Source: Acididesulfobacillus acetoxydans (lineage in GTDB: Bacteria; Bacillota; Desulfitobacteriia; Desulfitobacteriales; Desulfitobacteriaceae). Taken from it: DNA of 64,000 nt. This document shows positions 1 to 64,000 of this stretch, in pieces. Below the pieces are notes generated by a model. It was not told the DNA's origin, searched no databases, and saw only the letters and a program-made list of their open reading frames with translations. The stretch spans positions 1,984,001-2,048,000 of the forward strand of contig NZ_LR746496.1 in NCBI RefSeq assembly GCF_902729405.1, in the 5' to 3' direction. Each line of letters opens with the position of its first letter. Within the stretch, counting starts at the first letter, position 1. The position numbers and the translations under genes were made by a program.

Positions 1-1
1 A

Positions 2-493
2 AAGGAAGCGCTCATAGAGATCTGCGGGCTGGAATCAGGCAGGGTCATTATTGCCGAGCGTAATGGAGAGTTGCTGGGTTATGTCACCTATCATCCTCCC
101 GACAGTTTTGAACGCTGGTCGAGCGGCCCTAAAGAAATACTGGAATTGGGCGCCATCGAACTTGCGCCGGAAGTCCGCGGCTATGGTCTTGCCCGCCGTC
201 TGCTGGAGGTGTCTTTTGCCGATCCCGAGATGGAAAAATATCTTGTCTTGTCGACCGAGTATTACTGGCATTGGGACCTAGAGGGCAAGGGCCTGCACAT
301 TTGGGAATACCGGGAGCTCATGCGCCGCCTCATGGCCCATGTCGGTATGGTGGTAAAGGATACCGATGATGAGGAAATCGCTTCTCATCCCGCGAATATG
401 CTGACGGTGCGTTACGGAAGGCTCGTTTCCAGGGAGGCGATTCTGGCCTTTGAGGCCATCTTGTTCAAAAAGCCCGATTCCAACCGGGGGTGA
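2..493 (+). CDS. acuA: AcuA-like GNAT acetyltransferase (5' end outside window)
   Basis: The frame is open from the left edge, so the N-terminus lies outside the window. The visible 163 residues contain a GNAT acetyl-CoA fold, including the ELGAIELAPEVRGYGLARR stretch (beta4 and pyrophosphate loop). They also contain the AcuA-typical segments EYYWHWDLEGKGLHIWEYR and SHPANMLTVRYGR, which I recognise from Bacillus AcuA. In Bacillus, AcuA acetylates acetyl-CoA synthetase on a lysine and so tunes acetate activation. No acuB/acuC lies downstream here; an HD-domain gene follows with a GTGA-type junction. Family assignment is firm; the target acs gene is not in view. Confidence 0.85.
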   Translation, partial: KEALIEICGLESGRVIIAERNGELLGYVTYHPPDSFERWSSGPKEILELGAIELAPEVRGYGLARRLLEVSFADPEMEKYLVLSTEYYWHWDLEGKGLHIWEYRELMRRLMAHVGMVVKDTDDEEIASHPANMLTVRYGRLVSREAILAFEAILFKKPDSNRG

Positions 494-498
494 AGGGT

Positions 499-1119
499 AT
501 GGAAGCAGGTAACGATCCTTGGTCTGAGGTTTTGCTGGCAGTGAGGGGGTTTTATGCCCGCAAAGATGTGGCCCATGACTTGAGCCACGCCCTTAGGGTG
601 GGGGCTTGGGTGAAGAAATTAGCCCGTGAAGAAGGCGTAAAATCCACGACGGCGGAGCTGGCGGCTCTGGTGCATGATATCGGACGCCCGGGGGCGGCCG
701 AGCCAAGCCATGCCGGCAGCGGGGCTGCTCTGGCGGAAAGCCTTCTGCGCAAATGCGGTTACTCGGATGGGGTGGTCGCTGAAGTGAAAGCCGCGGTGGC
801 CGCCCACTCGCGGGAAGCGGGGCTTGAACCGCGGACGGAGGCGGCGATACTGCTTTACGACGCGGATAAGCTGGACTTTGTCGGTCCGGTCGGTTTGGCC
901 CGTTTATTCGCTTATGGCAGTTTCCGGGGTTGGCCCTTAGAGGGGGAAAATTCTTGCGAAAGTTTTTACCGGGAGCGGATTAGAGGCTATTACGCCAACT
1001 TGGGCACAGAGGCCGGTAAACGCCATTTTGCCCCGCTCTTGGCTTACATGGAAGATTTCTGGCAGAAATTTCACACGCAGGGGCTGAAAGAGGAGGATTT
1101 TGGTAATCATATTTTCTGA
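499..1119 (+). CDS. HD-domain phosphohydrolase
   Basis: About 206 residues with a metal-binding HD fold: an H near residue 27 (DLSHALRVG), the HD pair in LVHDIGRP and a downstream D in LLYDADKLDF. This layout matches the small stand-alone HD hydrolases of the YedJ/YpgQ type, which cleave nucleotide or phosphate esters; the substrate is unknown. I chose ATG 499 because AGGG lies just upstream. A GTG at 490 overlapping the acuA stop by four bases is the alternative and would add three residues. It probably shares a transcript with acuA. Confidence 0.8.
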   Translation: MEAGNDPWSEVLLAVRGFYARKDVAHDLSHALRVGAWVKKLAREEGVKSTTAELAALVHDIGRPGAAEPSHAGSGAALAESLLRKCGYSDGVVAEVKAAVAAHSREAGLEPRTEAAILLYDADKLDFVGPVGLARLFAYGSFRGWPLEGENSCESFYRERIRGYYANLGTEAGKRHFAPLLAYMEDFWQKFHTQGLKEEDFGNHIF

Positions 1120-1149
1120 GAGATCGCTCAGAAAGGATGATTTACCGGT

Positions 1150-1389
1150 ATGCGGTGGTTATGGCGCATTTTCGTCCTCTTCTTGCTTTTGAGTTTTGTT
1201 AAAAGTGTGGTCGCACCCCAGCCCCAGGCTTTTATTGCGTGGCCGGAACAGAGTAATTTAGTCCGCAAGATCCAGTGGGATTGGCGTCAATGGCGCCGGG
1301 GACTGCAAGATCTTCCCGCTAGCATTGAGGTTGAAATCCGCCGGCTGAGGCAGGACTTCCGGCCGGACGGAAACGGTACCTCGGTCTGA
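1150..1389 (+). CDS. Small membrane-anchored hypothetical protein
   Basis: A 79-residue protein with one N-terminal hydrophobic segment (about residues 4-22, IFVLFLLLSFVKSVV) followed by a basic, Trp/Arg-rich tail, consistent with a single-pass anchor and an exposed C-terminus. No family is recognised. The end lies in a local duplication: the 16-bp string GGCCGGACGGAAACGG occurs at 1361-1376 and again at 1391-1406, so the C-terminus may be recently altered. An overlapping 50-codon frame (1389-1541) begins at the stop but shows no family features. Confidence 0.5.
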   Translation: MRWLWRIFVLFLLLSFVKSVVAPQPQAFIAWPEQSNLVRKIQWDWRQWRRGLQDLPASIEVEIRRLRQDFRPDGNGTSV

Positions 1390-1555
1390 TGGCCGGACGG
1401 AAACGGGATCTTGACGGGCTGAGGGAAGCAGTACTCCGGTTTGAGCCGGCTTCCCGCGGGCGGGGTTCAGGTTTGACAGCCGCGGCCTCGGCGAAGTATG
1501 ATAAGCGTGGCGGCGGGAGGGTCCGTTTGAGTTTGGGATAAAGGAGTGTAGAAGA

Positions 1556-1858
1556 ATGGTGGGGATTACGGAAATCGCGGCTCAAAAAGTGAAAGAGGTT
1601 ATATCCGGCCAGAATAAGGGGAACATGTACCTGCGCCTTTATGTGGCGGGTTTTGGCTGAGGTGGGCCAAATTTTGGCATGACTCTGGATGAGTCAAAGA
1701 CGGAGAACGATGTCTTGGACGAAGGGTTTGGTGTTTCGATCATTGCGGACCAGAAACTCTCTCCCTATTTGGAGGGGGCGACGGTTGATTACGTAGAGTC
1801 CCGTTACGGCGGGGGTTTTGAAATCCGTACACCACACTCGGAAAGTTGCAGCTGTTAA
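1556..1858 (+). CDS. HesB/IscA-like selenoprotein (UGA = Sec at codon 35)
   Basis: Reading through the in-frame TGA at 1658-1660 gives a 100-residue HesB/IscA-fold protein. It starts MVGITEIAAQKVKEVISG, has U35 in GFGUGGPNFGM, and ends in a CSC motif after GGGFEIRTPH. HesB-like proteins with Sec in exactly this position are a known selenoprotein group in anaerobic Firmicutes. Without recoding the gene would yield only 34 residues, although the homology continues unbroken to the C-terminal CSC. A six-base-pair hairpin sits 19 nt after the UGA with a G at the second loop base, as bacterial SECIS elements require. SD GGAG precedes ATG 1556 and an intrinsic terminator follows. A redox or sulfur-handling role is inferred. 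Confidence 0.9.
1661..1697 (+). promoter_or_regulatory. Bacterial SECIS element of the HesB-like selenoprotein
   Basis: Directly after the UGA, TGACTC (1680-1685) pairs perfectly with GAGTCA (1691-1696) around the loop TGGAT. The loop begins 25 nt after the UGA and has G at its second position, matching the published bacterial SECIS description (16-37 nt spacing, G in the first two loop bases). A second small palindrome, GCCAAATTTTGGC, lies between the UGA and this stem. SelB binding is inferred. Confidence 0.75.
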
Positions 1859-1866
1859 ACTCTGTT

Positions 1867-1890
1867 AAAGCCCGCATGGCGGGCTTTTTT
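1867..1890 (+). terminator. Intrinsic terminator after the selenoprotein gene
   Basis: AGCCCGC (1869-1875), loop ATG, GCGGGCT (1879-1885), followed by a run of T. Confidence 0.9.
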
Positions 1891-2025
1891 GTTCGCTTAT
1901 TTTTTCCCGTTTAACGTGCCGCGCCGGACGGCGCGAGGGGTCAGCCCCGGGTCCTCCCGGCCCGTTGCAACGCCCGCGCCGCTGTCTCCGGGCGTCCTTA
2001 GCCCGCGGTAGGACGCGGGCTAAGG

Positions 2026-3009
2026 TTACCGCCCGGCGGCCTCCAGCAGTCGTTTGATTTCGGGCAAGGGGAGTTGCAGGCCGAGCGCAAGGGCCAAGAA
2101 GAGGCGGACTTTTTCACTGGACAGATCACCCGCGAACCAGGCGCCGCTGCGCTCCAGGTCTGCTCCGCCGCCCGGATAGCCGTAAGCCGGCGCGGTCCGG
2201 CCAAATAAGCAGCGAGAGGTAATGACGACGGGTAAGCCGTGTTGAACAGCTTGCTCCAGAGCCGGGACGAGCCGGGGTGGGATATTTCCTCTGCCGAAGG
2301 CCTCCAAAACCAGCCCTTCGGCGGCCGAGAAAAAGGCTTCCAAGACACCGGCAGGCATGTCCGTATAGATCTTGACCAGGGCGATGTTCGCCAGGCGCTC
2401 GGGAAGAGTGAGTTTGGGGGTTCGAGACGGGGGGCGGTGCCAGTAGACACGGTGTAAATCAATATTCCCCAGACTGCCTGCCGCACCCGAAGTGAAGGCA
2501 TTGACCTGACTTGTGTGCAGTTTGCGGACATCGCGGGCGGCATGGATTTCTGAGTTGAGGACGACCAGCGTTCCCCTTTCGCGAGCGGACGGGTCCAGAG
2601 CAACGAGCATGGCCTCAAGCAGGTTGCGGGGTCCATCGGAGTCCGTCTCCGAGGAATCACGCTGGGCGGCTGTTAAAACTACCGGGCGCGGATCGCTGAG
2701 AACGGTATCGAGAAAATAAGCGGTTTCTTCCAAGGTATCTGTGCCATGCGTAATCACGATGCCGCCGATCGCGGGGTCAGAAAAGAGTTCATTCACACTG
2801 AGAGCCAGATTTTTCATGCCGGCGGGTGTCATGTTGCAGCTGGCGAAATTGCTGAAGTTCTTGATTTCCCATTGGGCTGACTCTGCCAGCTTCGGCAGGG
2901 TGTCCAATAGGTTTTCTCCGCTTAGGGCAGGGACCGATTTACCGGAGGTATCTTTGCGCATGGCAATAGTGCCCCCGGTGGTGATTAAGCCGAGTTTCAA
3001 AGCTGACAC
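2026..3009 (-). CDS. ansA: L-asparaginase
   Basis: A 327-residue asparaginase/glutaminase-family enzyme that hydrolyses L-asparagine to aspartate and ammonia. The first catalytic Thr lies in GLITTGGTIAM near the N-terminus and the second in VITHGTDTLEETAYFLD (T-D pair). No signal peptide is visible, so it is probably cytoplasmic. The annotated start is GTG 3009 (MSALKLG); the SD GAGG is only two bases away, so TTG at 3000 (MKLGLITTGG) may be the true start. It is a single-gene unit on the minus strand, facing away from the ACT/DUF711 pair. Confidence 0.9.
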   Translation of the reverse strand: MSALKLGLITTGGTIAMRKDTSGKSVPALSGENLLDTLPKLAESAQWEIKNFSNFASCNMTPAGMKNLALSVNELFSDPAIGGIVITHGTDTLEETAYFLDTVLSDPRPVVLTAAQRDSSETDSDGPRNLLEAMLVALDPSARERGTLVVLNSEIHAARDVRKLHTSQVNAFTSGAAGSLGNIDLHRVYWHRPPSRTPKLTLPERLANIALVKIYTDMPAGVLEAFFSAAEGLVLEAFGRGNIPPRLVPALEQAVQHGLPVVITSRCLFGRTAPAYGYPGGGADLERSGAWFAGDLSSEKVRLFLALALGLQLPLPEIKRLLEAAGR

Positions 3010-3046
3010 TTCCTCTTTTTGTTAAGTTCCATCCAATCGTGGGATC

Positions 3047-3064
3047 CCCACTTCTTCAAGTGGG
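3047..3064. repeat. Solo CCCACTT hairpin, probable IS200/IS605-type end relic
   Basis: CCCACTT-CTTC-AAGTGGG forms a perfect seven-pair stem with a four-base loop. The same stem with loop GTAG/CTAC caps two larger element relics in this window (27140-27161 and 43478-43495). It therefore looks like an isolated right-end hairpin of that family, although only the hairpin is left. Confidence 0.4.
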
Positions 3065-3420
3065 AGTGGTTCACTGTCTTCTTACCCTATTTTATCACAA
3101 TTTGACCCAGGCTAAAGTTCCCGCTGCTCTAAAACCAGGCATTGGCAAGAAAGACTTTGGCACTCGAAGTAAGACGCGGGCCTTTGAACCGGGAGCGCTG
3201 ACTTGCCGCCCAAGTTGTCGTTGCTGTCTAAAATCCGACCTCTGCGCAGATCTGCGGCTCAGCCGAGGGCGCCGGGGAATTGGGGGCGAAGGGTCTGCGA
3301 GGCGGCCGAACGGCAGGCTCTCGGGCTTTGAGTTGCTGCGCACGCCCACATGTGCTAGGCTATGTGTATTGCGGATCCATACATACAACTGACGCGGATC
3401 AATACAGAGGAGGATGTTAA
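3065..3420. other. Intergenic region upstream of the ACT/DUF711 pair
   Basis: A 356-base stretch with no convincing gene. A possible promoter (TTGCTG, 17 bases, TAGGCT, around 3332-3360) precedes the SD AGAGGAGG at 3408-3415. Open frames here lack family features. Confidence 0.4.
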
Positions 3421-3714
3421 ATGGACGGGCAGACCGGAAAATCCCAACGTGCCATCATTTCCGTTTTCGGGCGTGACAGGATTGGCATCATCGCCTGGGT
3501 GAGCGGGCGGTTACAGGAGTATTCTATCAATATTTTGGACATCAACCAAACCATCTTGCAGGGGTTTTTCACCATGATTATGATCGTAGATCTTAGTCCC
3601 GCATCCATTGAGGTGGCGGAGTTGGCCAAGGTTTTGGAGCAGGAAGGCCAAGAAAGTGGCCTTCAGGTCAATGTGCAGCACGAAGATATCTTTAATTTTA
3701 TGCACAGGATTTAG
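3421..3714 (+). CDS. ACT-domain protein (UPF0237 family)
   Basis: A 97-residue protein that is essentially one ACT domain. The start AIISVFGRDRIGIIAWVSGRL is the usual beta-alpha opening with a glycine-rich ligand turn; FFTMIMIVDLS is the third strand. ACT domains bind small ligands, often amino acids, and control partner enzymes. The gene lies 15 bases before a DUF711 gene, and this pair is conserved together across Firmicutes and archaea, so the two proteins probably act together. SD AGAGGAGG precedes ATG 3421. Confidence 0.88.
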   Translation: MDGQTGKSQRAIISVFGRDRIGIIAWVSGRLQEYSINILDINQTILQGFFTMIMIVDLSPASIEVAELAKVLEQEGQESGLQVNVQHEDIFNFMHRI

Positions 3715-3729
3715 GAGGCAACTGAGGAA

Positions 3730-5097
3730 ATGAAGATAACTCTAGCGCCCCAAGAAATCTTACAGACGTTGGACATGATCCGGCAAGAGAACTTGGACAT
3801 CCGGACGATTACCCTGGGCATCAGTCTTCTGGACTGCCGGGGGGATGATATCGCCACCGTGGAACGCAAAGTCTACGACAAAGTTACGCATAAGGCCGCG
3901 AACCTGGTGCAGACCGGTGAACGCCTGGCGGCACGTTACGGGATTCCCATTGTCAACAAACGGGTGTCTGTGACTCCGGTCGCACTCATTGGTTCGGGAT
4001 TTAACCGGGATGGGATGGTCCGTTTGGCGAAAGCTCTGGATAGGGCAGCTGCAGCCGTAGGAGTGAATTTTCTGGGCGGATTTTCCGCTCTGGTCCAGAA
4101 AGGGTTCAGCCGGGGGGACGAAGCCCTGATCGAGGCGATTCCCGAGGCCTTGGCAGAGACCCTTTATGTCTGCTCGTCAGTCAACGTGGGTTCTACCAAG
4201 GCCGGAATCAATATGGATGCAGTGCTGAAAATGGGCGAGGCTGTCCTGGAAAGCGCCAGGCGGACAGCGGCTCAAGACGGCTTGGCCGCCGCCAAACTAG
4301 TGGTTTTCTGCAATGCGCCGGAAGACAATCCTTTTATGGCGGGGGCTTTCCATGGCGTGGGTGAGCCGGAATCTGTGATTAATGTCGGAGTCAGCGGGCC
4401 GGGTGTGGTGGCTTCCGTGGTTAAGGAGAACCCGGCGGCGGACTTTGGTGAACTTGCCAGTTTGATTAAACGCATGGCTTTTAAAATCACCCGGGTGGGC
4501 GAGCTAATCGGCCGGGCAGCTTCAGAGGAACTGGGTGCGCCGTTTGGTATTGTCGATTTATCTTTGGCTCCCACCCCTTCCATCGGGGACAGTGTCGCTG
4601 AGATTCTTGAGAACATGGGGTTGGAACGCTGCGGGGCCCATGGCACGACGGCTGCCTTAGCGCTTCTCAATGACGCGGTCAAAAAAGGGGGAGCGATGGC
4701 TTCTTCCCATGTTGGGGGTCTCAGCGGAGCCTTTATTCCGGTCTCCGAGGACGCGGGAATGGTCAAAGCCGTGGAAGCCGGCGCCCTGAGCCTGAGCAAG
4801 CTGGAAGCGATGACCTGTGTTTGCTCAGTCGGCTTGGACATGATCGCGATTCCCGGTGATGTTACCGCCGAAACCATAGCGGCTATCATAGCGGATGAAG
4901 CGGCCATCGGTATGATCAACAAAAAAACAACGGCGGTTCGCGTAATTCCGGCCATTGGCAAGCAAGCTGGGGACAGAGTCGAATTCGGCGGGCTTCTGGG
5001 GGGAGCTCCGGTCATTTCCGTCAATCCTTTCGCGGCCGACCGCTTTATCCGGCGGGGGGGAAGAATCCCGGCCCCGATCACCAGTCTGAGCAATTAG
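3730..5097 (+). CDS. DUF711 / UPF0210 family protein (PFL-like fold)
   Basis: A 455-residue member of DUF711 (UPF0210), a glycyl-radical-enzyme-like fold of unproven function. It is full length: it begins with the typical [10 protein letters not shown]-like opening and contains the conserved segments [40 protein letters not shown] and [12 protein letters not shown]. No glycyl-radical motif is evident. It follows the ACT-domain gene closely (SD GGAGGCAACTGAGG), and the pair is likely a two-gene operon in which the ACT protein senses a small molecule. Confidence 0.88.
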
Positions 5098-5200
5098 AGC
5101 AGGAATCAGATTCAATGCTGTTTTCAGTAAAACAGATTTCATCAAAGAAGGCGGAGATTAAGTTCGTGAAAGATGGGGTTTTGCTTGAAGCAAGAGAGGC

Positions 5201-5322
5201 TTGAATTGGGAAGAAGAGGTTCGAATTGAGGAAGGAGGGTTTGAATTGAGAAAGGGAGGTTTGAATTGAGAAAGGGAGGTTTGAATTGAGAAAGAGAGGT
5301 TTGAATTGAGGGAAAAAGCGGA
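5201..5322. repeat. 20-bp tandem array (about six copies)
   Basis: Units of exactly 20 bp start at 5201, 5221, 5241, 5261, 5281 and 5301, with consensus TTGAATTGAGAAAGGGAGGT. The copies at 5241 and 5261 are identical. The + strand is purine-rich. It lies between DUF711 and the promoter of the large RNA. Confidence 0.9.
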
Positions 5323-5526
5323 ACGAAAAGTATAAGAAAGAACAGAGACGCGAAAAATGGAGATGGTTTTTGCGGAAAACTGCAATCTTTTAGAACATAT
5401 ATTCTTAGAAGATAGAGAAAGCGTGCAATTCTGTTTAAAAACGAGAGCGGATGACAGAGAAGGGAACAAAGACCACTAACTCAGCTCGTGATCTCTGAGA
5501 AAATCCGTGACAAGTTATTGACTGTT

Positions 5527-5555
5527 TTGCCACGGTGACCAAAATCGTGTACAAT
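5527..5555 (+). promoter_or_regulatory. Sigma-A-type promoter of the large structured RNA
   Basis: TTGCCA (5527-5532), 17 bases, TACAAT (5550-5555); transcription would start near 5562. No long open frame follows, so the transcript is probably the structured RNA. Confidence 0.65.
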
Positions 5556-5561
5556 ACGGAC

Positions 5562-6192
5562 ATAGTGATTTTTGCCCAATATCGTTTTTAAAGCTTTGGG
5601 TAACGGAGCGCTATTCTAGTGCACAAATTGACATTCGAAGGCGGGCCTAAGAATCCGCCGAGGGCATACCGATGAAGTTCCTGGTGGTGGCTTGCGACGC
5701 CCAGTCGAGGGTTGCTGCTGGGAGTTAAGGCCGAGGGGGATCCGCAACGGCATGCGGGCGCTACCCTTGTCCGTGGAGGCCTGAGTATGTGGTCTGCAAA
5801 GATTACGGCTCAGGGTATGAACCTGCATTAGGAAGGAACTTAGTGCAGCGTAGCCTGCCTTGAGGTGGAAAAGTTGGGAAGGCGTGTGGGGTGTGAACCG
5901 TGTTGGCCGACATGGTTCAGCCTGCCGGAAATTCTTTTCTGCAAAAGAGGCTAGTGTGTCAAGGCGTGTTAAGGAAACTTCTAGAGCGTTAATCGGCGGG
6001 GATTGAAGTGCGTCCTCAGTGGCGATCAAGTTCTGAGTGGTGGCGACACCTCAGGCTGGGGGAAAAGGGAAACCGCCTGTCGGGAAACCGCGGGAACCCA
6101 GTGGGAAAACCTACTTGACCTAAGACGCAATATTGACCTGCCGGCATCCTAAGGCCCAAAGAGGCACCTCCTGTGATGGGGGTGCTTTTTTT
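5562..6192 (+). ncRNA. ole: Large structured non-coding RNA, probable OLE RNA
   Basis: A region of about 630 bases between a good promoter and an intrinsic terminator has no plausible gene but dense secondary structure. Examples are CCCAG...CTGGG near 5700-5726, CCGCA-ACGGCA-TGCGG near 5745, CCTGAG...CTCAGG near 5780-5818, and CTGCATTAG-GAAGGAAC-TTAGTGCAG near 5822-5847. A nine-pair GAACCGTGT...ACATGGTTC stem lies near 5897-5920, and the 3' third is rich in GAAA-type motifs. Length, host type and overall look fit OLE RNA (about 610 nt, anaerobic or extremophilic Firmicutes), which forms a membrane ribonucleoprotein with Oap proteins. No oapA or isoprenoid genes flank it, unlike the classical locus. 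The ncRNA call is firmer than the OLE label. Confidence 0.6.
6164..6192 (+). terminator. Intrinsic terminator of the large RNA
   Basis: GCACCTCC (6164-6171) pairs with GGGGGTGC (6178-6185, one G-U pair) and is followed by seven T. Confidence 0.9.
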
Positions 6193-6293
6193 CGCGGCAG
6201 TCTCCCTTTTTCCGAGCTGGCTGAATTTAACAGCTAAGGAAACCGTATGGGAGCCAGCCAAAGCAGGCACATTATGTCAGGGGTGGAACTTCT

Positions 6294-7067
6294 ATGAAAA
6301 GATATGTTGTCTTGCTTGCCTTTGTCGCCGGTTTGCTGGGTGTTTCCTTTCTTGTGGGCCGGCCGCACTTGGGCGAAGCGGGAGAGGGAATGTCGGGCAG
6401 CCGGAAGATAACGACGCCAAGCTCTGTTCAGGACGTACTGGTTGAGGTACCGACGGAGAAGAAATCAGTGGCACTGACTTTTGATGACGGGCCGGATATA
6501 TCAACAGAGTCCCTGCTTGCTGTCCTGCGGAAATATCACGTCAAGGCCACTTTTTTCGTCGTAGGGGACAATTGCCGGCTCTATCCCGATGTTTTGAAGA
6601 GGATGGCCGCCGAGGGCCATGAGATAGAGAACCATACTTATACCCACCTGCGTTTTCGCGGCAAGACGCTGCAGCAGATCGCGACGGAAATCGACAAGAC
6701 GAACCGCGTCATTCAACAAATTACCGGAAGAGTACCGGAGTTTTTTCGACCGCCGGGGGGAACGATCAATGAGAAAATCCTGCAAGCAGCCCAAGAGGCG
6801 AACTTGCGCGTGGTGCTCTGGACTCCTCCCGAAGACAGCAAAGACTGGTGCAACCCCGGAGTGGGGAATATTATCCGCAATGTCGTCCGCCACATTAAGC
6901 GGGGTTCGATCATCCTGATGCACGACGGAGGAGGTCCCCGCCAACAGACCGTGCAGTCCCTGCCCACTATTATCGAAACACTCGAAAAAGAAGGGTACCG
7001 CTTCGTCACTGTCAAGGAACTGTTGAATTCTGAAGTGAAAACCCTCCAGCCTTTGCCGGGTCCTTGA
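6294..7067 (+). CDS. Polysaccharide deacetylase (NodB-type, secreted)
   Basis: A 257-residue carbohydrate esterase family 4 enzyme. Residues 1-25 are a signal peptide or anchor (RYVVLLAFVAGLLGVSFL). All NodB motifs are present: TFDDGPD (catalytic and metal Asp), NHTYTH (two metal His), RPPGG and LMHDGGG (catalytic His). It removes acetyl groups from peptidoglycan or another glycan outside the membrane; in spore-formers such enzymes often act on cortex or wall. It begins 100 bases after the terminator of the large RNA and so has its own promoter. Confidence 0.9.
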   Translation: MKRYVVLLAFVAGLLGVSFLVGRPHLGEAGEGMSGSRKITTPSSVQDVLVEVPTEKKSVALTFDDGPDISTESLLAVLRKYHVKATFFVVGDNCRLYPDVLKRMAAEGHEIENHTYTHLRFRGKTLQQIATEIDKTNRVIQQITGRVPEFFRPPGGTINEKILQAAQEANLRVVLWTPPEDSKDWCNPGVGNIIRNVVRHIKRGSIILMHDGGGPRQQTVQSLPTIIETLEKEGYRFVTVKELLNSEVKTLQPLPGP

Positions 7068-7089
7068 AGCAGCGCACAAGGACGAAAAT

Positions 7090-7207
7090 GAGCAAAAAAG
7101 AGAGAGAGCAAAAAGGAGAGAGCAAAAAGGAGAGAGCAAAAAGGAGAGAGCAAAAAGGAGAGAGCAAAAGGAGAGAGCAAAAGGAGAGAGCAAAAGGAGA
7201 GAGCAAA
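7090..7207. repeat. 13-16-bp purine tandem array (AGCAAAAAGGAGAG)
   Basis: About eight copies of AGCAAAA(A)GGAGAG, 13 or 14 bp each, just downstream of the deacetylase gene. The unit itself resembles a ribosome-binding site but starts no gene. Confidence 0.9.
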
Positions 7208-7233
7208 AAAAAGGCCGACCGCGAGGGTCGGCC
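7205..7233 (-). terminator. Hairpin with T-run on the minus strand
   Basis: GGCCGACC (7213-7220) pairs with GGTCGGCC (7226-7233). Eight A at 7205-7212 give a T-run only when read on the minus strand, yet no minus-strand gene ends here. It may block antisense transcription or be a relic. Confidence 0.45.
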
Positions 7234-7295
7234 AGTGAAGAAGAGTGAGAGAAACAAGTCGGGTTTAAAGACATTTTAACACCGCAGGGGCAAGT

Positions 7296-7322
7296 TGTCG
7301 AGAAAGAAATGATATTGTCGAA
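7296..7322 (+). promoter_or_regulatory. Two Spo0A boxes 20 bp apart
   Basis: TGTCGAG (7296-7302, 6 of 7 bases) and TGTCGAA (7316-7322, exact 0A box, in context TTGTCGAAA) lie on the same helix face upstream of the c-di-AMP riboswitch. Control of the NlpC/P60 gene by Spo0A is inferred from box sequence and spacing. Confidence 0.5.
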
Positions 7323-7435
7323 AAAAATATTTTTGGGCACCCGCGTTCCTTGCCTGGCATATATTACCACAGGTTCCCGGGAGGAGTTCGGCTTCTTCCG
7401 ACGAATCTAAAATAAGATAAACAAAGGAATAAGGA

Positions 7436-7560
7436 GCTGAATCCGGGTTTTTTGCCCGGAACGGGGGATTTCCATTAGTGGGGTGAATCACACGCTGTGT
7501 GTAGGGCTTACACCTTAGTGCCCGAATCCGTCAACTAACCTCGTAAGCTGAGAAAGGTGG
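7436..7560 (+). promoter_or_regulatory. c-di-AMP riboswitch (ydaO/yuaA type)
   Basis: The leader contains the recognisable ydaO core in order. There is a TCCGGG...CCCGGA stem (7442-7460), then a GGGGGATTTC segment, GGGGTGAATCACACG, and GTGTAGGGCTTACACC. It closes with CGAATCCGTCAACTAACCT and CGTAAGCTGAGAAAGGTGG. This class binds c-di-AMP and usually shuts off wall hydrolases and potassium transporters, and the next gene is an NlpC/P60 hydrolase. Its 3' end runs into the SD (AAAGGTGG), so control could act on translation as well as on transcription. Confidence 0.9.
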
Positions 7561-7567
7561 ACATTGT

Positions 7568-8287
7568 ATGTTTGTTGTTGCCAAAGCGTGGCTGGGCGGA
7601 GTCGCTTTGTCAGGCGTGCTTTTGGCTGGAAGCATTCCGGCGGCGGCCGACTTCCAGCCCACTGTCGTTTCCGCACAAGGTACCGGAGCGAAGGTGATTC
7701 AAGTCTCGACCGGAAGCTATGCTGAAGTGATACACCGGGACTTAAAATGGACACCGAAGAATGACCCGGCGGAGATAGAACCCCCTGTTGCGGGGCCAGG
7801 CCCTGTGGCTGCTGCGCCGGCTGAACCTGCGTCAGGGCAGAAAAGCACTGCGCAAGCCAAACCGGTGCCCGTCCCCGCCCGGCGCCCAATTCAGGTGGCC
7901 CAAGCCACGGCTTCCCGTGGAGGGTCGAAGGCGACGGGACTGGTTGAACGGGCCCTCAGCCTGCGAGGGATTCCCTATGTTTTTGGCGGGACAAGCCGCA
8001 GCGGGTTTGATTGTTCCGGTTTCACCCAATATGTGTTCGCGACCGTCGGCATTTCGCTTCCGCGTTCTTCTTACGCTCAGTTTGGCGTAGGAAGTTCGGT
8101 GACGCGAGCAGACTTGCGGCCGGGCGATCTGGTTTTTTTCACGACTTATGCCCCGGGGCCCTCCCATGTCGGGATCTATATCGGCGGCGGGGACTTTGTT
8201 CAGGCTTCGGACAGCGGAGTGCGGATTACGCGCATGTCGGACAGTTATTACGCCCACAAGTTTGTGGGTGCGCGCCGGGTACGTTAA
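7568..8287 (+). CDS. Secreted NlpC/P60 cell-wall endopeptidase
   Basis: A 239-residue protein with an N-terminal signal peptide (about residues 1-27, ending AAADF), a Pro/Ala-rich linker (about 70-110) and a C-terminal NlpC/P60 domain (about 120-239). The catalytic Cys is in FDCSGFTQYVF, the His in SHVGIYIGGG, and the LRPGDLVFF strand is typical. It cleaves peptidoglycan stem peptides outside the cell. ATG 7568 follows AAAGGTGG by eight bases, directly after the c-di-AMP riboswitch, so wall turnover is tied to c-di-AMP. It is probably monocistronic. Confidence 0.92.
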   Translation: MFVVAKAWLGGVALSGVLLAGSIPAAADFQPTVVSAQGTGAKVIQVSTGSYAEVIHRDLKWTPKNDPAEIEPPVAGPGPVAAAPAEPASGQKSTAQAKPVPVPARRPIQVAQATASRGGSKATGLVERALSLRGIPYVFGGTSRSGFDCSGFTQYVFATVGISLPRSSYAQFGVGSSVTRADLRPGDLVFFTTYAPGPSHVGIYIGGGDFVQASDSGVRITRMSDSYYAHKFVGARRVR

Positions 8288-8305
8288 ACCGGCGGCAGCC
8301 CGGTT

Positions 8306-8467
8306 TCACTCGGGCAGCCAAGGGGCCGGGACGCGGTGGGGGCATTCCCCGCCCGGAGCGGGCGGGAACAACTGCCGGTTTTGAATGTAGGCGTCGGAAT
8401 GCCGGCAGTGGCCTGTCCGTTTAAAATAACAGCTGCGGCAAAGTTCGATGCGATAGTTGAGAAACAT
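8306..8467 (-). CDS. Small cysteine-rich protein (53 aa)
   Basis: A 53-codon frame on the minus strand, downstream of uvrC: MFLNYRIELCRSCYFKRTGH, then a further Cys soon after and another near the end (GGECPHR). The C-x2-C-x6-C pattern with nearby His suggests a metal site. GGGAGG lies about 11 bases upstream of ATG 8467. I do not recognise a named family. It could be a spurious frame, but Cys spacing and position argue for a gene. Confidence 0.45.
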   Translation of the reverse strand: MFLNYRIELCRSCYFKRTGHCRHSDAYIQNRQLFPPAPGGECPHRVPAPWLPE

Positions 8468-8616
8468 CCTTGCGCAAGCCTCCCTGCGGAATCTCCTGAA
8501 ACCGTCTCCTAATTAAGCTGTCAAACCGTCTCTGCTTAGAGCATTATTGCCCAAATCGCAACTGTCTAGCCATTTTGACCAAGAGGCTCGGCCGCATGCA
8601 GAGGGCTTTAGCCGGC

Positions 8617-10419
8617 TTAGCCGGGGGGAGATTCAGCGGGAACTTCTGACTGAACCGCTGCCGCCTGTTGTTGACGGAAGAAGTCATAGACAGCCTGGGC
8701 GGTATTTTGGGGCAAGCCGGCGGCCAGAAGTTCCGGCAGGCCGGCGAGTCGGATGGCTTCAACGGACTGAAAGTGACGCAGGAGCAGCTGACGGCGTCTG
8801 GGCCCTATGCCGGGGATGCCGTCCAGGGCCGAAAGGATCATCTTTTTGGCTCTCTGCTGGCGATGAAAGGTAATGGCAAAGCGGTGGACTTCGTCCTGAA
8901 TTCGTTCGAGCAGGTGAAAGAGCGGAGAGTTGTGTGGCAGCGGCAGGAGGTCTCCCTCCATATTAAGCAGTCCGGCCGTGCGGTGACGGTCATCCTTGAC
9001 CAAGCCTGCAACCGGCAGGGTCAAGGCCAGCTTGTCTAAAGCTTGGCAGGCCGCCCGGATTTGTCCTTTCCCGCCGTCTACCAGGATGAGGTCGGGAAAA
9101 GGTGCGGCTTCGGCGAGGAGCCGGGCGTAACGGCGTTCGACAACCTGCCTCAGGGAGGCCGTGTCGTCGGAAGTTTCCATGGGCTGGATGCCGAATTTCC
9201 GGTAACCGGTCCGGTTAGGTTTGCCGTGCAGGAATTGAACCATACCTGCGACCGGGTTTGTTCCTGCGGTATTAGAGATGTCAAAGGCTTCAATGAGGGA
9301 TACGTCGGGAAGATTTAAAAGTTCGGCTAAGGTGGCCAAAGCCTGTTTGATTTCCTCGGCGCGTTTGGCTTCCAAGCTGACTTCATCGTGAATGGTGGTT
9401 TGGGCGTTGGTCGTTGCCAGTTCGACCAGGTCGCGTTTTTGGCCCCGCTTGGGAACACCGACGGGAAACAAACGGCCCAGAGCTTCTGTGTCGCAGGGCG
9501 GGAGGAGAATTTCCTGGGGCCAGACCGGGTGTTCGGAATAGAATTGGGCGACAAACGAGATGAAGGCATCCTCCGCTTCCGCGTAATAGGGAAAAACAAA
9601 GCTGTCCCGCGCCAGGAGTTTGCCCTGGCGGAGATAGAAAATCTGTACGCACATCAGATCGGCGCTTGTGGCGTAGCCAAGCACGTCGCGATCGGTGAAG
9701 TCGGTTAAAGTGATGTTTTGCTTTTCGGCCAGGGCCTTGAGGCTGTTGATAAGATCACGGTATTCCTGGGCCAGTTCAAATCGCAGAGAGTCCGAGGCGG
9801 AGAGCATCTTTTCTTCCAATAACTGAACAATTTTTTCCTGGCCGCCTTTGAGAAATTTTGTGACTTCCTTGCGCATCTCCTCATAGGATTGGGGCGGAAT
9901 GCTCTGGCAGCAGGGGCCCAGGCACTGCTCCAGATGGAAATACAGGCAGGGGCGGTGGGGAATCTGACGGCATTTCCGGAAAGGGAACAGCCGGTTTAAG
10001 AGCCTGGCGGCCTCGCGGGCTGCCGTCGCATTCGGATAAGGCCCGAAGTATTTGCCGTTCCCCGGTTTGATTTGGCGCGTGACCATAATGCGGGGATGGG
10101 TTTCTTCCGTGATGGTCAAGTAGGGATATGATTTGTCGTCCCTTAAGAGGACGTTAAACTTGGGATTATGCTTTTTAATCAGGTTGCATTCCAGGACCAA
10201 GGCCTCAACTTCCGAATCCGTCACCATGTACTCGAAGTCGGCAATGTTGCCGATCATTTTTTGGGTTTTGCCGTCGTGTGAGCCGGTAAAGTAGGAACGC
10301 ACCCGGTTTTTCAAGACTTTGGCTTTGCCTACGTAGATGATTTTGCCGGAACTGTCTTTCATCAAATAAACCCCGGGTTTTTCCGGCAGCAAACTGAGTT
10401 TTTGCCGCAACATCTCCAT
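8617..10419 (-). CDS. uvrC: UvrABC excision nuclease subunit C
   Basis: About 600 residues. An N-terminal GIY-YIG nuclease (KPGVYLMKDSSGKIIYVGKA) makes the 3' incision. It is followed by a UVR/UvrB-interaction region, an RNase-H-like endonuclease domain (LILVDGGKGQIRAA) for the 5' incision, and a helix-hairpin-helix tail (LDGIPGIGPRRRQLLLRHF). It works with UvrA and UvrB in nucleotide excision repair. I start at ATG 10419 (MEMLRQKL) because the family begins here; a longer frame to 10479 adds 20 residues unlike UvrC. Confidence 0.95.
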   Translation of the reverse strand: MEMLRQKLSLLPEKPGVYLMKDSSGKIIYVGKAKVLKNRVRSYFTGSHDGKTQKMIGNIADFEYMVTDSEVEALVLECNLIKKHNPKFNVLLRDDKSYPYLTITEETHPRIMVTRQIKPGNGKYFGPYPNATAAREAARLLNRLFPFRKCRQIPHRPCLYFHLEQCLGPCCQSIPPQSYEEMRKEVTKFLKGGQEKIVQLLEEKMLSASDSLRFELAQEYRDLINSLKALAEKQNITLTDFTDRDVLGYATSADLMCVQIFYLRQGKLLARDSFVFPYYAEAEDAFISFVAQFYSEHPVWPQEILLPPCDTEALGRLFPVGVPKRGQKRDLVELATTNAQTTIHDEVSLEAKRAEEIKQALATLAELLNLPDVSLIEAFDISNTAGTNPVAGMVQFLHGKPNRTGYRKFGIQPMETSDDTASLRQVVERRYARLLAEAAPFPDLILVDGGKGQIRAACQALDKLALTLPVAGLVKDDRHRTAGLLNMEGDLLPLPHNSPLFHLLERIQDEVHRFAITFHRQQRAKKMILSALDGIPGIGPRRRQLLLRHFQSVEAIRLAGLPELLAAGLPQNTAQAVYDFFRQQQAAAVQSEVPAESPPG

Positions 10420-10644
10420 ACTGATCACCCTATCAAAAAAAGTGCGGGCACGTTCCTTCGGGATGGCCCGCAGAAGCACGATTTTGGCGAAGATCCTGAC
10501 TGAAACGCCGCCTGGGGGAGTCCGCCCTACTTATTCTAGAGATTTTAGGGTTGAGAAGCAAGTGCTCCGGAATCATATCTGCTCGGGCGGGGACGTATAC
10601 TTTGTTTGAGGGGAGATCGAGGGCCGATGGGGGAGGGAGAAGCT

Positions 10645-11196
10645 ATGCCAAATTCCTGGGGACGCCCCCCGCGCTACGATGGCTGGCAGGACCTGCAGAC
10701 ATTGGTGGTTTGGGTCTTGGTGATTGGGGTGGTGGGCTACCTTCTTTTCCCAAATTTCTTTCAGGGTGTGTGGTCTCGCCTGACGGCTCCGATGGCATCC
10801 CAAACCAGCGTTTCCTCCGACGCGGGTCTTCCGGCTTCCGGCAATTCCTCAACGGTCGTGCCTCCGTCCCTGAATTCGCCCGATTCCTCCGGTTCGTCTT
10901 TCTTAAACAACCCGAATTACCCCAGTGTTTACAGCACTCTCTATAATGCCAACAGCCAAGTGAGTTCCGGCTACTGGGTTATTTACGTCGCAGACGGGAA
11001 ATTTCAGCAGTTTGCCCTGACGAGCGAGAGCTATACTTATCTCAGCCACCTCATTGAAAGTGACCAAAAGGCGGTTCCCAAAGAACAGATCATTCTGGCG
11101 GCCAATGGTCAAATCCGTCAATATTCTGTTAGCGAAGAGCTCTATAACATCATCCTCAACATGGGGACCATTGAGGCCCGAACCAACGGACCGTAA
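10645..11196 (+). CDS. Hypothetical membrane-anchored protein
   Basis: A 183-residue protein with one transmembrane segment (about residues 13-35, LQTLVVWVLVIGVVGYLLF), a long Ser/Pro/Asn-rich linker (about 50-95) and a compact C-terminal domain (YWVIYVADGKFQQFALTSE to the end). The C-terminal part is probably outside the cell. No family recognised. ATG 10645 follows GGGAGGGA by five bases; a start at 10606 is possible but has weaker support. Confidence 0.7.
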   Translation: MPNSWGRPPRYDGWQDLQTLVVWVLVIGVVGYLLFPNFFQGVWSRLTAPMASQTSVSSDAGLPASGNSSTVVPPSLNSPDSSGSSFLNNPNYPSVYSTLYNANSQVSSGYWVIYVADGKFQQFALTSESYTYLSHLIESDQKAVPKEQIILAANGQIRQYSVSEELYNIILNMGTIEARTNGP

Positions 11197-11198
11197 GT

Positions 11199-11642
11199 TC
11201 AGCGGAACAGAAGTTTGGCGCCCGCCGCAAACAACAAGAGACCCAGGAACTGCCAGGCGTTCCAGGCCATGCGCTGAAGGCCGAACCAGCCAAAATGGTC
11301 GATGAGCACGGCCGCCCCGACTTGCCCGATAATGATGGCCGTCGTGGCGTTGGCCACTCCGATTTTGGGTATGCTTACGGCAACCAGGCTGATAATGATG
11401 ACGCTGAGGAGGCCGCCTAAATAGAGGTACCAGGGAATGGACGACCAGGGGAGACGGAATAAGGGGGCTCCCGCCACTAGAACGGCCGCCAGGGCGATGA
11501 AGCTTCCGATGACGTGCACGACCAGGGTTGCGGAAAGCAGAGAGGTTTTTTGGGCGAGGACTGAGTTTAAGGTTCCTTGGACAGCCATCGTGATTCCGGA
11601 TAGGGTCGCGATGAGGACGGGTGTTGACAAATACTTGGACAT
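11199..11642 (-). CDS. YdcZ/DUF606-type small DMT transporter
   Basis: A 147-residue, very hydrophobic protein with about five membrane helices, opening STPVLIATLSGITMAVQGTL. It matches the half-size DMT family DUF606 (YdcZ), which often works as paired or dimeric inner-membrane carriers; the substrate is unknown. It is convergent with the preceding anchored protein (two bases between stops) and has no partner gene here. Confidence 0.8.
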   Translation of the reverse strand: MSKYLSTPVLIATLSGITMAVQGTLNSVLAQKTSLLSATLVVHVIGSFIALAAVLVAGAPLFRLPWSSIPWYLYLGGLLSVIIISLVAVSIPKIGVANATTAIIIGQVGAAVLIDHFGWFGLQRMAWNAWQFLGLLLFAAGAKLLFR

Positions 11643-11907
11643 GATTTTCCCCCTTCATCCAAAAATTGCCGGTCGGGGTCGAAGCGATGACTCGGCCGGT
11701 GTCAAGGTCCTGGCGCGGAGTGGCTGCAAGAGATGATTGCGAAACAGTTTTGCAGCCTAAGTGAAGTTTGGCAGCCCCAGTTTGGCTGAGAAGCCAAAAA
11801 ATGGGATGGGCAGGATACCCAAGTCCGACAAGATGTATCAGTATTGCGCCTCTCTTTGCCGGGGAAAATGAAAACGTCAGAGTAAAATATTTGAGAGAGG
11901 TGGCGCT

Positions 11908-12282
11908 ATGGATATCGACTACAATCTTGTTCAACGGGCCCAGATGCTGCTCACCCTCGATCACCCTTTGTCACAGGTGAAGGATATTCTCTTACGTGAA
12001 GGGTATCCGGAAAACCAGGTTTTCGAGCTAATGGACGCCACAGAGGAAGCTCTCAACTACATGGTGCCTCCGGAATATGACGAAAATAAGATCGGAATCG
12101 ACATCGTCCGTCCGGGTGAAAAACTCCGTCAACGGAAACCTTCTGTCGATATCCTCATTGACAAACGGACAGGGAAACTGGATCTCATCACCCCGGATCA
12201 GCAGGAGACTTGGCGGGTGGCCACAGAGGTCCGCAAAGCGATTAGACAGCAACGGCAGAGGGCGCGCAAATATCTGCATTAG
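11908..12282 (+). CDS. Hypothetical cytoplasmic protein
   Basis: A 124-residue charged protein, mostly helical at the start (DYNLVQRAQMLLTLDHPLS) with a short beta-rich middle (PSVDILIDKRTGKLDLITPD) and a basic Arg/Gln-rich tail. There is no signal, membrane segment or known domain. SD GAGAGAGG precedes ATG 11908. It lies alone ahead of the menaquinone gene, with a gap of about 108 bases. Confidence 0.65.
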   Translation: MDIDYNLVQRAQMLLTLDHPLSQVKDILLREGYPENQVFELMDATEEALNYMVPPEYDENKIGIDIVRPGEKLRQRKPSVDILIDKRTGKLDLITPDQQETWRVATEVRKAIRQQRQRARKYLH

Positions 12283-12390
12283 ATTTATGAGGGAGACCGT
12301 ACGGTGTCCCTTATTTTCTTAGTGTTTCTCCCATTCCGGGAATTATGTTATAATCAAGCCATGTAAAAAGGCCGGAAGGAAGTAAGAAGT

Positions 12391-13479
12391 GTGAATTCGA
12401 TCGTCGCCGGGTTGGAAAAAATACAGTCGAAGATGGAAAACGGGGTCCGTCTGGAGAAAGAGGACGGCTTGGCCCTGCTGGAAAGCAAAAATTATTTGGG
12501 CTTAGGTTACCTGGCTAATGAGCGTCGTCGCCAAGCCTGCGGGGATGCGGTTTATTTTAACAATAACGCCCATATCAACTACAGCAATGTCTGTAAAGTC
12601 AGGTGCGGCTTTTGCGCCTTTGGCAAAGATCCCGGAGAAAAGGGTTCGTATACGATGAGTATCGAGGAAATCGCCGAAAAGGCAGAGGCTTACGGCGCCC
12701 AAGGTGTGACCGAGATTCACATTGTAGGGGGAATTCACCCCGAACTGTCTTTTTCTTACTATGTGCGGATGTTGAAAGAGATTAAGGCCCGCGTGCCTTG
12801 GGTCAGCTTAAAGGCCTTCACCGCCGCCGAATACGACTATTTTGCCCGGTTGGAAAATGTGCCGGTAGAGAGGATTCTGCAGGAGTTGCGGGAAGCCGGC
12901 CTTAATTTTATTCCCGGTGGCGGGGCGGAGAATTTCAGTCCGCGTGTTCGCCGGATCATTTGCCCGGGAAAACTTTCCGGGGAACGCTGGCTGGAAATTC
13001 ATCGGGCAGCCCACAAAATGGGTATACCCTCAAACGCCAATTTGCTCTTCGGGATCATTGAAACGGACGAAGAACTGGTGGATCATCTTCTGGCTTTACG
13101 CCGGCTGCAAGATGAAACCGGGGGGTTTTACGCCTTGATTCCCACCGCTTTTCACCCCAAGCATACGAAGTTTGAAGATATTCCCATGGCCAGTGCCCTG
13201 AGGACCTTGAAGGTTATTGCCACGGCCCGTCTGTTGCTGGATAATTTCAGATATATCAAAGCTTATTGGGTTTCTTCCAGCCCTCAGGTAGCTCAAATGG
13301 CACTGTCGTTCGGAGCGAACGATCTGGACGGCGTGGTTCGGGAAGAAAAAATTTACCATATGGCAGGGGCCGACAGTCCCCAAATGCAAACGGCGGAAGA
13401 ACTGGTGCGCCTGATTCGGGAAGCCGGGTTGACCGCGGTGGAACGGGATACCTATTACAATGTCATCAAACGCTATTAG
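12391..13479 (+). CDS. mqnE: Aminofutalosine synthase-type radical SAM enzyme
   Basis: A 362-residue radical SAM enzyme of the MqnE/MqnC/CofH group. The 4Fe-4S/SAM motif is C-x3-C-x2-C in NVCKVRCGFCAF (about residues 69-76). The C-terminal FGANDLDGVVREEKIYHMAGA stretch is typical of MqnE, which joins chorismate-derived 3-[(1-carboxyvinyl)oxy]benzoate to adenosine in the futalosine menaquinone route. MqnC is the main alternative. The start is GTG 12391 after GGAAGGAAG. No other mqn gene is in the window, so the pathway is split across the genome. Confidence 0.85.
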   Translation: MNSIVAGLEKIQSKMENGVRLEKEDGLALLESKNYLGLGYLANERRRQACGDAVYFNNNAHINYSNVCKVRCGFCAFGKDPGEKGSYTMSIEEIAEKAEAYGAQGVTEIHIVGGIHPELSFSYYVRMLKEIKARVPWVSLKAFTAAEYDYFARLENVPVERILQELREAGLNFIPGGGAENFSPRVRRIICPGKLSGERWLEIHRAAHKMGIPSNANLLFGIIETDEELVDHLLALRRLQDETGGFYALIPTAFHPKHTKFEDIPMASALRTLKVIATARLLLDNFRYIKAYWVSSSPQVAQMALSFGANDLDGVVREEKIYHMAGADSPQMQTAEELVRLIREAGLTAVERDTYYNVIKRY

Positions 13480-13717
13480 GCGGGGAAGCTCGGTTTAGAC
13501 CTGGGCGCCATGGCCTTGTCAGTAGACAGCTAGGGGCGGGGTCTGGCAGGGGTGGCGTTATCTGTGCGGCCGTCGTTTTGACTCCGCGGCTTTGTCCGCA
13601 GCGTCCGGAACCCCCGGGCTTTCGGCAGGTGCAGGTTCGGATATTCTAAAGGCTGGTTTCCAGGCGGCCGGGGGAGAAAAGGTGCCTGAAATTTGACGCG
13701 AAAGAAGAGGAAGTCCG

Positions 13718-15748
13718 TTGGAAATACGTTACTCTGTCTGCCCCCATGACTGCCCGGATACCTGCGCCTGGCAAGTAGAGTTAGAAGGGGGCAAGGTACT
13801 TCGAGTCAAGGGGGATCCGACTCACCCGGTGACGCAGGGGGTCATTTGTGCTAAAGCGCGGCATTATCCTCAACGTCTTTACGGTAAGGAACGGGTGCTC
13901 TATCCTTGGCGGCGCAGCGGGTCCAAAGGGAGCGGCCGCTTTGAACGGGTGGGCTGGGAAGAGGCGTTGAAGGAAATTGCCGCGCGCTGGCGGGTCCTGG
14001 CGGCGGAATCCGGTGCGGAGTGCATCTTGCCTTTTTCTTACGCCGGTACGGAGGGGATTATTAACAATGCGGGCATGGACCGGCGTTTTTTCAATCGGTT
14101 GGGTGCGACCCAATTGCGGCGCACCATTTGTTCCGTGGCCGGAGGAGAAGGCTATAAACTAGCGTATGGAGAGATGCGCGGGGTTGACCCTTTGGCCAGT
14201 GTCAAGGCCCGGGTCTTGATCTTTTGGGGCATCAACGCTCTTGAGACCAATCTCCACCAAGCGTTGCTGGCCGATCAAGCACGCCGGCAGGGGGCTCGGA
14301 TCATAGCCGTGGACGTACACCGGAATAAAACGGCGGACTGGGCGGACGAGTTCTATCATATTCTGCCGGGTTCTGATGGGGCCCTGGCACTGGGCTTGGC
14401 CCATGTCATTTTGCGGGACGGTCTGGCTGACCTGTCCTGGGCCGAGCGGAACACCTGCGGCTTGGATGAATTCAAGGCAGAGACCGGCCGCTATTCACCA
14501 CAGCGTGTGGCGCGCCTGACGGGGCTGAGACCCGGTCAGGTTATCAAACTGGCCCATGATTACGCGGAGAATCGCCCCAGCTTCATTCGGCTTGGCAACG
14601 GGTTGCAGCACCATGACAACGGGGGGATGAATACCTGGGCCATAGCGCTTTTGCCGGCACTCACGGGTGCTTGGCAGGATGAGGGCGGCGGTGTTTTAAA
14701 ACATAACTCCGGTTATTTTCCGCTTGATCGCGAAGCCCTGGAAAGACCGGATTTGCGGTCGGGAGAGCCCCGCTCCGTGAATATGATTCAGTTGGGGAAG
14801 GTATTAACTGAGCTTGAACCCCCCATCCGCTCTCTCTACGTCTATAATTCCAATCCGGCGGCGGTGGTACCGGACCAGAACCGAGTCAGACAAGGTTTGG
14901 CACGGGAGGACCTGTTTACCGTGGTTCATGAACAGGTTTGGACAGATACGGCCCGCTGGGCGGATATTGTCTTGCCCGCCACCACCTGCCTGGAACATCA
15001 AGACCTGTATGTGAGTTATTGGCATACTGTTTTGCAGTGGGCGGATCCGGTCATCCCGGCCCAGGGGGAGAGCCTGCCCAATATTGAAGTTTTTCGCCGC
15101 TTAGCTGAGGCCATGGGTTTTACGGACCCTTGTTTTCGGGATTCCACCGAAGAGATGGCCGGGCAGGCCCTGAGTCTTCCTTACTGGCAGGAACAGGGCA
15201 TTACCTTGGCACGGTTACGGCGGGAGCGTCACGTGGCACTCAAAATACCTGCTTTACCCTTTGCCCAAGGCGGCTTTGCCACGCCTTCCGGCCGGGCGGA
15301 ATTGCGAAGTGAAAAAGCGGTGCAACGGGGGCTGCCGCCACTCCCGGCTCACCGTCCGCTGCTTGAGGGCCCTGAAAAGAAGGAAGGCTGCCACCTGACC
15401 TTGATAAGTCCACCCAATCATCATTTTCTGAATTCCACGTTTACCGAAGTTGAGGCCCTGACGGCAGGAGCCGGGGAACCCCATTTGGAGATGCACCCGC
15501 GGGACGCGGCCGCGCGGGGTATTCGCGAAGGGGATCCGGTCAAAGTTTTCAATGCCAGGGGAGAATGCTTACTAAAGGCGAAGGTACTGGATTCTGTTTT
15601 GCCCGGAGTTGTCGTAGCCAGCGGGGTTTGGCCTCTATGGGCTTATCCGGAAGAGCGGGGAATCAACGCCCTGACATCCGCGCGGGAAGCAGACCTGGCC
15701 GGGGGGGCCGTCTTTTTTTCTACGTTAGTGGAGGTGGAAAAAAGATGA
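13718..15748 (+). CDS. Molybdopterin (bis-MGD) oxidoreductase catalytic subunit
   Basis: A 676-residue member of the DMSO reductase/formate dehydrogenase superfamily. The N-terminal 4Fe-4S motif is in CPHDCPDTCAW with the fourth Cys in GVICAKARHY. The molybdopterin domains fill the middle (FWGINALETNLHQAL, GNGLQHHDNGGMNTWA), and the C-terminal cofactor-binding barrel starts near LTLISPPNHHFLNSTF. A Cys in RRTICSVAGGEG is the likely Mo ligand. There is no Tat signal, so it is cytoplasmic. No electron-transfer subunit is adjacent, and the substrate is unassigned. The start is TTG 13718 after GAGGAAG. Confidence 0.85.
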   Translation: MEIRYSVCPHDCPDTCAWQVELEGGKVLRVKGDPTHPVTQGVICAKARHYPQRLYGKERVLYPWRRSGSKGSGRFERVGWEEALKEIAARWRVLAAESGAECILPFSYAGTEGIINNAGMDRRFFNRLGATQLRRTICSVAGGEGYKLAYGEMRGVDPLASVKARVLIFWGINALETNLHQALLADQARRQGARIIAVDVHRNKTADWADEFYHILPGSDGALALGLAHVILRDGLADLSWAERNTCGLDEFKAETGRYSPQRVARLTGLRPGQVIKLAHDYAENRPSFIRLGNGLQHHDNGGMNTWAIALLPALTGAWQDEGGGVLKHNSGYFPLDREALERPDLRSGEPRSVNMIQLGKVLTELEPPIRSLYVYNSNPAAVVPDQNRVRQGLAREDLFTVVHEQVWTDTARWADIVLPATTCLEHQDLYVSYWHTVLQWADPVIPAQGESLPNIEVFRRLAEAMGFTDPCFRDSTEEMAGQALSLPYWQEQGITLARLRRERHVALKIPALPFAQGGFATPSGRAELRSEKAVQRGLPPLPAHRPLLEGPEKKEGCHLTLISPPNHHFLNSTFTEVEALTAGAGEPHLEMHPRDAAARGIREGDPVKVFNARGECLLKAKVLDSVLPGVVVASGVWPLWAYPEERGINALTSAREADLAGGAVFFSTLVEVEKR

Positions 15749-16260
15749 AAATAGGGGTTCTCTCAGATACGCATCTGCGGGCCGGGCAGTTTCTTCCCCA
15801 AATCGTCTGGGACGCTTTGGCCGGGGTTGATCTGATCCTGCACGCCGGAGACAGTGTAGTCCCGGAGGTTCTGGCCGATCTCAATTGCCTGGCTCCGGTG
15901 GTTGCGGTGAAAGGCAACTGTGACGCGTGGGAGCTGCGGCACCTGCCGGAACGTGAAACGGTGGATTGCGGCGGGGTAAGGCTTGGTTTGACCCACGGTT
16001 ATCGCGGCCGAGGACGGTCGATTCAGGAACGGGTCTATGAGACTTTTGCCCGGGACCGGGTTCAGGCGATAGTCTTTGGGCACAGTCACAGTCCCTGCTT
16101 GGAACGGGACAATGGGGTCCTGCTCTTTAACCCGGGCTCACCCACGCAAAAAAGGCGGGAGCGTTACTATTCCCTGGGGTTAATCGAGGTAAGTCAAGGC
16201 CAGATCCGGGCCCGGCACGTCTTTTTCGGAGAAGACGGTCAGGCTGCAGTTGGCGGGTAA
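15745..16260 (+). CDS. YfcE/MJ0936-type metallophosphoesterase
   Basis: A 171-residue calcineurin-like phosphoesterase with the metal motifs in order: GVLSDTHLR (D-x-H), LILHAGDSV (GD), VKGNCD (GNCD), TLTHGY-like H, and FGHSHSP (GHxH). These small enzymes hydrolyse phosphodiesters in the cytoplasm; the substrate is unknown. The ATG overlaps the stop of the molybdopterin gene (ATGA), indicating translational coupling, though a functional link is not established. Confidence 0.88.
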   Translation: MKIGVLSDTHLRAGQFLPQIVWDALAGVDLILHAGDSVVPEVLADLNCLAPVVAVKGNCDAWELRHLPERETVDCGGVRLGLTHGYRGRGRSIQERVYETFARDRVQAIVFGHSHSPCLERDNGVLLFNPGSPTQKRRERYYSLGLIEVSQGQIRARHVFFGEDGQAAVGG

Positions 16261-16264
16261 GTCC

Positions 16265-17092
16265 ATGAAATACCGGAGAAATAAGGTCAAACGCGAACAC
16301 GGCATCATCCAGGATGCTCTGGCTTGGCTGGAGGAGTTGAGTCAATACCCGGAAGTGAGCGACATCATTCCCGGGGTGATTGAAATCAGCCGTTCACCCG
16401 AGCGGGGGGTTGTTTACAAATACCAGACGCAAACGGGTTGCAAATTGCTTCTGAAAAGTAACGGTTCGATTCAGGAGGCTTTTGTCGTGACTAAAAACCC
16501 GGCTTGGGTTCGGGACTGGGTGGAGAAACGTTGGGGCCCGGAGCCGGGGAAAAGGTCAGGACCCGATCCGTCGCCTGTGCCCCGGGAAGGGCGAAACAGC
16601 GCCGGAGAACGAAATCCGGAACTGAGGGTAAATTCGGGGTCAAAGGGAAAGTCGGAGTCAAAGGAAAATCCGGGGTTCAAGGCGGATCCGGAGTCCGGGG
16701 CAAATTCGGAATCTAAGGCAAATTCGGGGTCCAAGGGGGACTCGGGGGCTAAGGCGAATCTCGGATTGGGGGCGAAACCGGACCGAGCGCGCAAGTTCGG
16801 CAGGGAAGAAAAGTTCTCTAAATCGAGAAGCGAGCGGCCGGAGAAGCCCGGCTCGGGCCGGAATTATGGCCGCACCCGGGGACAAGCCAAGCGACCGCGC
16901 TCGCAAGCAGTGCGTCTATGCCAGGCCCGCCCCGGGAAGGCCAAACAGCCGGGCGGGGTCTGGGCTTCGGCAGGGGACCAGGAAGCGGCCAATGTCGGCC
17001 GCCGGCTCGATCCGGCCGCGGCGAGAGCCCTCCGCACTTTACAGAAACAGCTTGAAGATGGAAAAGGGACCACCGAGAAGAAAAAACGCTGA
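16265..17092 (+). CDS. DUF2103-like protein with long repetitive C-terminal tail
   Basis: Residues 1-90 (KYRRNKVKREHGIIQDALAW to about VRDWVEKRW) match DUF2103, a predicted metal-binding family. The remaining 185 residues are low complexity: Gly/Ser/Lys/Glu repeats such as NSGSKG, KSESKENPG and ANSESKANSGSKG (about 120-165), then Arg/Lys-rich segments. The tail is far longer than the family needs and is encoded by short imperfect DNA repeats, so it looks like repeat expansion. ATG 16265 follows the phosphoesterase by four bases. The tail may be disordered and bind nucleic acid, but that is a guess. Confidence 0.65.
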   Translation: MKYRRNKVKREHGIIQDALAWLEELSQYPEVSDIIPGVIEISRSPERGVVYKYQTQTGCKLLLKSNGSIQEAFVVTKNPAWVRDWVEKRWGPEPGKRSGPDPSPVPREGRNSAGERNPELRVNSGSKGKSESKENPGFKADPESGANSESKANSGSKGDSGAKANLGLGAKPDRARKFGREEKFSKSRSERPEKPGSGRNYGRTRGQAKRPRSQAVRLCQARPGKAKQPGGVWASAGDQEAANVGRRLDPAAARALRTLQKQLEDGKGTTEKKKR

Positions 17093-17213
17093 AAAAACGT
17101 CGGAGAAGAAACGCGGAGCAAGAAGAAACGCGGAAGAAGAGAAAAGCGAAGCACGAACAAACGCTGAAGAACAAAGGCTGAAGAACAAGCGCTGACGAAG
17201 AAACGCTGAAGAA
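17083..17213. repeat. Imperfect purine-rich repeat region
   Basis: Overlapping the 3' end of the DUF2103-like gene are imperfect 12-16-bp units built on GAAGAA(A)CGC(T/G)GA. No gene is supported inside. Confidence 0.6.
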
Positions 17214-17322
17214 TAATGCCGCAGTGAACAGTTTCCGGCCTCAACCGGCAGCTGATGCATAGCAGGACTCTTTCCCAGGCAAACTGGAAGAAAGGAAAGA
17301 CCGCTGTTGGGGGGCAGACTGC

Positions 17323-17760
17323 ATGGAGACATCTTTCGAAGTGCTCAATGACATTCTCACTGGGGAACATCTGGCTATCGAGCGGTACCAGGCCTATATC
17401 GATGCCTTGCCGGCCAGCCCGCTGCGGAATCACTTGGTGGCGATCTTGACAGACCATAAAGGTCACGCGCAGCGGATTGCCTACTTTATCCAGACGAACG
17501 GCGGGCACGTTGAAGAGGGCAGAGGCTGGCGGGGACGGTTTTCTCTCTGGCAAACAAAACTTAAAAACATGAGAGAAAACCGTCCGCTCGAAATGTTGAA
17601 TGAGCTCTACGGAGAAGAAAATGAAGGGTTGACCCGGGCGAAAGAGAGGGCTCAACGTTATTTGTCGGCGTCAGAGCAGGAGATGATGGACGCCGTTTTT
17701 GCCGACGAAGAGCACCATCTGCGCCAGCTGCAAAGACTGAAAGAGGACCTCTTGCAGTGA
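17323..17760 (+). CDS. Ferritin-like four-helix protein (DUF2383-like)
   Basis: A 145-residue all-helical protein. Two E-x-x-H-like helices, LTGEHLAIERYQAY near the start and VFADEEHHLRQLQRL near the end, with ILTDHKGHAQRI between them, give the Glu/His pattern of ferritin-like diiron bundles. A DUF2383-type or rubrerythrin-like role in metal or oxidative stress is inferred from the fold only. It ends 64 bases before a bidirectional terminator. Confidence 0.65.
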   Translation: METSFEVLNDILTGEHLAIERYQAYIDALPASPLRNHLVAILTDHKGHAQRIAYFIQTNGGHVEEGRGWRGRFSLWQTKLKNMRENRPLEMLNELYGEENEGLTRAKERAQRYLSASEQEMMDAVFADEEHHLRQLQRLKEDLLQ

Positions 17761-17824
17761 AGATAACCTTGAGGGTGCCGACCGGCGGCGCAGGTCTGAC
17801 ACGTTTGGGCCTGAGCGGATAAAC

Positions 17825-17848
17825 AAAAGCGGCCTTTCAGCCGCTTTT
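17825..17848. terminator. Bidirectional intrinsic terminator
   Basis: AAAAGCGGC (17825-17833), loop CTTTCA, GCCGCTTTT (17840-17848). A-rich on one side and T-rich on the other, it can serve both convergent genes. Confidence 0.85.
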
Positions 17849-17886
17849 GCTAATGGACGAAGATTCTGATATAACTTTTGCCGTCT

Positions 17887-18201
17887 CTAAGCATCTTTTT
17901 CCTGTTTCGGCACGGCTAACCGTTTGCGGGCCAGCATTTCGGCAACCCGCCCATTATCCCCCAACACCATTCCTTTGAGGCGCCATTCACGGAACAGCTG
18001 CCAAAACTGCTGCTCCGAGATTCTCCGTGTGTAGCGTTCTGCCTCTTCATCATAAGGCCAAAAGACATCGACCCATAAAGTGCCTTTGTTGCTCAGGACA
18101 AGCATGAAATGTACAAGCTCCGGACTGGGAGCTTCCGCATCCCGAATCAAAATATGCGAGCGGCCGGACGGAAAATCGGTTCGAATGTAAACCAGCTTCA
18201 T
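17887..18201 (-). CDS. Hypothetical protein
   Basis: A 104-residue protein with mixed strands at the start (KLVYIRTDFPSGRSHILIRD) and a helical, charged C-terminus (ISEQQFWQLFREWRLKG). No signal peptide or membrane segment and no family recognised. The frame is clean, and an SD-like GGGGGAAAG precedes the start on the minus strand (complement near 18209). Confidence 0.65.
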   Translation of the reverse strand: MKLVYIRTDFPSGRSHILIRDAEAPSPELVHFMLVLSNKGTLWVDVFWPYDEEAERYTRRISEQQFWQLFREWRLKGMVLGDNGRVAEMLARKRLAVPKQEKDA

Positions 18202-18631
18202 TTACTTTCCCCCTTCATGCCAGCTCCTCTCATGAGCTTTAGCCAACACTTTTAGTATAGCATTTAGCGGCGAAAAAAACGACAGGAATGTGCTTCGGCG
18301 CATGAGTTTTTTCTGGCGTACAAGGCGTACAAAACCCTGTGCTTTATCTTATGCCCCTAACCCGGCGGCGGTCACCGCCGGGGGCAAGAAACTGGTGCCT
18401 GATTTGCCGTGGTCACAATGCTTCTCCGTCTTTGAGCCGGGGCGGCTCCGGTTAACCGGAAGGGTATGACGGGGAAGGGCTCGGGACAAACTAAGCGCGG
18501 AGTGGAGGCTTTGACACCATTGCTTGGGCGCTGCCGGAACATCGGGAAGAAGGGCGCCGTGGCTCAACAGGTTAAGGTGTCACGTGATTCAGGGGCAGCT
18601 TGGCGGAATTAGGATGAATGAGGTGATGAGG
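18202..18631. other. Intergenic region without a gene
   Basis: About 430 bases. It holds a strong GC hairpin (CCCGGCGG 18361-18368 with CCGCCGGG 18375-18382) without a T-run. A short tRNA-like string, GGGCGCCGTGGCTCAACAGG, lies near 18551 but no T-arm follows. No function assigned. Confidence 0.4.
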
Positions 18632-18895
18632 ATGCTTACGGTTATCCACACGTTTGACGGACCGGATAAGGACCGTGTTTTGGCAGACATCAAGAGGGGG
18701 TTGGCCAGCGTGGAGAATATCGATGGGTTTAAATTCGCATCGGTCAATCAACAGCTGAATTCCTCCGACCTTATGGTCATGTCCAAATGGGAAGACAGAG
18801 CCGCTTTCGAAGCCTGGCGGGGTACGGTAGGGGACAATGCGGCCTACAGACAGTCCACTCCCCAGGTCTTTGAGGTAATCGAAGAGAAGTACTGA
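18632..18895 (+). CDS. Antibiotic biosynthesis monooxygenase (ABM)-fold protein
   Basis: An 87-residue dimeric alpha/beta-barrel type protein: LTVIHTFDGPDKDRVLADI, then SDLMVMSKWEDRAAFEAW, the ABM signature of a beta strand followed by W-x-(D/S)-x-x-A-(F/Y)-x-x-(W/H). Members include small monooxygenases, haem-degrading enzymes and quinol-type proteins, and the exact reaction is unclear. I chose ATG 18632 because GAGGTG lies six bases upstream; ATG 18614 would add MNEVMR. Confidence 0.75.
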   Translation: MLTVIHTFDGPDKDRVLADIKRGLASVENIDGFKFASVNQQLNSSDLMVMSKWEDRAAFEAWRGTVGDNAAYRQSTPQVFEVIEEKY

Positions 18896-18920
18896 CTGGC
18901 CCCTTTGACCTTGGACGAAA

Positions 18921-19760
18921 CTAAGTCAAGGCAGGCTCTGCTTGAATGCGCCGTTGCAGAGCGAGGGCCAGGCGCCGGCTGACGCTGCCGGAGGTCACCC
19001 GGAATCTATGTTCATCCAAACGGTTGACGGGCATGATCCCCAGCAGGGAATTGGTCAAGAAGACCTCGGATGCCTCTTTCAGGTCGTCCAACTGATAGGC
19101 CCCTTCTTGCCACGCGAGGCCGAGTGTTTCCGCCAATTCTAAGACGAGGGCGCGCCGGGTGCCGGGCAGGCAGCCGCAGGCGGGAGAGGGCGTGAAAAGC
19201 TGCCCCTCTCGGACGAAAAAAAGGTTGCTGAGGGTTCCCTCCGCCAATTCACCGAGGCTGTTGCACCAGAGTCCTTCGTCAAAACCCCTTTTGATGGCTT
19301 CTTGTTTGGCGAGGAGGTTTTCCAGATAGTTGGTGGATTTGATGCGGCAAAGAGGCGAAGATTCGTTGCGCCGGGTGGGCAGTAAGGTTAAAGCGAAGCC
19401 GTCCTCATATTGCCTCTGGCTGTACCCGATCAGGCGTGAGCTCAGCAAAAAGGACGGGGCGAGGGCTTGCGCCGGGGCTCCCCCGCTCAGGGTCAGGCGC
19501 AGGGCGAAGGGTGTCGGAGGCACGGAGACCTGGGACAGATAGGTTGCGATGAGACCTGACCAAACAGACAGGCTGGGCATGTCCAGGGCGAGAAGTTCGC
19601 TTCCCCTTTTCATTCGCTCATAGTGCCTAGCCAGAAAACAAGGTCCTCGGCCAGTGACCAGAATCGTTTCAAACAAGCCATAACCGTAAAGCGCCAGACG
19701 GTCTTCACTTGCAACCGCCTGTTCGGTAGAAAGCTGCGGTTGGGCAGGGAGTTCGGTCAT
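18921..19760 (-). CDS. pabC: 4-amino-4-deoxychorismate lyase (class IV aminotransferase fold)
   Basis: A 279-residue PLP enzyme of fold type IV. The opening LYGYGLFETILV, the lysine in RIKSTNYLENLLAKQEA, and EGTLSNLFFVREGQLFTP with GCLPGTRRALVLELA are typical of PabC/D-amino acid transaminase. It sits 91 bases downstream of the pabA-pabB fusion on the same strand, so conversion of aminodeoxychorismate to 4-aminobenzoate plus pyruvate for folate is the likely job. Confidence 0.88.
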   Translation of the reverse strand: MTELPAQPQLSTEQAVASEDRLALYGYGLFETILVTGRGPCFLARHYERMKRGSELLALDMPSLSVWSGLIATYLSQVSVPPTPFALRLTLSGGAPAQALAPSFLLSSRLIGYSQRQYEDGFALTLLPTRRNESSPLCRIKSTNYLENLLAKQEAIKRGFDEGLWCNSLGELAEGTLSNLFFVREGQLFTPSPACGCLPGTRRALVLELAETLGLAWQEGAYQLDDLKEASEVFLTNSLLGIMPVNRLDEHRFRVTSGSVSRRLALALQRRIQAEPALT

Positions 19761-19851
19761 GAGGGATTTTCCTTTCGACAGCCCCGCGGCGGGCTGTTTA
19801 TCGTTTTATGAGTCAAGCCGGTGGGAAATGTCCGCTCGGTCCGATGCTTGT

Positions 19852-21915
19852 TCAGGATGTCCGCCAATTTTCGGCTTTCAATTGCCCGCCTAAAGCCCGG
19901 AAAAGAGCCGCGGCCTTGTCAAGGGTTTCCTCATATTCGCCGGCAGGAACGGAGTCGGCGACAATTCCTCCGCCGGCCTGAAGATAGGCAGTCCGGCCGC
20001 TTAAGACGATGGTCCGGATGGCGATATTGAGATCCCAGGAGCCGTCAAAGCCGAGATAGCCGATGCTTCCGGTGTAGATGCCGCGCTTAAACGGTTCCAG
20101 TTCCTCAATGATTTCCATGGCGCGAATTTTTGGCGCCCCGGTAATGGAGCCGCCGGGGAATATGGCCCGCATGATCACGGAGGGGGAAAGGTTTTCCCGC
20201 AACCGCCCTTGGATGGTGGAAACTAAGTGCCAAACGGTGGGGTACTTTTCCAGCCGAATCAAGTTCGGGACATGGACGCTGCCGAATTTACAGATGCGGC
20301 CGAGATCGTTGCGTTCCAAGTCGACGATCATGGTGAGCTCTGCCCTGTCTTTGGCGCTGTGAAAAAGTTCGTCCGCCAGGGCTTGGTCTTGTGAGGGGGA
20401 CGATCCGCGAGGCCGGGTGCCCTTAATTGGGCGCGTCTCTATCTCACCGCCCGGGTCGATGCGGATGAAACGTTCCGGTGAACTGGAAAGGATCTGAAAA
20501 GCAGCATAGGGCAGAAAAGCGGCAAATGGGGCGGGGTTTTCCCGATGGAGTTTCCGGTATAAGGTCCAAGGGTCTCCGTCAAAAGGCAAGGAAAATCTCT
20601 GACTCAGGTTAGTTTGATAGATATCCCCGGCAAATATGTAGTCGATCACCTTTTGTAAGTCCGCCAGATAATGCGCTTTGCCGACTCCGGCAGAGACCGT
20701 TCGAGCAGCGGCTAGGGCTGCCGTGGGCATATCCGGCTGAATATCGTCCCCCCGGCCGGGCCGGAAGTTCTCCAAGAGGTGAGTCAGACGGTCCAGCCGG
20801 GAGGCGGCCAAAGTCCGTGAACATTTTCCGTCTTCTTGCATGCCGCAGGCGGCCAAAAAATAGCGGTTTTGACCATGGTCGTAGACCAGAATCCCGTCGT
20901 ACCAGGCAAAGCTCCAGAGGGGAAGGTCGAGATCGGCGACGGCTTTCTGCGCCAGGTCCTCCAAGGCATCCTTTAAGTCGTAGCTGAAGAAACCCACGGC
21001 CCCGCCGGCAAAAGGAAAAGGTGCCTGATCAGGCACGCGCAGGATGGCGTGAAACCGATCAAGAACCTCAAGAGCGTCTTTGGAGGGTGGCAGGGAGAGG
21101 GAGCGCTCTCCCGATTCGGGCCGGTAGATTTCCACTTCGTCCTTATGGGCGGTTACCTGAAGGAAAGGAAACGCCCCCAGAAAGGAATACCCGCCCAAGT
21201 CGGGATAATCTTCGCCGCTATCCAAAAAAAAGGGCAAAGGGGCGCCCCGAAAAGCGCCAAGCAGCCGGCAAGGCGGCAGATCAGAGGCAAAAGGCCTGAT
21301 TTGCCAGACCGTCGGGCGGTCCGCCGGCGGTGCCTTTCTCTGCCAAGCACGGGCGTCCGAGGCGGCGTTGTGCAGCAACTTATGACCGGCTTCCGTCAGA
21401 ATAGCCTCCGGATGGAACTGCACGCCCTCAAGAGGGAGAGTGCGGTGGCGGATGGCCATGATTTCTCCCTCTTCCGTTTCGGCCGTGACCTGTAAAATGT
21501 CGGGAAGGGCAGAGCGTTGCAAAACCAGAGAGTGGTAGCGGGTTACTTGCAGTGGGTTGGGAAGTCCCTTAAAAACGCCGAGCCCATCGTGATGGATGAG
21601 CGAGGTTTTGCCATGTACGGGAAAGTGAGCGCGGACCACACGTCCACCTAGGGCCTGTCCGATCGCCTGATGTCCTAAGCAGACTCCCAAAATGGGAATG
21701 CGGCCCTGAAAGGTGCGAATCACTTCCAGGGAAAGTTGTGCTTCATTGGGGGTACAGGGTCCGGGAGACAGGACGATCAGGTCGGGGCGCAATTCCTCGA
21801 TTTCCCCCAAAGTACAAATATCCCGCCGCCGGACGGTGACTTCTTCGCCGATTTGGCCAAAATACTGATAGAGATTATAGGTAAAGGAATCAAAGTTGTC
21901 TAAAATAAAAATCAC
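19852..21915 (-). CDS. pabAB: Fused aminodeoxychorismate synthase (PabA-PabB)
   Basis: A 687-residue fusion. Residues 1-190 are a class I glutamine amidotransferase: [16 protein letters not shown], the catalytic Cys in [15 protein letters not shown], and His/Glu in GVQFHPEAI. Residues about 215-687 are the chorismate-binding component [39 protein letters not shown] and [18 protein letters not shown]. It aminates chorismate to aminodeoxychorismate. A TrpE-type anthranilate synthase is the alternative, but pabC next door favours folate synthesis. Confidence 0.92.
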
Positions 21916-21959
21916 GTCTGCGAGATCCTTCCTGACTGTCTTCAGTTGCGGCAGAATTT

Positions 21960-22466
21960 TTAACCTTGGGGCTTGGCGGCAGATTGGGTTTCCAGCATCT
22001 TGAGGAAGTCAAGGTAGGCCGGGGTCAGATTCGGGTCGGAAATCCCCTGCAAGGCCCAGGATTTGTTTAAGATCACTCGCCCGACATCCGGACCCTGAAC
22101 TTCCACCTGGATAGACCGCACATCCATGGCCACGGTTACACCGTCAATGTTCAGATTCATTGACTTGCTGTGCGGAAAAACCGACATGAGATAAACGGAA
22201 GCCGTCTTTGAATCGGTAGACGTCGCGTCACTGTGCAGGTCGCTGATTGTAAAAGACGCTTCAAGCAATAGCTTATGCAAGACAGCGGTGTTGGCATTCC
22301 AGGGAAGTTTGATGGGGGATGTTTGGCTGGTACCGTCGGCGGCCACCGTGAGGATGGAATAAGTGCTCTCTGCCGAAAGAAACGGCAGGTTGGCACAGCC
22401 GGAAAGAATGAATGCGGCGATGACAAGGGGTACGAACAACCGGAAAACGCGTCGGAGACGTTTCAA
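21960..22466 (-). CDS. Putative lipoprotein
   Basis: A 168-residue protein with a short basic start, a hydrophobic stretch ([14 protein letters not shown]) and a lipobox LSGC, so it is probably anchored to the outer face of the membrane. The mature part has no recognised domain. The proposed start is TTG 22466, eight bases after AGAAGG; an in-frame extension to 22691 would place the signal sequence at residue 85, which argues against it. It lies 44 bases upstream of pabAB and may be co-transcribed. Confidence 0.65.
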
Positions 22467-22654
22467 ATGGCATAACCTTCTTTCGCCCTCAGAACTTGAG
22501 GCCGGTATTAGTATCTCCACTGATGTTTTCTTCCATGTCCCATTCCGCAAGCACACACTAAGGTATATTCGCCGGGGATGGTCAAACTCCTCCTTTCCGT
22601 TGCGGCGGGGCAGGAAAATGTGTAGAATGTCAGCAGGAGAGGGGTCGACATGTT

Positions 22655-25468
22655 GTGAAGGAAGAAATTGTGGCGGTTGATGTTGAGACAACCGGGCTTG
22701 ATCCGAACCATGATGAGATCATCGAATTTGCGGCTTGGAGAGTCCGGGAAGATGCTTCGCCGGAGGTATTGCACTTTTTTGCGCGTCCGACCCGGCCCGT
22801 TCCCGAGCGGGTGCTTCGCCTCACAGGGATTTCTCGGGAGGAGTTGGAAAGGGCGGACTCTCTCTTGGCACACAGAGAGGAGATTTTGGCTTTTCTCGGC
22901 AACTCCGTGCTGGTTGGACATAACCTATCTTTTGATATAAATATGCTGGAGCACGGACTGAAAGTGCATCTGGATAACCCGGTTTGGGACACTTTAGACC
23001 TTTCGCGCATTTTTTTTCCGTCTTTAAAATATTATCGCTTGGCGAGTATAGCCGAAAAACTGCATCTGGATACGAAGGGCCGGCTGCACCGGGCCCAAGA
23101 AGATGCCTGGGTGGCCGCCCGGGTCTTGGAGGCGTGTTGGCAAAAAGGGCTGGAATATGATTTGAGCCTTTTCAGGCAGGCCTCGGTTTGGCTGGAAGGC
23201 TGGAGCGGCAGAGGGTTCTTTGCTTCCCTGGAAAGGACCGTGCGCCGCCGTTTTCCTGACCGCCCTATTCGCACGGATTGGCGGCCCGGCCGGGCGCAGG
23301 ATTCGCTGTTTCCCGGGACAAAACCCCAGGGCAATATCCCCGCAGCGGCGGATTGGGTAGGACGGTTCCTGTCGGCCCCGGGGACCCTGGCCCAGGGTTT
23401 GCCGGGATACGAAAGCCGGCCCGGCCAAGTGCTGATGGCTGAGAAGGTGACAAAGTCTCTGGTCCGTTCTGAACACGTCGTGATCGAAGCCGGAACGGGA
23501 ACCGGCAAATCTCTGGCTTATTTGACCCCAAGCCTTTGGTGGGCTAAGAAGACAGGGCACAAGGTGGTTATCGCTACCCACACCATTCCTCTGCAGGAAC
23601 AATTAGCCAACAAGGACGTGCCCATCCTGGAATCAACTTTGCCCTTCTCATTTCGCAGCCAGGTCCTGAAAGGGAAGAACAATTATTTCTGCCTGCGCAA
23701 CTGGCTGATCCTAAACCAAAACCCGGGAGAATTGTCTCCGGAAGAACGGGTGGCGGGCTTGAGCATCTTGACCTGGCTGCGGGAAACAGAAACGGGGGAT
23801 GCTCAGGAACTGCCGCAGAGCCCCGGGTTTCGACGCCTCTGGCCCCGTATTAATGCGGAGAACTGCAATTATGCCCGCTGCCCCCACTCCGGAACTTGTT
23901 TTTTTCTGACAGCTAAGCAAAAGGCGGAAGACGCCGACCTGCTGATTATCAACCATTCCTTGCTTTTTTCCGATATCAAAACAGGGGGAAATGTTCTGCC
24001 CGAGTATCATTATGCGGTTGTTGACGAAGCTCATCACCTCTACAGCTCCGCTTTGGAGCACCTCGGGACGGAAATAAGCCTGGAAAAAATCAGCCGGATA
24101 CTGGACGGCATCCACCGGCCGGCCGGCCCCTGCCTTTATGCCGGCATCAAGGCTAACTCTTCCCGCTACTCCGTTCTGGCTCACGGGGTTTGGGAACGTT
24201 TTGCGGCCCGGTTGGAGGATGTCCCGGGTCAATGCGCTTCTGTGCGGGAACAGGCGCGCGGCCTGTTTCAACTGCTTGCCGATGTTTTGGGTGAGAACCA
24301 GTCCCTGCGCTTGGTTCCATCTCATCAAAGCGAGGATTGGTGGGGGGTCTTAAAAGTGCAAGCGGAGAACTTGAGCGGGCGTCTGGGCGACCTCGGCCAG
24401 ACATTTGCGGCCCTTGAGGATCTGACGGAGCGGGAGGAAGCATCAGAACTGGAGACACTGCGGGCGGAACTAGGCGAAAATTTCAGACTGCTCGAGAGCC
24501 TTCTGGCCGATTTGTCGACTTGCATGGATGTAGAGGAAAACGGACAGGTGATTTGGTTGGAGAAATCATTTGCTCCGGTCTGGAAAAGCACCCCTGTCGA
24601 CGTCAGCGCCATTCTCCGGGAGAAGCTGTTTGACCGGTTGGAGACGGTGATTTTGACCTCAGCCACTTTGAGTATTGCGGGATCTTTTACTCACTTCCTG
24701 ACCGAGCTGGGATTGGAAACGGCGACAGCCACGCTCACCGTGGATTCTCCGTTTGACTATGACCGGCAAATGCAATTTTACATCGTCAAAGGACTGATGG
24801 ACACCAAACGCTGCGAGGGTTTCTTAGCGGAAGACGTGGCTGAGTTTACCGCCGAAATCGCGCGCCGCATGGGTGGCCGGACTTTGGTCCTATTTACCTC
24901 ACATCAGTTTCTCAGAGCGACGCACCGGGCGTTGAGGGAACGATTGGAGCGAGTGGGTATTGAAACCTTGGGACAGGGGATAGACGGAGCGCGCAGCGCC
25001 ATTCTGGAGGAGTTCAGGCGCAACCCGCGGAGTGTCTTGCTGGGCGCCAACAGTTTTTGGGAAGGGATAGACATCACCGGTGAGACTCTGTCTTGTGTCA
25101 TTTTGGTAAAACTGCCTTTCTGTCCGCCGGGCAGGCCCTTAATGGAAGCCAGAGCCGAGTTCTTGGAAAGACAGGGGAAGAACGCTTTTCGCGACTTGTT
25201 TCTGCCCGAGGCAATTATTCGTTTCAAGCAAGGTTTCGGGCGTCTTATCCGTTCCGGGGAGGACCGTGGGGCCGTAATCCTGTTTGATTCGCGTATCACG
25301 GAAAAGAGTTACGGCAGATTATTTTTGTCTTCCCTGCCTGTGGCCACCCATGTGCGCGGGGACCGGCAACAAATAATTCGCAGGCTCGAAGCTTGGTTAG
25401 GGGGTGGAGACTTTCCTAATGACCCTAAAAATGGTACACTTAAGGCGGTGCGGCTCGGGGACGTGTAA
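22655..25468 (+). CDS. dinG: DinG-family helicase with N-terminal DnaQ-type exonuclease
   Basis: A 937-residue fusion. Residues 1-165 are a DEDDh 3'-5' exonuclease (VDVETTGLDPNHDEIIEFA; VGHNLSFDINML; HRAQEDAWVA). Residues about 250-930 are an XPD/DinG-type superfamily 2 helicase: Walker A in EAGTGTGKSLAY, DEAH in VVDEAHHLY, and the C-terminal motifs GANSFWEGIDI and QGFGRLIRSGEDRG. Cysteines at YFCLRN and ENCNYARCPHSGTC can hold the 4Fe-4S cluster of this family. This fused form is typical of Firmicutes and probably acts in DNA repair. Start GTG 22655 after GGAGAGGGG. Confidence 0.92.
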   Translation: MKEEIVAVDVETTGLDPNHDEIIEFAAWRVREDASPEVLHFFARPTRPVPERVLRLTGISREELERADSLLAHREEILAFLGNSVLVGHNLSFDINMLEHGLKVHLDNPVWDTLDLSRIFFPSLKYYRLASIAEKLHLDTKGRLHRAQEDAWVAARVLEACWQKGLEYDLSLFRQASVWLEGWSGRGFFASLERTVRRRFPDRPIRTDWRPGRAQDSLFPGTKPQGNIPAAADWVGRFLSAPGTLAQGLPGYESRPGQVLMAEKVTKSLVRSEHVVIEAGTGTGKSLAYLTPSLWWAKKTGHKVVIATHTIPLQEQLANKDVPILESTLPFSFRSQVLKGKNNYFCLRNWLILNQNPGELSPEERVAGLSILTWLRETETGDAQELPQSPGFRRLWPRINAENCNYARCPHSGTCFFLTAKQKAEDADLLIINHSLLFSDIKTGGNVLPEYHYAVVDEAHHLYSSALEHLGTEISLEKISRILDGIHRPAGPCLYAGIKANSSRYSVLAHGVWERFAARLEDVPGQCASVREQARGLFQLLADVLGENQSLRLVPSHQSEDWWGVLKVQAENLSGRLGDLGQTFAALEDLTEREEASELETLRAELGENFRLLESLLADLSTCMDVEENGQVIWLEKSFAPVWKSTPVDVSAILREKLFDRLETVILTSATLSIAGSFTHFLTELGLETATATLTVDSPFDYDRQMQFYIVKGLMDTKRCEGFLAEDVAEFTAEIARRMGGRTLVLFTSHQFLRATHRALRERLERVGIETLGQGIDGARSAILEEFRRNPRSVLLGANSFWEGIDITGETLSCVILVKLPFCPPGRPLMEARAEFLERQGKNAFRDLFLPEAIIRFKQGFGRLIRSGEDRGAVILFDSRITEKSYGRLFLSSLPVATHVRGDRQQIIRRLEAWLGGGDFPNDPKNGTLKAVRLGDV

Positions 25469-25583
25469 ACAGGGGTCCGAGGAAAAGAGGGCGGGTTCAG
25501 GGGTGTGCGGGCCGGCTTCTGGCAAGAATATAATCAGGGGGAAGCCGGCGGCGAGAGAGTGAGAAAACAGGAGGTTATCTGCT

Positions 25584-26219
25584 GTGACACAGTACCCCAT
25601 CTCCAGGGATGGTTGGTTTTATCTATTTGTTTTAGTCGTATTGGGGATTCTGGCCTATTTCATTTGGCCTTGGCTGGTCATTTTTCCTTTGGTGCTTTTC
25701 CTTTTCGTGGCCTATTTTTTCCGCAATCCCGCCAGGACCGTTCCTGAGGGCGAATCGACTTTGGTATCACCCGCGGATGGGGTGGTGATGGATGTGGAAA
25801 GAGTTCTCGAAGACCGGTTCCTTCAGGGGGAAAGTATCCGTATCCGCATCTTCCTCAGTTTGTTCAATGTTCATGTCAACCGTGCACCGATGGCGGGACA
25901 GGTGGTGTACCGCGCTTACAGGCCCGGGAAAATGTTGCCGGCTTTTAAAAGCCACGCCTCAGAGCTGAATGAGAAGAGCTTTATCGGTTTGGAAAACGAC
26001 CGTTTGCGTGTTTTGGTCACGCAGGTGACCGGGTTTGTGGCAAGAAGAATTGTCTGTTGGGTAAAGGAGGGAGACGTCTTAGCTAAAGGGGAGCGTTTCG
26101 GCCTGATCAAGTTCGGATCCGGCACAGAACTGTTCCTCCCTCCTTATGTGGAGGTGACGGTAAAGAAAGGGGACAAAGTGCGCGGCGGAACTACTATTTT
26201 GGGGAGAGTGAAGGATTGA
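25584..26219 (+). CDS. psd: Phosphatidylserine decarboxylase (archaeal/short type)
   Basis: A 211-residue short-form Psd. Two N-terminal membrane segments (about 10-45) are followed by the catalytic domain: SPADGVVMDVE, FNVHVNRAPMAGQV, and the self-cleavage site FGSGTELFLP. The Ser after Gly there becomes the pyruvoyl group. It converts phosphatidylserine to phosphatidylethanolamine at the membrane. GTG 25584 follows AGGAGG. It is directly coupled to pssA, which makes its substrate. Confidence 0.92.
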   Translation: MTQYPISRDGWFYLFVLVVLGILAYFIWPWLVIFPLVLFLFVAYFFRNPARTVPEGESTLVSPADGVVMDVERVLEDRFLQGESIRIRIFLSLFNVHVNRAPMAGQVVYRAYRPGKMLPAFKSHASELNEKSFIGLENDRLRVLVTQVTGFVARRIVCWVKEGDVLAKGERFGLIKFGSGTELFLPPYVEVTVKKGDKVRGGTTILGRVKD

Positions 26220-26746
26220 TGAGTGACAGGCCTCTGAATGCCCGCGTGATTCCCAGCATATTCACCCTTTTGAACTTACTTTTCGGCTTCGCGGCCCTAA
26301 TTTGGACTTTAGATCGACATTTCCATTTCGCCGCCGGGATGATTTTGCTTTCCGTTCTTATGGACAGCATGGATGGTAAGGTGGCCCGCAAACTTGCGGT
26401 CAGTTCGGACTTTGGCAAAGAACTGGATTCGCTCAGCGACTTAGTCTCTTTCGGGGTTGCCCCCGCTATCCTGATCTATACGGCCTTCCTGCGTTCCAAT
26501 CTGGGACTCTGGGGTGTTCTTGTTGCCGCGGTTTTCGCACTGTGTGGGGCCGTCAGACTGGCCCGGTTTAATGTCTTGAATATCTCAACCTATTTTATCG
26601 GAGTTCCCATCACTTTTGCGGGTGGCTTTATGGCCTTGCTCACGTTTTTTAATGAATTTCTGCCCTGGTTTTTTTACCCGGCGAGTCTGCTCATACTTTC
26701 TTTTCTCATGGTGTCCACATTTAAAGTACCTAAACTGGGGAAATAG
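26219..26746 (+). CDS. pssA: CDP-diacylglycerol-serine O-phosphatidyltransferase
   Basis: A 175-residue integral membrane enzyme of the CDP-alcohol phosphatidyltransferase family. The motif D-x2-D-G-x2-A-R-x8-G-x3-D-x3-D is complete in DSMDGKVARKLAVSSDF and GKELDSLSDLVSFG. It joins serine to CDP-diacylglycerol. The ATG at 26219 overlaps the psd stop by one base, so synthesis and decarboxylation of phosphatidylserine are translationally coupled. A relic of a transposable element begins right after its stop. Confidence 0.92.
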   Translation: MSDRPLNARVIPSIFTLLNLLFGFAALIWTLDRHFHFAAGMILLSVLMDSMDGKVARKLAVSSDFGKELDSLSDLVSFGVAPAILIYTAFLRSNLGLWGVLVAAVFALCGAVRLARFNVLNISTYFIGVPITFAGGFMALLTFFNEFLPWFFYPASLLILSFLMVSTFKVPKLGK

Positions 26747-26756
26747 TGAGCAGGAG

Positions 26757-27165
26757 TTTTATGGAACTTGTCGTACCGCGGCGGCTTTGAACCGGTGGGC
26801 GGAAAGTTGAGAACCGGGGGGCGGCAACCGCGTGGCAAGATGGCGCCCTTTGAACCATACCCAAAACGAGGGCGGATAAGACACAAACGAGGCATATCAA
26901 AGATAATGCCTCGCAAAACTGATTGCCTGCTCCTTGTTTTCGGTGGTATAAATCCCGTTCCAAAGTGAACTCGTTCAACTAAAGTTGAACATCGGGACTT
27001 CGGTGACGAAAGTCTCCATTGGAGAGTTTCGCCGAAGCCGCCTATCCCAAAATCGCACTTCGCGGCGAAGGCGTCATTGTCCGGTGGACAATGACGGCCG
27101 AAGGCTGAGTCTACCCCCACCGAAGCAACGGGGGCCCCGCTCCCACTTGTAGAAGTGGGAGTCTT
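26757..27165 (+). mobile_element. 3' relic of an IS200/IS605-type element with structured RNA region
   Basis: A non-coding stretch ends in the hairpin CTCCCACTT-GTAG-AAGTGGGAG (27140-27161). Before it lie several strong stems: GTTCAAC-TAAA-GTTGAAC (about 26974-26991); a long CTTCGG...CTCC-ATT-GGAG...CGAAG stem (about 26999-27038); and a perfect ten-pair GTCATTGTCC-GGT-GGACAATGAC (27073-27095). A shortened, inverted copy lies at 43472-43612. The layout (structured 3' RNA, then right-end hairpin) is that of tnpB elements whose transposase gene has been lost. No intact frame remains. Confidence 0.6.
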
Positions 27166-27346
27166 ACGTTTTGGATAAATCGTACAGATACCGTCCGCAA
27201 GCCTCCGGCGCCGACTGTTCCCGTGTGATGGTCAGACTTGGCTCCATCGACCCGTCGAGTTTTCTTACCAAAGGACAATTCACCTGTCATTCGCCGCAGG
27301 CATATAGTATCGCACGAAGAGTGTTTGCGGTAAGGGGGAATGGAAG

Positions 27347-27697
27347 ATGGAGAATCAACAAGTCAGTTGGGCAAACGTGGGGCTGCGCATGGTTCAAGGG
27401 TTGAGCACGACCATCGACGCCATCCGTCAACTGGATGCCCAGGAAGCATCGCTGGTCATGCGCCTTCTGGGCAAAACCTGCACGAAAATGATGAGTGACG
27501 GCGTGGGGCACCAGTTTGGCATAGCCCTCATTGAAACCAGCGCCCAATTGGCGGTCAAGGAATCATTGGTCGTTGAAGATGTCTTAAAAATCATTTCATC
27601 CATCATAGGACGCCTTTATTTCACGGCCCAGACCGAGGATGAGAAGAGGCTGGTGGCCCAACTGGAAGAAACAGTCAAACAGTATAATTTTGGCTAA
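27347..27697 (+). CDS. Hypothetical protein
   Basis: A 116-residue mostly helical protein (VGLRMVQGLSTTIDAIRQL; EDVLKIISSIIGRLYF) without signal peptide, membrane segment or recognised domain. GGGGGAATGGAAG precedes ATG 27347. Its base composition is ordinary for the window. It sits between the element relic and spoVM; no link to either is evident. Confidence 0.65.
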   Translation: MENQQVSWANVGLRMVQGLSTTIDAIRQLDAQEASLVMRLLGKTCTKMMSDGVGHQFGIALIETSAQLAVKESLVVEDVLKIISSIIGRLYFTAQTEDEKRLVAQLEETVKQYNFG

Positions 27698-27847
27698 AGG
27701 GATTAAGCAGTATACATTTTCGCCGGCAAAATTGAGTGGAGGACTTGCGCTCTCTGTGTCATAACAATATTGGCAGGACGAAGGGGTCTCGTCCGAGTTT
27801 GGGATAAACCCTGACTGACATATACTTAGGGGAAAGGGGGGATAAGG

Positions 27848-27913
27848 GTGAGGATCTATTACATTAGGCTGCCGGAATTTTTGCTCAACATGTTGAGAAA
27901 AGTTTTCGGATAA
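27848..27913 (+). CDS. spoVM: Stage V sporulation protein M (21 aa)
   Basis: A 21-codon frame starting at GTG reads MRIYYIRLPEFLLNMLRKVF plus a final G. It aligns with Bacillus SpoVM, which opens MKFYTIKLPKFLGG: the Tyr, Ile-basic-Leu-Pro pattern and the amphipathic helix after Pro9 are kept. SpoVM is the small peptide that recognises the positively curved forespore membrane and anchors SpoIVA for coat assembly. A strong SD (AAGGGGGG) sits seven bases upstream. It is slightly shorter than the 26-residue Bacillus form. Such genes are normally missed by ORF callers. Confidence 0.8.
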   Translation: MRIYYIRLPEFLLNMLRKVFG

Positions 27914-27970
27914 GCAGTCATGAAACAGTCATTTCCCCTCTAAAATAGTAATACTGAAGGAGGGGAAAAC

Positions 27971-28393
27971 ATGCAACGCAGCAGAAACCTGTGGATACTG
28001 CTTATCACCTTGGCTTGTCTGGCGGGGATGCTGGCTTGGAAATCGCCGCAGACGGTCATGTCGGCTTTGGCTCACCCGGCCTATGCCGATTCTCCGCGGG
28101 TCGCGGTCGAGCATTTTTGGCATCTCATGGATAGCCGCGAGATCGCAACAGCCGAGGAGATGTTCACCGGGAATAACTCCGCTGAACTCCGGGCCTGGAT
28201 TGAACGGGTGGAGAAAAACCCTTTACTCTCTCTGCGGAACGTGGAGTTCCTAAACACGTCGAATGCCCGGGCTCTCGAGGTGCGTGTTTCTTGGTTGTCT
28301 CCGCCCCAAGCTGTACAATCCGAAAAATACTCTTTTGTCCTGGAGCCGCATAAAGAGGGGTGGCGGATTGTCGATTTCAGGCCGCTGCGCTGA
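27971..28393 (+). CDS. Secreted or anchored hypothetical protein
   Basis: A 140-residue protein with an N-terminal signal or anchor (LWILLITLACLAGMLAW) and a mature domain beginning ADSPRVAVEHFWHLMDSRE and ending EPHKEGWRIVDFRPL. That opening and the final beta strand resemble NTF2-like or DUF4829-type domains of secreted Firmicute proteins. The ligand is unknown. SD GGAGGGG precedes the ATG, and an intrinsic terminator follows about 30 bases after the stop. Confidence 0.7.
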   Translation: MQRSRNLWILLITLACLAGMLAWKSPQTVMSALAHPAYADSPRVAVEHFWHLMDSREIATAEEMFTGNNSAELRAWIERVEKNPLLSLRNVEFLNTSNARALEVRVSWLSPPQAVQSEKYSFVLEPHKEGWRIVDFRPLR

Positions 28394-28422
28394 CTCGAAC
28401 CCCTGAACATAGCACAGACATG

Positions 28423-28444
28423 ATCCCCCTTCGGGGGGTTTTTT
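28423..28444 (+). terminator. Intrinsic terminator
   Basis: CCCCC (28425-28429), loop, GGGGGG (28433-28438), then six T. Confidence 0.85.
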
Positions 28445-28667
28445 GTCGTTGCTTACTCTTACCGGGGAAAAGGCCCGCTCGGCGGCGGTTCAAGTATATT
28501 TTGGCGAAGTCGTGCTCACACTGAGGACAGGATACTGAGCGGAAGAGACCTATGATGAAAGGTGAAATCTATGATGAAAAGCACACCGTGCTGTGGTGAA
28601 AGTCACAGAGAGGTTAGGAGATCTGTGTTACAGTAAGTCTGTAATCAGGGAAAAGGAGGCTCGCCAT

Positions 28668-28814
28668 ATGGCTGAAGAGAAAAAAGAGGCACCGGAGCTG
28701 GAGTGCTCGCATTGCGGGACGACCAGTGAACTCACCCCCGTGCTCAAATATGTCTATCAGGGTGAAGAGAAAACAGTGTGTGTGCGTTGTTTGCCCATGC
28801 TCATTCACGGATAG
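28668..28814 (+). CDS. Small zinc-ribbon-like protein (48 aa)
   Basis: A 48-residue protein with two Cys pairs, ECSHCGTTSE near residue 12 and VCVRCLPMLIHG at the end, forming a C-x2-C...C-x2-C zinc ribbon. ATG 28668 has a strong SD (AAAAGGAGG). It lies nine bases upstream of the sirohaem-type gene and is probably translated from the same message, so it may serve that protein; this is inference. Confidence 0.75.
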   Translation: MAEEKKEAPELECSHCGTTSELTPVLKYVYQGEEKTVCVRCLPMLIHG

Positions 28815-28823
28815 GGGGTTAAA

Positions 28824-29726
28824 ATGCGCTTTACTTTGGACATGACCTTACAGGACATTATGGCCGCCAATCCGAAGACGGTTGATGCAATGCAAGAGAT
28901 GGGCCTGCACTGCCTGGGCTGCCCTTTCTCCATTAAAGAGAATCTCGGCAATGCGGCCCAGATGCACGGGATTGACCCCCAAGCCCTTTTAGCCAGGGTC
29001 AATGAGGTTGAGCAGGGGGAGATGTCCGCGCAAGCAAAGGCGAACTCCCAACCGGAGGCCTCAGTTCTGCAAATGGATAAAAAGACTTATGCCATCGCGC
29101 CGCACATTCCGGCGGGCGTAGCCACTCCTGCCATTCTGCGCAAGATCGCGGATGTGGCGGAGAAATACCAGGCGGCCGCCCTAAAAGTGACCACAGCGCA
29201 GCGCATCGCTATCGTCGGTTTGAAACCGGAAGACGTCCCCAAGGCTTGGGCCGACCTGGGGATGGACCCGGGCCATGCGGCCGGGGTTTGTGTACGCAGC
29301 GTCAAGGTTTGCCCGGGAAACACTTTCTGCAAACGCGGGTTGCAGGAGACCCTCACTTTCGGTGTGGAATTGGATAAACGCTATCACGGCATGCCCTTAC
29401 CCTCAAAGTTTAAGATTGCAGTGGCGGGTTGCCCCAACAAGTGCACTGACTCGGCCACGGTTGACCTGGGGCTTATGGGAACGAGCAAGGGCTACCATCT
29501 TTACGTGGGGGGCAACGGCGGAGTAAAGCCGCGCTTGGCCGATTTGCTCTGGGAAAACCTGCAGGAAAGCGAACGCTTTCCGGCAGTAGAGGCTGTGATT
29601 GAGTATTACAAAGAAAAGGCTAAGCCTCAAGAACGATTGGGGCGTATGTTGGACCGTTTGGGGTTGGATGAGCTGCGTGGGCGAGTAGGCAAGACTCTGG
29701 AGACCCTATCCTCTGTCAAACAGTGA
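28824..29726 (+). CDS. DUF1858 domain fused to a nitrite/sulfite reductase-like protein
   Basis: A 300-residue protein. Residues 1-60 are a DUF1858 domain (LDMTLQDIMAANPKTVDAM; HCLGCPFSIKENL), as found at the start of ScdA/hybrid-cluster-associated proteins. Residues about 80-290 are a ferredoxin-like half plus sirohaem/4Fe-4S half: KVTTAQRIAIVGL, then VCPGNTFCKRG and AGCPNKCTDSA, giving C-x5-C...C-x3-C. It is a single-repeat reductase-like protein, smaller than assimilatory sulfite reductases, so the substrate is uncertain. A nearby ferredoxin gene (29949-30140) could supply electrons. Confidence 0.82.
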   Translation: MRFTLDMTLQDIMAANPKTVDAMQEMGLHCLGCPFSIKENLGNAAQMHGIDPQALLARVNEVEQGEMSAQAKANSQPEASVLQMDKKTYAIAPHIPAGVATPAILRKIADVAEKYQAAALKVTTAQRIAIVGLKPEDVPKAWADLGMDPGHAAGVCVRSVKVCPGNTFCKRGLQETLTFGVELDKRYHGMPLPSKFKIAVAGCPNKCTDSATVDLGLMGTSKGYHLYVGGNGGVKPRLADLLWENLQESERFPAVEAVIEYYKEKAKPQERLGRMLDRLGLDELRGRVGKTLETLSSVKQ

Positions 29727-29948
29727 AAGTCCCGCCAAGGTGCAAAAACGCCGCCGAAAACCGGGCTTGCGCCGTGATCACCCAAGTGAACGCTCGATGG
29801 AATCCGGCAATTTTTCTTTCGCTGCGGAAAATACCTTTTGACAGGACAAAATAGGGATAACCCCGGATTTCCGACTGCCGGGGCTATTCCTATTTCGCGT
29901 TCGAAGACAAGGTAATATTACTGGGTGGCGGTATCGCCGGAAAAATTG

Positions 29949-30140
29949 TTACTTTTCGATATGGATAGCTTCGACAGGACAGCCGTCCGCAGCCTCCTGG
30001 GCTGTACCTTCGACGGCTTCCGGCACCGGGTTGACGTAAGCCGTCGCCAGCCCGTCATCCTCCATTTGGAATACTTCGGGGCAAACTGAGGGGCAGGCGC
30101 CGCAGCCAATGCAGGTGCCTTTGTCTACTTTGGCAATCAT
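29949..30140 (-). CDS. Ferredoxin (4Fe-4S)
   Basis: A 63-residue ferredoxin: GTCIGCGACPSVCPEVF supplies three Cys plus one that joins the cluster, and DGCPVEAIH supplies the last. The single intact C-x2-C-x2-C-x3-C plus C-P pattern suggests one 4Fe-4S cluster. It carries low-potential electrons in the cytoplasm. ATG 30140 has the SD AAAGGAGG on the minus strand. It faces the sirohaem-type gene tail to tail. Confidence 0.93.
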   Translation of the reverse strand: MIAKVDKGTCIGCGACPSVCPEVFQMEDDGLATAYVNPVPEAVEGTAQEAADGCPVEAIHIEK

Positions 30141-30495
30141 TTGAGGTCCTCCTTTGGAGTGATTCAGTACCCGAACTTAGGCGAGTATCCACTATATCAT
30201 CTCCCCGGCAGAGGGTGAATATACGGATACGCGGGTACAGGGCTGCAGCCCAAGCTCCGCAGCCATCGAAGACGAACGACCGAATTTGGCGCCAAGGGGG
30301 CAGACGGCTGCGGTCCGGGCTTCGGAGGAGGCTCCCTGCAGGTTGGCGCTGCCGGTTTGGGGCCTGATTTTTCTCCGCCCGTCTGTTATAATACTGTCAG
30401 CTATCAGTGAGGTCTGACGAGCCAAGACCGGGAACTCCCCGGCGAGACTCGGGGAATTCCCCGGTCGGCGGCGAAAGGAGGAGAAATTATCACTC
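30141..30495. other. Intergenic region with a possible promoter
   Basis: About 355 bases without a gene. TATAAT at 30387-30392 has only a weak -35 region, and a CCGGGGA...TCCCCGG-type inverted repeat (about 30430-30465) lies in the probable leader of the acetyltransferase gene. Confidence 0.4.
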
Positions 30496-31029
30496 ATGAA
30501 CGGAAAGACGGAAGCGAACGCCCTGCAGGTGATCGTTCGCCTGGCTCGGGAAGATGATCTGCCACGCCTCAATGCTATTTATAACTGGGCGGTGGAAAAC
30601 ACCGCAGCAACCTTTGATCTTGAGCGCCGTGGTCCGAAGCAGGCGCTGGACTGGTTTGCCTCACATCAAGATGAGTTCTACCCTCTGTTTGTTTTGGCTG
30701 CCGGCTCAGACATAGCCGGTTGGGGGAGCTTGTCTCCCTTTCACACCCGGCCGGCCTACCGGTTGAGCGGGGAGTTCTCACTCTATTTGGCCCCGGAATT
30801 CCAAGGCAGAGGTTTGGGGCATGTGCTTTTGTGCCACCTCTGTGACGAAGCAGGGCGGCTCGGCTATCATACTTTGCTGGGACTTATTTCCGGGAGCAAT
30901 ACCGCCAGCCTGGCTCTGGCCGGGAAGCATGGGTTCCGCGAGGTTGGGCGCTATTCGGAGGTCGGCTGGAAATTCGGCTGCTGGCAGGATGTCGTGGTTG
31001 TCCAAAGGCTTTGGGCAAGTGCGAAATAA
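30496..31029 (+). CDS. GNAT acetyltransferase (phosphinothricin acetyltransferase-like)
   Basis: A 177-residue GNAT enzyme. It opens IVRLAREDDLPRLNAIYNWA and has the family-typical SLYLAPEFQGRGLGHVLL acetyl-CoA loop, followed by LGLISGSNTASLALAGKHGF. This pattern is that of the Bar/Pat and YncA/MnaT group, which acetylates methionine analogues or phosphinothricin-like amines. The natural substrate is unknown. SD GGAGGAG precedes the ATG. It appears monocistronic. Confidence 0.85.
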   Translation: MNGKTEANALQVIVRLAREDDLPRLNAIYNWAVENTAATFDLERRGPKQALDWFASHQDEFYPLFVLAAGSDIAGWGSLSPFHTRPAYRLSGEFSLYLAPEFQGRGLGHVLLCHLCDEAGRLGYHTLLGLISGSNTASLALAGKHGFREVGRYSEVGWKFGCWQDVVVVQRLWASAK

Positions 31030-31250
31030 AGCAGTGGACTGAAGTACGATGGCGCAGGGTCCCGGCGCAGGGTACCATGACCGGTCGGCAGGTTTCCAGA
31101 ATATCCCACAGAATTCCGGCTTATTTTCCCCAGTAGATAAAACAAGGAAGAAAAACACGAAAGGTATTTTCCAATAATAACCATAAAAGCCAGTGTTTAC
31201 CGTGCCCGTGCCGGCAGCCGTCCCGCCGAGGCTTACTTATTTTTTACGAT

Positions 31251-31275
31251 TTCGACATGTGACCTAAAGTATAAT
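31251..31275 (+). promoter_or_regulatory. spo0A promoter region with a Spo0A box
   Basis: TTCGACA (31251-31257) is an exact 0A box (TGTCGAA) on the minus strand. It sits just upstream of a good -10 (TATAAT, 31270-31275), near where a -35 region would lie. Auto-control of spo0A is inferred. Confidence 0.6.
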
Positions 31276-31349
31276 GTAAACACCGGAGAGGAACAGGGGA
31301 TGTTCACGAATAATCCGGAATTAATTACATAAGGCGGGATGATGACGGA

Positions 31350-32144
31350 ATGGGTAAGAAAGTAAAAATCATTGTCGCGGACGACAACCACAGTCTGTGC
31401 CAGATGTTGCAGGGCTATTTGCAGACTCAGGAAGACCTGCAAGTTGTAGGTCTAGCTTACAACGGAATAGAGGCTTGGGATATGATTCAAGCACACGACC
31501 CGGACTTGATCATTATTGACCTGGTGATGCCCAGTCTGGACGGGTTGGGAGTATTGGAGAGGATCAATGCCAGGGCCATGGCCAGCCGACCGAAAATCAT
31601 CATGTTGACAGCTTTTGGCCAGGAGTCACTGACACATCAGGCCATGATGATGGGAGTTGACTACTTTATCCTGAAACCTTTCGATTTAGAGATTTTGGGC
31701 AAACGGATCCGGGCTTTAACTCAAGAAGCACCTGTGATTTCGGCCTCATTTACGTCGGCGGCCCCGGCGGTGACCTCAGTAGGAAGTGCTTTGAATTTAG
31801 GTGCCGAGGTAACGTCCATGATGCATCAGATAGGCATCCCCGCCCATGTCAAAGGGTATCAGTACATCCGGGACGCTATTTTGATGGTCGTCGAAGATGT
31901 CTCGCTTTTAGGAGCGGTGACGAAAGAACTCTACCCCGCAATTGCCAAGAAATACGACACCGCCCCCAGCAGAGTGGAGCGGGGTATCCGCCATGCGATC
32001 GAGTTAGCGTGGGAGCGGGGGCATACGGAAACTTTGAAGAGGATTTTTGGTTATTCCATGAATATTGAGAGGCAAAAACCGACCAATTCTGAGTTTGTGG
32101 CCTTGCTTGCGGATAAACTGCGAGTGATGAGCAAGGTCAGCTAG
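31350..32144 (+). CDS. spo0A: Sporulation master regulator Spo0A
   Basis: A 264-residue response regulator. The receiver (1-125) has the acidic pair in IIVADDNHSL, the phospho-Asp in LIIIDLVMPSLDG and the Lys in YFILKPFD. The C-terminal Spo0A DNA-binding domain (about 155-264) has the diagnostic IGIPAHVKGYQYIRDAI and RVERGIRHAIELAWERG. Phosphorylated Spo0A binds TGTCGAA boxes and starts sporulation. It has its own promoter with a 0A box. The usual neighbour spoIVB is not adjacent here. Confidence 0.97.
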   Translation: MGKKVKIIVADDNHSLCQMLQGYLQTQEDLQVVGLAYNGIEAWDMIQAHDPDLIIIDLVMPSLDGLGVLERINARAMASRPKIIMLTAFGQESLTHQAMMMGVDYFILKPFDLEILGKRIRALTQEAPVISASFTSAAPAVTSVGSALNLGAEVTSMMHQIGIPAHVKGYQYIRDAILMVVEDVSLLGAVTKELYPAIAKKYDTAPSRVERGIRHAIELAWERGHTETLKRIFGYSMNIERQKPTNSEFVALLADKLRVMSKVS

Positions 32145-32260
32145 AGATACATAGACTTCAAAGCGGTGGCAAAGTTGCGGTAGGAGAGGTTTGGCGCCGT
32201 CCCCGGGGACAGGTCGCCTTAGGATATTGTCAGATTGAAGATATCAGGAAGATATCAGAT

Positions 32261-32440
32261 TGAAGATAGATGAGGATAGACGAAGATAGATGAGGATAGA
32301 CGAAGATAGATGAGGATAGACGAAGATAGATGAGGATAGACGAAGATAGATGAGGATAGACGAAGATAGATGAAGATAGACGAAGATAGGTGAAGATAGA
32401 TGAAGATAGGTGAAGATAGATGAAGACAGATGAAGATGAA
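32261..32440. repeat. 10-bp tandem array (about 18 copies)
   Basis: Eighteen near-perfect units of exactly 10 bp, consensus (T/C)GA(A/G)GATAGA. The first dozen alternate so that a 20-bp higher-order unit appears. It lies between spo0A and the dTMP-kinase-like gene. The 10-bp period equals about one helix turn. Confidence 0.95.
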
Positions 32441-32613
32441 CCGCGAAGAGAGGTTTAAGAAAGCGGCTGAGACCGGAGAAAGAGGGGCGGGTTCCTGAAA
32501 CTCGTCCTTCAAATTTATGGGGAGAAATTGGACCAAGAATTTGCGGCGAGGGAGGAAATCGGGGTTTTAAGGGAGAAGATAACGGTATGACATTTAAAGC
32601 AAGGGGTGGACAG

Positions 32614-33237
32614 ATGCGGGGACATTTTATAGTGCTGGAGGGGATTGACGGTTCGGGTCTCACGACCCAAGCCGCACTGACTGCCCGCTGGCTTGAGAAG
32701 TTCAACCGGCGTGCTGTGCTCGTGACCAAAGAGCCGTCAGACGGGCCGGTGGGTTCTTTGATTCGTCAAGCATTGAGCAAAAGGCTCGGGGGTTTGGGGG
32801 GAGCGGAGTTGGCGCTGTTATTTGCCGCCGATCGTCTGGATCACCTGGCCCAGCAAATCCGACCGGCTTTAGCCTTGGGCGGCGATGTCGTCTGCGATCG
32901 TTATCTTTGGTCGTCTTTGGCCTATCAGGGACTGGAATTGCCCCGGGAATGGCTGGAAAGCGTCAATGAAAAAGCCATGGCTCCGGACCTGACCCTCTTT
33001 ATCCGGGTGGACCCGAAAATTACTTTAAGCCGGATCGAAAAGTCCCGTTTGCGCAAAGAACTTTTTGAACAGGAGACAACTTTGCAGCAGGTATTGCGGA
33101 ACTTTGACGATCTGGCACAGCGAGCTTTGGGACGGGGAGAAAACGCAGCAATCATCGACGGGAACCAACCGGTTGACAGAGTTGCCGCCGCGATTCGGGC
33201 GGAACTCGCCCGCTTTGTCCGTAAACCTGCGGGATAG
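32614..33237 (+). CDS. tmk: dTMP kinase-like protein with altered P-loop
   Basis: A 207-residue thymidylate-kinase-fold protein: FIVLEGIDGSGLTTQAAL, VTKEPSDGPVGSLIRQAL, DRYLWSSLAYQGLELP (DRY motif) and the FIRVDP strand. It would phosphorylate dTMP to dTDP. The Walker A lysine, normally GSGKTT/GSGKST, is replaced by Leu (GSGLTT), which would be expected to weaken ATP binding unless another residue substitutes. I chose ATG 32614 because AAGGGGTGG lies five bases upstream; 32587 is the longer option. A holB gene is not nearby, so this may be a second, specialised Tmk. Confidence 0.75.
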   Translation: MRGHFIVLEGIDGSGLTTQAALTARWLEKFNRRAVLVTKEPSDGPVGSLIRQALSKRLGGLGGAELALLFAADRLDHLAQQIRPALALGGDVVCDRYLWSSLAYQGLELPREWLESVNEKAMAPDLTLFIRVDPKITLSRIEKSRLRKELFEQETTLQQVLRNFDDLAQRALGRGENAAIIDGNQPVDRVAAAIRAELARFVRKPAG

Positions 33238-33305
33238 CCGCGCGCTTTGCCCGGAGTGCCCGGGCGACCGGAGGACAACGGCTTGACTAGGATCCGGGTG
33301 AAAAG

Positions 33306-34907
33306 ATGAAAAGAGTACACGTTAAATTGCGTACAAAAATTGCCCTCTTGTCATTCGGATTGGTTTTGCTGTCAATCCTGGTGGCCGGTGTAATGATTGT
33401 GGAGCGCACCACTGAGGCGGCCCGGAAAGAAATCGGCCTGCGGGCGATAGCCATAGCCCGTACAGTAGCTGAATTAAAAGAAATTCAGGACAATTTGGGG
33501 CGACCCGAGGGCTGGAAAGCCATTCAACCGATCGCCGAGCGGATTCGAGTGGCTACCGGGGTAGAATACATCGTCGTTTTCGATATGAAGCGGGTACGCT
33601 ATTCGCACCCGCTTCAGGATCGCATAGGCACCTTGTTTGCGGACGGGGATGAGGGGCCTTCCTTGCGTCACCAAGAGTATTTGTCTCAGGCCGTGGGCGT
33701 TTTGGGGCCTTCTATCCGCGCTTTTGTTCCGGTCATGGCGGATCAAGGCACCCGTCAAGTGGGAGTCGTTGTGGTGGGGATTCTGGTGCCCACAGTGAGC
33801 GAAGCCTTGCATTCCCTGCGTTTGCAACTCTATTCTTCTCTCTTGGTCGGGGTAGGCTTGGGCTTGGTGGGATCCTTTTATTTGGCCCGGAATATTAAGA
33901 AAAATATGTTTAGTCTGGAACCTTCTGAAATTGCCAGGATTCTCGAGGAACGGGTGGCCGTGTTGCAGTCTATGGCTGAGGGAGTTATCGCCATTGATAA
34001 AGAAGGTTGCATTACCATCCTCAACCAGGAGGCTCAGCGTATGACCGGTGCTCTCCCGGACAGCACCGGTAGGCCTATTGACGCGGTTGTAGCGGTTCCC
34101 GGTCTGAAAGAGACCGTCTTGAACGGAGAAGGTCAGTTCAATCAGGAACTCACTTTGAATCAGAATGTGGTCCTCGCCAATTTTCTGCCGATTAGAGTTG
34201 ATGACAAGGTGGTGGGAGCGGCCATCACGTTTCAGGATAAGACGGAGGTTCATAAACTTGCCGAAGAGTTGACAGGTGTTAAGACTTTTATCGAAGCTCT
34301 GCGGGCTCAAAACCATGAATCCCTGAATAAACTCCACACCATTGCCGGACTCATTCAGCTGCAAAAGTATGAAAAGGCGGTGGATTATATCTTTTCCACC
34401 ACAGAGGAACAAGAGGGGATCACCCGCTTTCTCAGCCGGAGGATTCGTAATCCTGCTTTGGCCGGCCTTTTGCTGGGAAAATACAACCGGGCCAAAGAAT
34501 TGAGAGCGAAGTTAATTTTGGACCCGGAGTCAAACGTAGGAGAGCTTCCCCAGTTAGAGAGAAGCGGTTTAGTCGTCATTCTGGGCAATCTTCTGGAAAA
34601 TGCCCTGGAGGCCGTGAGTGGGCGTACGCTCTGTGAAGTTCATTGCCTTATAAAACAGAGTGCAGAGGAACTTGCCCTATCTGTGGAAGACACCGGCCCC
34701 GGAATTGAGCCAGCGGATCTAGAGCAAATCTTTGCTTGGGGGTTTAGTCGAAAGGGCAGTGGCCGCGGGGTTGGTTTAGCTTTGGTCAAACATACGCTCG
34801 AAAGTCAAGGGGGTCAGGTGGAGGTAGAAAGCGGAAATTGGGGGACGAAATTCTCAGTCAGGATTCCCATCGGCGTGTCTCCGGGGCATAGCGAAATACG
34901 GGGGTGA
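33306..34907 (+). CDS. DcuS/CitA/DctS-type sensor histidine kinase
   Basis: A 533-residue kinase. TM1 is at about residues 13-31 (LLSFGLVLLSILVAGVMIV); the extracytoplasmic sensor spans about 40-165 (VEYIVVFDMKRVRYSHP is typical); TM2 is near 172-195; a cytoplasmic PAS domain lies near 215-320. The His box is NHESLNKLHTIAGL and the ATPase has GNLLENALEAV, EDTGPGI and GRGVGLALVKH. These kinases sense C4-dicarboxylates or citrate. The gene is paired with a response regulator nine bases downstream and then a DctP-type binding protein, which hints at the ligand. Confidence 0.93.
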   Translation: MKRVHVKLRTKIALLSFGLVLLSILVAGVMIVERTTEAARKEIGLRAIAIARTVAELKEIQDNLGRPEGWKAIQPIAERIRVATGVEYIVVFDMKRVRYSHPLQDRIGTLFADGDEGPSLRHQEYLSQAVGVLGPSIRAFVPVMADQGTRQVGVVVVGILVPTVSEALHSLRLQLYSSLLVGVGLGLVGSFYLARNIKKNMFSLEPSEIARILEERVAVLQSMAEGVIAIDKEGCITILNQEAQRMTGALPDSTGRPIDAVVAVPGLKETVLNGEGQFNQELTLNQNVVLANFLPIRVDDKVVGAAITFQDKTEVHKLAEELTGVKTFIEALRAQNHESLNKLHTIAGLIQLQKYEKAVDYIFSTTEEQEGITRFLSRRIRNPALAGLLLGKYNRAKELRAKLILDPESNVGELPQLERSGLVVILGNLLENALEAVSGRTLCEVHCLIKQSAEELALSVEDTGPGIEPADLEQIFAWGFSRKGSGRGVGLALVKHTLESQGGQVEVESGNWGTKFSVRIPIGVSPGHSEIRG

Positions 34908-34916
34908 GGTTGGATC

Positions 34917-35618
34917 ATGAAAGAAATCGACTTAGTTCTGGTGGAAGATGATCCGATGGTGATGGCAGTCAACGAAGAATTTGTCACCAGGGTGGGCGGT
35001 TTCAAAATCGTCGGCAGGGCCCGCTCCGGCCAAGAAGCTGTGGAAGTGCTCAAGTTCCTGCGCCCGCGCCTCGCCGTTCTCGACATTTATTTGCCGGACC
35101 TCGACGGCCTGCACGTGCTCAAAAGCATCCGCCAAGACGGACTCCCAACTGACGTCATCATGCTCACGGCGGCTCACGACGTCGGAACTATTCAGGAATT
35201 CCGGCGTTTGGGTGTGATGGATTACATTATTAAGCCATTTAAGTTTCAACGGATTGCCCATGCTCTCAGCGGATATCGCGAATATACGGAAAAGATGTCT
35301 TCCCGCTCAGCACTGGATCAGGGAGATTTGGACCGCCTGTGGTACCGGAACAACGTGGATGAACTCGGCTGGCAGGAGGAAGGTATTTTGCCCAAAGGCC
35401 TAAGGAATATTACGCTGCGTCAAATACTCGATTTTCTGGCGGAGGGGAAGAAGGAACTCTCGGCTGAAGAAGTCGCGGAAGGAATAGGGTTGGCCCGGGT
35501 TACGGCCCGGCGTTATCTGGAGTATCTGGAGAAGGATGGCAAAGTACGGATGGAGACCCGCTACGGCACGGTCGGCCGGCCGTTGAACAAATACCGGCTA
35601 ACCTCTTCTTTTCGCTGA
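34917..35618 (+). CDS. DcuR/CitB-type response regulator
   Basis: A 233-residue regulator. The receiver (1-125) has LVLVEDDPMV, the phospho-Asp in LAVLDIYLPDLDG and the Lys in YIIKPFKF. The C-terminal winged helix is of the CitB/DcuR kind (ELSAEEVAEGIGLARVTARR). It is the partner of the upstream kinase. Likely targets are dicarboxylate-uptake genes; a direct repeat of GTTTGAGCCGGC lies between this gene and the DctP-type gene and could be its site. Confidence 0.93.
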   Translation: MKEIDLVLVEDDPMVMAVNEEFVTRVGGFKIVGRARSGQEAVEVLKFLRPRLAVLDIYLPDLDGLHVLKSIRQDGLPTDVIMLTAAHDVGTIQEFRRLGVMDYIIKPFKFQRIAHALSGYREYTEKMSSRSALDQGDLDRLWYRNNVDELGWQEEGILPKGLRNITLRQILDFLAEGKKELSAEEVAEGIGLARVTARRYLEYLEKDGKVRMETRYGTVGRPLNKYRLTSSFR

Positions 35619-35734
35619 AACAGAGCTGAAACAAAAAGGAAGTTATGCCATCCCTTATGACCGAAAAGACCAAAAGAATCAAAATAGCCAAATCGTTGTC
35701 TTAGACCCCGGGGATGCACTACAATGAGCATGAC

Positions 35735-35773
35735 GTTTGAGCCGGCGGAAATGAGCAGGATGTTTGAGCCGGC
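35735..35773 (+). repeat. Direct repeat GTTTGAGCCGGC, 27 bp apart
   Basis: Two exact 12-bp copies (35735-35746 and 35762-35773) lie just upstream of the SD of the DctP-type gene. A regulator-binding role is possible but unproven. Confidence 0.5.
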
Positions 35774-35793
35774 AAATTGGAGAGGGCGGTAAC

Positions 35794-36825
35794 GTGCGCA
35801 AGACAGGGATCCTCACTCTGACAGTCATTTTTTTGACCGTAATTATTTTGGCTCTCTCCGGTTGTTCAGCACGTGTGGTTGACCATCAGCAGGTGGCCAA
35901 GAATGAGGAAATTGTCATTAAGTTTTCCCATGTTACGGCAGCGGACTCGCCGAAAGGATTAGCGGCCACGCGCTTTGCCGATTTGGTGCGGCAGAGGACC
36001 GGAGGGTATGTGGAGGTCCAGGTCTTTCCCAATTCGACGTTGTATAAAGACGGGGAGGAATTTGACGCCCTGAACAGAGGAGCAGTGCAGATGCTGGCTC
36101 CCGCAACATCGAAACTCTCAGGCATGTTTCCGGATTGGCAGCTGTTGGATCTGCCTTACGCCTTTCCGAATTTGACTTACATCCATCAACTGATGGAGGG
36201 TCCGGTGGGAAAGAAATTACTGGCCCAATTGCAGACTCGGAAGATGCTGGGTTTGGCTATGTGGGACAATGGGTTTAAGGAATTTACGAATAACAAGCGT
36301 CCGCTGGTCCGGCCCCGGGATTTTCAAGGACTGAGATTCCGGGTGATGCCTTCGCAGGTTTTGGTGGATCAGTTCGCTGCTGTCGGGGCGTCGGCTTATC
36401 CCATGCCGTTTAACGATGTGGGACAGGCCTTGGCCACAGGCATGGTCGACGGCGAAGAGAATACAATTTCCAACATCTATACGCAGCGCTTTGATCGGTC
36501 GCAAAAATACTTGACCTTAAGTGACCATGGTTATCTGGGCTATGTGGTTTTGACGAATGTCGACTTCTGGAACAGTTTGCCGGCTTGGGTTCAAAAAGTA
36601 TTGCGGGATACCCTGGCGGAAGTGACCGTCTGGGAGCGGGCCGAGGCTAAAAAGGTAAACGAAGAGCAATTAAAAGTCATGGACAAACAGGGCAAGGTGA
36701 AAATTCAACACTTGACTCCAGCCGAAAAGGAAGCTCTGCAAAAGGCTTTCAGGCCGGCCTATGAGCATTTGAGCGAGGAAATAGGCCGGAGTCTCGTCCG
36801 GAGTGTTCAGCCTGGCGCACCCTAA
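35794..36825 (+). CDS. dctB: DctP-family dicarboxylate-binding lipoprotein (orphan; possible co-sensor)
   Basis: A 343-residue TRAP-type periplasmic-binding protein. A signal with lipobox LSGC (residues about 8-31) anchors it to the membrane. The mature part has the DctP hallmarks IKFSHVTAADSPKGLAATRF, YPMPFNDVGQALATGMVDGEEN and the Arg-containing FRVMPSQVL. No dctQ or dctM membrane subunits are nearby; instead it follows a DcuS/DcuR-like pair. That is the Bacillus DctB-DctS-DctR arrangement, in which the binding protein acts as an extra sensor. Start GTG 35794 after GGAGAGGGCGG. Confidence 0.85.
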   Translation: MRKTGILTLTVIFLTVIILALSGCSARVVDHQQVAKNEEIVIKFSHVTAADSPKGLAATRFADLVRQRTGGYVEVQVFPNSTLYKDGEEFDALNRGAVQMLAPATSKLSGMFPDWQLLDLPYAFPNLTYIHQLMEGPVGKKLLAQLQTRKMLGLAMWDNGFKEFTNNKRPLVRPRDFQGLRFRVMPSQVLVDQFAAVGASAYPMPFNDVGQALATGMVDGEENTISNIYTQRFDRSQKYLTLSDHGYLGYVVLTNVDFWNSLPAWVQKVLRDTLAEVTVWERAEAKKVNEEQLKVMDKQGKVKIQHLTPAEKEALQKAFRPAYEHLSEEIGRSLVRSVQPGAP

Positions 36826-37526
36826 GCGAGCCCCAAGTAGGCGACGCGTAAGCTTGCATTGGACAGGAGGTCCGGGGACGGCCCGGACATTTCCATGCGG
36901 CCCCCCTCGAGGACGTATCCCCGATCCGCCCGCAGCAGAGCTTCCTCGATATCCTGTTCTACGAGAAGAACTGTGGTGCCTTGCCCGCGAATTTCCACGA
37001 CCAAATCCAAGAGCATCTCGACCACGATGGGAGCTAAGCCCAAGCTCATTTCATCCAACAAAAGGAGGGAAGGCCGGGACATGAGGGAGCGTCCCAAGGC
37101 ACACATTTGTTGTTCCCCACCGCTGAGAGTTCCGGCCCTTTGCCGTTTGCGCTCGCTCAGACGCGGAAATAGATCGTAGATGTGTTTCAGGTCGTGTTTA
37201 ACCTCAGAATCACGTCGCAGGTAAGCGCCCATGAGTAGGTTTTCTTCCACGCTCATCCCGGTGAAGAGAAGGCGGCCTTGGGGGGTGAGGTTGATCCCCA
37301 GTTTGACAATTCTGTGCGTGTCCAGTCTGGAAAGTTCCTGACCGCGATAACGGATGCTGCCGGTCCAAGGAGGCAATAAGCCCATCAGTGTCTTCAAGAG
37401 AGTTGTCTTTCCTGCGCCATTGACGCCGATTAAGGCAACGATTTCTCCCGGCGCAATCTCCAGGTTGATGTCCCAGAGGACTTTTGTATCACCGTAACCG
37501 ACGCTTAAATCTTTGATGGCTAACAC
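36822..37526 (-). CDS. livF: Branched-chain amino acid-type ABC transporter ATPase LivF
   Basis: A 234-residue ABC ATPase: Walker A GVNGAGKTT, signature LSGGEQQMCALGRSL, Walker B LLLLDEMSLGLAP and the switch His in VLLVEQDIEEAL. Last gene of the livK-H-M-G-F operon. Its stop overlaps that of the convergent DctP-type gene by four bases. It powers import together with LivG. Confidence 0.95.
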   Translation of the reverse strand: MLAIKDLSVGYGDTKVLWDINLEIAPGEIVALIGVNGAGKTTLLKTLMGLLPPWTGSIRYRGQELSRLDTHRIVKLGINLTPQGRLLFTGMSVEENLLMGAYLRRDSEVKHDLKHIYDLFPRLSERKRQRAGTLSGGEQQMCALGRSLMSRPSLLLLDEMSLGLAPIVVEMLLDLVVEIRGQGTTVLLVEQDIEEALLRADRGYVLEGGRMEMSGPSPDLLSNASLRVAYLGLA

Positions 37527-38300
37527 CTAAGTTCCCTCCTTTACTTCACTGGGTTCGTCAGGTTGGAAGCCGCCGCGGTTTTTGACATAACGCCGGCCAA
37601 GGTAAGCTTCCTGAACTTGGCTGGAAGCGACTATTTCCGCCGGAGGTCCGTCGGCGATGAGGGTTCCTTGGTGTAACACCAGCACTCGGTCAGAAATGCT
37701 CATGATCACGCGCATGAGGTGTTCGATCACAAGCATCGTGATACCTTCGTTTCTAAGCTTAGCAAGGAGTTGAATGGCTCTGTCCAATTCCGAAGGATTC
37801 AGACCGGCCATGACCTCGTCCAACAAAAGCAGCTTGGGTTTCAAGGCTAAGGCCCGGGCCAGCTGCAGACGCTTCTGATCAGAGAGTGTCAGGTCGCGGC
37901 CCAGGACGCCGGTTTTGTCACTGAGTTCGGTTAAGGCGATCAGTCTTGCCACTTCCGTTTCCAGGTTTTTTCCGCGCCAACCGTTGGTCCAAGCCGCGAG
38001 CCGTACGTTGTCATCGAGGGTTAGATCAGAGAAAATACGGGTGATTTGAAAGGTGCGGGCTAAACCCAGACGTGCGATCCGCCAGGCAGGTAAGCCATTG
38101 AGGCGCCGGGACCCAAAATAGATCTCTCCCCGGGTGGGCTGATCCCCGCCCCCAATCAGATTGACCAGAGTACTCTTGCCGGCCCCGTTGGGACCGATCA
38201 AGCCGACCACGCTGCCTTCGTCAAGGGAAAAACTGATGTTTTCCAGGACACGAAGGCCGCCAAAATCCTTGCTCAAGTTTTTGATTTGCAAAATGGACAT
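37527..38300 (-). CDS. livG: Branched-chain amino acid-type ABC transporter ATPase LivG
   Basis: A 257-residue ABC ATPase with Walker A GPNGAGKST, a LivG-type signature region (LTLSDQKRLQLARALAL, where the usual SGG is SDQ), Walker B LLLLDEVMAGLNP and VIEHLMRVIMSISD. It abuts livF with no spacer and pairs with it as the nucleotide-binding dimer. The SDQ signature is seen in some LivG-like members. Confidence 0.94.
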   Translation of the reverse strand: MSILQIKNLSKDFGGLRVLENISFSLDEGSVVGLIGPNGAGKSTLVNLIGGGDQPTRGEIYFGSRRLNGLPAWRIARLGLARTFQITRIFSDLTLDDNVRLAAWTNGWRGKNLETEVARLIALTELSDKTGVLGRDLTLSDQKRLQLARALALKPKLLLLDEVMAGLNPSELDRAIQLLAKLRNEGITMLVIEHLMRVIMSISDRVLVLHQGTLIADGPPAEIVASSQVQEAYLGRRYVKNRGGFQPDEPSEVKEGT

Positions 38301-38302
38301 TT

Positions 38303-39244
38303 TTACCCGCGCAAAGAGAAGGAATGCTTGCCCTTGCGCTTCCCTCCTTTCCCGGAACGTTGACGGCCTAAAATGCCCTGGGGCAAGAAGAGTACAACCA
38401 CGATGATTCCCAAGCCCAGGATGAGGGAAGAGGCGTTTTGCGAAAACGCCATGGCCAACTGAGTCAAAAGCCCGATAATCACGGCGCCCAAAATGGGTCC
38501 GGCCACCGTTCCGGCTCCTCCGATCAGGGTCATGACCAGCATCAGTACGGTAATTCCCGGCTCAAATACGGTCGGGGGATCGATGTAACTTTGCCAAATC
38601 GCATAGACCACTCCGACCATGGCTCCCAGCAAAGCGGAAAGAGCAAACGCCGTGCTTTTGGCCAGTACCGTGTTGATTCCGACGGATTGGGCCGCCTGTT
38701 CATCGGATTTGATGGCCAGGAGGGTATTGCCATATTGGGAATGGACAATGAGATAAGTGACTAGCGCGGATAAGGCGGCAATGCCGAACATGATGTAGTA
38801 AAAAATCAAGGGGGAACCAATCAAGGGTAAGGAAGTGCCCCGGCCGCCGCCCAGGAATTGTACGTTGGTTACGACGGCCAGAGTGGCTTGGGCTAAGGCT
38901 AGGGTGGCGATGGAAAAATAGTGCCCTTTGAGGCGCAGGATGGGTAAGCCCAGAAGAAAGCCAAAGGCTCCGGCTATGAGGACAGCGACTATTCCGGCCA
39001 GCCCATATTGCCAATGCCAGTTGACGCTGAAAGCGCCGGCCAGTATGGCACCGAGTCCGAAAAAAGTTACGTTTCCGAAAGAAGGATAACCCGTTATGCC
39101 CCCGATTAAGTTCCATCCGGCTGCCAACGCGGCATACATGGCAATCTCCGTGCCGACTTGGATAATATAGTCGTTTGTAAGGAGAGGCAGGAGAAGGGCG
39201 ATCAGCAGGACCAGGCCGGTGAAAACCAGGTGCCTGTTTTTCAT
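38303..39244 (-). CDS. livM: Branched-chain amino acid-type ABC transporter permease LivM
   Basis: A 313-residue permease with about nine membrane helices, including the LivM-typical GGITGYPSFGNVTFFGLGA and GGAGTVAGPILGAVIIGLL, and a basic C-terminal tail. It overlaps livH by four bases and ends two bases before livG. It forms the inner-membrane channel with LivH. Confidence 0.94.
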   Translation of the reverse strand: MKNRHLVFTGLVLLIALLLPLLTNDYIIQVGTEIAMYAALAAGWNLIGGITGYPSFGNVTFFGLGAILAGAFSVNWHWQYGLAGIVAVLIAGAFGFLLGLPILRLKGHYFSIATLALAQATLAVVTNVQFLGGGRGTSLPLIGSPLIFYYIMFGIAALSALVTYLIVHSQYGNTLLAIKSDEQAAQSVGINTVLAKSTAFALSALLGAMVGVVYAIWQSYIDPPTVFEPGITVLMLVMTLIGGAGTVAGPILGAVIIGLLTQLAMAFSQNASSLILGLGIIVVVLFLPQGILGRQRSGKGGKRKGKHSFSLRG

Positions 39245-40107
39245 GTCGCGGCCCTCCCCAAAACCCCGGTGGGTCGTAAGATTAAAATGATGAGCAGTAG
39301 GCCGAAAGTAATGATATTGACGTAAGTGGGCCCGAGAATGACGGAACCGACGGCATCAAGAACACCCAGGATCAACCCCCCAACCAAAGGTCCCCAAGAG
39401 GTGCCAACACCGCCGAGGATAGTCACAACGAAAGCTCCAACGGTCAGGGGTCCACCCGCCGCCGGGGAGAAGGCATTGCTCAAACCGAAAAAAATGCCGC
39501 CAATGGCTGCCAGACCCGAACTTAGGCCAAAGGTCAGAGCGTAGACTTTCGGAATTTTCAACCCCATCAGACGGGCAGGCTCCGTACCCATGGATGTGGC
39601 CCGGATAGCCCGGCCGGTCCGGCTGTACTCTAAGAAAAGCCAGAGCAGGAGAGAGAGTATGACCAGGAAAATGAGGGCCAGGGTGCGCACGATGGGAAAC
39701 TGAAAGCCTAACAGATGCCAGGAGGAATTGGCATAGGGTGTGTTGACCGACTTGTAGTCCGCGGTAAACAAGAGGATCATGAAATTGGCCAGGACGAAGT
39801 CCAGGCCATAGGTCAATAAAAGCGTCATAAAAAGGTTGCCACTGATGACTCTATTGATAATTCCGAATTGAAGCAAATAGCCACCGGCAAGGAAAATCAG
39901 AAATACCAAGGGCATGGCCAAAAAGGGATCCAGGCCCAGACGCTGGAGTAAAACCATCGCCACATAGGCGGCCAGGATTTGAAAAGAACCATGGGCTAGG
40001 TTAATGAGGTTCATCACGCCCCATTGCAGAGAAAAGGCCAGAGCGGAAATGCCCAGTATTCCACCTTGCAATATCCCATTCAAGATTATTTGCAGCCAAA
40101 GATGCAT
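39241..40107 (-). CDS. livH: Branched-chain amino acid-type ABC transporter permease LivH
   Basis: A 288-residue permease: opening HLWLQIILNGILQGGILG, then WGVMNLINLAHGSFQILAAY and GGVGTSWGPLVGGLILGVL, all typical of LivH. I start at ATG 40107 (minus strand) because GGAGG lies seven bases upstream; an in-frame extension to 40233 is not LivH-like and contains the string AAGTGAACTCGTT, which also occurs in the element relics at 26966 and 43600. Confidence 0.93.
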   Translation of the reverse strand: MHLWLQIILNGILQGGILGISALAFSLQWGVMNLINLAHGSFQILAAYVAMVLLQRLGLDPFLAMPLVFLIFLAGGYLLQFGIINRVISGNLFMTLLLTYGLDFVLANFMILLFTADYKSVNTPYANSSWHLLGFQFPIVRTLALIFLVILSLLLWLFLEYSRTGRAIRATSMGTEPARLMGLKIPKVYALTFGLSSGLAAIGGIFFGLSNAFSPAAGGPLTVGAFVVTILGGVGTSWGPLVGGLILGVLDAVGSVILGPTYVNIITFGLLLIILILRPTGVLGRAAT

Positions 40108-40249
40108 ATCCATCCCTCCGAAAGTGAACTCGTTTTGTCGCACTGGGGTCGAGGCGCACGGGCAATGCAGAACTGAGCCGGGAGGAGGGGCCGTTGAACT
40201 GGCATCAAAAGCGTAAGCATCAACGGCCCCCACCCCTTTTTGTCACTTA

Positions 40250-40324
40250 CATTGGTTCCGGATCAACCCGCGTTGGTTCCACTTTAACTCGCGTTGGTTT
40301 CAGGCTGACTAGCGTTTGTTCCAG
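40250..40324. repeat. 21-bp tandem repeat across the livK 3' end
   Basis: About 3.6 copies of CGTTGGTTCCACTTTAACTCG start at 40250, 40271, 40292 and 40313. The last copies carry the livK stop codon, so the array joins coding and non-coding DNA. Confidence 0.8.
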
Positions 40325-41562
40325 GGTGGCAGGGGAATATCCTTGAGGTTCTTGCTGAAGTCACCGGGCCAGACCGTGACAGCTTGGCCGTTCTGGACTT
40401 GGATGACGGGCAGCTTGAGTCCTGAGATGCTGCCGTTGGCCTCGACCGTGAAAGTACCGTCAAAGAGGCTGATCGTGCCTAGATTGGCCAGGGCATCCCT
40501 GACTTTTTGCGGGTCGGCGGAGCCGGCTTTTTCGATCGCCATGCCCATCATTTCCGCCGCGGCGGAGGCCATGGCCGAATGGTAATCAGGTTCTACGCCA
40601 AACGCCTCTTTATAAAGCTTGGCGTAATTTTTCGCAGTGCCAAAAATATCATCCTTGTAGGGGAGATCCGGAGTCCAAAGGCTGGCGCCGAGAATCCCTT
40701 CGGAATCCTTGCCTAAGGTTTGACCAAAGGAAGGCATCGAGGGGCCCACTGTGAAAGCGATGGCTTTGAAGTTTACGTTCATTTGTTTGGATTCTTTGAC
40801 CAGGAGGACCGCCTCCTGAAAGTGTCCGGTCCCAATCAGAGCATCCGGTTTCTTTTGGGCAATCTGGGTCAATTGAGAAGTGAGGTCGGTCGTGTTGCTC
40901 GGATATTGAGCCGAGTAGACCACATCAAAACCATGGCTCTTGGCATAGGCCTCGCCACCCTGGTCTGCTTCCTGGGAGAAAAGATCATCGGCGTGGAGAA
41001 AAGCGACGGATTTAATCCCTTTAGTTTTTAAAAGATCCAGTACAGAGCCCAAATACTCGCCGGAATAAGGATAAGACGAAAAGACATATTTGTAGCCACG
41101 GGTGAAAATCGATTTAGCTCCTCCGCCCGCCGCGATCATCGGGACTTTGTGCCTTTCGGCCACCGTCGTGGCCGAAAAAATGTTGGGCGAGGCATAGGGA
41201 CTGAGAAACAGGCGAATGCCATCTTGGGTATAAAGCTGTTCCGTCAGGGAAGCACTGTTCGTGGGATTGCTTTGGTCATCCTTAAAGACGATGTCGACTT
41301 TATACTTCTTCCCGTTGACATTCAGGCCTCCTTGTTGGTTGACCAGGTTTTGCCATAAAGTGTAGCCATCGTGAACAAGCTTTCCTTCGTTGGCCAGGCT
41401 GCCGGTGGCCGCGTCCGGCGCACCGATCTTAATGGTTCCGGCCGCAGAGTTCCCCGCGGCAGTTTGTCCGGCGGTTGTGCTGCTGCCGCAACCGCTCAGA
41501 ATCAGGGCCAGAGACATAGCCAGAACGAAAAACCAGGCCATACCTTTCTTAGACTTACGCAT
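40309..41562 (-). CDS. livK: Branched-chain amino acid-type ABC substrate-binding lipoprotein
   Basis: A 417-residue solute-binding protein: basic start, hydrophobic stretch and lipobox LSGC (residue about 25), a Ser/Thr/Ala linker, then the Leu/Ile/Val-binding fold (GTIKIGAPDAATGSLANEG; LTEQLYTQDGIRLFLSPYAS; IKSVAFLHADDLFSQEAD). Ligands of this family range from branched-chain amino acids to amides and aromatic acids. Nearby acyl-CoA genes leave an organic-acid substrate open. First gene of the liv operon, about 200 bases before livH. Confidence 0.92.
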   Translation of the reverse strand: MRKSKKGMAWFFVLAMSLALILSGCGSSTTAGQTAAGNSAAGTIKIGAPDAATGSLANEGKLVHDGYTLWQNLVNQQGGLNVNGKKYKVDIVFKDDQSNPTNSASLTEQLYTQDGIRLFLSPYASPNIFSATTVAERHKVPMIAAGGGAKSIFTRGYKYVFSSYPYSGEYLGSVLDLLKTKGIKSVAFLHADDLFSQEADQGGEAYAKSHGFDVVYSAQYPSNTTDLTSQLTQIAQKKPDALIGTGHFQEAVLLVKESKQMNVNFKAIAFTVGPSMPSFGQTLGKDSEGILGASLWTPDLPYKDDIFGTAKNYAKLYKEAFGVEPDYHSAMASAAAEMMGMAIEKAGSADPQKVRDALANLGTISLFDGTFTVEANGSISGLKLPVIQVQNGQAVTVWPGDFSKNLKDIPLPPWNKR

Positions 41563-41793
41563 TGAACATCACTCTCCTTATCGAATTTTCCCGAAACTGT
41601 CTCCCCCGCAGACAGGCTCCGCTTCAATTCTATACATTCCCCCAATTGTTTGGAATATTAGGAACATATTAATTACGTATTGGTCTTTTTGGTCATGTGT
41701 AAAAGGGAGGCACTGGGCTCTCTTCAGGGTGAATGTGGAGGCAAGCAGGGCATCGCTTGCCAATGCGCCCACCGGGGAGATCTCTTTCGATAA

Positions 41794-41955
41794 GGCCGGA
41801 CCTTTTTCGATGCGGCCCGGATTCCTAAAGACTCTGTGCTGGGAAAAGTGGGCGACGGCTTCAAGATCTGCATGTGGCAGTTGAACAATACCGGGAGAAT
41901 CGCTCTCGGGAACGAACGGCCGGGATGGAAGCCCATAAATCATAAAAGCCACTGA
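41794..41955 (+). pseudogene. Acyl-CoA dehydrogenase fragment
   Basis: A 53-codon open stretch reads FFDAARIPKDSVLGKVGDGF and then KICMWQLNNTGRIALGNERPGW. This is the central acyl-CoA dehydrogenase segment (F-D-x-x-R-(I/V)-P-x-x-x-x-L-G-x-x-G-x-G-F) without the flavin-binding halves. It has no start or SD and ends in the arm of a terminator hairpin. A decayed remnant. Confidence 0.6.
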
Positions 41956-41977
41956 TTTTTGTCGGCGGCTTTTTTTG
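41945..41977 (+). terminator. Intrinsic terminator upstream of the sigma-54 activator
   Basis: AAAGCC-A-CTGA, loop, TCGG-C-GGCTTT followed by a T-run. It closes the dehydrogenase remnant, or acts as a leader terminator for the next gene. Confidence 0.65.
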
Positions 41978-42055
41978 TGCAGGGCAAAAATCTAATTTTG
42001 CCTATTATAGGAACCGAGTGTATACTTAAGGCACAGGTTGGCCTGAGGAGTTGTA

Positions 42056-43462
42056 TTGGCCATGACAGTTGCAGAGAATGCGGTCACCAGTAAAGTGATC
42101 ACCCAGTGGAACCAGAAGATCTTGTTTGATATTTTGGACACAATTCACGACGTGGTCTTAGTGATTGATTCAGATACCACCATCGTTTATGCCAATAAGG
42201 CCTACGCAGAAATGTTGGGTGTTCCGGTGCCTAAAGTCTTGGGACGGAGGCTGGATATGATCGAGCCTGAAGCGGCTCTCACCCAAGTGCAGCGAACCGG
42301 TGAGGTGCTGCATAACCGGCGGTCGTATTTGAGTTCTCTGGGCATTGACGTGGTAGGCAGCGCCTTTCCCCTTTACGAAGACGATAAAGTCATCGGTTCT
42401 GTGGGCGTATTTAAAAACATGTCCGAAGTGGTGCGCTTGACCGAAGAACTCCGGCATACCCAAGGAGTGGCCGACTATCTACAGGAGCAGCTCAATGAGC
42501 GGGACGCTTTGCCTGCCTCCTTCCAGGAGTATATCGGGCAGAATAGCGGCCTGAGGGAAATACTGCTTCTGGCGGCAAAAGTGGCCCGTACCGACAGTAC
42601 GGTACTCATCCGGGGGGAAAGCGGGGTTGGCAAAGAGGTCCTGGCCAGGGCCATTCACAACGGCAGCCGGCGCAGCTCCAAACATCTGATTAAGGTGAAT
42701 TGCGCGGCGATCCCGGAGAACCTTCTCGAAAGCGAGCTTTTCGGGTACGAAGAGGGGGCTTTTAGCGGAGCCAAGAAGGGCGGCAAAATGGGGAAATTTG
42801 AGCTGGCACAGGGTGGGACGATTTTTCTGGACGAAATCGGTGACATGAGCCTGAGTATGCAGGCCAAGCTCCTCCGGGTCCTGCAGGAGCGTGAAATTGA
42901 ACGCGTGGGGGGAGACAAAACCATTAAGCTGAATATCCGGGTGGTCGCGGCCACGAACAAAGACTTGGATAAGATGATGGATGAGGGTACTTTCCGGCGC
43001 GACCTCTATTATCGTTTGAACATTGTTCCTTTGACTTTGCCCCCCCTGCGGGAGCGCAAGGATGATATCCCGGCTCTTGCCGGTTATTATCTAAATAAGT
43101 ACGGTCAGCAGTTGGACAATCCGGCGCTGACTCTGTCGCGCGCGGCTTTGAACCTTCTCCAAGCCTATGATTGGCCCGGTAACGTGCGGGAACTGCAAAA
43201 TGTGCTGGAACATGCCGCGATTCTCGCCGGCGGCAAGTATATCGAGCCTCAACACCTTCCGGCCCACTTGCAGGGGGAAGGGGAACATGCCGGCACGGTT
43301 CCCGAGAGACCCAGTCGGTTGAAAGAAGCAGTGAGCGCAATAGAGCGGGAGTTAATGGTGTCGGCTTTAAAGAATGCCAACGGGAACCGGAGCCAGGCCA
43401 TGAGGGCACTGGGGATTTCCCGTCGGGCTTTTTATGACAAGCTTAAACTCTATAACCTTTGA
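42056..43462 (+). CDS. Sigma-54-dependent transcriptional activator with PAS domain
   Basis: A 468-residue activator. The PAS sensor spans about 20-130 ([20 protein letters not shown]). The AAA+ domain spans about 155-390 with Walker [14 protein letters not shown], loop GAFSGA (usual GAFTGA), Walker [14 protein letters not shown] and [17 protein letters not shown] Fis-type helix-turn-helix lies at the end ([20 protein letters not shown]). It remodels sigma-54 polymerase in response to a PAS ligand. I take TTG 42056 since GAGGAG lies eight bases upstream; ATG 42062 is close by. No clear -24/-12 promoter was found in the window. Confidence 0.93.
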
Positions 43463-43471
43463 TCCAATTGT

Positions 43472-43612
43472 AAGACTCCCACTTCTACAAGTGGGCGGGG
43501 GTCCCACGTACTCTGCTTTGTTGGGGGCAGACTCAGCCTTTGGCCGTCACTGTCCACCGGACAATAACGCCTCAGGCGCGAAGGCAATGCTCACCGGACG
43601 AGTTCACTTTGG
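43472..43612 (-). mobile_element. Inverted, shortened copy of the IS200/IS605-type 3' relic
   Basis: Read on the minus strand, this is the same sequence family as 26757-27165: AAGTGAACTCG, the GGTGGAC-loop hairpin, a GGCTGAGTCT block and the terminal CCCACTT-GTAG-AAGTGGG hairpin (43478-43495 on the + strand). The ten-pair stem is kept by G-U changes. The first stems of the other copy are missing. It starts ten bases after the sigma-54 activator gene. Confidence 0.65.
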
Positions 43613-43654
43613 TTCTTCCAAAGTCAGAGGATTCCGCCGATTTATCCCATTGCC

Positions 43655-43866
43655 ATTTTAACATTCTTTTAGGACTTCAAAAGGTCGGGCCGGCCACCGT
43701 TTCGATCGTCAGCACTTTGGAGCCGGTGATGACAGTGGGTTTGGCTTATCTGTTCTTAGGCGAACATTTGACACTGGTGCAAACGGTGGGTGCGGCTTTC
43801 GTCGTATTAGGGGCACTGTTGGCCGCTTGGCCCCGTCAGACAAGATTTGAGGACGTGGGTGTGTGA
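43655..43866 (+). pseudogene. EamA/DMT exporter, C-terminal remnant
   Basis: The last 60 or so residues of an EamA-type carrier survive: LGLQKVGPATVSIVSTLEPV, then VGLAYLFLGEHLTLVQTVGA. The front is missing and an element relic lies just upstream, so insertion or deletion there probably removed it. Its TGA overlaps the GTG of the next, intact EamA gene, implying a former pair of coupled carriers. Confidence 0.75.
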
Positions 43867-44828
43867 AATTGAATGTGAAAGTAAATACGAATCTCAATCA
43901 AGTTGCGGCCTCAGCCCTTAGGGCTAAACCGGCGCCGCTTTTGCCCCTGGTGGCTGGGATGACGACCGCTGTCATTTGGGGAATATCATTTCTTTTTACG
44001 AAGGATGCCTTAAATTATACCTTCCCGGCCCAGATCCTCGGTCTCCGCTTCGCTGCCGCCGCTTTGACTATAACTTTCTTGGTGGCCTTCGGGATCGTGA
44101 AGATTAACCTTCGGGGAAAAGGATTGGGCTCGCTCTTGGTGCTCTCGTTTGTTCAGCCTTTTCTTTATTTCATCGGAGAAACCTGGGGGGTTAAATGGAC
44201 GACCGCTTCCGAAGCGGGAATGATCGTCGGCTTGGCCCCCGTGGCCATCGCGCTCATGGCGTCGATTTTCTTGCATGAGCGGATGCGGCCGCTGCAAATT
44301 GTCTCCATTGGCTGCTCGGTGCTGGGAGTCTTCGTTATTGTAGGCGCTCAGGGACAACTTTCTTGGGGTGAACATCTCCTGGGGGTTTCGGCGCTGTTTG
44401 TGGCGGTCATTTCCACGGGAGTATACAGTATTTTGTCTAAGAAATCTTCACAGCGCTTTACCCCAGTGGAGATTACTTATGTCATGATGTGGATGGGAGC
44501 CGTCCTGTTCAATCTTATCGGGCTGGCGCAAGCCGCGCGGCAAGGGAGGCTTTTGGGCTATTTGGCTCCTTTGCAGCACTCTGCCGTCGTGATGGCGGTG
44601 CTTTATCTGGGAGTATTATCTTCGGTCGGAGCCTTTTTTCTCTTCAATTATGCTCTTTCACATTTAAGTGTCACTCAGTCCGCGCCGCTCATCAACTTGA
44701 CGACGGTGGTTTCAGTGGCCGGAGGCGTGGTTTTTCAGCACGACCCTTTCGGCTGGGTGGAGGCGGCCGGTGCCCTTCTCATTATCCTGGGGGTTTGGGG
44801 GACAAATTACGTTCGGAGGTCCTGCTGA
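43863..44828 (+). CDS. EamA-family (DMT) exporter
   Basis: A 321-residue inner-membrane protein with about ten helices in two EamA halves (VAGMTTAVIWGISFLFTKDA; LVAVISTGVYSILSKKSS; ending GWVEAAGALLIILGVWGTNY). Such carriers export amino acids or metabolites; the substrate is unknown. It starts at GTG 43863, overlapping the remnant exporter by four bases. No regulator for it is apparent. Confidence 0.88.
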   Translation: MKLNVKVNTNLNQVAASALRAKPAPLLPLVAGMTTAVIWGISFLFTKDALNYTFPAQILGLRFAAAALTITFLVAFGIVKINLRGKGLGSLLVLSFVQPFLYFIGETWGVKWTTASEAGMIVGLAPVAIALMASIFLHERMRPLQIVSIGCSVLGVFVIVGAQGQLSWGEHLLGVSALFVAVISTGVYSILSKKSSQRFTPVEITYVMMWMGAVLFNLIGLAQAARQGRLLGYLAPLQHSAVVMAVLYLGVLSSVGAFFLFNYALSHLSVTQSAPLINLTTVVSVAGGVVFQHDPFGWVEAAGALLIILGVWGTNYVRRSC

Positions 44829-44948
44829 GGTGACGCCGAAAAGCGCAAAGCATATGCGCAAAAAAGACGGTGGGAGGGGTAGAACAGGCAGCATTTAGCC
44901 GCTGTCATTGCTCTACAAGGGTCAGTCAGAGAAAATCTAAGTGACTCT

Positions 44949-44976
44949 TTGCATATTCCCAGAAATAGGGTAAGAT
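44949..44976 (+). promoter_or_regulatory. Promoter of the AAA/nuclease-like gene
   Basis: TTGCAT (44949-44954), 16 bases, TAAGAT (44971-44976), shortly before the start of the next gene. Confidence 0.5.
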
Positions 44977-45013
44977 AGAAAATAAGGATGTGATGATTTG
45001 GGGGGCTGAATCC

Positions 45014-46717
45014 GTGAAGAAAAGAATCGCCATCGGCGTCAGTGATTTCCGGGAAATGCTCACAGGGGCTTACTACTACGTCGATAAGACCTTATTCATA
45101 AAAGATATCCTCGAAGATGGGTCTAAAGTAATTCTCCTGCCCCGCCCACGCCGTTTCGGCAAAACCCTCAACATGTCCATGCTGCGCTATTTCTTTGAAA
45201 AATCAGCGCCGGATCATAGTGGACTTTTCGAAAACCTAGCGATCTGCCGGCATGCGGACTGCATGGCTAAACAGGGGCAATATCCCGTGATCTATCTGAC
45301 CTTTAAGGATCTCAAACATAATACCTGGAAAGTAACCTATGACAGCTTCGTGCAGTTAATTTATACAGAGTATAATCGGCACCTTTATTTGCTGGACTCA
45401 TCCGTTATGAGCGATATGGATAAGAAGTATTTTCGACGGGTCAGCATGGAGGAAGGCAGTGAAGCGGATTATGCCGGCAGCATTAAGAAATTATCGGAGT
45501 TTTTGAGCAAACATTACGGCAAGAAGACCATCATCCTAATCGACGAATACGATGTCCCTATACAGCAGGCCTATCTCAAACAATATTACGATCCGCTTGT
45601 CTCTTTTCTGCGCAACCTTATGACCGCTGCGTTAAAAGATAATAACTATTTGGAAAAAGCAGTCTTAACCGGAGTGATGCGCGTGGCGCGGGAGAGCCTT
45701 TTTTCCGGGTTGAATAATCTATCGGTGTGGACTTTGTTGGATGAACCCTACAGCCGGTATTTTGGGTTTCTGGAATCGGAGGTCGAAGAACTCCTGAATT
45801 ATTATGGAATAGAATCGCAGATAGAAGAAGTGCGCAGCTGGTATAATGGTTATATTTTTGGCGATACCGTGGTGTATAATCCCTGGTCTGTTCTGAAATA
45901 CGCCCAGAATTGGCAGGGCGGTTTGCAACCCTATTGGGTCAATACCAGTGACAACGAATTGGTCAAACGGCTCATTAGTAAGGGCGGGTATGAGCTGAAG
46001 TCAGAACTGGAGGAGCTTTTGCAAGGCGGTGCACTCGTAAAGACCATTAACCAGAATATTTCGATGGGCGAAGTCGAGCAAAGTGAAGAAAATGTCTGGA
46101 GTTTTCTCCTTTTCAGTGGGTACCTCAAAGCGCTGACGCGGGACTTAATCAGAGGGGATTTTGTCTGTCGTCTGGCGATACCCAATTATGAGGTAGAAGT
46201 GTTGTACCAAAAGATCATTTTGTCTTGGTTTGTGAATCAGTCCGGTCGAAATAAGTTGCAGAGTCTGTTAAACAGCCTGATGAGCGGAGAAGTCAAAACG
46301 TTTACAGCTCTCTTCAAGGAGTATGTGATGGCCAGCCTTAGCTATTTCGATACGGGCGGGCAGGAACCGGAACAGTTCTACCATGCCTTTGTCCTGGGAC
46401 TTCTTGTGGGATTGCGGCCCGAACATGAGGTCAAATCGAATCGCGAGAGCGGTTACGGACGTTATGATGTCATGATCATCCCTCGGGATTTAAAGCAAGC
46501 CGGCATCATCATAGAGTTTAAAAAGGTCGAGGCGGATGAGGGAGAAGACTTGGAAAAAGCCGCTGAAAGGGCCTTGCAACAGATCGACGCGAAGGAATAC
46601 GGGCAAGAACTGATCGAGCGGGGCATCCGTAAAATCAGGAAGCTGGGCATAGCCTTTCGAGGGAAAGAAGTTTTGGTGAGGGCGAAGGACTGGGAGTCCC
46701 AAACATCACTGACGTAG
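45014..46717 (+). CDS. AAA-ATPase-like protein with C-terminal PD-(D/E)XK domain
   Basis: A 567-residue protein of the DUF1703-type family. The N-terminal AAA-like domain begins KRIAIGVSDFREMLTGAYYY, with an unusual P-loop PRPRRFGKTLNMS and Walker B TIILIDEYDVPI. The C-terminal PD-(D/E)XK-like nuclease has GYGRYDVMIIP and GIIIEFKKVEAD. Such genes are multi-copy and patchily spread in anaerobes, which suggests a mobile or defence role, but their function is unproven. GTG 45014 follows GGGGGG; ATG 44993 is an alternative. Base composition is lower in GC than the metabolic neighbours. Confidence 0.88.
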   Translation: MKKRIAIGVSDFREMLTGAYYYVDKTLFIKDILEDGSKVILLPRPRRFGKTLNMSMLRYFFEKSAPDHSGLFENLAICRHADCMAKQGQYPVIYLTFKDLKHNTWKVTYDSFVQLIYTEYNRHLYLLDSSVMSDMDKKYFRRVSMEEGSEADYAGSIKKLSEFLSKHYGKKTIILIDEYDVPIQQAYLKQYYDPLVSFLRNLMTAALKDNNYLEKAVLTGVMRVARESLFSGLNNLSVWTLLDEPYSRYFGFLESEVEELLNYYGIESQIEEVRSWYNGYIFGDTVVYNPWSVLKYAQNWQGGLQPYWVNTSDNELVKRLISKGGYELKSELEELLQGGALVKTINQNISMGEVEQSEENVWSFLLFSGYLKALTRDLIRGDFVCRLAIPNYEVEVLYQKIILSWFVNQSGRNKLQSLLNSLMSGEVKTFTALFKEYVMASLSYFDTGGQEPEQFYHAFVLGLLVGLRPEHEVKSNRESGYGRYDVMIIPRDLKQAGIIIEFKKVEADEGEDLEKAAERALQQIDAKEYGQELIERGIRKIRKLGIAFRGKEVLVRAKDWESQTSLT

Positions 46718-46773
46718 CCGCAGTCGGCATGGCTGGCGAGGCAATTAGCGAACGTACCATGGTTATGGTGGTG

Positions 46774-47168
46774 ATGTGCTCAGAACTACAGAGAGTGAAT
46801 TCGTCCAACTACATTGTCGCTCAAGTCATAAAAAAGATCGCGGAGGTCATTATCATCCGGGGGAACAACTGCCGGGGGAAAGAGACCTGGCTTTTCAACT
46901 GGGTGTCAACCGTAATTCGCTGCGTGAGGCTTTGCGGGTTTTAGAATTCATGTGCGTGGTCGAGAAACGGGCCGGGGAGGGGGTATTTGTGCTGGATCCG
47001 GCACGTGATGTCAGTCTGGAGGCTGTGGTTCAGCATATGCTCTTAGAAGACGGTTTGGATGATGACTCCGTAGAAAGTACCTATGAGGCGATTGTCATCG
47101 TGGAAGTGCACTTAGCCAGACTGGCCGCGCGCAAGGGAAATGAAGCGGAAGGATGGAGAGGGATCTAG
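46774..47168 (+). pseudogene. FadR/GntR-type regulator, frameshifted and truncated
   Basis: The first frame reads SSNYIVAQVIKKIAEVII. After a one-base loss in the G-run at 46859-46863, homology moves to the next frame: GEQLPGERDLAFQLGVNRNS then LREALRVLEFM, the GntR winged helix. The ligand-binding FCD domain starts but stops after about 35 residues (EVHLARLAARKG). No functional regulator can be made. It sits 18 bases before an acyl-CoA ligase gene that it may once have controlled. Confidence 0.8.
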
Positions 47169-47186
47169 CGAACTGGAGGGTTTGTG

Positions 47187-48869
47187 ATGGTGGATGTGTC
47201 TGACTATTCAGAGCAGCGGCCTTGGCTTCAGCACTATGATCAGGAAGTAGAGGAGACTTTAGCTTATCCCGAAGCGACATTAAACGATTTGTTCGAACAA
47301 GGGGTGAGTCAAAATTCCCAAAAGACTGCCCTGGTGTTTTTTGGCAAGTGCCTCACCTATGCCGAACTCCTGGAGTATATCCGAAGACTCGCCGGCTCTC
47401 TTCAGGAGAGGGGTATTGTCCGGGGGGACCGTGTGGCTTTGCTTCTGCCCAACTGCCCTCAATTTGTCATGAGTTACTATGCGTTACTCAGGCTGGGGGC
47501 TACGGTTGTACCGATCAATCCTTTAAGTACGGAGCCGGAACTTTTACATATCATGCGCGATGGGCAGGTTAAAGCGGCGATTTCCCTGGATCTTTGGGTT
47601 GAACGGTTGGAAAATGTCCGGGCCGTCTGCCGGGAGGCCGGAGAAGGGTGGCTTAAAGATACGTACTATACTTCTCTCAGGGAATTCCTGCCTTTTTCGC
47701 TGCAGATACTTTATCTCCTGCGCCAGAAGATGGCTCCGGAGTCCAAGCAACGTTTAGCACAGGCGGGTAGGTTTTCGGACCTTTTACATAAGGAAGAAAT
47801 CCTGTCGGAAAGGTCACAAGTCGATGTGCATCATGAGGTAGCCGTGCTGATTTATACAGGGGGTACAACCGGCAAGCCGAAAGGCGTTATGCTTTCCCAT
47901 TATGCCCTGGTTGCCAATGCCCGGCAGTGCTCCTCTTGGGCAGGCATGACTTCTGAGGATAGTATCTTGACCGTCCTGCCCATTTTTCATGGTTTTGGCA
48001 TGAGCGTGTGTATGAATGCCCCTTTATTGGCAGGAGCGGCAGCCCTTCTTGTTCCCCGCTTCACAGTGGAGGATATCCTGAAAGCGATCCACCGCTTTCG
48101 CCCAACGCTTTTTGCGGGAGTCCCGACCATGTATGTCGCCTTGATCAACCATAGACAGCTTGCACGCTACGATCTGGCTTCTCTGCGCGGCTGTTTTGTG
48201 GGGGCGGCCCCCTTGGCTCCTGAGGTTAAACGGCGTTTTGAGGAACTCACCGGGAGCAGACTTATGGAGGGATATGGCCTTACAGAAGCAGTAACGGCTC
48301 TGTGTGCCAATCCTTACCGTGGCGTGAATAAAACAGGGAGCATCGGCATCCCTTTTCCGGACGTAGTCATTCAGATTCGGGATCTGGAAACAGGAGAGCG
48401 GGAGCTTTCTCCGGGTGAGACCGGGGAATTGGTTATCCAGGCTCCTGAATTGATGCTGGGTTACCATCGCCGTCCCCAGGAAACGGCGGGGGTCCTGCGG
48501 GACGGCTGGCTCTTCACCGGTGATCTTGGCTATCGGGATGAAGAGGGATATTTCTATATCGTGGATCGGAAGAAGGATATGATTATTACCGGAGGTTTTA
48601 ATGTCTATCCGCGGGAGGTTGAGGATGTACTGTATGAACACCCTGCCGTGCGGGAGGTATCCGTGATTGGGGTGGCAGACGCTTATAAAGGAGAGAAAGT
48701 CAAGGCTTTTATCGTGTTCAGAGAGGGCGCTCAAGCCAGTCAGGAGGAGATCCTCTCGTTTTGCCGACAGCACCTTTTGCCCTACAAAGTGCCGAAAGAG
48801 ATCGAGTTCCGCCAGGAACTCCCCAAGACCGCCATTGGTAAGATCTTAAAACGTGCTCTGCGGGAATAA
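47187..48869 (+). CDS. fadD: Long-chain-type acyl-CoA synthetase (AMP-forming)
   Basis: A 560-residue ANL-family ligase. P-loop IYTGGTTGKPKGVM, A5 motif MEGYGLTEAVTAL, A8 hinge IVDRKKDMIITGGFNVYP and catalytic Lys near the end in PKTAIGKILKRAL. It activates a carboxylic acid with ATP and CoA. It heads the run into the 2-hydroxyacyl-CoA dehydratase genes (41 bases to the next ATG) and probably supplies the CoA ester. The acid cannot be told from sequence. ATG 47187 follows GGAGGG. Confidence 0.88.
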   Translation: MVDVSDYSEQRPWLQHYDQEVEETLAYPEATLNDLFEQGVSQNSQKTALVFFGKCLTYAELLEYIRRLAGSLQERGIVRGDRVALLLPNCPQFVMSYYALLRLGATVVPINPLSTEPELLHIMRDGQVKAAISLDLWVERLENVRAVCREAGEGWLKDTYYTSLREFLPFSLQILYLLRQKMAPESKQRLAQAGRFSDLLHKEEILSERSQVDVHHEVAVLIYTGGTTGKPKGVMLSHYALVANARQCSSWAGMTSEDSILTVLPIFHGFGMSVCMNAPLLAGAAALLVPRFTVEDILKAIHRFRPTLFAGVPTMYVALINHRQLARYDLASLRGCFVGAAPLAPEVKRRFEELTGSRLMEGYGLTEAVTALCANPYRGVNKTGSIGIPFPDVVIQIRDLETGERELSPGETGELVIQAPELMLGYHRRPQETAGVLRDGWLFTGDLGYRDEEGYFYIVDRKKDMIITGGFNVYPREVEDVLYEHPAVREVSVIGVADAYKGEKVKAFIVFREGAQASQEEILSFCRQHLLPYKVPKEIEFRQELPKTAIGKILKRALRE

Positions 48870-48909
48870 GGCCTTCAGTGAGAAAAGGAACAGCCGGGGA
48901 GGAAGAAAC

Positions 48910-50160
48910 ATGCCGAATGTAACGAACGGGGGAGCAGGGGAGAGCTTAGCCTTGTTGCTGGAGGAAGCCGATTTACGGGGAAGAGATTCTGCCTCGCGCT
49001 ATCCGGAACACAAGTTTTTCGGGTATCTGTGCAGCTATTTTCCGGAGGAATTGATTTTGGCGGCGGGTTTTGAACCTTTGCGGCTTTTGCCTGATCCGGG
49101 TCCGGCGACTCCTGCGGAATTGCCGACCTATTGTTGTTCTCTGGCGAGAGGTACCTTAGCCGGGGCTAAAAAAGGGAAGATGCGTGAGCTGGCAGGCGTG
49201 GGCGTGGCAGGCGTGGGCGTGGCAGGCGTGGGCGTGGCAGGCGTGGGCGTGGCAGGCGTGGGCGTGGCAGGCGTGGGCGTGGCAGGCGTGGGCGTGGCCC
49301 ACACTTGTGATACGATGCAATGCCTGGACGGGATCTGGGCCGCCGGTTTTGGCCGGGAGAAGGTGCTGAGCGTCGTCCCTCCGGTCATGCTGGCGGCCGC
49401 CGGCGGGAGGGACTACTATCAAAGCGAGATGGAGTCCCTGTACGACAGCTTGCTCCGCCTCAGTGCAGAGCAGGCTCAGATTGTCGATCACAGTAGGTCG
49501 AACAGGGCGGAGGCTTTAGATCGTGCCTGGGAGACATGCACAAAAGCCCGTCAATTGGCCGCCGAGCTCGATGAACTTCGCTCACATCTGCCCTCGCCGC
49601 TGATCTCAGCCTTGCTGCGCGCAGGACAGCTGATGCCTAAGACCCGTTATATCGCAGCCTTGGAAGAGGTTCTTCCCCTCCTGCGTGAGAAGGTCGGAGA
49701 TCCTGGAGTGTCTGGAGAGCGCTACAGAGTGTTGGTTACTGGAGCCGTATTAGAAACAGACAGCCTTTTTCAGATGATCGAGGAACTTGGGGGCCGGGTT
49801 GTCGCTGACGATACCTGCACGGGCTATCGCCATTACGTTCAGCCCGCCTTGCCTCAGACGCGGGGTGAAAACGGGCTGGCTCAGATTGTGGAGCGCTACA
49901 GGAATATGCCGCCTTGTCCCTGCCGCAATCAGGGGCTGGATGGACGGCTCGATTACCTGGAAAGCCTGGCTTTGGCACGCGAGGCTCAGGGGGCTGTCCT
50001 GGTGGTCCGGAAATACTGCGAACCTCACGCTTGGGATACCGTGCCCTTATGTGAACGTTTGCAAGCCAGAAACATCCGCACCCTGGTTTTGGAATTAGAG
50101 GCCTCTGAAGTCGGAGGGCAGGAAAGAACCCGCTTGCAGGCTTTTTTGGAGAGTTTGTAG
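48910..50160 (+). CDS. 2-Hydroxyacyl-CoA dehydratase subunit with internal repeat expansion
   Basis: A 416-residue HgdA/HgdB/BcrBC-family subunit: YPEHKFFGYLCSYFPEELIL with Cys, PTYCCSLARGTLAG, then HTCDTMQCLDGIWAAGF and PPCPCRNQGLDGRLDYLE carry cluster-type cysteines. Between GKMRELA and HTCDTMQ, where relatives have one short beta strand, lie seven copies of Ala-Gly-Val-Gly-Val from a 15-bp DNA repeat (49192-49296). The gene precedes the second subunit and the activator, forming a three-gene dehydratase set. Whether the expanded subunit folds is unclear. ATG 48910 follows GGGGAGG. Confidence 0.85.
   Translation: MPNVTNGGAGESLALLLEEADLRGRDSASRYPEHKFFGYLCSYFPEELILAAGFEPLRLLPDPGPATPAELPTYCCSLARGTLAGAKKGKMRELAGVGVAGVGVAGVGVAGVGVAGVGVAGVGVAGVGVAHTCDTMQCLDGIWAAGFGREKVLSVVPPVMLAAAGGRDYYQSEMESLYDSLLRLSAEQAQIVDHSRSNRAEALDRAWETCTKARQLAAELDELRSHLPSPLISALLRAGQLMPKTRYIAALEEVLPLLREKVGDPGVSGERYRVLVTGAVLETDSLFQMIEELGGRVVADDTCTGYRHYVQPALPQTRGENGLAQIVERYRNMPPCPCRNQGLDGRLDYLESLALAREAQGAVLVVRKYCEPHAWDTVPLCERLQARNIRTLVLELEASEVGGQERTRLQAFLESL
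49192..49296 (+). repeat. In-frame 15-bp tandem repeat (7 exact copies)
   Basis: Seven identical units GCAGGCGTGGGCGTG, each coding AGVGV, lie inside the dehydratase subunit gene. Gain or loss of units keeps the frame. Confidence 0.97.
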
Positions 50161-50250
50161 ACGAGCGGGCCTGAGAGATGTTGGTAAGCTTTGACATTGT
50201 AAGCAAGATTCTACCTTGCCGGCAAGTTTCAATAGATGGAGTGATGGGGA

Positions 50251-51480
50251 ATGCCAGCAGAAAACAAGTATCGACCGTTTCGGGTCAGCAGGGATTTAAA
50301 AAAGTTAATGGCCAAATACTATGCCTTAAGCCGCTATCACCGTTTTTGGGGACGGCCCTTGCGCCGGAGGCTGGCCTGGGTGACCAGCGGGGCTCCGGTG
50401 GAACTGCTGCGTGCATTCAGGATTCACCCGGTCTATCCGGAGCAATACGGTGCGATTTGCAGTACGGCCAAAGCTACGGAAAAGCTCTGCCAGGCTGCGG
50501 AGGCTGCCGGATATTCCCAGGATCTGTGCTCGTATGCCCGCTCTCACATTGGCTCCATTCTGCGTCCGGATTTGGCGCCGATGCAAGGGTTGCCCAAGCC
50601 CGATCTCTTGGTGGCCTGCAACAACATCTGCGGGACGGTTCTCAAATGGTATGAGGCCTTAGCCCGCATGCTGCAGGTTCCTCTTCTCGTGCTGGATACG
50701 CCGTACTTACCGGGGGAGATGACAGACCACGCCAAAAAGTACGTTCTGGAGCAGCTTCGGACGATGACAGCACAACTGGAAAGCCTCACGGGAAGGGCAA
50801 GGGACGACCGGGAACTCGGGCGACAAATGGCGCGCAGTGCGGAGATGACGAAGCTCTGGCGGGAGATTCGGGAGCTGGCCCGGGCCCATCCCTCTCCTTT
50901 GAACGGGCCGGATTTGTTTATTCAAATGGCCCCTATAGTCGCCTTGCGCGGAACACAAGAGGGCATTGACTATTATCGCAAGCTGAAAGAAGAGATCGGG
51001 GAACGGGTTAGCCAGGGACAAGGAGCGATCCAAAAGGAAAATTTCCGTCTTGTATGGGACAACATTGCAATTTGGCCGAACTTATTCAGTTTTACCAAGA
51101 TGTTTACCCAGCGGGGGGCCTGTTTTGTCACGGATACTTACAGCGGGGGCTGGGCTGTGGAGTTAGCCCCGGGGGATCCTTTGGAGAGTTTGGCGGCTAC
51201 CTATACGGAAGTCTTTCTCAACCGGTCGCCGGATTTCCGGGCGCGTCAGATGATTGAGCTCATCCGTGACTTCGGGGCGGATGGCTTTGTCATGCATTCC
51301 AACCGCTCCTGCAAGCCATATTCGCTGGTTCAGGAAGTTATCCGGCGCCGGGTGGTGCGGGAAACAGGCGTGCCGGGTCTCGTGGTCGAGGCTGATATGG
51401 CGGATCCGCGGGCTTATGCGGAAGAACCTGTGCGCAACCGGGTGGAGGCGTTTTTGGAGACGCTCGCTGCGCAGAAGTAG
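50251..51480 (+). CDS. 2-Hydroxyacyl-CoA dehydratase second subunit
   Basis: A 409-residue HgdB/BcrB-type subunit: PDLLVACNNICGTVLKWYEA (cluster Cys), VPLLVLDTPYLPGEMTDHA, FVTDTYSGGWAVELA and the late DGFVMHSNRSCKPYSLVQ (second cluster Cys). With its partner and the ATP-driven activator it removes water from (R)-2-hydroxyacyl-CoA through a ketyl radical; benzoyl-CoA reductase subunits are close relatives. A single activator gene rather than two favours the dehydratase. It lies 90 bases after the first subunit. Confidence 0.88.
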   Translation: MPAENKYRPFRVSRDLKKLMAKYYALSRYHRFWGRPLRRRLAWVTSGAPVELLRAFRIHPVYPEQYGAICSTAKATEKLCQAAEAAGYSQDLCSYARSHIGSILRPDLAPMQGLPKPDLLVACNNICGTVLKWYEALARMLQVPLLVLDTPYLPGEMTDHAKKYVLEQLRTMTAQLESLTGRARDDRELGRQMARSAEMTKLWREIRELARAHPSPLNGPDLFIQMAPIVALRGTQEGIDYYRKLKEEIGERVSQGQGAIQKENFRLVWDNIAIWPNLFSFTKMFTQRGACFVTDTYSGGWAVELAPGDPLESLAATYTEVFLNRSPDFRARQMIELIRDFGADGFVMHSNRSCKPYSLVQEVIRRRVVRETGVPGLVVEADMADPRAYAEEPVRNRVEAFLETLAAQK

Positions 51481-51525
51481 TGATAAAAAAGAAACAAGGA
51501 TGAGTTGGGGGAGGAGCAGACCCGT

Positions 51526-52305
51526 ATGGAAAGGTACTTTTTGGGTGTCGATATTGGTTCGCTGACTACGAAAGTTGTCCTCGTGGACGGACAAGGAGGG
51601 ATACTAGCTTGGGCCGTGGGCCGCTCCGGCTACAGCGGGCGAGACGTGGCTCAGCGCCTGACCGGAGAAGTTCTCTCGGATAAAGGCTTGCAGGCTGAGT
51701 TTATCCAGACGACCGTAGCGACCGGATATGGCCGGGTGACCTATCCGGCAGACAGGGAAGTGTCGGAAATAACCTGTCAGGCCAAGGGAATTGCTCATTT
51801 TTTCCCAGAGGCCAGGACGGTGATTGATATTGGCGGTCAGGACAGTAAAGTCATTAAGTTGTTGCCTGGCGGAAAAGTGAGCGATTTTGCCATGAATGAT
51901 AAGTGCGCTGCCGGCACGGGCCGCTTCCTGGAGGTGATGGCCGGAGCCCTGGAGATATCTTTGGAAGAAGTGGGAGAGCTCGCTGCCAAAGCGGAGGAAC
52001 ACCGGGCGATTTCCTCGTTCTGCACGGTGTTTGCGGAGTCTGAAGTCATCTCCCATGTTTCAGCCGGTGCCCGTAAGGCGGACATCCTGGCGGGGGTGTG
52101 TGACAGTGTGGCAGCACGGGTCGCTGCCTTGGTCGAGCGGGTGGGATTGGAGCCGGAAGTCGTTTTCACGGGAGGGGTGGCCAAAAATTCCGGTGTGGTC
52201 ATGGCTTTGAACCACGAACTCGGTTATCAACTGGTTGTGCCAGACAATCCCCAGATTACGGCAGCCTTGGGCGCCGCCTTGCTGGCGCGGGGAACAAATC
52301 TGTGA
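51526..52305 (+). CDS. hgdC: 2-Hydroxyacyl-CoA dehydratase activator ATPase
   Basis: A 259-residue ASKHA-fold ATPase: FLGVDIGSLTTKVVLVD, IDIGGQDSKVIKL, the cluster Cys in NDKCAAGTGRFLEVMA and the second in SSFCTVFAESEVISH, and VVFTGGVAKNSGVV. The homodimer holds one 4Fe-4S cluster and passes a single electron to the dehydratase at the cost of ATP. ATG 51526 follows GGGGGAGGAG. Directly after its stop begin scrambled gene fragments, so the original operon end has been lost. Confidence 0.92.
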   Translation: MERYFLGVDIGSLTTKVVLVDGQGGILAWAVGRSGYSGRDVAQRLTGEVLSDKGLQAEFIQTTVATGYGRVTYPADREVSEITCQAKGIAHFFPEARTVIDIGGQDSKVIKLLPGGKVSDFAMNDKCAAGTGRFLEVMAGALEISLEEVGELAAKAEEHRAISSFCTVFAESEVISHVSAGARKADILAGVCDSVAARVAALVERVGLEPEVVFTGGVAKNSGVVMALNHELGYQLVVPDNPQITAALGAALLARGTNL

Positions 52306-52354
52306 CTGGCCGGGCAATGTTCGAGAACTCCAAAATGTGCTTGAAAATGCGCGA
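52301..52354 (+). pseudogene. Fragment of a sigma-54 activator
   Basis: Eighteen residues, [17 protein letters not shown] with one Cys before, match the AAA+ end of sigma-54 activators, including the intact one at 42056-43462, but the DNA differs at many silent sites, so it is a different gene copy. It overlaps the hgdC stop and runs without break into a kinase fragment. Confidence 0.75.
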
Positions 52355-52360
52355 TTTCAA

Positions 52361-52675
52361 TCCTTCCCGCAGCCGGTTGTGATGCAGATTACGGCGGATG
52401 TTGCGGGGCTTCCTGTCGTTAAACCGGGAACCGAGCAGACCTCCGGCTTGGGGGCAGCGATCCTGGCCGCGACCGGACTGGGCTGGTATGCGGATTTGCC
52501 CTCCGCGGTAAAGGGCATGACGCGGTCAGGTGAAAGCTTTGCGCCGCAAACGGATACCGGTCGTCTGTATGATGAAATCTATCGCCGGGTTTATCTCCAT
52601 ATGTATTCCCGACTGCACCCGCTCTACCAGGCTGTGCAGCAGATTACTGGGTATCCGGCTTTTCGGAAGGGGTAG
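52361..52675 (+). pseudogene. FGGY-family sugar kinase, C-terminal fragment
   Basis: About 105 residues (VVMQITADVAGLPVVKPGTE, then SGLGAAILAATGLGWYADLP and a tail YSRLHPLYQAVQQITGYPAF) match the C-terminal ATPase part of xylulokinase/glycerol-kinase-type enzymes. The front of the gene is absent; the frame continues from a sigma-54 activator fragment, showing a deletion or recombination joint. Confidence 0.8.
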
Positions 52676-52748
52676 ACGGTTGTTCGGGTGAGATGGTTTT
52701 GAACAATATCTCGCTGCGGCCTTCAGTTAGGAGGGGGGTTAAAAGGTG

Positions 52749-52975
52749 TCATGGCCGGTCGGTTGGAGGCCGGAACGGTCTGGATCAACGATGTGATCTA
52801 TGCTTACGGGTTGGCAGCAACTTCTTGGGGGAGAATTCAAGGAAAGCTGCTTGGGGCGGACACACTCGGCCATTGGCCTGCGGGACTTTACCCAGGTCCG
52901 TCATGGCAATGAGGGTTCTTATCCGCTGACCAAAAGCCCCATGCCCCGGGCTTTAGTCATGGGGTAAGGCATCGG
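52749..52975 (+). pseudogene. Aldehyde dehydrogenase, C-terminal fragment with frameshift
   Basis: GRLEAGTVWINDVIYAYGLA in one frame is followed, after a shift near 52830, by LGRTHSAIGLRDFTQVRHG in another; together they give the end of an NAD-dependent aldehyde dehydrogenase. The second frame runs into the left end of the IS element and stops in its hairpin. The catalytic Cys region is missing. Confidence 0.75.
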
Positions 52976-53030
52976 ACATACTTGCATTATGCAGGCATCA
53001 GATATATAATATTAATATTTTAATATTATT

Positions 53031-53423
53031 ATGGAATATAGAAGCAATAAAGACATTATTTTCTCCTGTAAGTACCATGTAGTATAGTGTCCGGAATATC
53101 GGCGTAAAGTTCTTGTCGAGGGTGTTGATGTACGGCTGAAGGAGTTGATTGAGAATATTGCCATCCAACATCAAGCCGAAATTATCGAAATGGAGATTAT
53201 GCCGGATTATGTACACCTGCTTATCGAAGTTGATCCACAATACGGTATTCATCGGCTTATTCGGCAAATTAAGGGCCAGACATCCCGTATACTTCGTCAA
53301 GAATATCCTTGGCTGAAAAGCCGGATACCCACACTTTGGACGAATTCCTACTTTGTATCGACGGTAGGAGGTGCGCCACTTGCCCAAATCAAACGCTATA
53401 TCGAACAACAAAAGTATGTCTAG
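53031..53423 (+). pseudogene. tnpA: tnpA (Y1 transposase), amber-interrupted and lacking a HUH histidine
   Basis: The frame reads MEYRSNKDIIFSCKYHVV, then TAG (53085-53087), then CPEYRRKVLV, and runs on to IKRYIEQQKYV. The stop stands where the family has Trp (VVWCPKYRR), a TGG-to-TAG change. The HUH motif reads PDYVHLL instead of PDHVHLL, so the first His is Tyr. The catalytic Tyr of KRYIEQQ is kept. Two independent single-base losses make the protein inactive, so mobility would need help in trans. Confidence 0.92.
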
Positions 53424-54963
53424 GAGGCTATCACCCTCTTTTATCTGTGAAATCCCCTTGCGCGTAACGCGCTTCAACGCTAAGATCCTCAACGCCCGTT
53501 TTGAAGCAGCGCGTCGGATGTATAACGCCCTTCTTGGCGAAGGAATGCGCCGACTTCGTCTCATGCGCCAGTCCAAAGTGTATCAGCAAGCCAGGGCTGT
53601 TTCTCCAACGGATCGGTTACGAAGCCATGAACGGATGCGTCTTTTTAAACAAGCCAGGGATACCTACGGGTTTTCTGAATACGCACTCTCACGCTATGCA
53701 ACGCAAGTGCGACATTCCTGGTTGGATGAACACTTGGATGCCCATACGGTACAGAAACTAACCCAACGGGCTTTCGGTGCCGTCTCACGAGTAGCCTATG
53801 GCAAAGCCAAGAAAGTCCGGTTTAAAGGAAAACGCGGGCTGCACTCGGTCGAAGGCAAAAGCCAGGGGTCGGCGATAAAATGGAAAGACGATCATGTGGT
53901 ATGGTCTGGAATCCGCCTCCCCATGGTAAAAGAGACGCTCAACGATCCCGTAATCGCTTATGGATTAACTCACCGTGTCAAGTATGTCCGGCTTGTGCGA
54001 CGGGTTATAAACGGTAAAGACCGGTTTTGCGCTCAACTTATCCTGGAGGGTAAACCGTATCAAAAACCAGAACACACAATTGGAACAGAGGTTGTGGGCT
54101 TAGACATGGGCCCTTCGACCCTGGCCTATGTCGGCGAAACCCAGGCGGTGCTTACCCTGTTTTGCGAGCCCATCGTGCGTAATCATCAAGAGATCCGGCG
54201 GCAGCAGCGGCATATCGATCGGCAGCGGCGAGCCAATAATCCGGATTGCTATGATGAATTAGGTAGGGCCATCAAGGGTAAGCATCCGTCAAAGAAAAGC
54301 CGCCGCCTGAAAGTCTCACAGGGAACGCTTTCTGAGTTATTTCGCCAAGAAGCCGCCTATCGAAAAACACTTCATGGGCAGTTGGCTAACCAAATACTGT
54401 CCGTGGGAGTTCGCATAAAGACCGAAAACATCTCGTATAAAGCTTTCCAAAAAAGCTTTGGCAAATCGGTGGGCGTACGCGCACCGGGCATGTTTGTCGC
54501 AATGCTAAAACGCAAGGCTGAAAGTGCCGGCGGTGAAGTGGATGCGTTTAACACCCGAACCACTGCGTTATCCCAAGTCTGCCACTGCGGGGAAAGGCAC
54601 AAGAAACCGCTGAAGCAGAGAGTCCATGAATGTACGTGTGGCGTCGTAATGCAGCGGGATCTCTACAGTGCCTATCTGGCGCGGTTTGTCGAAGACAATG
54701 TTCTCCATGCAACCAAGTCTAGTCAGGCTTGGTCAGGTGCGGAATCGCTCCTGCGGGCGGCGTGGAGGAATTCACAACAACTTGCGAGTGGCAGGGCCAT
54801 CCCTGCCTCCTTCGGTCCGGCACTCAGGGTCGTGTCAGTTCAGAGTGCCGGACGGAGTCAGAGCGAGTCGTCCGAGAAAGAGAGCTTGATTGAGCGTAAG
54901 AGTTTGGATGTTGTAGTCTTCGGGCGAGAGCCAATCAGAGCGCAGTCAATTATAAGTTCTTAG
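53416..54963 (+). CDS. tnpB: TnpB RNA-guided nuclease (IS605-type)
   Basis: A 515-residue TnpB starting at ATG 53416, overlapping the tnpA end. An N-terminal recognition region is followed by a RuvC domain whose three acidic sites look intact: GLDMGPSTLAYVGE (D), IKTENISYKAF (E) and QRDLYSAYLARF (D). The zinc ribbon is CHCGERHKKPLKQRVHECTCG. TnpB cuts DNA next to a TAM using an RNA copied from the element right end. The last 60 or so codons overlap predicted RNA stems. Since tnpA is dead, tnpB may be held by other selection or simply not yet decayed. Confidence 0.93.
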   Translation: MSRRLSPSFICEIPLRVTRFNAKILNARFEAARRMYNALLGEGMRRLRLMRQSKVYQQARAVSPTDRLRSHERMRLFKQARDTYGFSEYALSRYATQVRHSWLDEHLDAHTVQKLTQRAFGAVSRVAYGKAKKVRFKGKRGLHSVEGKSQGSAIKWKDDHVVWSGIRLPMVKETLNDPVIAYGLTHRVKYVRLVRRVINGKDRFCAQLILEGKPYQKPEHTIGTEVVGLDMGPSTLAYVGETQAVLTLFCEPIVRNHQEIRRQQRHIDRQRRANNPDCYDELGRAIKGKHPSKKSRRLKVSQGTLSELFRQEAAYRKTLHGQLANQILSVGVRIKTENISYKAFQKSFGKSVGVRAPGMFVAMLKRKAESAGGEVDAFNTRTTALSQVCHCGERHKKPLKQRVHECTCGVVMQRDLYSAYLARFVEDNVLHATKSSQAWSGAESLLRAAWRNSQQLASGRAIPASFGPALRVVSVQSAGRSQSESSEKESLIERKSLDVVVFGREPIRAQSIISS

Positions 54964-54990
54964 AACCCCCTGGATTTATCCATGGGGAGA
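54785..54990 (+). ncRNA. Candidate omega/reRNA of the tnpB element
   Basis: The 3' end of tnpB and the right end form strong stems: GGCAGGG-CCAT-CCCTGCC (54790-54807), TCCGGCACTC with GAGTGCCGGA (54816-54825/54843-54852), and the right-end hairpin (54967-54987). In this family such a region is processed into the guide RNA; the guide would be the bases following about 54990. Inferred from position and folding. Confidence 0.55.
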
Positions 54991-55653
54991 TTCAGAGAGC
55001 ATGGTCATCCCCTGGGACTAATCATGGTGGCAGATAACCCGCTGGCGCACGATCTGGTGGCAGCCAAATTGTTACACCTTGATCCATCGCAAATTGGCCA
55101 TTTGCAGGCCGCGATCCTGCGAGGCTATACTCCGGTCTCTTTGGATGATATCGAGATTCTGGGCGATTATCCGTTGGCAGAGATCCTGAACAAGACTGCA
55201 GGTCTCTCAACCGGAATGATCCGGGTGGAGGAGTTCCCCTCGCCTCTAAGCATTCGCAGTGGGACACCCTATTGTACGGGAGGGTGTCAAGGGATCTTTC
55301 TGGATTGGCTGTATATGCTAAACGATCGCGCGCCCCAAAAGTTGGGCCGGCTTCCGGCGATACCGGTGATCATCGGACGGACGGAAGAGGAAATCACGGC
55401 TCCCCGAATGCTGGTGATTGGAGACTGTGCGGCTCAAAGTCCGCATCTTCACGGCAAACAGCTGAGAATAGCGGGTTGTCCCCCCACACATCGGGATTTG
55501 ATTCTGCAAATGGCTTTGAAAACCAGGGCTTTTGCGCCGTTTATCCGGGCTGATATGGTCTGGGATTCTTATGCCGTCTATCCTTGGCGCAAGTGGCTCA
55601 AGCGCAAGAACAGGAAGGTGGGGCAGGGTGATGAACCGGAAGGGCAGGGTTGA
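54982..55653 (+). pseudogene. DUF362 protein, 5' end removed by the IS element
   Basis: The frame gives 223 residues whose first codons lie in the IS right end. From about residue 12 it matches the C-terminal half of DUF362 proteins: VADNPLAHDLVAAKLLHLDP, then GYTPVSLDDIEILGD and a Cys pair in PYCTGGCQGIFLDWL plus GDCAAQSPH. DUF362 proteins are thought to bind iron-sulfur clusters; their role is unclear. The N-terminal part is not found on the other side of the element, so more than a simple insertion happened. Confidence 0.75.
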
Positions 55654-55700
55654 CTTTTAAAATGTATTCCGCTAGTATATAAATTGAACGTTCATTATAA
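55650..55700 (+). promoter_or_regulatory. tetR promoter with TetR operator
   Basis: TTGACT (55650-55655), 17 bases, TAGTAT (55673-55678). A perfect palindrome TGAACGTTCA lies at 55685-55694 in the probable +1 region. The 18-bp string ATTGAACGTTCATTATAA (55683-55700) recurs with one change before the next operon. Autorepression is inferred. Confidence 0.7.
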
Positions 55701-55746
55701 ATTAATTGGACATACGGAAAAATTAAGCATTGGAGCGCAGCAAATT

Positions 55747-56364
55747 ATGCCCAAATTAGGTATGGAAGAAATCAGGAAAGAACAGGTCATTAAAGCGACT
55801 GAAAACTGTATAATCGAAAAAGGACTTTCCAACATATCCATAAAAGATATCGCGGCTGAGGCGAAGCTTAGTACCGGGATCATCTATCATTACTTTAAAA
55901 ACAAAGATGATTTACTGTTACAGGTTCTCAAAGAAGCGTTTCGCAAATCGCATGAACAAGTGATGCAGACGGTTGAACCCATTGGCGATTCTGTTGTTAA
56001 ATTGAAGAAACATATCGAATACATCCATGCGGTTCCTAAAGATAATCCTGAATTTTATGCCGTTTTGATGAGTTATCTGGGAGAAGCGCAGCATAATCCG
56101 AAGGTGAAGAAGATCATTGCTTTATTTTTTAAGAATCTTCGTTCTTATATTGTTCATTATTTGAGCAAGAACACTTCGCAAGCGGTAGGGATTCAAGATC
56201 GCTCCAGGGTTGAATTGCTGGCGGCCATGATGATTGGCTTAGGACTTGGCATAGGCATTCAATGGACCATCGAGCCGGATTTTCTTAATCTCGAACAGCT
56301 GACAGTGGATTTTCAGGATGTGTTAGGAGGATATTTTTCGAGAAGTCCTACAGCAGATGGCTAA
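55747..56364 (+). CDS. TetR-family repressor
   Basis: A 205-residue regulator. The helix-turn-helix is typical: GLSNISIKDIAAEAKLSTGI then IYHYFKNKDDLLLQVLKEAF. The C-terminal ligand domain is helical (IEYIHAVPKDNPEFYAVLMS; LLAAMMIGLGLGIGIQWTIE), like FadR/AcrR types that sense acyl-CoA or aromatic acids. I chose ATG 55747 (MPKLGMEEIRKEQ). The same operator before this gene and before the enoyl-CoA hydratase operon makes it the likely local repressor. It is more AT-rich than the left half of the window. Confidence 0.9.
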   Translation: MPKLGMEEIRKEQVIKATENCIIEKGLSNISIKDIAAEAKLSTGIIYHYFKNKDDLLLQVLKEAFRKSHEQVMQTVEPIGDSVVKLKKHIEYIHAVPKDNPEFYAVLMSYLGEAQHNPKVKKIIALFFKNLRSYIVHYLSKNTSQAVGIQDRSRVELLAAMMIGLGLGIGIQWTIEPDFLNLEQLTVDFQDVLGGYFSRSPTADG

Positions 56365-56444
56365 CGGCTATTTGTAGACTAGGTCAAGCTTCTAGGTGCC
56401 GATTGGATGCAAGGCTGACCTATCATTGAAAAGCGGCTATTTCC

Positions 56445-56529
56445 ATGAGGAGATCTAGTTCAGGAGGAGATCTAGTTCATGAGAAGATCTAGTTCATGAG
56501 GAGATCTGGTTCAGGAGGAGATCTAGTTC
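56445..56529. repeat. 17-bp tandem array (5 copies)
   Basis: Five units of exactly 17 bp, consensus ATGAGGAGATCTAGTTC alternating with AGGAGGAGATCTAGTTC, each holding AGATCT, lie between tetR and the operator of the next operon. Confidence 0.92.
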
Positions 56530-56581
56530 AGGAAAGTCCCTGGATAATGAGGGGGGATAAGAATTTTTTAACTTTATGTAT

Positions 56582-56600
56582 ATTGAGCGTTCATTATAAT
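56582..56600 (+). promoter_or_regulatory. Second TetR operator, before the acyl-CoA operon
   Basis: ATTGAGCGTTCATTATAA (56582-56599) matches the tetR operator in 17 of 18 bases and overlaps a -10-like TATAAT (56595-56600). Repression of the downstream operon is inferred. Confidence 0.7.
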
Positions 56601-56651
56601 ATAAATGGGCAAGGAACGCATAGTTGTGTTCTGGAAGAAAGGGGATAGAGC

Positions 56652-57452
56652 ATGGAAGTTCTTATTGAAACGAATAAAACAAATGAAAAGGTATGTACCG
56701 TTATTCTGAATCGCCCCGAGGTGAAGAACTCAGTGGATCGTAAAACCGCTCGACAATTGGCCGCTGCTTTCCGGGAATTTGAAAAGGATGATCGTCTGCG
56801 GGTTGCTGTTTTATGGGGTGCGGGAGGAACCTTTTGTGCGGGGGCTGATCTGAAGGCTTTAGCGGATCCGACAGGTTCCTTAATCAATGAGTTGAATGAG
56901 GATATGGAGCAAGATGGTCCGATGGGGACGACGCGGATGCGTTTATCCAAGCCGGTGATCGCCGCGATTTCAGGATATGCTGTGGCGGGTGGACTGGAAC
57001 TGGCTTGTTGGTGTGATCTGCGGGTTGTTGAAAGAAATGCCATTATGGGGGTATTCAGCCGGCGCTTTGGGGTGCCGCTCATTGATGGGGGTACGCAACG
57101 TCTCCCGCGGCTCCTCGGTTTGAGCCGTGCTTTGGATATGATCCTCACAGGTCGGCCGGTGGGCGCTGAGGAGGCTCTGGCTATCGGATTAGCCAATAGG
57201 CTGGTTGAACCGGGCACGGCCCGGCGAGAGGCGGAAAAACTTGCGGCTCAAATTGCTGAGTTCCCCCAGGTTTGTTTACGCAGTGATCGGGAAGCAGCGT
57301 ACCGTGGCCAAAATATGGAGTTTGATCAGGCGATGGCGTATGAATTTCAACAGGGCCTTAACGTCATGGCAAAGGGTGAGCCCAGGCAGGGGGCGGACAA
57401 GTTTGTGAACGGAATGGGGAGACACGGAAAGTTCTCGAAAGGAGAGGAATGA
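56652..57452 (+). CDS. Enoyl-CoA hydratase/isomerase (crotonase family)
   Basis: A 266-residue crotonase. The oxyanion-hole segments are GAGGTFCAGADLKAL and AISGYAVAGGLELACWCDLR. The region after FGVPLIDGGTQRLPRLLG holds the usual acid/base position, here Asp-Gly-Gly rather than a clear Glu, so the exact reaction (hydration, isomerisation or other) is open. First gene of the TetR-controlled operon; its stop overlaps the next start by four bases. SD AAAGGGG. Confidence 0.9.
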   Translation: MEVLIETNKTNEKVCTVILNRPEVKNSVDRKTARQLAAAFREFEKDDRLRVAVLWGAGGTFCAGADLKALADPTGSLINELNEDMEQDGPMGTTRMRLSKPVIAAISGYAVAGGLELACWCDLRVVERNAIMGVFSRRFGVPLIDGGTQRLPRLLGLSRALDMILTGRPVGAEEALAIGLANRLVEPGTARREAEKLAAQIAEFPQVCLRSDREAAYRGQNMEFDQAMAYEFQQGLNVMAKGEPRQGADKFVNGMGRHGKFSKGEE

Positions 57453-58327
57453 AGATGGTCAGGGGGAAAGCGATTCGTACGGTGGGTGTTTTGGGAGCGG
57501 GTTTAATGGGGCATGGGATTGCTCAACTGGCTGCTCAGGCGGACTGTGAGACGGTTTTGGTGGATACGGTCCAGGAGTCTCTGGAGAAGGCCCGGCTGGG
57601 GATAACCCAACTGTTAGAGAAACGTGTTCAGTCGAGAAAATTATCAGAAGAGTCAGCTAAGGGAATTGTGGGTCGGATCAAGTTTTCGCAGAATGTGCTT
57701 GATTTAGCTGAGTGTGATCTCATTATCGAGGCTGTTCCTGAAATCATGAGTCTAAAAAAGGAGGTTTTTGCTCAGTTGGATCAGATTGCAAAATCATCGG
57801 CGCTGCTGGCGACGAATACAAGTCAACTGAGCATCACAGAGATTGCGGCTGTGACGGGGCGTTCCGAACAAGTTATTGGCATGCATTTCTTTTATCCGGC
57901 CCAGGTGATGAAACTGGTGGAGATACCGGTCGGTGAACATACGTCAGAGGAGACGGTGGCTGCGATCGAGGAACTGGCCCAAAGCATGGGGAAGGAAACG
58001 ATTGTTTGTAAGGATACGCCTGGATTTATCGTGAATCGCCTGCTTGCGGGCCTAATGGTGGAGGCGACGCGAGTGTATGATGAAAAACTGGTGAGCATTG
58101 AAGATGTGGATAAGGCATTAAAATATGCCCTGGGTCATCCGATGGGACCGTTTGAACTCTTTGATTTCAGTGGCATCGATACGATGGTTAGAGTCGCCGA
58201 TGGTCTGCGGGATGCTTTTGGTGAGCGGTTCCGGGTAGGCACGGGAGTGCGGAACAAGGTGCGGGCCGGCGATTTTGGCCGTAAGAGCGGCAGAGGGTTT
58301 TATCGTTATAAGAAGGAAAACGAATAA
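57449..58327 (+). CDS. 3-Hydroxyacyl-CoA dehydrogenase
   Basis: A 292-residue NAD-dependent enzyme. The Rossmann motif is VGVLGAGLMGHGIAQLAAQ, the catalytic His is in GMHFFYPAQVMKLVEI with Glu and Asn nearby, and the C-terminal dimer domain has GFIVNRLLAGLMVEA and ALGHPMGPFELFDFSG. It oxidises 3-hydroxyacyl-CoA to 3-oxoacyl-CoA, the step after the hydratase. ATG 57449 overlaps the upstream stop (ATGA), so the two are coupled. Full length for the family. Confidence 0.94.
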   Translation: MKMVRGKAIRTVGVLGAGLMGHGIAQLAAQADCETVLVDTVQESLEKARLGITQLLEKRVQSRKLSEESAKGIVGRIKFSQNVLDLAECDLIIEAVPEIMSLKKEVFAQLDQIAKSSALLATNTSQLSITEIAAVTGRSEQVIGMHFFYPAQVMKLVEIPVGEHTSEETVAAIEELAQSMGKETIVCKDTPGFIVNRLLAGLMVEATRVYDEKLVSIEDVDKALKYALGHPMGPFELFDFSGIDTMVRVADGLRDAFGERFRVGTGVRNKVRAGDFGRKSGRGFYRYKKENE

Positions 58328-58346
58328 GGCATAGGGGGTGTGAGTG

Positions 58347-59762
58347 ATGGCGGGGATTGTTGCCTTTGGAGGGTATATCCCGTGGAGCAGGCTGGAACGT
58401 AAGGCGATTAAAGAAGCACAGGGGGAATCCGGATTACCCGGTGCCAAGGCCGTTGCCAATTTTGATGAGGATACTCTGACGATGGCTGTGGCGGCTGCGC
58501 TGGATTGCGCCAGCGGACTTGATACGTCCCGGTTTGATGGGGTGTATTTTGCCGGTACGACGTCACCTTTTGGAGAAAAACTGGTTGCTCCGACGCTGGC
58601 GGGTGTTTTAGATATGCCAGCCAACTGCCGGACGATGGATATATTGGGCTCCCTGCGTGCCGGCTCAAGTGCGCTGTTGGCGGCTCTGGATGCGGCCCGT
58701 CAAGGGCAGCAGATGCTGGTGGCGGTGAGCGATAGCAGGATGGGCAGGGTCGGCGGTTTAAACGAATTGTTATTCGGAGATGGGGCAGCGGCTTTTCTAT
58801 TGGGGAATGAAAATGTGATTGCAGAAATTCTGGATTATGAAAGTATGTCCGTTGATTTTTATGATAATTGGCGTCTTGCGGAAAGCCGTTTTGTCGAGAC
58901 CTGGGAAGAAAGGTTTTGGTACAGTCAGGGTTATGGCCGCTTCCCGCTGGAAGTGGGGAAAAAGGCCATGCAGAAAGCAGGGTTAAAGGCAGAAGATTTT
59001 GCCAAGGTCGTGATTTATGGAATGAAGGCCAAGGATCATCTGAGCCTTGCAGCCAAGCTCGGTTTTCGCCCGGAACAGGTCGCTGATAATCTGATTGATG
59101 TCATTGGCAATACGGGAAGCGCTTGTGGCCCGCTGGCTTTGATTCGTGTTTTAGAAACAGCTAAACCCGGCGATAAGGTGTTATGGATAACCTATGGGGA
59201 CGGGAGTGATGCCATCGTTTTGCAAGTGACGGAGGCGATTCATGATTTGCCGCCACGCAGGGGAGTTGGCGGGTATGTGGAGGGACCTGTTCATCCGATC
59301 ACCTATGGCAAATACCTGAGGTGGCGCAATCTGCTCCCTTGGGAAGCGCCGCGGCGTCCGCCTTTAGTACGACCGTCGCTTCCGGATCGTACCCGTAATC
59401 TGGGGAAGATCCTGGCCTTGCGCGGTAGTCGTTGCCGGGTCTGTAAAACACCGCATTTCCCCCCGCAAAGGGTGTGTGTTCATTGTCAGGCCATCGATCA
59501 GATGGAAGAATACTCCTTTAAGGGCCGGGGTGCGAGGTTGGTCACGTATACGCTGGATGGCTTAGCTTTTTCACCCGATCCGCCGGTGGCCCTCACGGTG
59601 ATTGACTTTGAAGGAGGTGGACGATTGGTTTGCCAAGCGACGGATTACGAGGCCGATGAACTGAGTATTGGTCTGGAATTGGACCTGACCTTTCGCCGCT
59701 TGTTCGCAGCGGAGGGGCTGCCGGTTTATTTTTGGAAAACGATACCTAGAAGGCGCTTGTGA
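58347..59762 (+). CDS. HMG-CoA synthase-like protein fused to DUF35 (OB-fold/zinc ribbon)
   Basis: A 471-residue fusion. Residues 1-330 have the thiolase-superfamily HMG-CoA synthase-like fold (GIVAFGGYIPWSRL; VFGDGAAAFLLG-like GDGAAAFLLGNEN; VIGNTGSACGPLALI). Residues about 350-471 are DUF35: zinc ribbon CRVCKTPHFPPQRVCVHC and OB-fold VTYTLDGLAFSPDPPVALTV. The usual nucleophile Cys (as in FACKAG or EACYG) reads GSLRAG, so the synthase activity looks lost. In archaea DUF35 bridges HMG-CoA synthase and a thiolase; the next gene is such a thiolase. A substrate-channelling role is inferred. Confidence 0.85.
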   Translation: MAGIVAFGGYIPWSRLERKAIKEAQGESGLPGAKAVANFDEDTLTMAVAAALDCASGLDTSRFDGVYFAGTTSPFGEKLVAPTLAGVLDMPANCRTMDILGSLRAGSSALLAALDAARQGQQMLVAVSDSRMGRVGGLNELLFGDGAAAFLLGNENVIAEILDYESMSVDFYDNWRLAESRFVETWEERFWYSQGYGRFPLEVGKKAMQKAGLKAEDFAKVVIYGMKAKDHLSLAAKLGFRPEQVADNLIDVIGNTGSACGPLALIRVLETAKPGDKVLWITYGDGSDAIVLQVTEAIHDLPPRRGVGGYVEGPVHPITYGKYLRWRNLLPWEAPRRPPLVRPSLPDRTRNLGKILALRGSRCRVCKTPHFPPQRVCVHCQAIDQMEEYSFKGRGARLVTYTLDGLAFSPDPPVALTVIDFEGGGRLVCQATDYEADELSIGLELDLTFRRLFAAEGLPVYFWKTIPRRRL

Positions 59763-59845
59763 GTCGGGAAAGGCGAAGTTCAAGGGTTGGAATTTGAGAC
59801 CGAATAAAGGCGTGTAGACACGCGTTAAGTTAGGAGTGGATGGCG

Positions 59846-61030
59846 ATGGCTGGCAGTATCAAAGATAAGGTGGCCATTGTGGGCATGGGTTGTACGCGGT
59901 TTGGGGAACGCTGGGATGCCGGTCTGGACGATCTCATCGTGGAAGCCGTATCCGATTGCACGGCGACCTCTGGGATAGAAATAAAAGATGTGGAAGCTTT
60001 CTGGTTTGGCAGCTTTACATCCAGCACCACCGGGGCTTTACCGTTTTCTCTAACGATGAAAACGTTCTTCAAACCTGTGACCAGGGTGGAGAATATGTGT
60101 GCGACTGGGACGGATGCCTTCAGAAATGCCTGTTATGCGGTGGCTTCCGGGGCCTATGATCTGGTAATGGCGATTGGGGCAGAGAAATTGAAGGATTCGG
60201 GTTACAGCGGTTTAGAAACTCCAATGCCACACGCAGACCGAACCACGCTGGAACCGTCGGCACCGGCTCGGTTTGCGTTTTTGGCACCGGCTTACGCCCA
60301 TAAATATCAGCTTTCTATGGATCATTTGAAAACGGTTATGGCCAGGATCGCTTGGAAGAATCATCATAATGGGGCTTTGAACCCCAAAGCGCAGTATCAG
60401 CAGGAAGTTTCCATGGAAACGATCCGAAAATCGCCTATGGTGGCTTATCCTTTAAGCATTATGGATTCCTCAGGGGTGGCGGACGGAGCGACGTGTGCCC
60501 TGATTTGCCGGGTTGAGGATGCCCATAAGTATAATAAAAATCCGGTTTATGTGAAAGCTGTTGCGATTGCTGCCGGTTCCGGTTTTGGTGAACGGCATCA
60601 GGATTATGACTATACCACGGTGCTGGAAACCCATTTTGCCGCTCAGGCGGCTTATCAGGAGGCCGGTATTAGAAACCCCAGGGAAGCGATCAGTTTGGCC
60701 GAAGTCCATGATTGCTTTACGATTACGGAGTTGGTGAATTACGAGGATCTAATGCTTTCCCCGCGTGGAAAGGGATGGAGGGATGTGGAAAGCGGTTTTT
60801 ATGAATTGGGTGGGGGCTTACCGGTGAATCCTGACGGGGGGCTGAAGTCTTTTGGACATCCAGTCGGGGCGACAGGTCTGCGCATGCTCTACGAAGCCTA
60901 TTTACAGTTGAGAGGGGAGGCGGGGAAACGGCAAATTAACAATCCGCGGCTGGCACTTACGCATAACCTGGGAGGTCAGCCGTCCTATGCGGTCGCTTCA
61001 GTTTGTATTGTGGGTAATCAGCGGGGTTAG
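59846..61030 (+). CDS. SCP2-type thiolase / acetyl-CoA acetyltransferase
   Basis: A 394-residue thiolase of the archaeal/SCP2 type. The nucleophile Cys is in RVENMCATGTDAFRNACYAV, the second active-site segment is EVHDCFTITELVNYEDL, and FGHPVGATGLRML carries the His. It probably cleaves 3-oxoacyl-CoA with CoA, working with the HMG-synthase-like/DUF35 protein just upstream. ATG 59846 lies nine bases after AGGAG; ATG 59840 is only three away. A gap of about 150 bases follows before the ligase gene. Confidence 0.92.
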   Translation: MAGSIKDKVAIVGMGCTRFGERWDAGLDDLIVEAVSDCTATSGIEIKDVEAFWFGSFTSSTTGALPFSLTMKTFFKPVTRVENMCATGTDAFRNACYAVASGAYDLVMAIGAEKLKDSGYSGLETPMPHADRTTLEPSAPARFAFLAPAYAHKYQLSMDHLKTVMARIAWKNHHNGALNPKAQYQQEVSMETIRKSPMVAYPLSIMDSSGVADGATCALICRVEDAHKYNKNPVYVKAVAIAAGSGFGERHQDYDYTTVLETHFAAQAAYQEAGIRNPREAISLAEVHDCFTITELVNYEDLMLSPRGKGWRDVESGFYELGGGLPVNPDGGLKSFGHPVGATGLRMLYEAYLQLRGEAGKRQINNPRLALTHNLGGQPSYAVASVCIVGNQRG

Positions 61031-61179
61031 GTATGGGCACACCGCTGGAAGTTTGATCCTAATCTTGGCAAGGTGCTCACTGGGGTATTCACTGAGACAA
61101 GAGGGTCATAGAGGTAAGGTGTTTTGAAGTTTGGATTCTTGATGTAGGGTGCGGCAGATTAGAAAAAGGGGGATTTAAA

Positions 61180-62769
61180 ATGGCGGGGGATATGGATTTT
61201 TCTCTTCCGAAGACCCATTACTCGAACAATCTGGTCAGCAGCATGAAGATGAATCTGGCGAAAAACCCGGATATGTTGGCGATCGTCTTCGAGGATCGGC
61301 AGGAGACTTGGGCGCAAATGTGGGAGCGGACCAATCGGCTGGGCCGGGGGATGTATCGGCTCGGCTTGAAAAAGGGTGACCGGGTTGCAATGTTGTTAAA
61401 CAACGGTTTTGAATTCCCGGAAACCTATGTGACCACGACCAAAGCCGGGTTTGTCATGAGCCCGGTCAATACGAATTTCAAAGCCGAGGAACTGGCCTAC
61501 CAACTCCATGATTGCGGTGCGGCGGCCTTGGTTACCAATCCTGAATACATCGAATTGGTCTATTCGATTCGTGAGCGGCTGCCGCAACTGAAGCACTTGA
61601 TCGTGACGGGTGAAAGCGATATTGGAGATGCGTTTTCATATGAAGGGTTGATTCGTTCCTCCAGCCCGGAAGAAATAGCCGTTGATATCCGGCCCAGCGA
61701 TGTTCATATGATCCTCTATACCTCGGGGACTACGGGCCGGCCTAAGGGTGCCGTCAGAGGGTATATGGAGAATTTTCATACAGGTATGGCGGCTAGCGTC
61801 GAATGGAGTCTTCGTTCCGGGGACAGGCAACTGGTAGTGACGCCGCTTTATCATGCCGCACCCTGTGCCTGGCTGCTGGCGACGCTGGTTACGGGCGGGA
61901 CGGAGGTGGTTTTGGCAAGGTATATGCCGGATCGGGTTTTGGAGGCCATTGAAAAGTACAAGGTCAACTGGACCATGATGGTGCCGATCATGTATGATCG
62001 CTTGTTTACCTTACCGACAGAGGTTTTAAACCGCTGTGACCTCAGCAGCCTGCGCGTTGTGATCTCAGGGGGTGCACCTTTACACACCCCGACCAAGGCG
62101 AAAATTAAACAATTCTTCCGGCAGGCTGAATTGCACGAATTCTACGGGAGCACCGAACTGGGTGTATCCACTGTTTTGCGGGACGAAGATCAGTTGCGCA
62201 AGGAGCGCTGTGTGGGTAAACCGTTACAGGACGTGGAGCTTAAGTTATTTGACCGAGAAGGGAAAGCGGTTAAACCGGGTGAGGTGGGTATTCTCTATTC
62301 GCGGGGGCTTTGTGGATTCCGAGGATATTGGAATAACCCGGAAGCTACGCGGGAGGCCTTTTTGAATGATGAATGGGCAACGGTCGGTGATATGGCACGG
62401 CAGGATGATGAGGGATATTACTATCTTGTGGACAGGGCTAAGGATATGGTTATTTCAGGTGGAGTGAATGTTTATCCTGTGGAGATTGAAGAGGTTTTAC
62501 TGCAGCTGGATGCGCTCCAGGATGCCGCAGTGATTGGTGTTCCTGATTCAGAGTGGGGGGAAGTCGTGAAAGCTATCGTAGTACTTAAGCCGGGTGCGGT
62601 GCTCACGGCGGAAGCGCTTATCGGGTACTGCAAGGAACATCTGGCTCGGTTCAAGGTGCCAAAGTCGGTGGACTTTGTCGAGAGCATACCGCGCACGCAA
62701 ACAGGGAAGATCCTCAAACGGGAGCTGCGCAAGAAATACTGGGGAGACGGGGGAATTCAGGTTTCTTAG
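61180..62769 (+). CDS. Acyl-CoA ligase (AMP-forming)
   Basis: A 529-residue ANL-family ligase: P-loop LYTSGTTGRPKGAV, A5 LHEFYGSTELGVSTV, A8 hinge LVDRAKDMVISGGVNVYP and the C-terminal Lys in PRTQTGKILKREL. It activates a carboxylic acid to its CoA ester and would feed the beta-oxidation genes upstream. Substrate not assigned. SD AAAAAGGGGG. Probably part of the TetR-controlled unit, although the gap before it could hold its own promoter. Confidence 0.92.
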   Translation: MAGDMDFSLPKTHYSNNLVSSMKMNLAKNPDMLAIVFEDRQETWAQMWERTNRLGRGMYRLGLKKGDRVAMLLNNGFEFPETYVTTTKAGFVMSPVNTNFKAEELAYQLHDCGAAALVTNPEYIELVYSIRERLPQLKHLIVTGESDIGDAFSYEGLIRSSSPEEIAVDIRPSDVHMILYTSGTTGRPKGAVRGYMENFHTGMAASVEWSLRSGDRQLVVTPLYHAAPCAWLLATLVTGGTEVVLARYMPDRVLEAIEKYKVNWTMMVPIMYDRLFTLPTEVLNRCDLSSLRVVISGGAPLHTPTKAKIKQFFRQAELHEFYGSTELGVSTVLRDEDQLRKERCVGKPLQDVELKLFDREGKAVKPGEVGILYSRGLCGFRGYWNNPEATREAFLNDEWATVGDMARQDDEGYYYLVDRAKDMVISGGVNVYPVEIEEVLLQLDALQDAAVIGVPDSEWGEVVKAIVVLKPGAVLTAEALIGYCKEHLARFKVPKSVDFVESIPRTQTGKILKRELRKKYWGDGGIQVS

Positions 62770-62825
62770 TCTTTTGAAATAAGGAATTATTCGAAACGGG
62801 CTATTTCAGTTGAATGGAGGATTAT

Positions 62826-64000
62826 ATGAGTATTGAATGGTTTCCTCCTATACTGGAGGAGAAAAAAGGTTTTTATCCGCAAGACATTTATGAGGAAGCG
62901 TTACAGCGTTATCCTACCGTTGCGGAGTTGGTAACTCGAAAAGCCGAAGAAAACGGGGATAAGATCTGGTTAATCTCTGGTGAAGAGAAATATAGCTTTA
63001 AAGAAGTTGACAGGCTGACAGATAATCTCGTAGCCGGTTTTTATGAGATGGGCATGAGAAGTGGGGATAAAATAGCGATCTTTGCTTTAAATTCCCCACA
63101 GTGGATATTTTCGTATTTTGCTATTTTGAAATTAGGAGCAATACCTGTCACGGTGAACACGGCTTTTATAAAGGAACCATTAATCTACAATCTAAAAGCT
63201 GCAGAAGCCAAATACCTGGTTCTGGATGCCCGTTTGTTAGAGGCTTATCGAGAGGTAGAAGAAGAACTTGATAATATACAAAGTTTGGTAATTATAGGCG
63301 AACACCAGAATGAGTCTTTCTCGAAGCTTCACAAAAAGTATCAATTTCTTGAAGCTTTACTGACAGTGACATCTAATCCAGCAGTAAAGGCAGTTGAATT
63401 GCCGAAAGATCCTTGTGCGATGATCCTGACGTCGGGGACGACGGGACGTTCTAAGGTTGTCGTGGACTCCAATGCGCAGTTTATTACGACGGCGTTGTTT
63501 ATGCTTGATGTAGGTGGAGTTACCGGGGATAGTGTCGTTTATGTATACCTTCCCCTATTTCACATTATGGCCTTGGATCTGGCAACCATTTCTTCCCTGC
63601 TTGCCAATGCCACAATGGTTCTCGTGGAGAAATTTTCTCCCGCAACGTTTTGGGATGAGATCAAGAAGTATCATATCACTCACTTTCATGCCGTAGGGCC
63701 CATATTGGAGATGCTTTTTAAGCTGCCGCCTTCCAGTTTAGAGCAGGAACACGGATCTCTGACGGCTATCGCCTATTCGTCTAAAGAAGTGTGGCTGGAG
63801 GCCAAGAGACGTTTTAATCTCTCGCTTACAGGCGGCTACGGGAGTACGGAGGTTGGTATTCCGATTTCGTCACCGTATGATATTGTGGTTGCCGGAGAGA
63901 ATCCGCCTGGGCGTTGTGGGCTGGTAGGTCCTCACGTTGAGGCACGTATTATGGATGAGCAGGGACATTTTCTACCGGTTGGAAGGACTGGTGAGATTGT
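62826..64000 (+). CDS. Second acyl-CoA ligase, 3' end outside window
   Basis: The frame is open from ATG 62826 to the window end (391 residues seen). It opens MSIEWFPPILEEKKGFYPQD, has GDKIAIFALNSPQWIFSYFA, the P-loop MILTSGTTGRSKVVV, and an A5-type GGYGSTEVGIPIS. GGAGG lies five bases upstream. It is an AMP-forming ligase like its neighbour but clearly diverged and more AT-rich than the other genes here, suggesting separate origin. The adenylation lysine region lies beyond the edge. Confidence 0.9.
   Translation, partial: MSIEWFPPILEEKKGFYPQDIYEEALQRYPTVAELVTRKAEENGDKIWLISGEEKYSFKEVDRLTDNLVAGFYEMGMRSGDKIAIFALNSPQWIFSYFAILKLGAIPVTVNTAFIKEPLIYNLKAAEAKYLVLDARLLEAYREVEEELDNIQSLVIIGEHQNESFSKLHKKYQFLEALLTVTSNPAVKAVELPKDPCAMILTSGTTGRSKVVVDSNAQFITTALFMLDVGGVTGDSVVYVYLPLFHIMALDLATISSLLANATMVLVEKFSPATFWDEIKKYHITHFHAVGPILEMLFKLPPSSLEQEHGSLTAIAYSSKEVWLEAKRRFNLSLTGGYGSTEVGIPISSPYDIVVAGENPPGRCGLVGPHVEARIMDEQGHFLPVGRTGEI

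Follow-up and report, generated by a model that had tools for sequence, protein, structure and literature searches.

The RNA encoded at positions 5527-6192 of the window (the whole 64,000-nt stretch of DNA analyzed here) is an ordinary member of the OLE family. Its gene, ole, appears to have moved away from oapA before the window's family (f1) and a sister family (f3) diverged. The RNA would still fold as a normal OLE and form the OLE particle in trans, without OapB; we give this reading a probability of about 0.85. Comparison of sequences supports the identity and covarying fold of the RNA, its relocation, the homology of the OapA and OapC found, the failure to find OapB, and the co-occurrence of ole and oapA. 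The interest of the locus lies in the clade-wide split of the two genes and in the OapB-free form.

To our knowledge, OLE is among the largest RNAs of bacteria that lack a known biochemical function. The first hint of its tie to OapA came from the adjacency of the two genes. In two families this adjacency is broken and the genes are nevertheless retained or lost jointly, which argues for a joint function and against linkage as the explanation. A clade with OLE, OapA, and OapC and no detectable OapB also offers material on the role of OapB and on dispensable dimer contacts. No description of the clade-wide split, the OapB-free setting, or the shared RNA changes was found in the literature covered, a provisional statement because older key papers on OLE and OapB lie outside it.

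Identity, structure, and predicted transcription of the RNA

The observation made at this site in the first-pass annotation was real, and its coordinates were right. Across the window, a search with the Rfam covariance models, which that annotation had proposed for OLE, ROOL, and GOLLD, produced two hits that reached the gathering score, OLE and a c-di-AMP riboswitch. The OLE model (RF01071, curated score cut-off 50 bits) was matched over its full length (model positions 1-616 of 616) by 580 nt with 391 bits and an E value of 2.3e-111 (cmscan), corresponding to an RNA of about 0.6 kb. A focused scan of 5400-6300 gave OLE again and nothing else credible; a match to Hrs1 antisense to OLE, with 19 bits, was below the cut-off and was dismissed. 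Neither ROOL nor GOLLD reached the gathering score anywhere in the window, and neither was matched at E values up to 1 in 5400-6300. The source genome (one contig, 4,520,225 bp) carries a single copy of ole at 1989587-1990166. The earlier statement that about 630 bases hold no credible gene was borne out, as the plus strand has no ORF of at least 50 aa from the promoter to the terminator. On the minus strand, an ORF of 137 aa at 5616-6029 was rejected as a mechanical one that runs antisense to the RNA, the covarying structure being on the plus strand. The features of the locus are collected in Table 1.

Table 1. Positions of ole, its structural elements, and its neighbors in the window. Helix numbers are our own assignment from published descriptions.
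Feature	Position	Strand	Remark
ACT-domain gene and DUF711 gene, upstream of ole	3421-5097	+	beside ole only in part of f1
Sigma-70-type promoter TTGCCA-17-TACAAT	5527-5555	+	start expected near 5562
OLE RNA (RF01071), full length	5587-6166	+	cmscan and covariation
Terminal helix CUUUGGG, 5' strand	5594-5600	+	pairs with CCCAAAG at 6155-6161; absent from Rfam structure
P2-type long-range helix (GCGC..UCUAG), 5' strand	5608-5619	+	pairs with CUAGAGCGU at 5981-5989
P4-type hairpin, A-rich loop	5640-5659	+	middle A replaced by G at 5651
GGCC palindrome, P9.3-type loop	5905-5908	+	sequence comparison
Missing small hairpin (model positions 424-435)	5986-5995	+	absent in f1/f3, present in f2
P13-type hairpin	6076-6093	+	loop GAAA at 6084-6087; GYRA in f2/f4
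Intrinsic terminator, 14-bp hairpin and T run	about 6158-6191	+	folding -22.2 kcal/mol, z -3.8
Polysaccharide deacetylase gene, downstream of ole	6294-7067	+	
c-di-AMP riboswitch (7425-7564) and NlpC/P60 hydrolase gene (7568-8287)	7425-8287	+	Rfam scan (riboswitch)
uvrC	8617-10479	-	conserved far flank of relocated ole locus in f1 and f3

Covariation was assessed on an alignment of 29 homologues with 161 pairs, comprising the Rfam structure and two long-range helices added in the analysis. Paired cells amounted to 89.1%, compared with 82.4% in shuffles and 37-47% with slid partners, a measure that favors the pairing structure since this was derived from the window's own sequence. Two-sided changes were found in 78 of the 161 pairs versus 46 in shuffles. 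Thermodynamic folding alone was only mildly unusual (z -2.15) and was not counted as evidence. Both added helices covaried: the terminal helix showed two-sided changes in six of seven pairs, and in the P2-type helix three of the four upper pairs were counted, all of which change on both sides and are 100% paired. The latter helix can pair in all of the sequences, and its UCUAG:CUAGA part is invariant across the homologues. Together, the 391-bit match and the covariation place the many stems noted in the first-pass annotation beyond chance.

That annotation had cautiously allowed for a different large RNA class. ROOL, GOLLD, a new class, or a decayed OLE copy might be suspected from this caution and from the score, which is lower in the window than in the outgroup families f2 and f4 (512-525 bits). 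However, the OLE model was matched end to end and no other class was, the 29 homologues exhibit strong covariation and invariant blocks, and the single copy means that the genome holds no better one elsewhere. This alternative is already refuted by the covariance-model match, and the probability left to it is negligible.

Several changes set the RNAs of f1 and f3 apart. The hairpin at model positions 424-435 is lost in both families and kept in f2 and f4, the P13-type loop is fixed as GAAA, and the middle A of the A-rich P4-type loop is replaced by G or U, being unchanged in f2 and f4. These three are derived states common to the OLE RNAs of f1 and f3. The covaried P2-type helix is a further one: CAG:CUG in f2 corresponds to CGY:RCG in nearly all f1/f3 sequences. 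A GAGG insertion was rejected as specific to the two families, since it also occurs in L104, L106, L109, and L113, all of which group outside that clade. In the cryo-EM structure of OLE, the GGCC palindrome of the P9.3 loop is a self-kissing dimer contact, and the A-rich P4 loop also takes part in the dimer (PMC12286853). The palindrome is kept in f1 and reads GGCA in most of f3; of the two putative dimer contacts, f1 retains the self-kissing loop and has one altered base in the A-rich loop.

The promoter and the intrinsic terminator described earlier were both confirmed. The promoter agrees with 10 of 12 consensus bases; when the 80 nt preceding the covariance-model hit were shuffled, just 1% of the shuffled sequences scored as well. 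Among 18 loci from f1 genomes, 17 have a promoter-like site, several of them individually weak, and 17 have a terminator. Two f2 loci have promoters and no terminator. The recurrence of both elements in f1 fits a separate ole transcript, and we infer that ole in this family is a transcription unit with its own promoter and terminator.

Protein partners encoded in the genome

The RNA had been called an orphan, which does not hold, as the same genome encodes OapA and OapC at other sites; the proposed search for the three partner genes located these two and failed to detect OapB. With a query taken from the classic ispA-DUF212-ole-oapA-dxs locus of an f2 genome, one OapA was found in the source genome at 3027842-3028444 (profile), intact with 203 aa and 1.04 Mb away from ole. 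It sits in the ancestral cluster xseA-ispA-DUF212-oapA-dxs-tlyA-nadK?-argR-recN, from which only ole is gone. No OLE remnant was found in the DUF212-oapA gap of this genome. The earlier suggestion of a probable, relocated OLE is thus upheld. The Pfam CNNM model (PF01595) had no match in the source genome, OapA being below its cut-off.

An OapC-type protein of 85 aa and L7Ae type is encoded between rpoC and rpsL, with 4lck and 3v7e (YbxF / ribosome-associated L7Ae-like protein) as its best PDB matches. Another L7Ae-type protein, beside nusA-infB (L067), was rejected as OapC because it is the YlxQ paralogue.

For OapB, the slot between map and infA was informative. It holds a KOW-type protein in f4 and in one f2 genome, and because one of these proteins gave a hit to PDB entry 7k9b, "OLE-associated protein B" (E 1.2e-9), the corresponding profile family was taken as OapB. 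The slot was empty in the source genome and in six other f1/f3 genomes read. The profile, which was built from five sequences and could miss a very divergent OapB or a replacement, had no match in any of the 71 f1/f3 genomes, compared with matches in 9 of 12 f2/f4 genomes (p 7e-10, ignoring kinship). According to the literature, about 60% of the species with OLE have OapB (PMC11332333), so that its presence is no defining trait.

Distribution of ole and oapA across the class

The survey covered 83 genomes of the class, 71 from f1 and f3 and 12 from f2 and f4. OLE was found in 44 and strong matches to OapA likewise in 44; 42 genomes have both, 37 neither, and 4 are discordant. OLE alone was seen in G015 (76% complete) and G041 (83% complete), OapA alone in G070 (86% complete) and G056 (95% complete). 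The co-occurrence has a Fisher p of 1e-18 over all genomes, ignoring kinship. Within genus g6, 11 genomes have both and 19 neither (Fisher p 2e-8, again ignoring kinship). Published work describes the two genes as almost completely mutually inclusive (PMC9723947, PMC11332333, PMC12265935) and as "almost always in tandem" (PMC9723947), an arrangement that is usual rather than defining. In one genome without OLE, only the last 38 residues of OapA were matched (G066:C174:8749-8862, E 2e-4), which may be what is left of a lost oapA or may reflect the edge of a contig.

The arrangement of the pair differs sharply between the families. In f2 and f4, ole lies directly upstream of oapA in all five genomes with both. 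In f1 and f3, the genes are adjacent in none of the 37 genomes with both; they lie on different contigs, some of these genomes being drafts, or are separated by about 60 kb to 1 Mb. In the f1/f3 loci read at length, oapA follows DUF212, apart from one locus without a DUF212 match. The relocated ole is flanked on one side by ahcY and/or GNAT (or their neighbors), and uvrC follows at some distance on the opposite side; ACT-DUF711 and the polysaccharide deacetylase gene are examples of inserts found in particular lineages. The neighbors reported earlier were right. An f2 genome has ahcY and GNAT without ole. A tree of seven proteins from the oapA cluster separated f1+f3 from f2+f4 with an ultrafast bootstrap of 100, and in the OLE RNA tree f1+f3 formed one clade (bootstrap 100). 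Because ole and oapA are adjacent in f2/f4 and never in f1/f3, the site of ole is shared, and both trees set f1+f3 apart, a single relocation in the common ancestor of f1 and f3 would be the simplest reading of these sequences. The move proposed in the first-pass annotation stands, but it is not peculiar to the source genome, being common to both families.

Alternatively, the f1+f3 lineage could have lost its own ole and gained a foreign OLE at the new site as a replacement. The RNA tree, in which the f1+f3 RNAs stand on a long stem branch away from f2 of the same order, points in this direction, but that tree is short, sparsely sampled, and without independent rooting. Moreover, no donor is visible, as no outside sequence falls within the f1+f3 clade (bootstrap 100), and oapA remained vertical in its cluster. 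We regard replacement as unlikely and retain the single old move.

Two OLE genes were present in one f1 draft genome, where the copy at L004 (G008:C349) is of ancestral type, groups with L106, and probably stems from a foreign contig. L106 itself (Peptococcaceae bacterium BRH_c4b, LADO01000017.1) groups outside f1+f3. No OapA was seen in the 8 kb examined near its OLE; it is possibly another unlinked OLE or has a divergent OapA.

A proposed particle and the surroundings of ole

In H. halodurans, OLE binds OapA at the membrane, a k-turn of the RNA is the site of OapC, and P13 is that of OapB. The particle helps the cells to cope with cold, alcohol, Mg2+, and poor carbon sources (PMC9723947, PMC11332333, PMC12265935). 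For the window OLE we infer transcription, binding, dimerization, membrane location, and stress function in the following way. In the f1+f3 ancestor, ole would have exchanged the DUF212-oapA slot for a new site with ahcY/GNAT on one side and uvrC on the other. The f1 gene would be transcribed separately from its own promoter to its own terminator. The RNA would fold as a normal OLE and dimerize; given the clade-wide split of the genes, it would meet OapA in trans at the membrane, and OapC, also supplied in trans, would bind at the k-turn. The product would be a stress-responsive particle as in H. halodurans, minus OapB. The conserved blocks, the intact OapA and OapC, and the joint retention or loss of ole and oapA are the reasons for expecting the same particle.

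With slightly better than even odds, the RNA of f1 and f3 may belong to a distinct and ancient OLE particle. Its gene would be freed from linkage to oapA and, in f1, transcribed on its own; the RNA would act in trans with OapA and OapC, in the absence of OapB, and would carry corresponding changes in the loop of the OapB site, at the P4-type dimer contact, and in the P2-type helix. If so, f1 and f3 would provide a natural experiment on the essential parts of the OLE RNP.

The window RNA shares with classic OLE (RF01071; H. halodurans, C. acetobutylicum, C. botulinum) the full-length fold, conserved blocks, long-range helices, its own promoter, and a genome encoding OapA and OapC. It differs in the distance from oapA, the undetected OapB, its own terminator, the missing hairpin 424-435, the GAAA P13-type loop, and the middle base of the A-rich P4-type loop. 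OLE variants 1 and 2 of the TANB77 and RF39 clades likewise combine lineage-wide OLE changes with the absence of OapB (PMC11332333). However, those variants belong to symbionts with reduced genomes, have lost or shortened P7-P9, and are largely without OapC, whereas the window form keeps the P7-P9 regions, has OapC and a moved ole, and comes from a 4.5-Mb genome. ROOL and GOLLD resemble it as large ornate bacterial RNAs forming homo-oligomers (PMC12286853), but neither family was matched in the window or the focused region.

The neighborhood allows for another function. In each of the five f1 loci scanned, ole is followed downstream by a c-di-AMP riboswitch (window 7425-7564; L008 2383-2519; L018 3446-3579; L026 1076-1209; L031 145-284), and in the window it is the leader of the NlpC/P60 hydrolase gene. 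A connection of OLE with c-di-AMP has also been suggested for other reasons (PMC11332333). The relocated OLE might have been repurposed for a role independent of OapA, such as the local control of its new neighbors, among them the riboswitch-controlled cell-wall hydrolase gene, and the hydrolase gene and riboswitch at five of five loci would fit such a role. However, ole and oapA are retained or lost jointly though unlinked, also inside g6 (11 both, 19 neither), the f3 neighbors are different (bactofilin, on the opposite strand), and ole has its own terminator in f1. Repurposing is consequently quite improbable, and the particle formed in trans remains our preferred reading. The unit of ole and the polysaccharide deacetylase gene is flanked by short tandem repeats at 5215-5310 and 7080-7210, of about GAATTGAGAAAGGGAGGTTT and GAGAGAGCAAAAAG.
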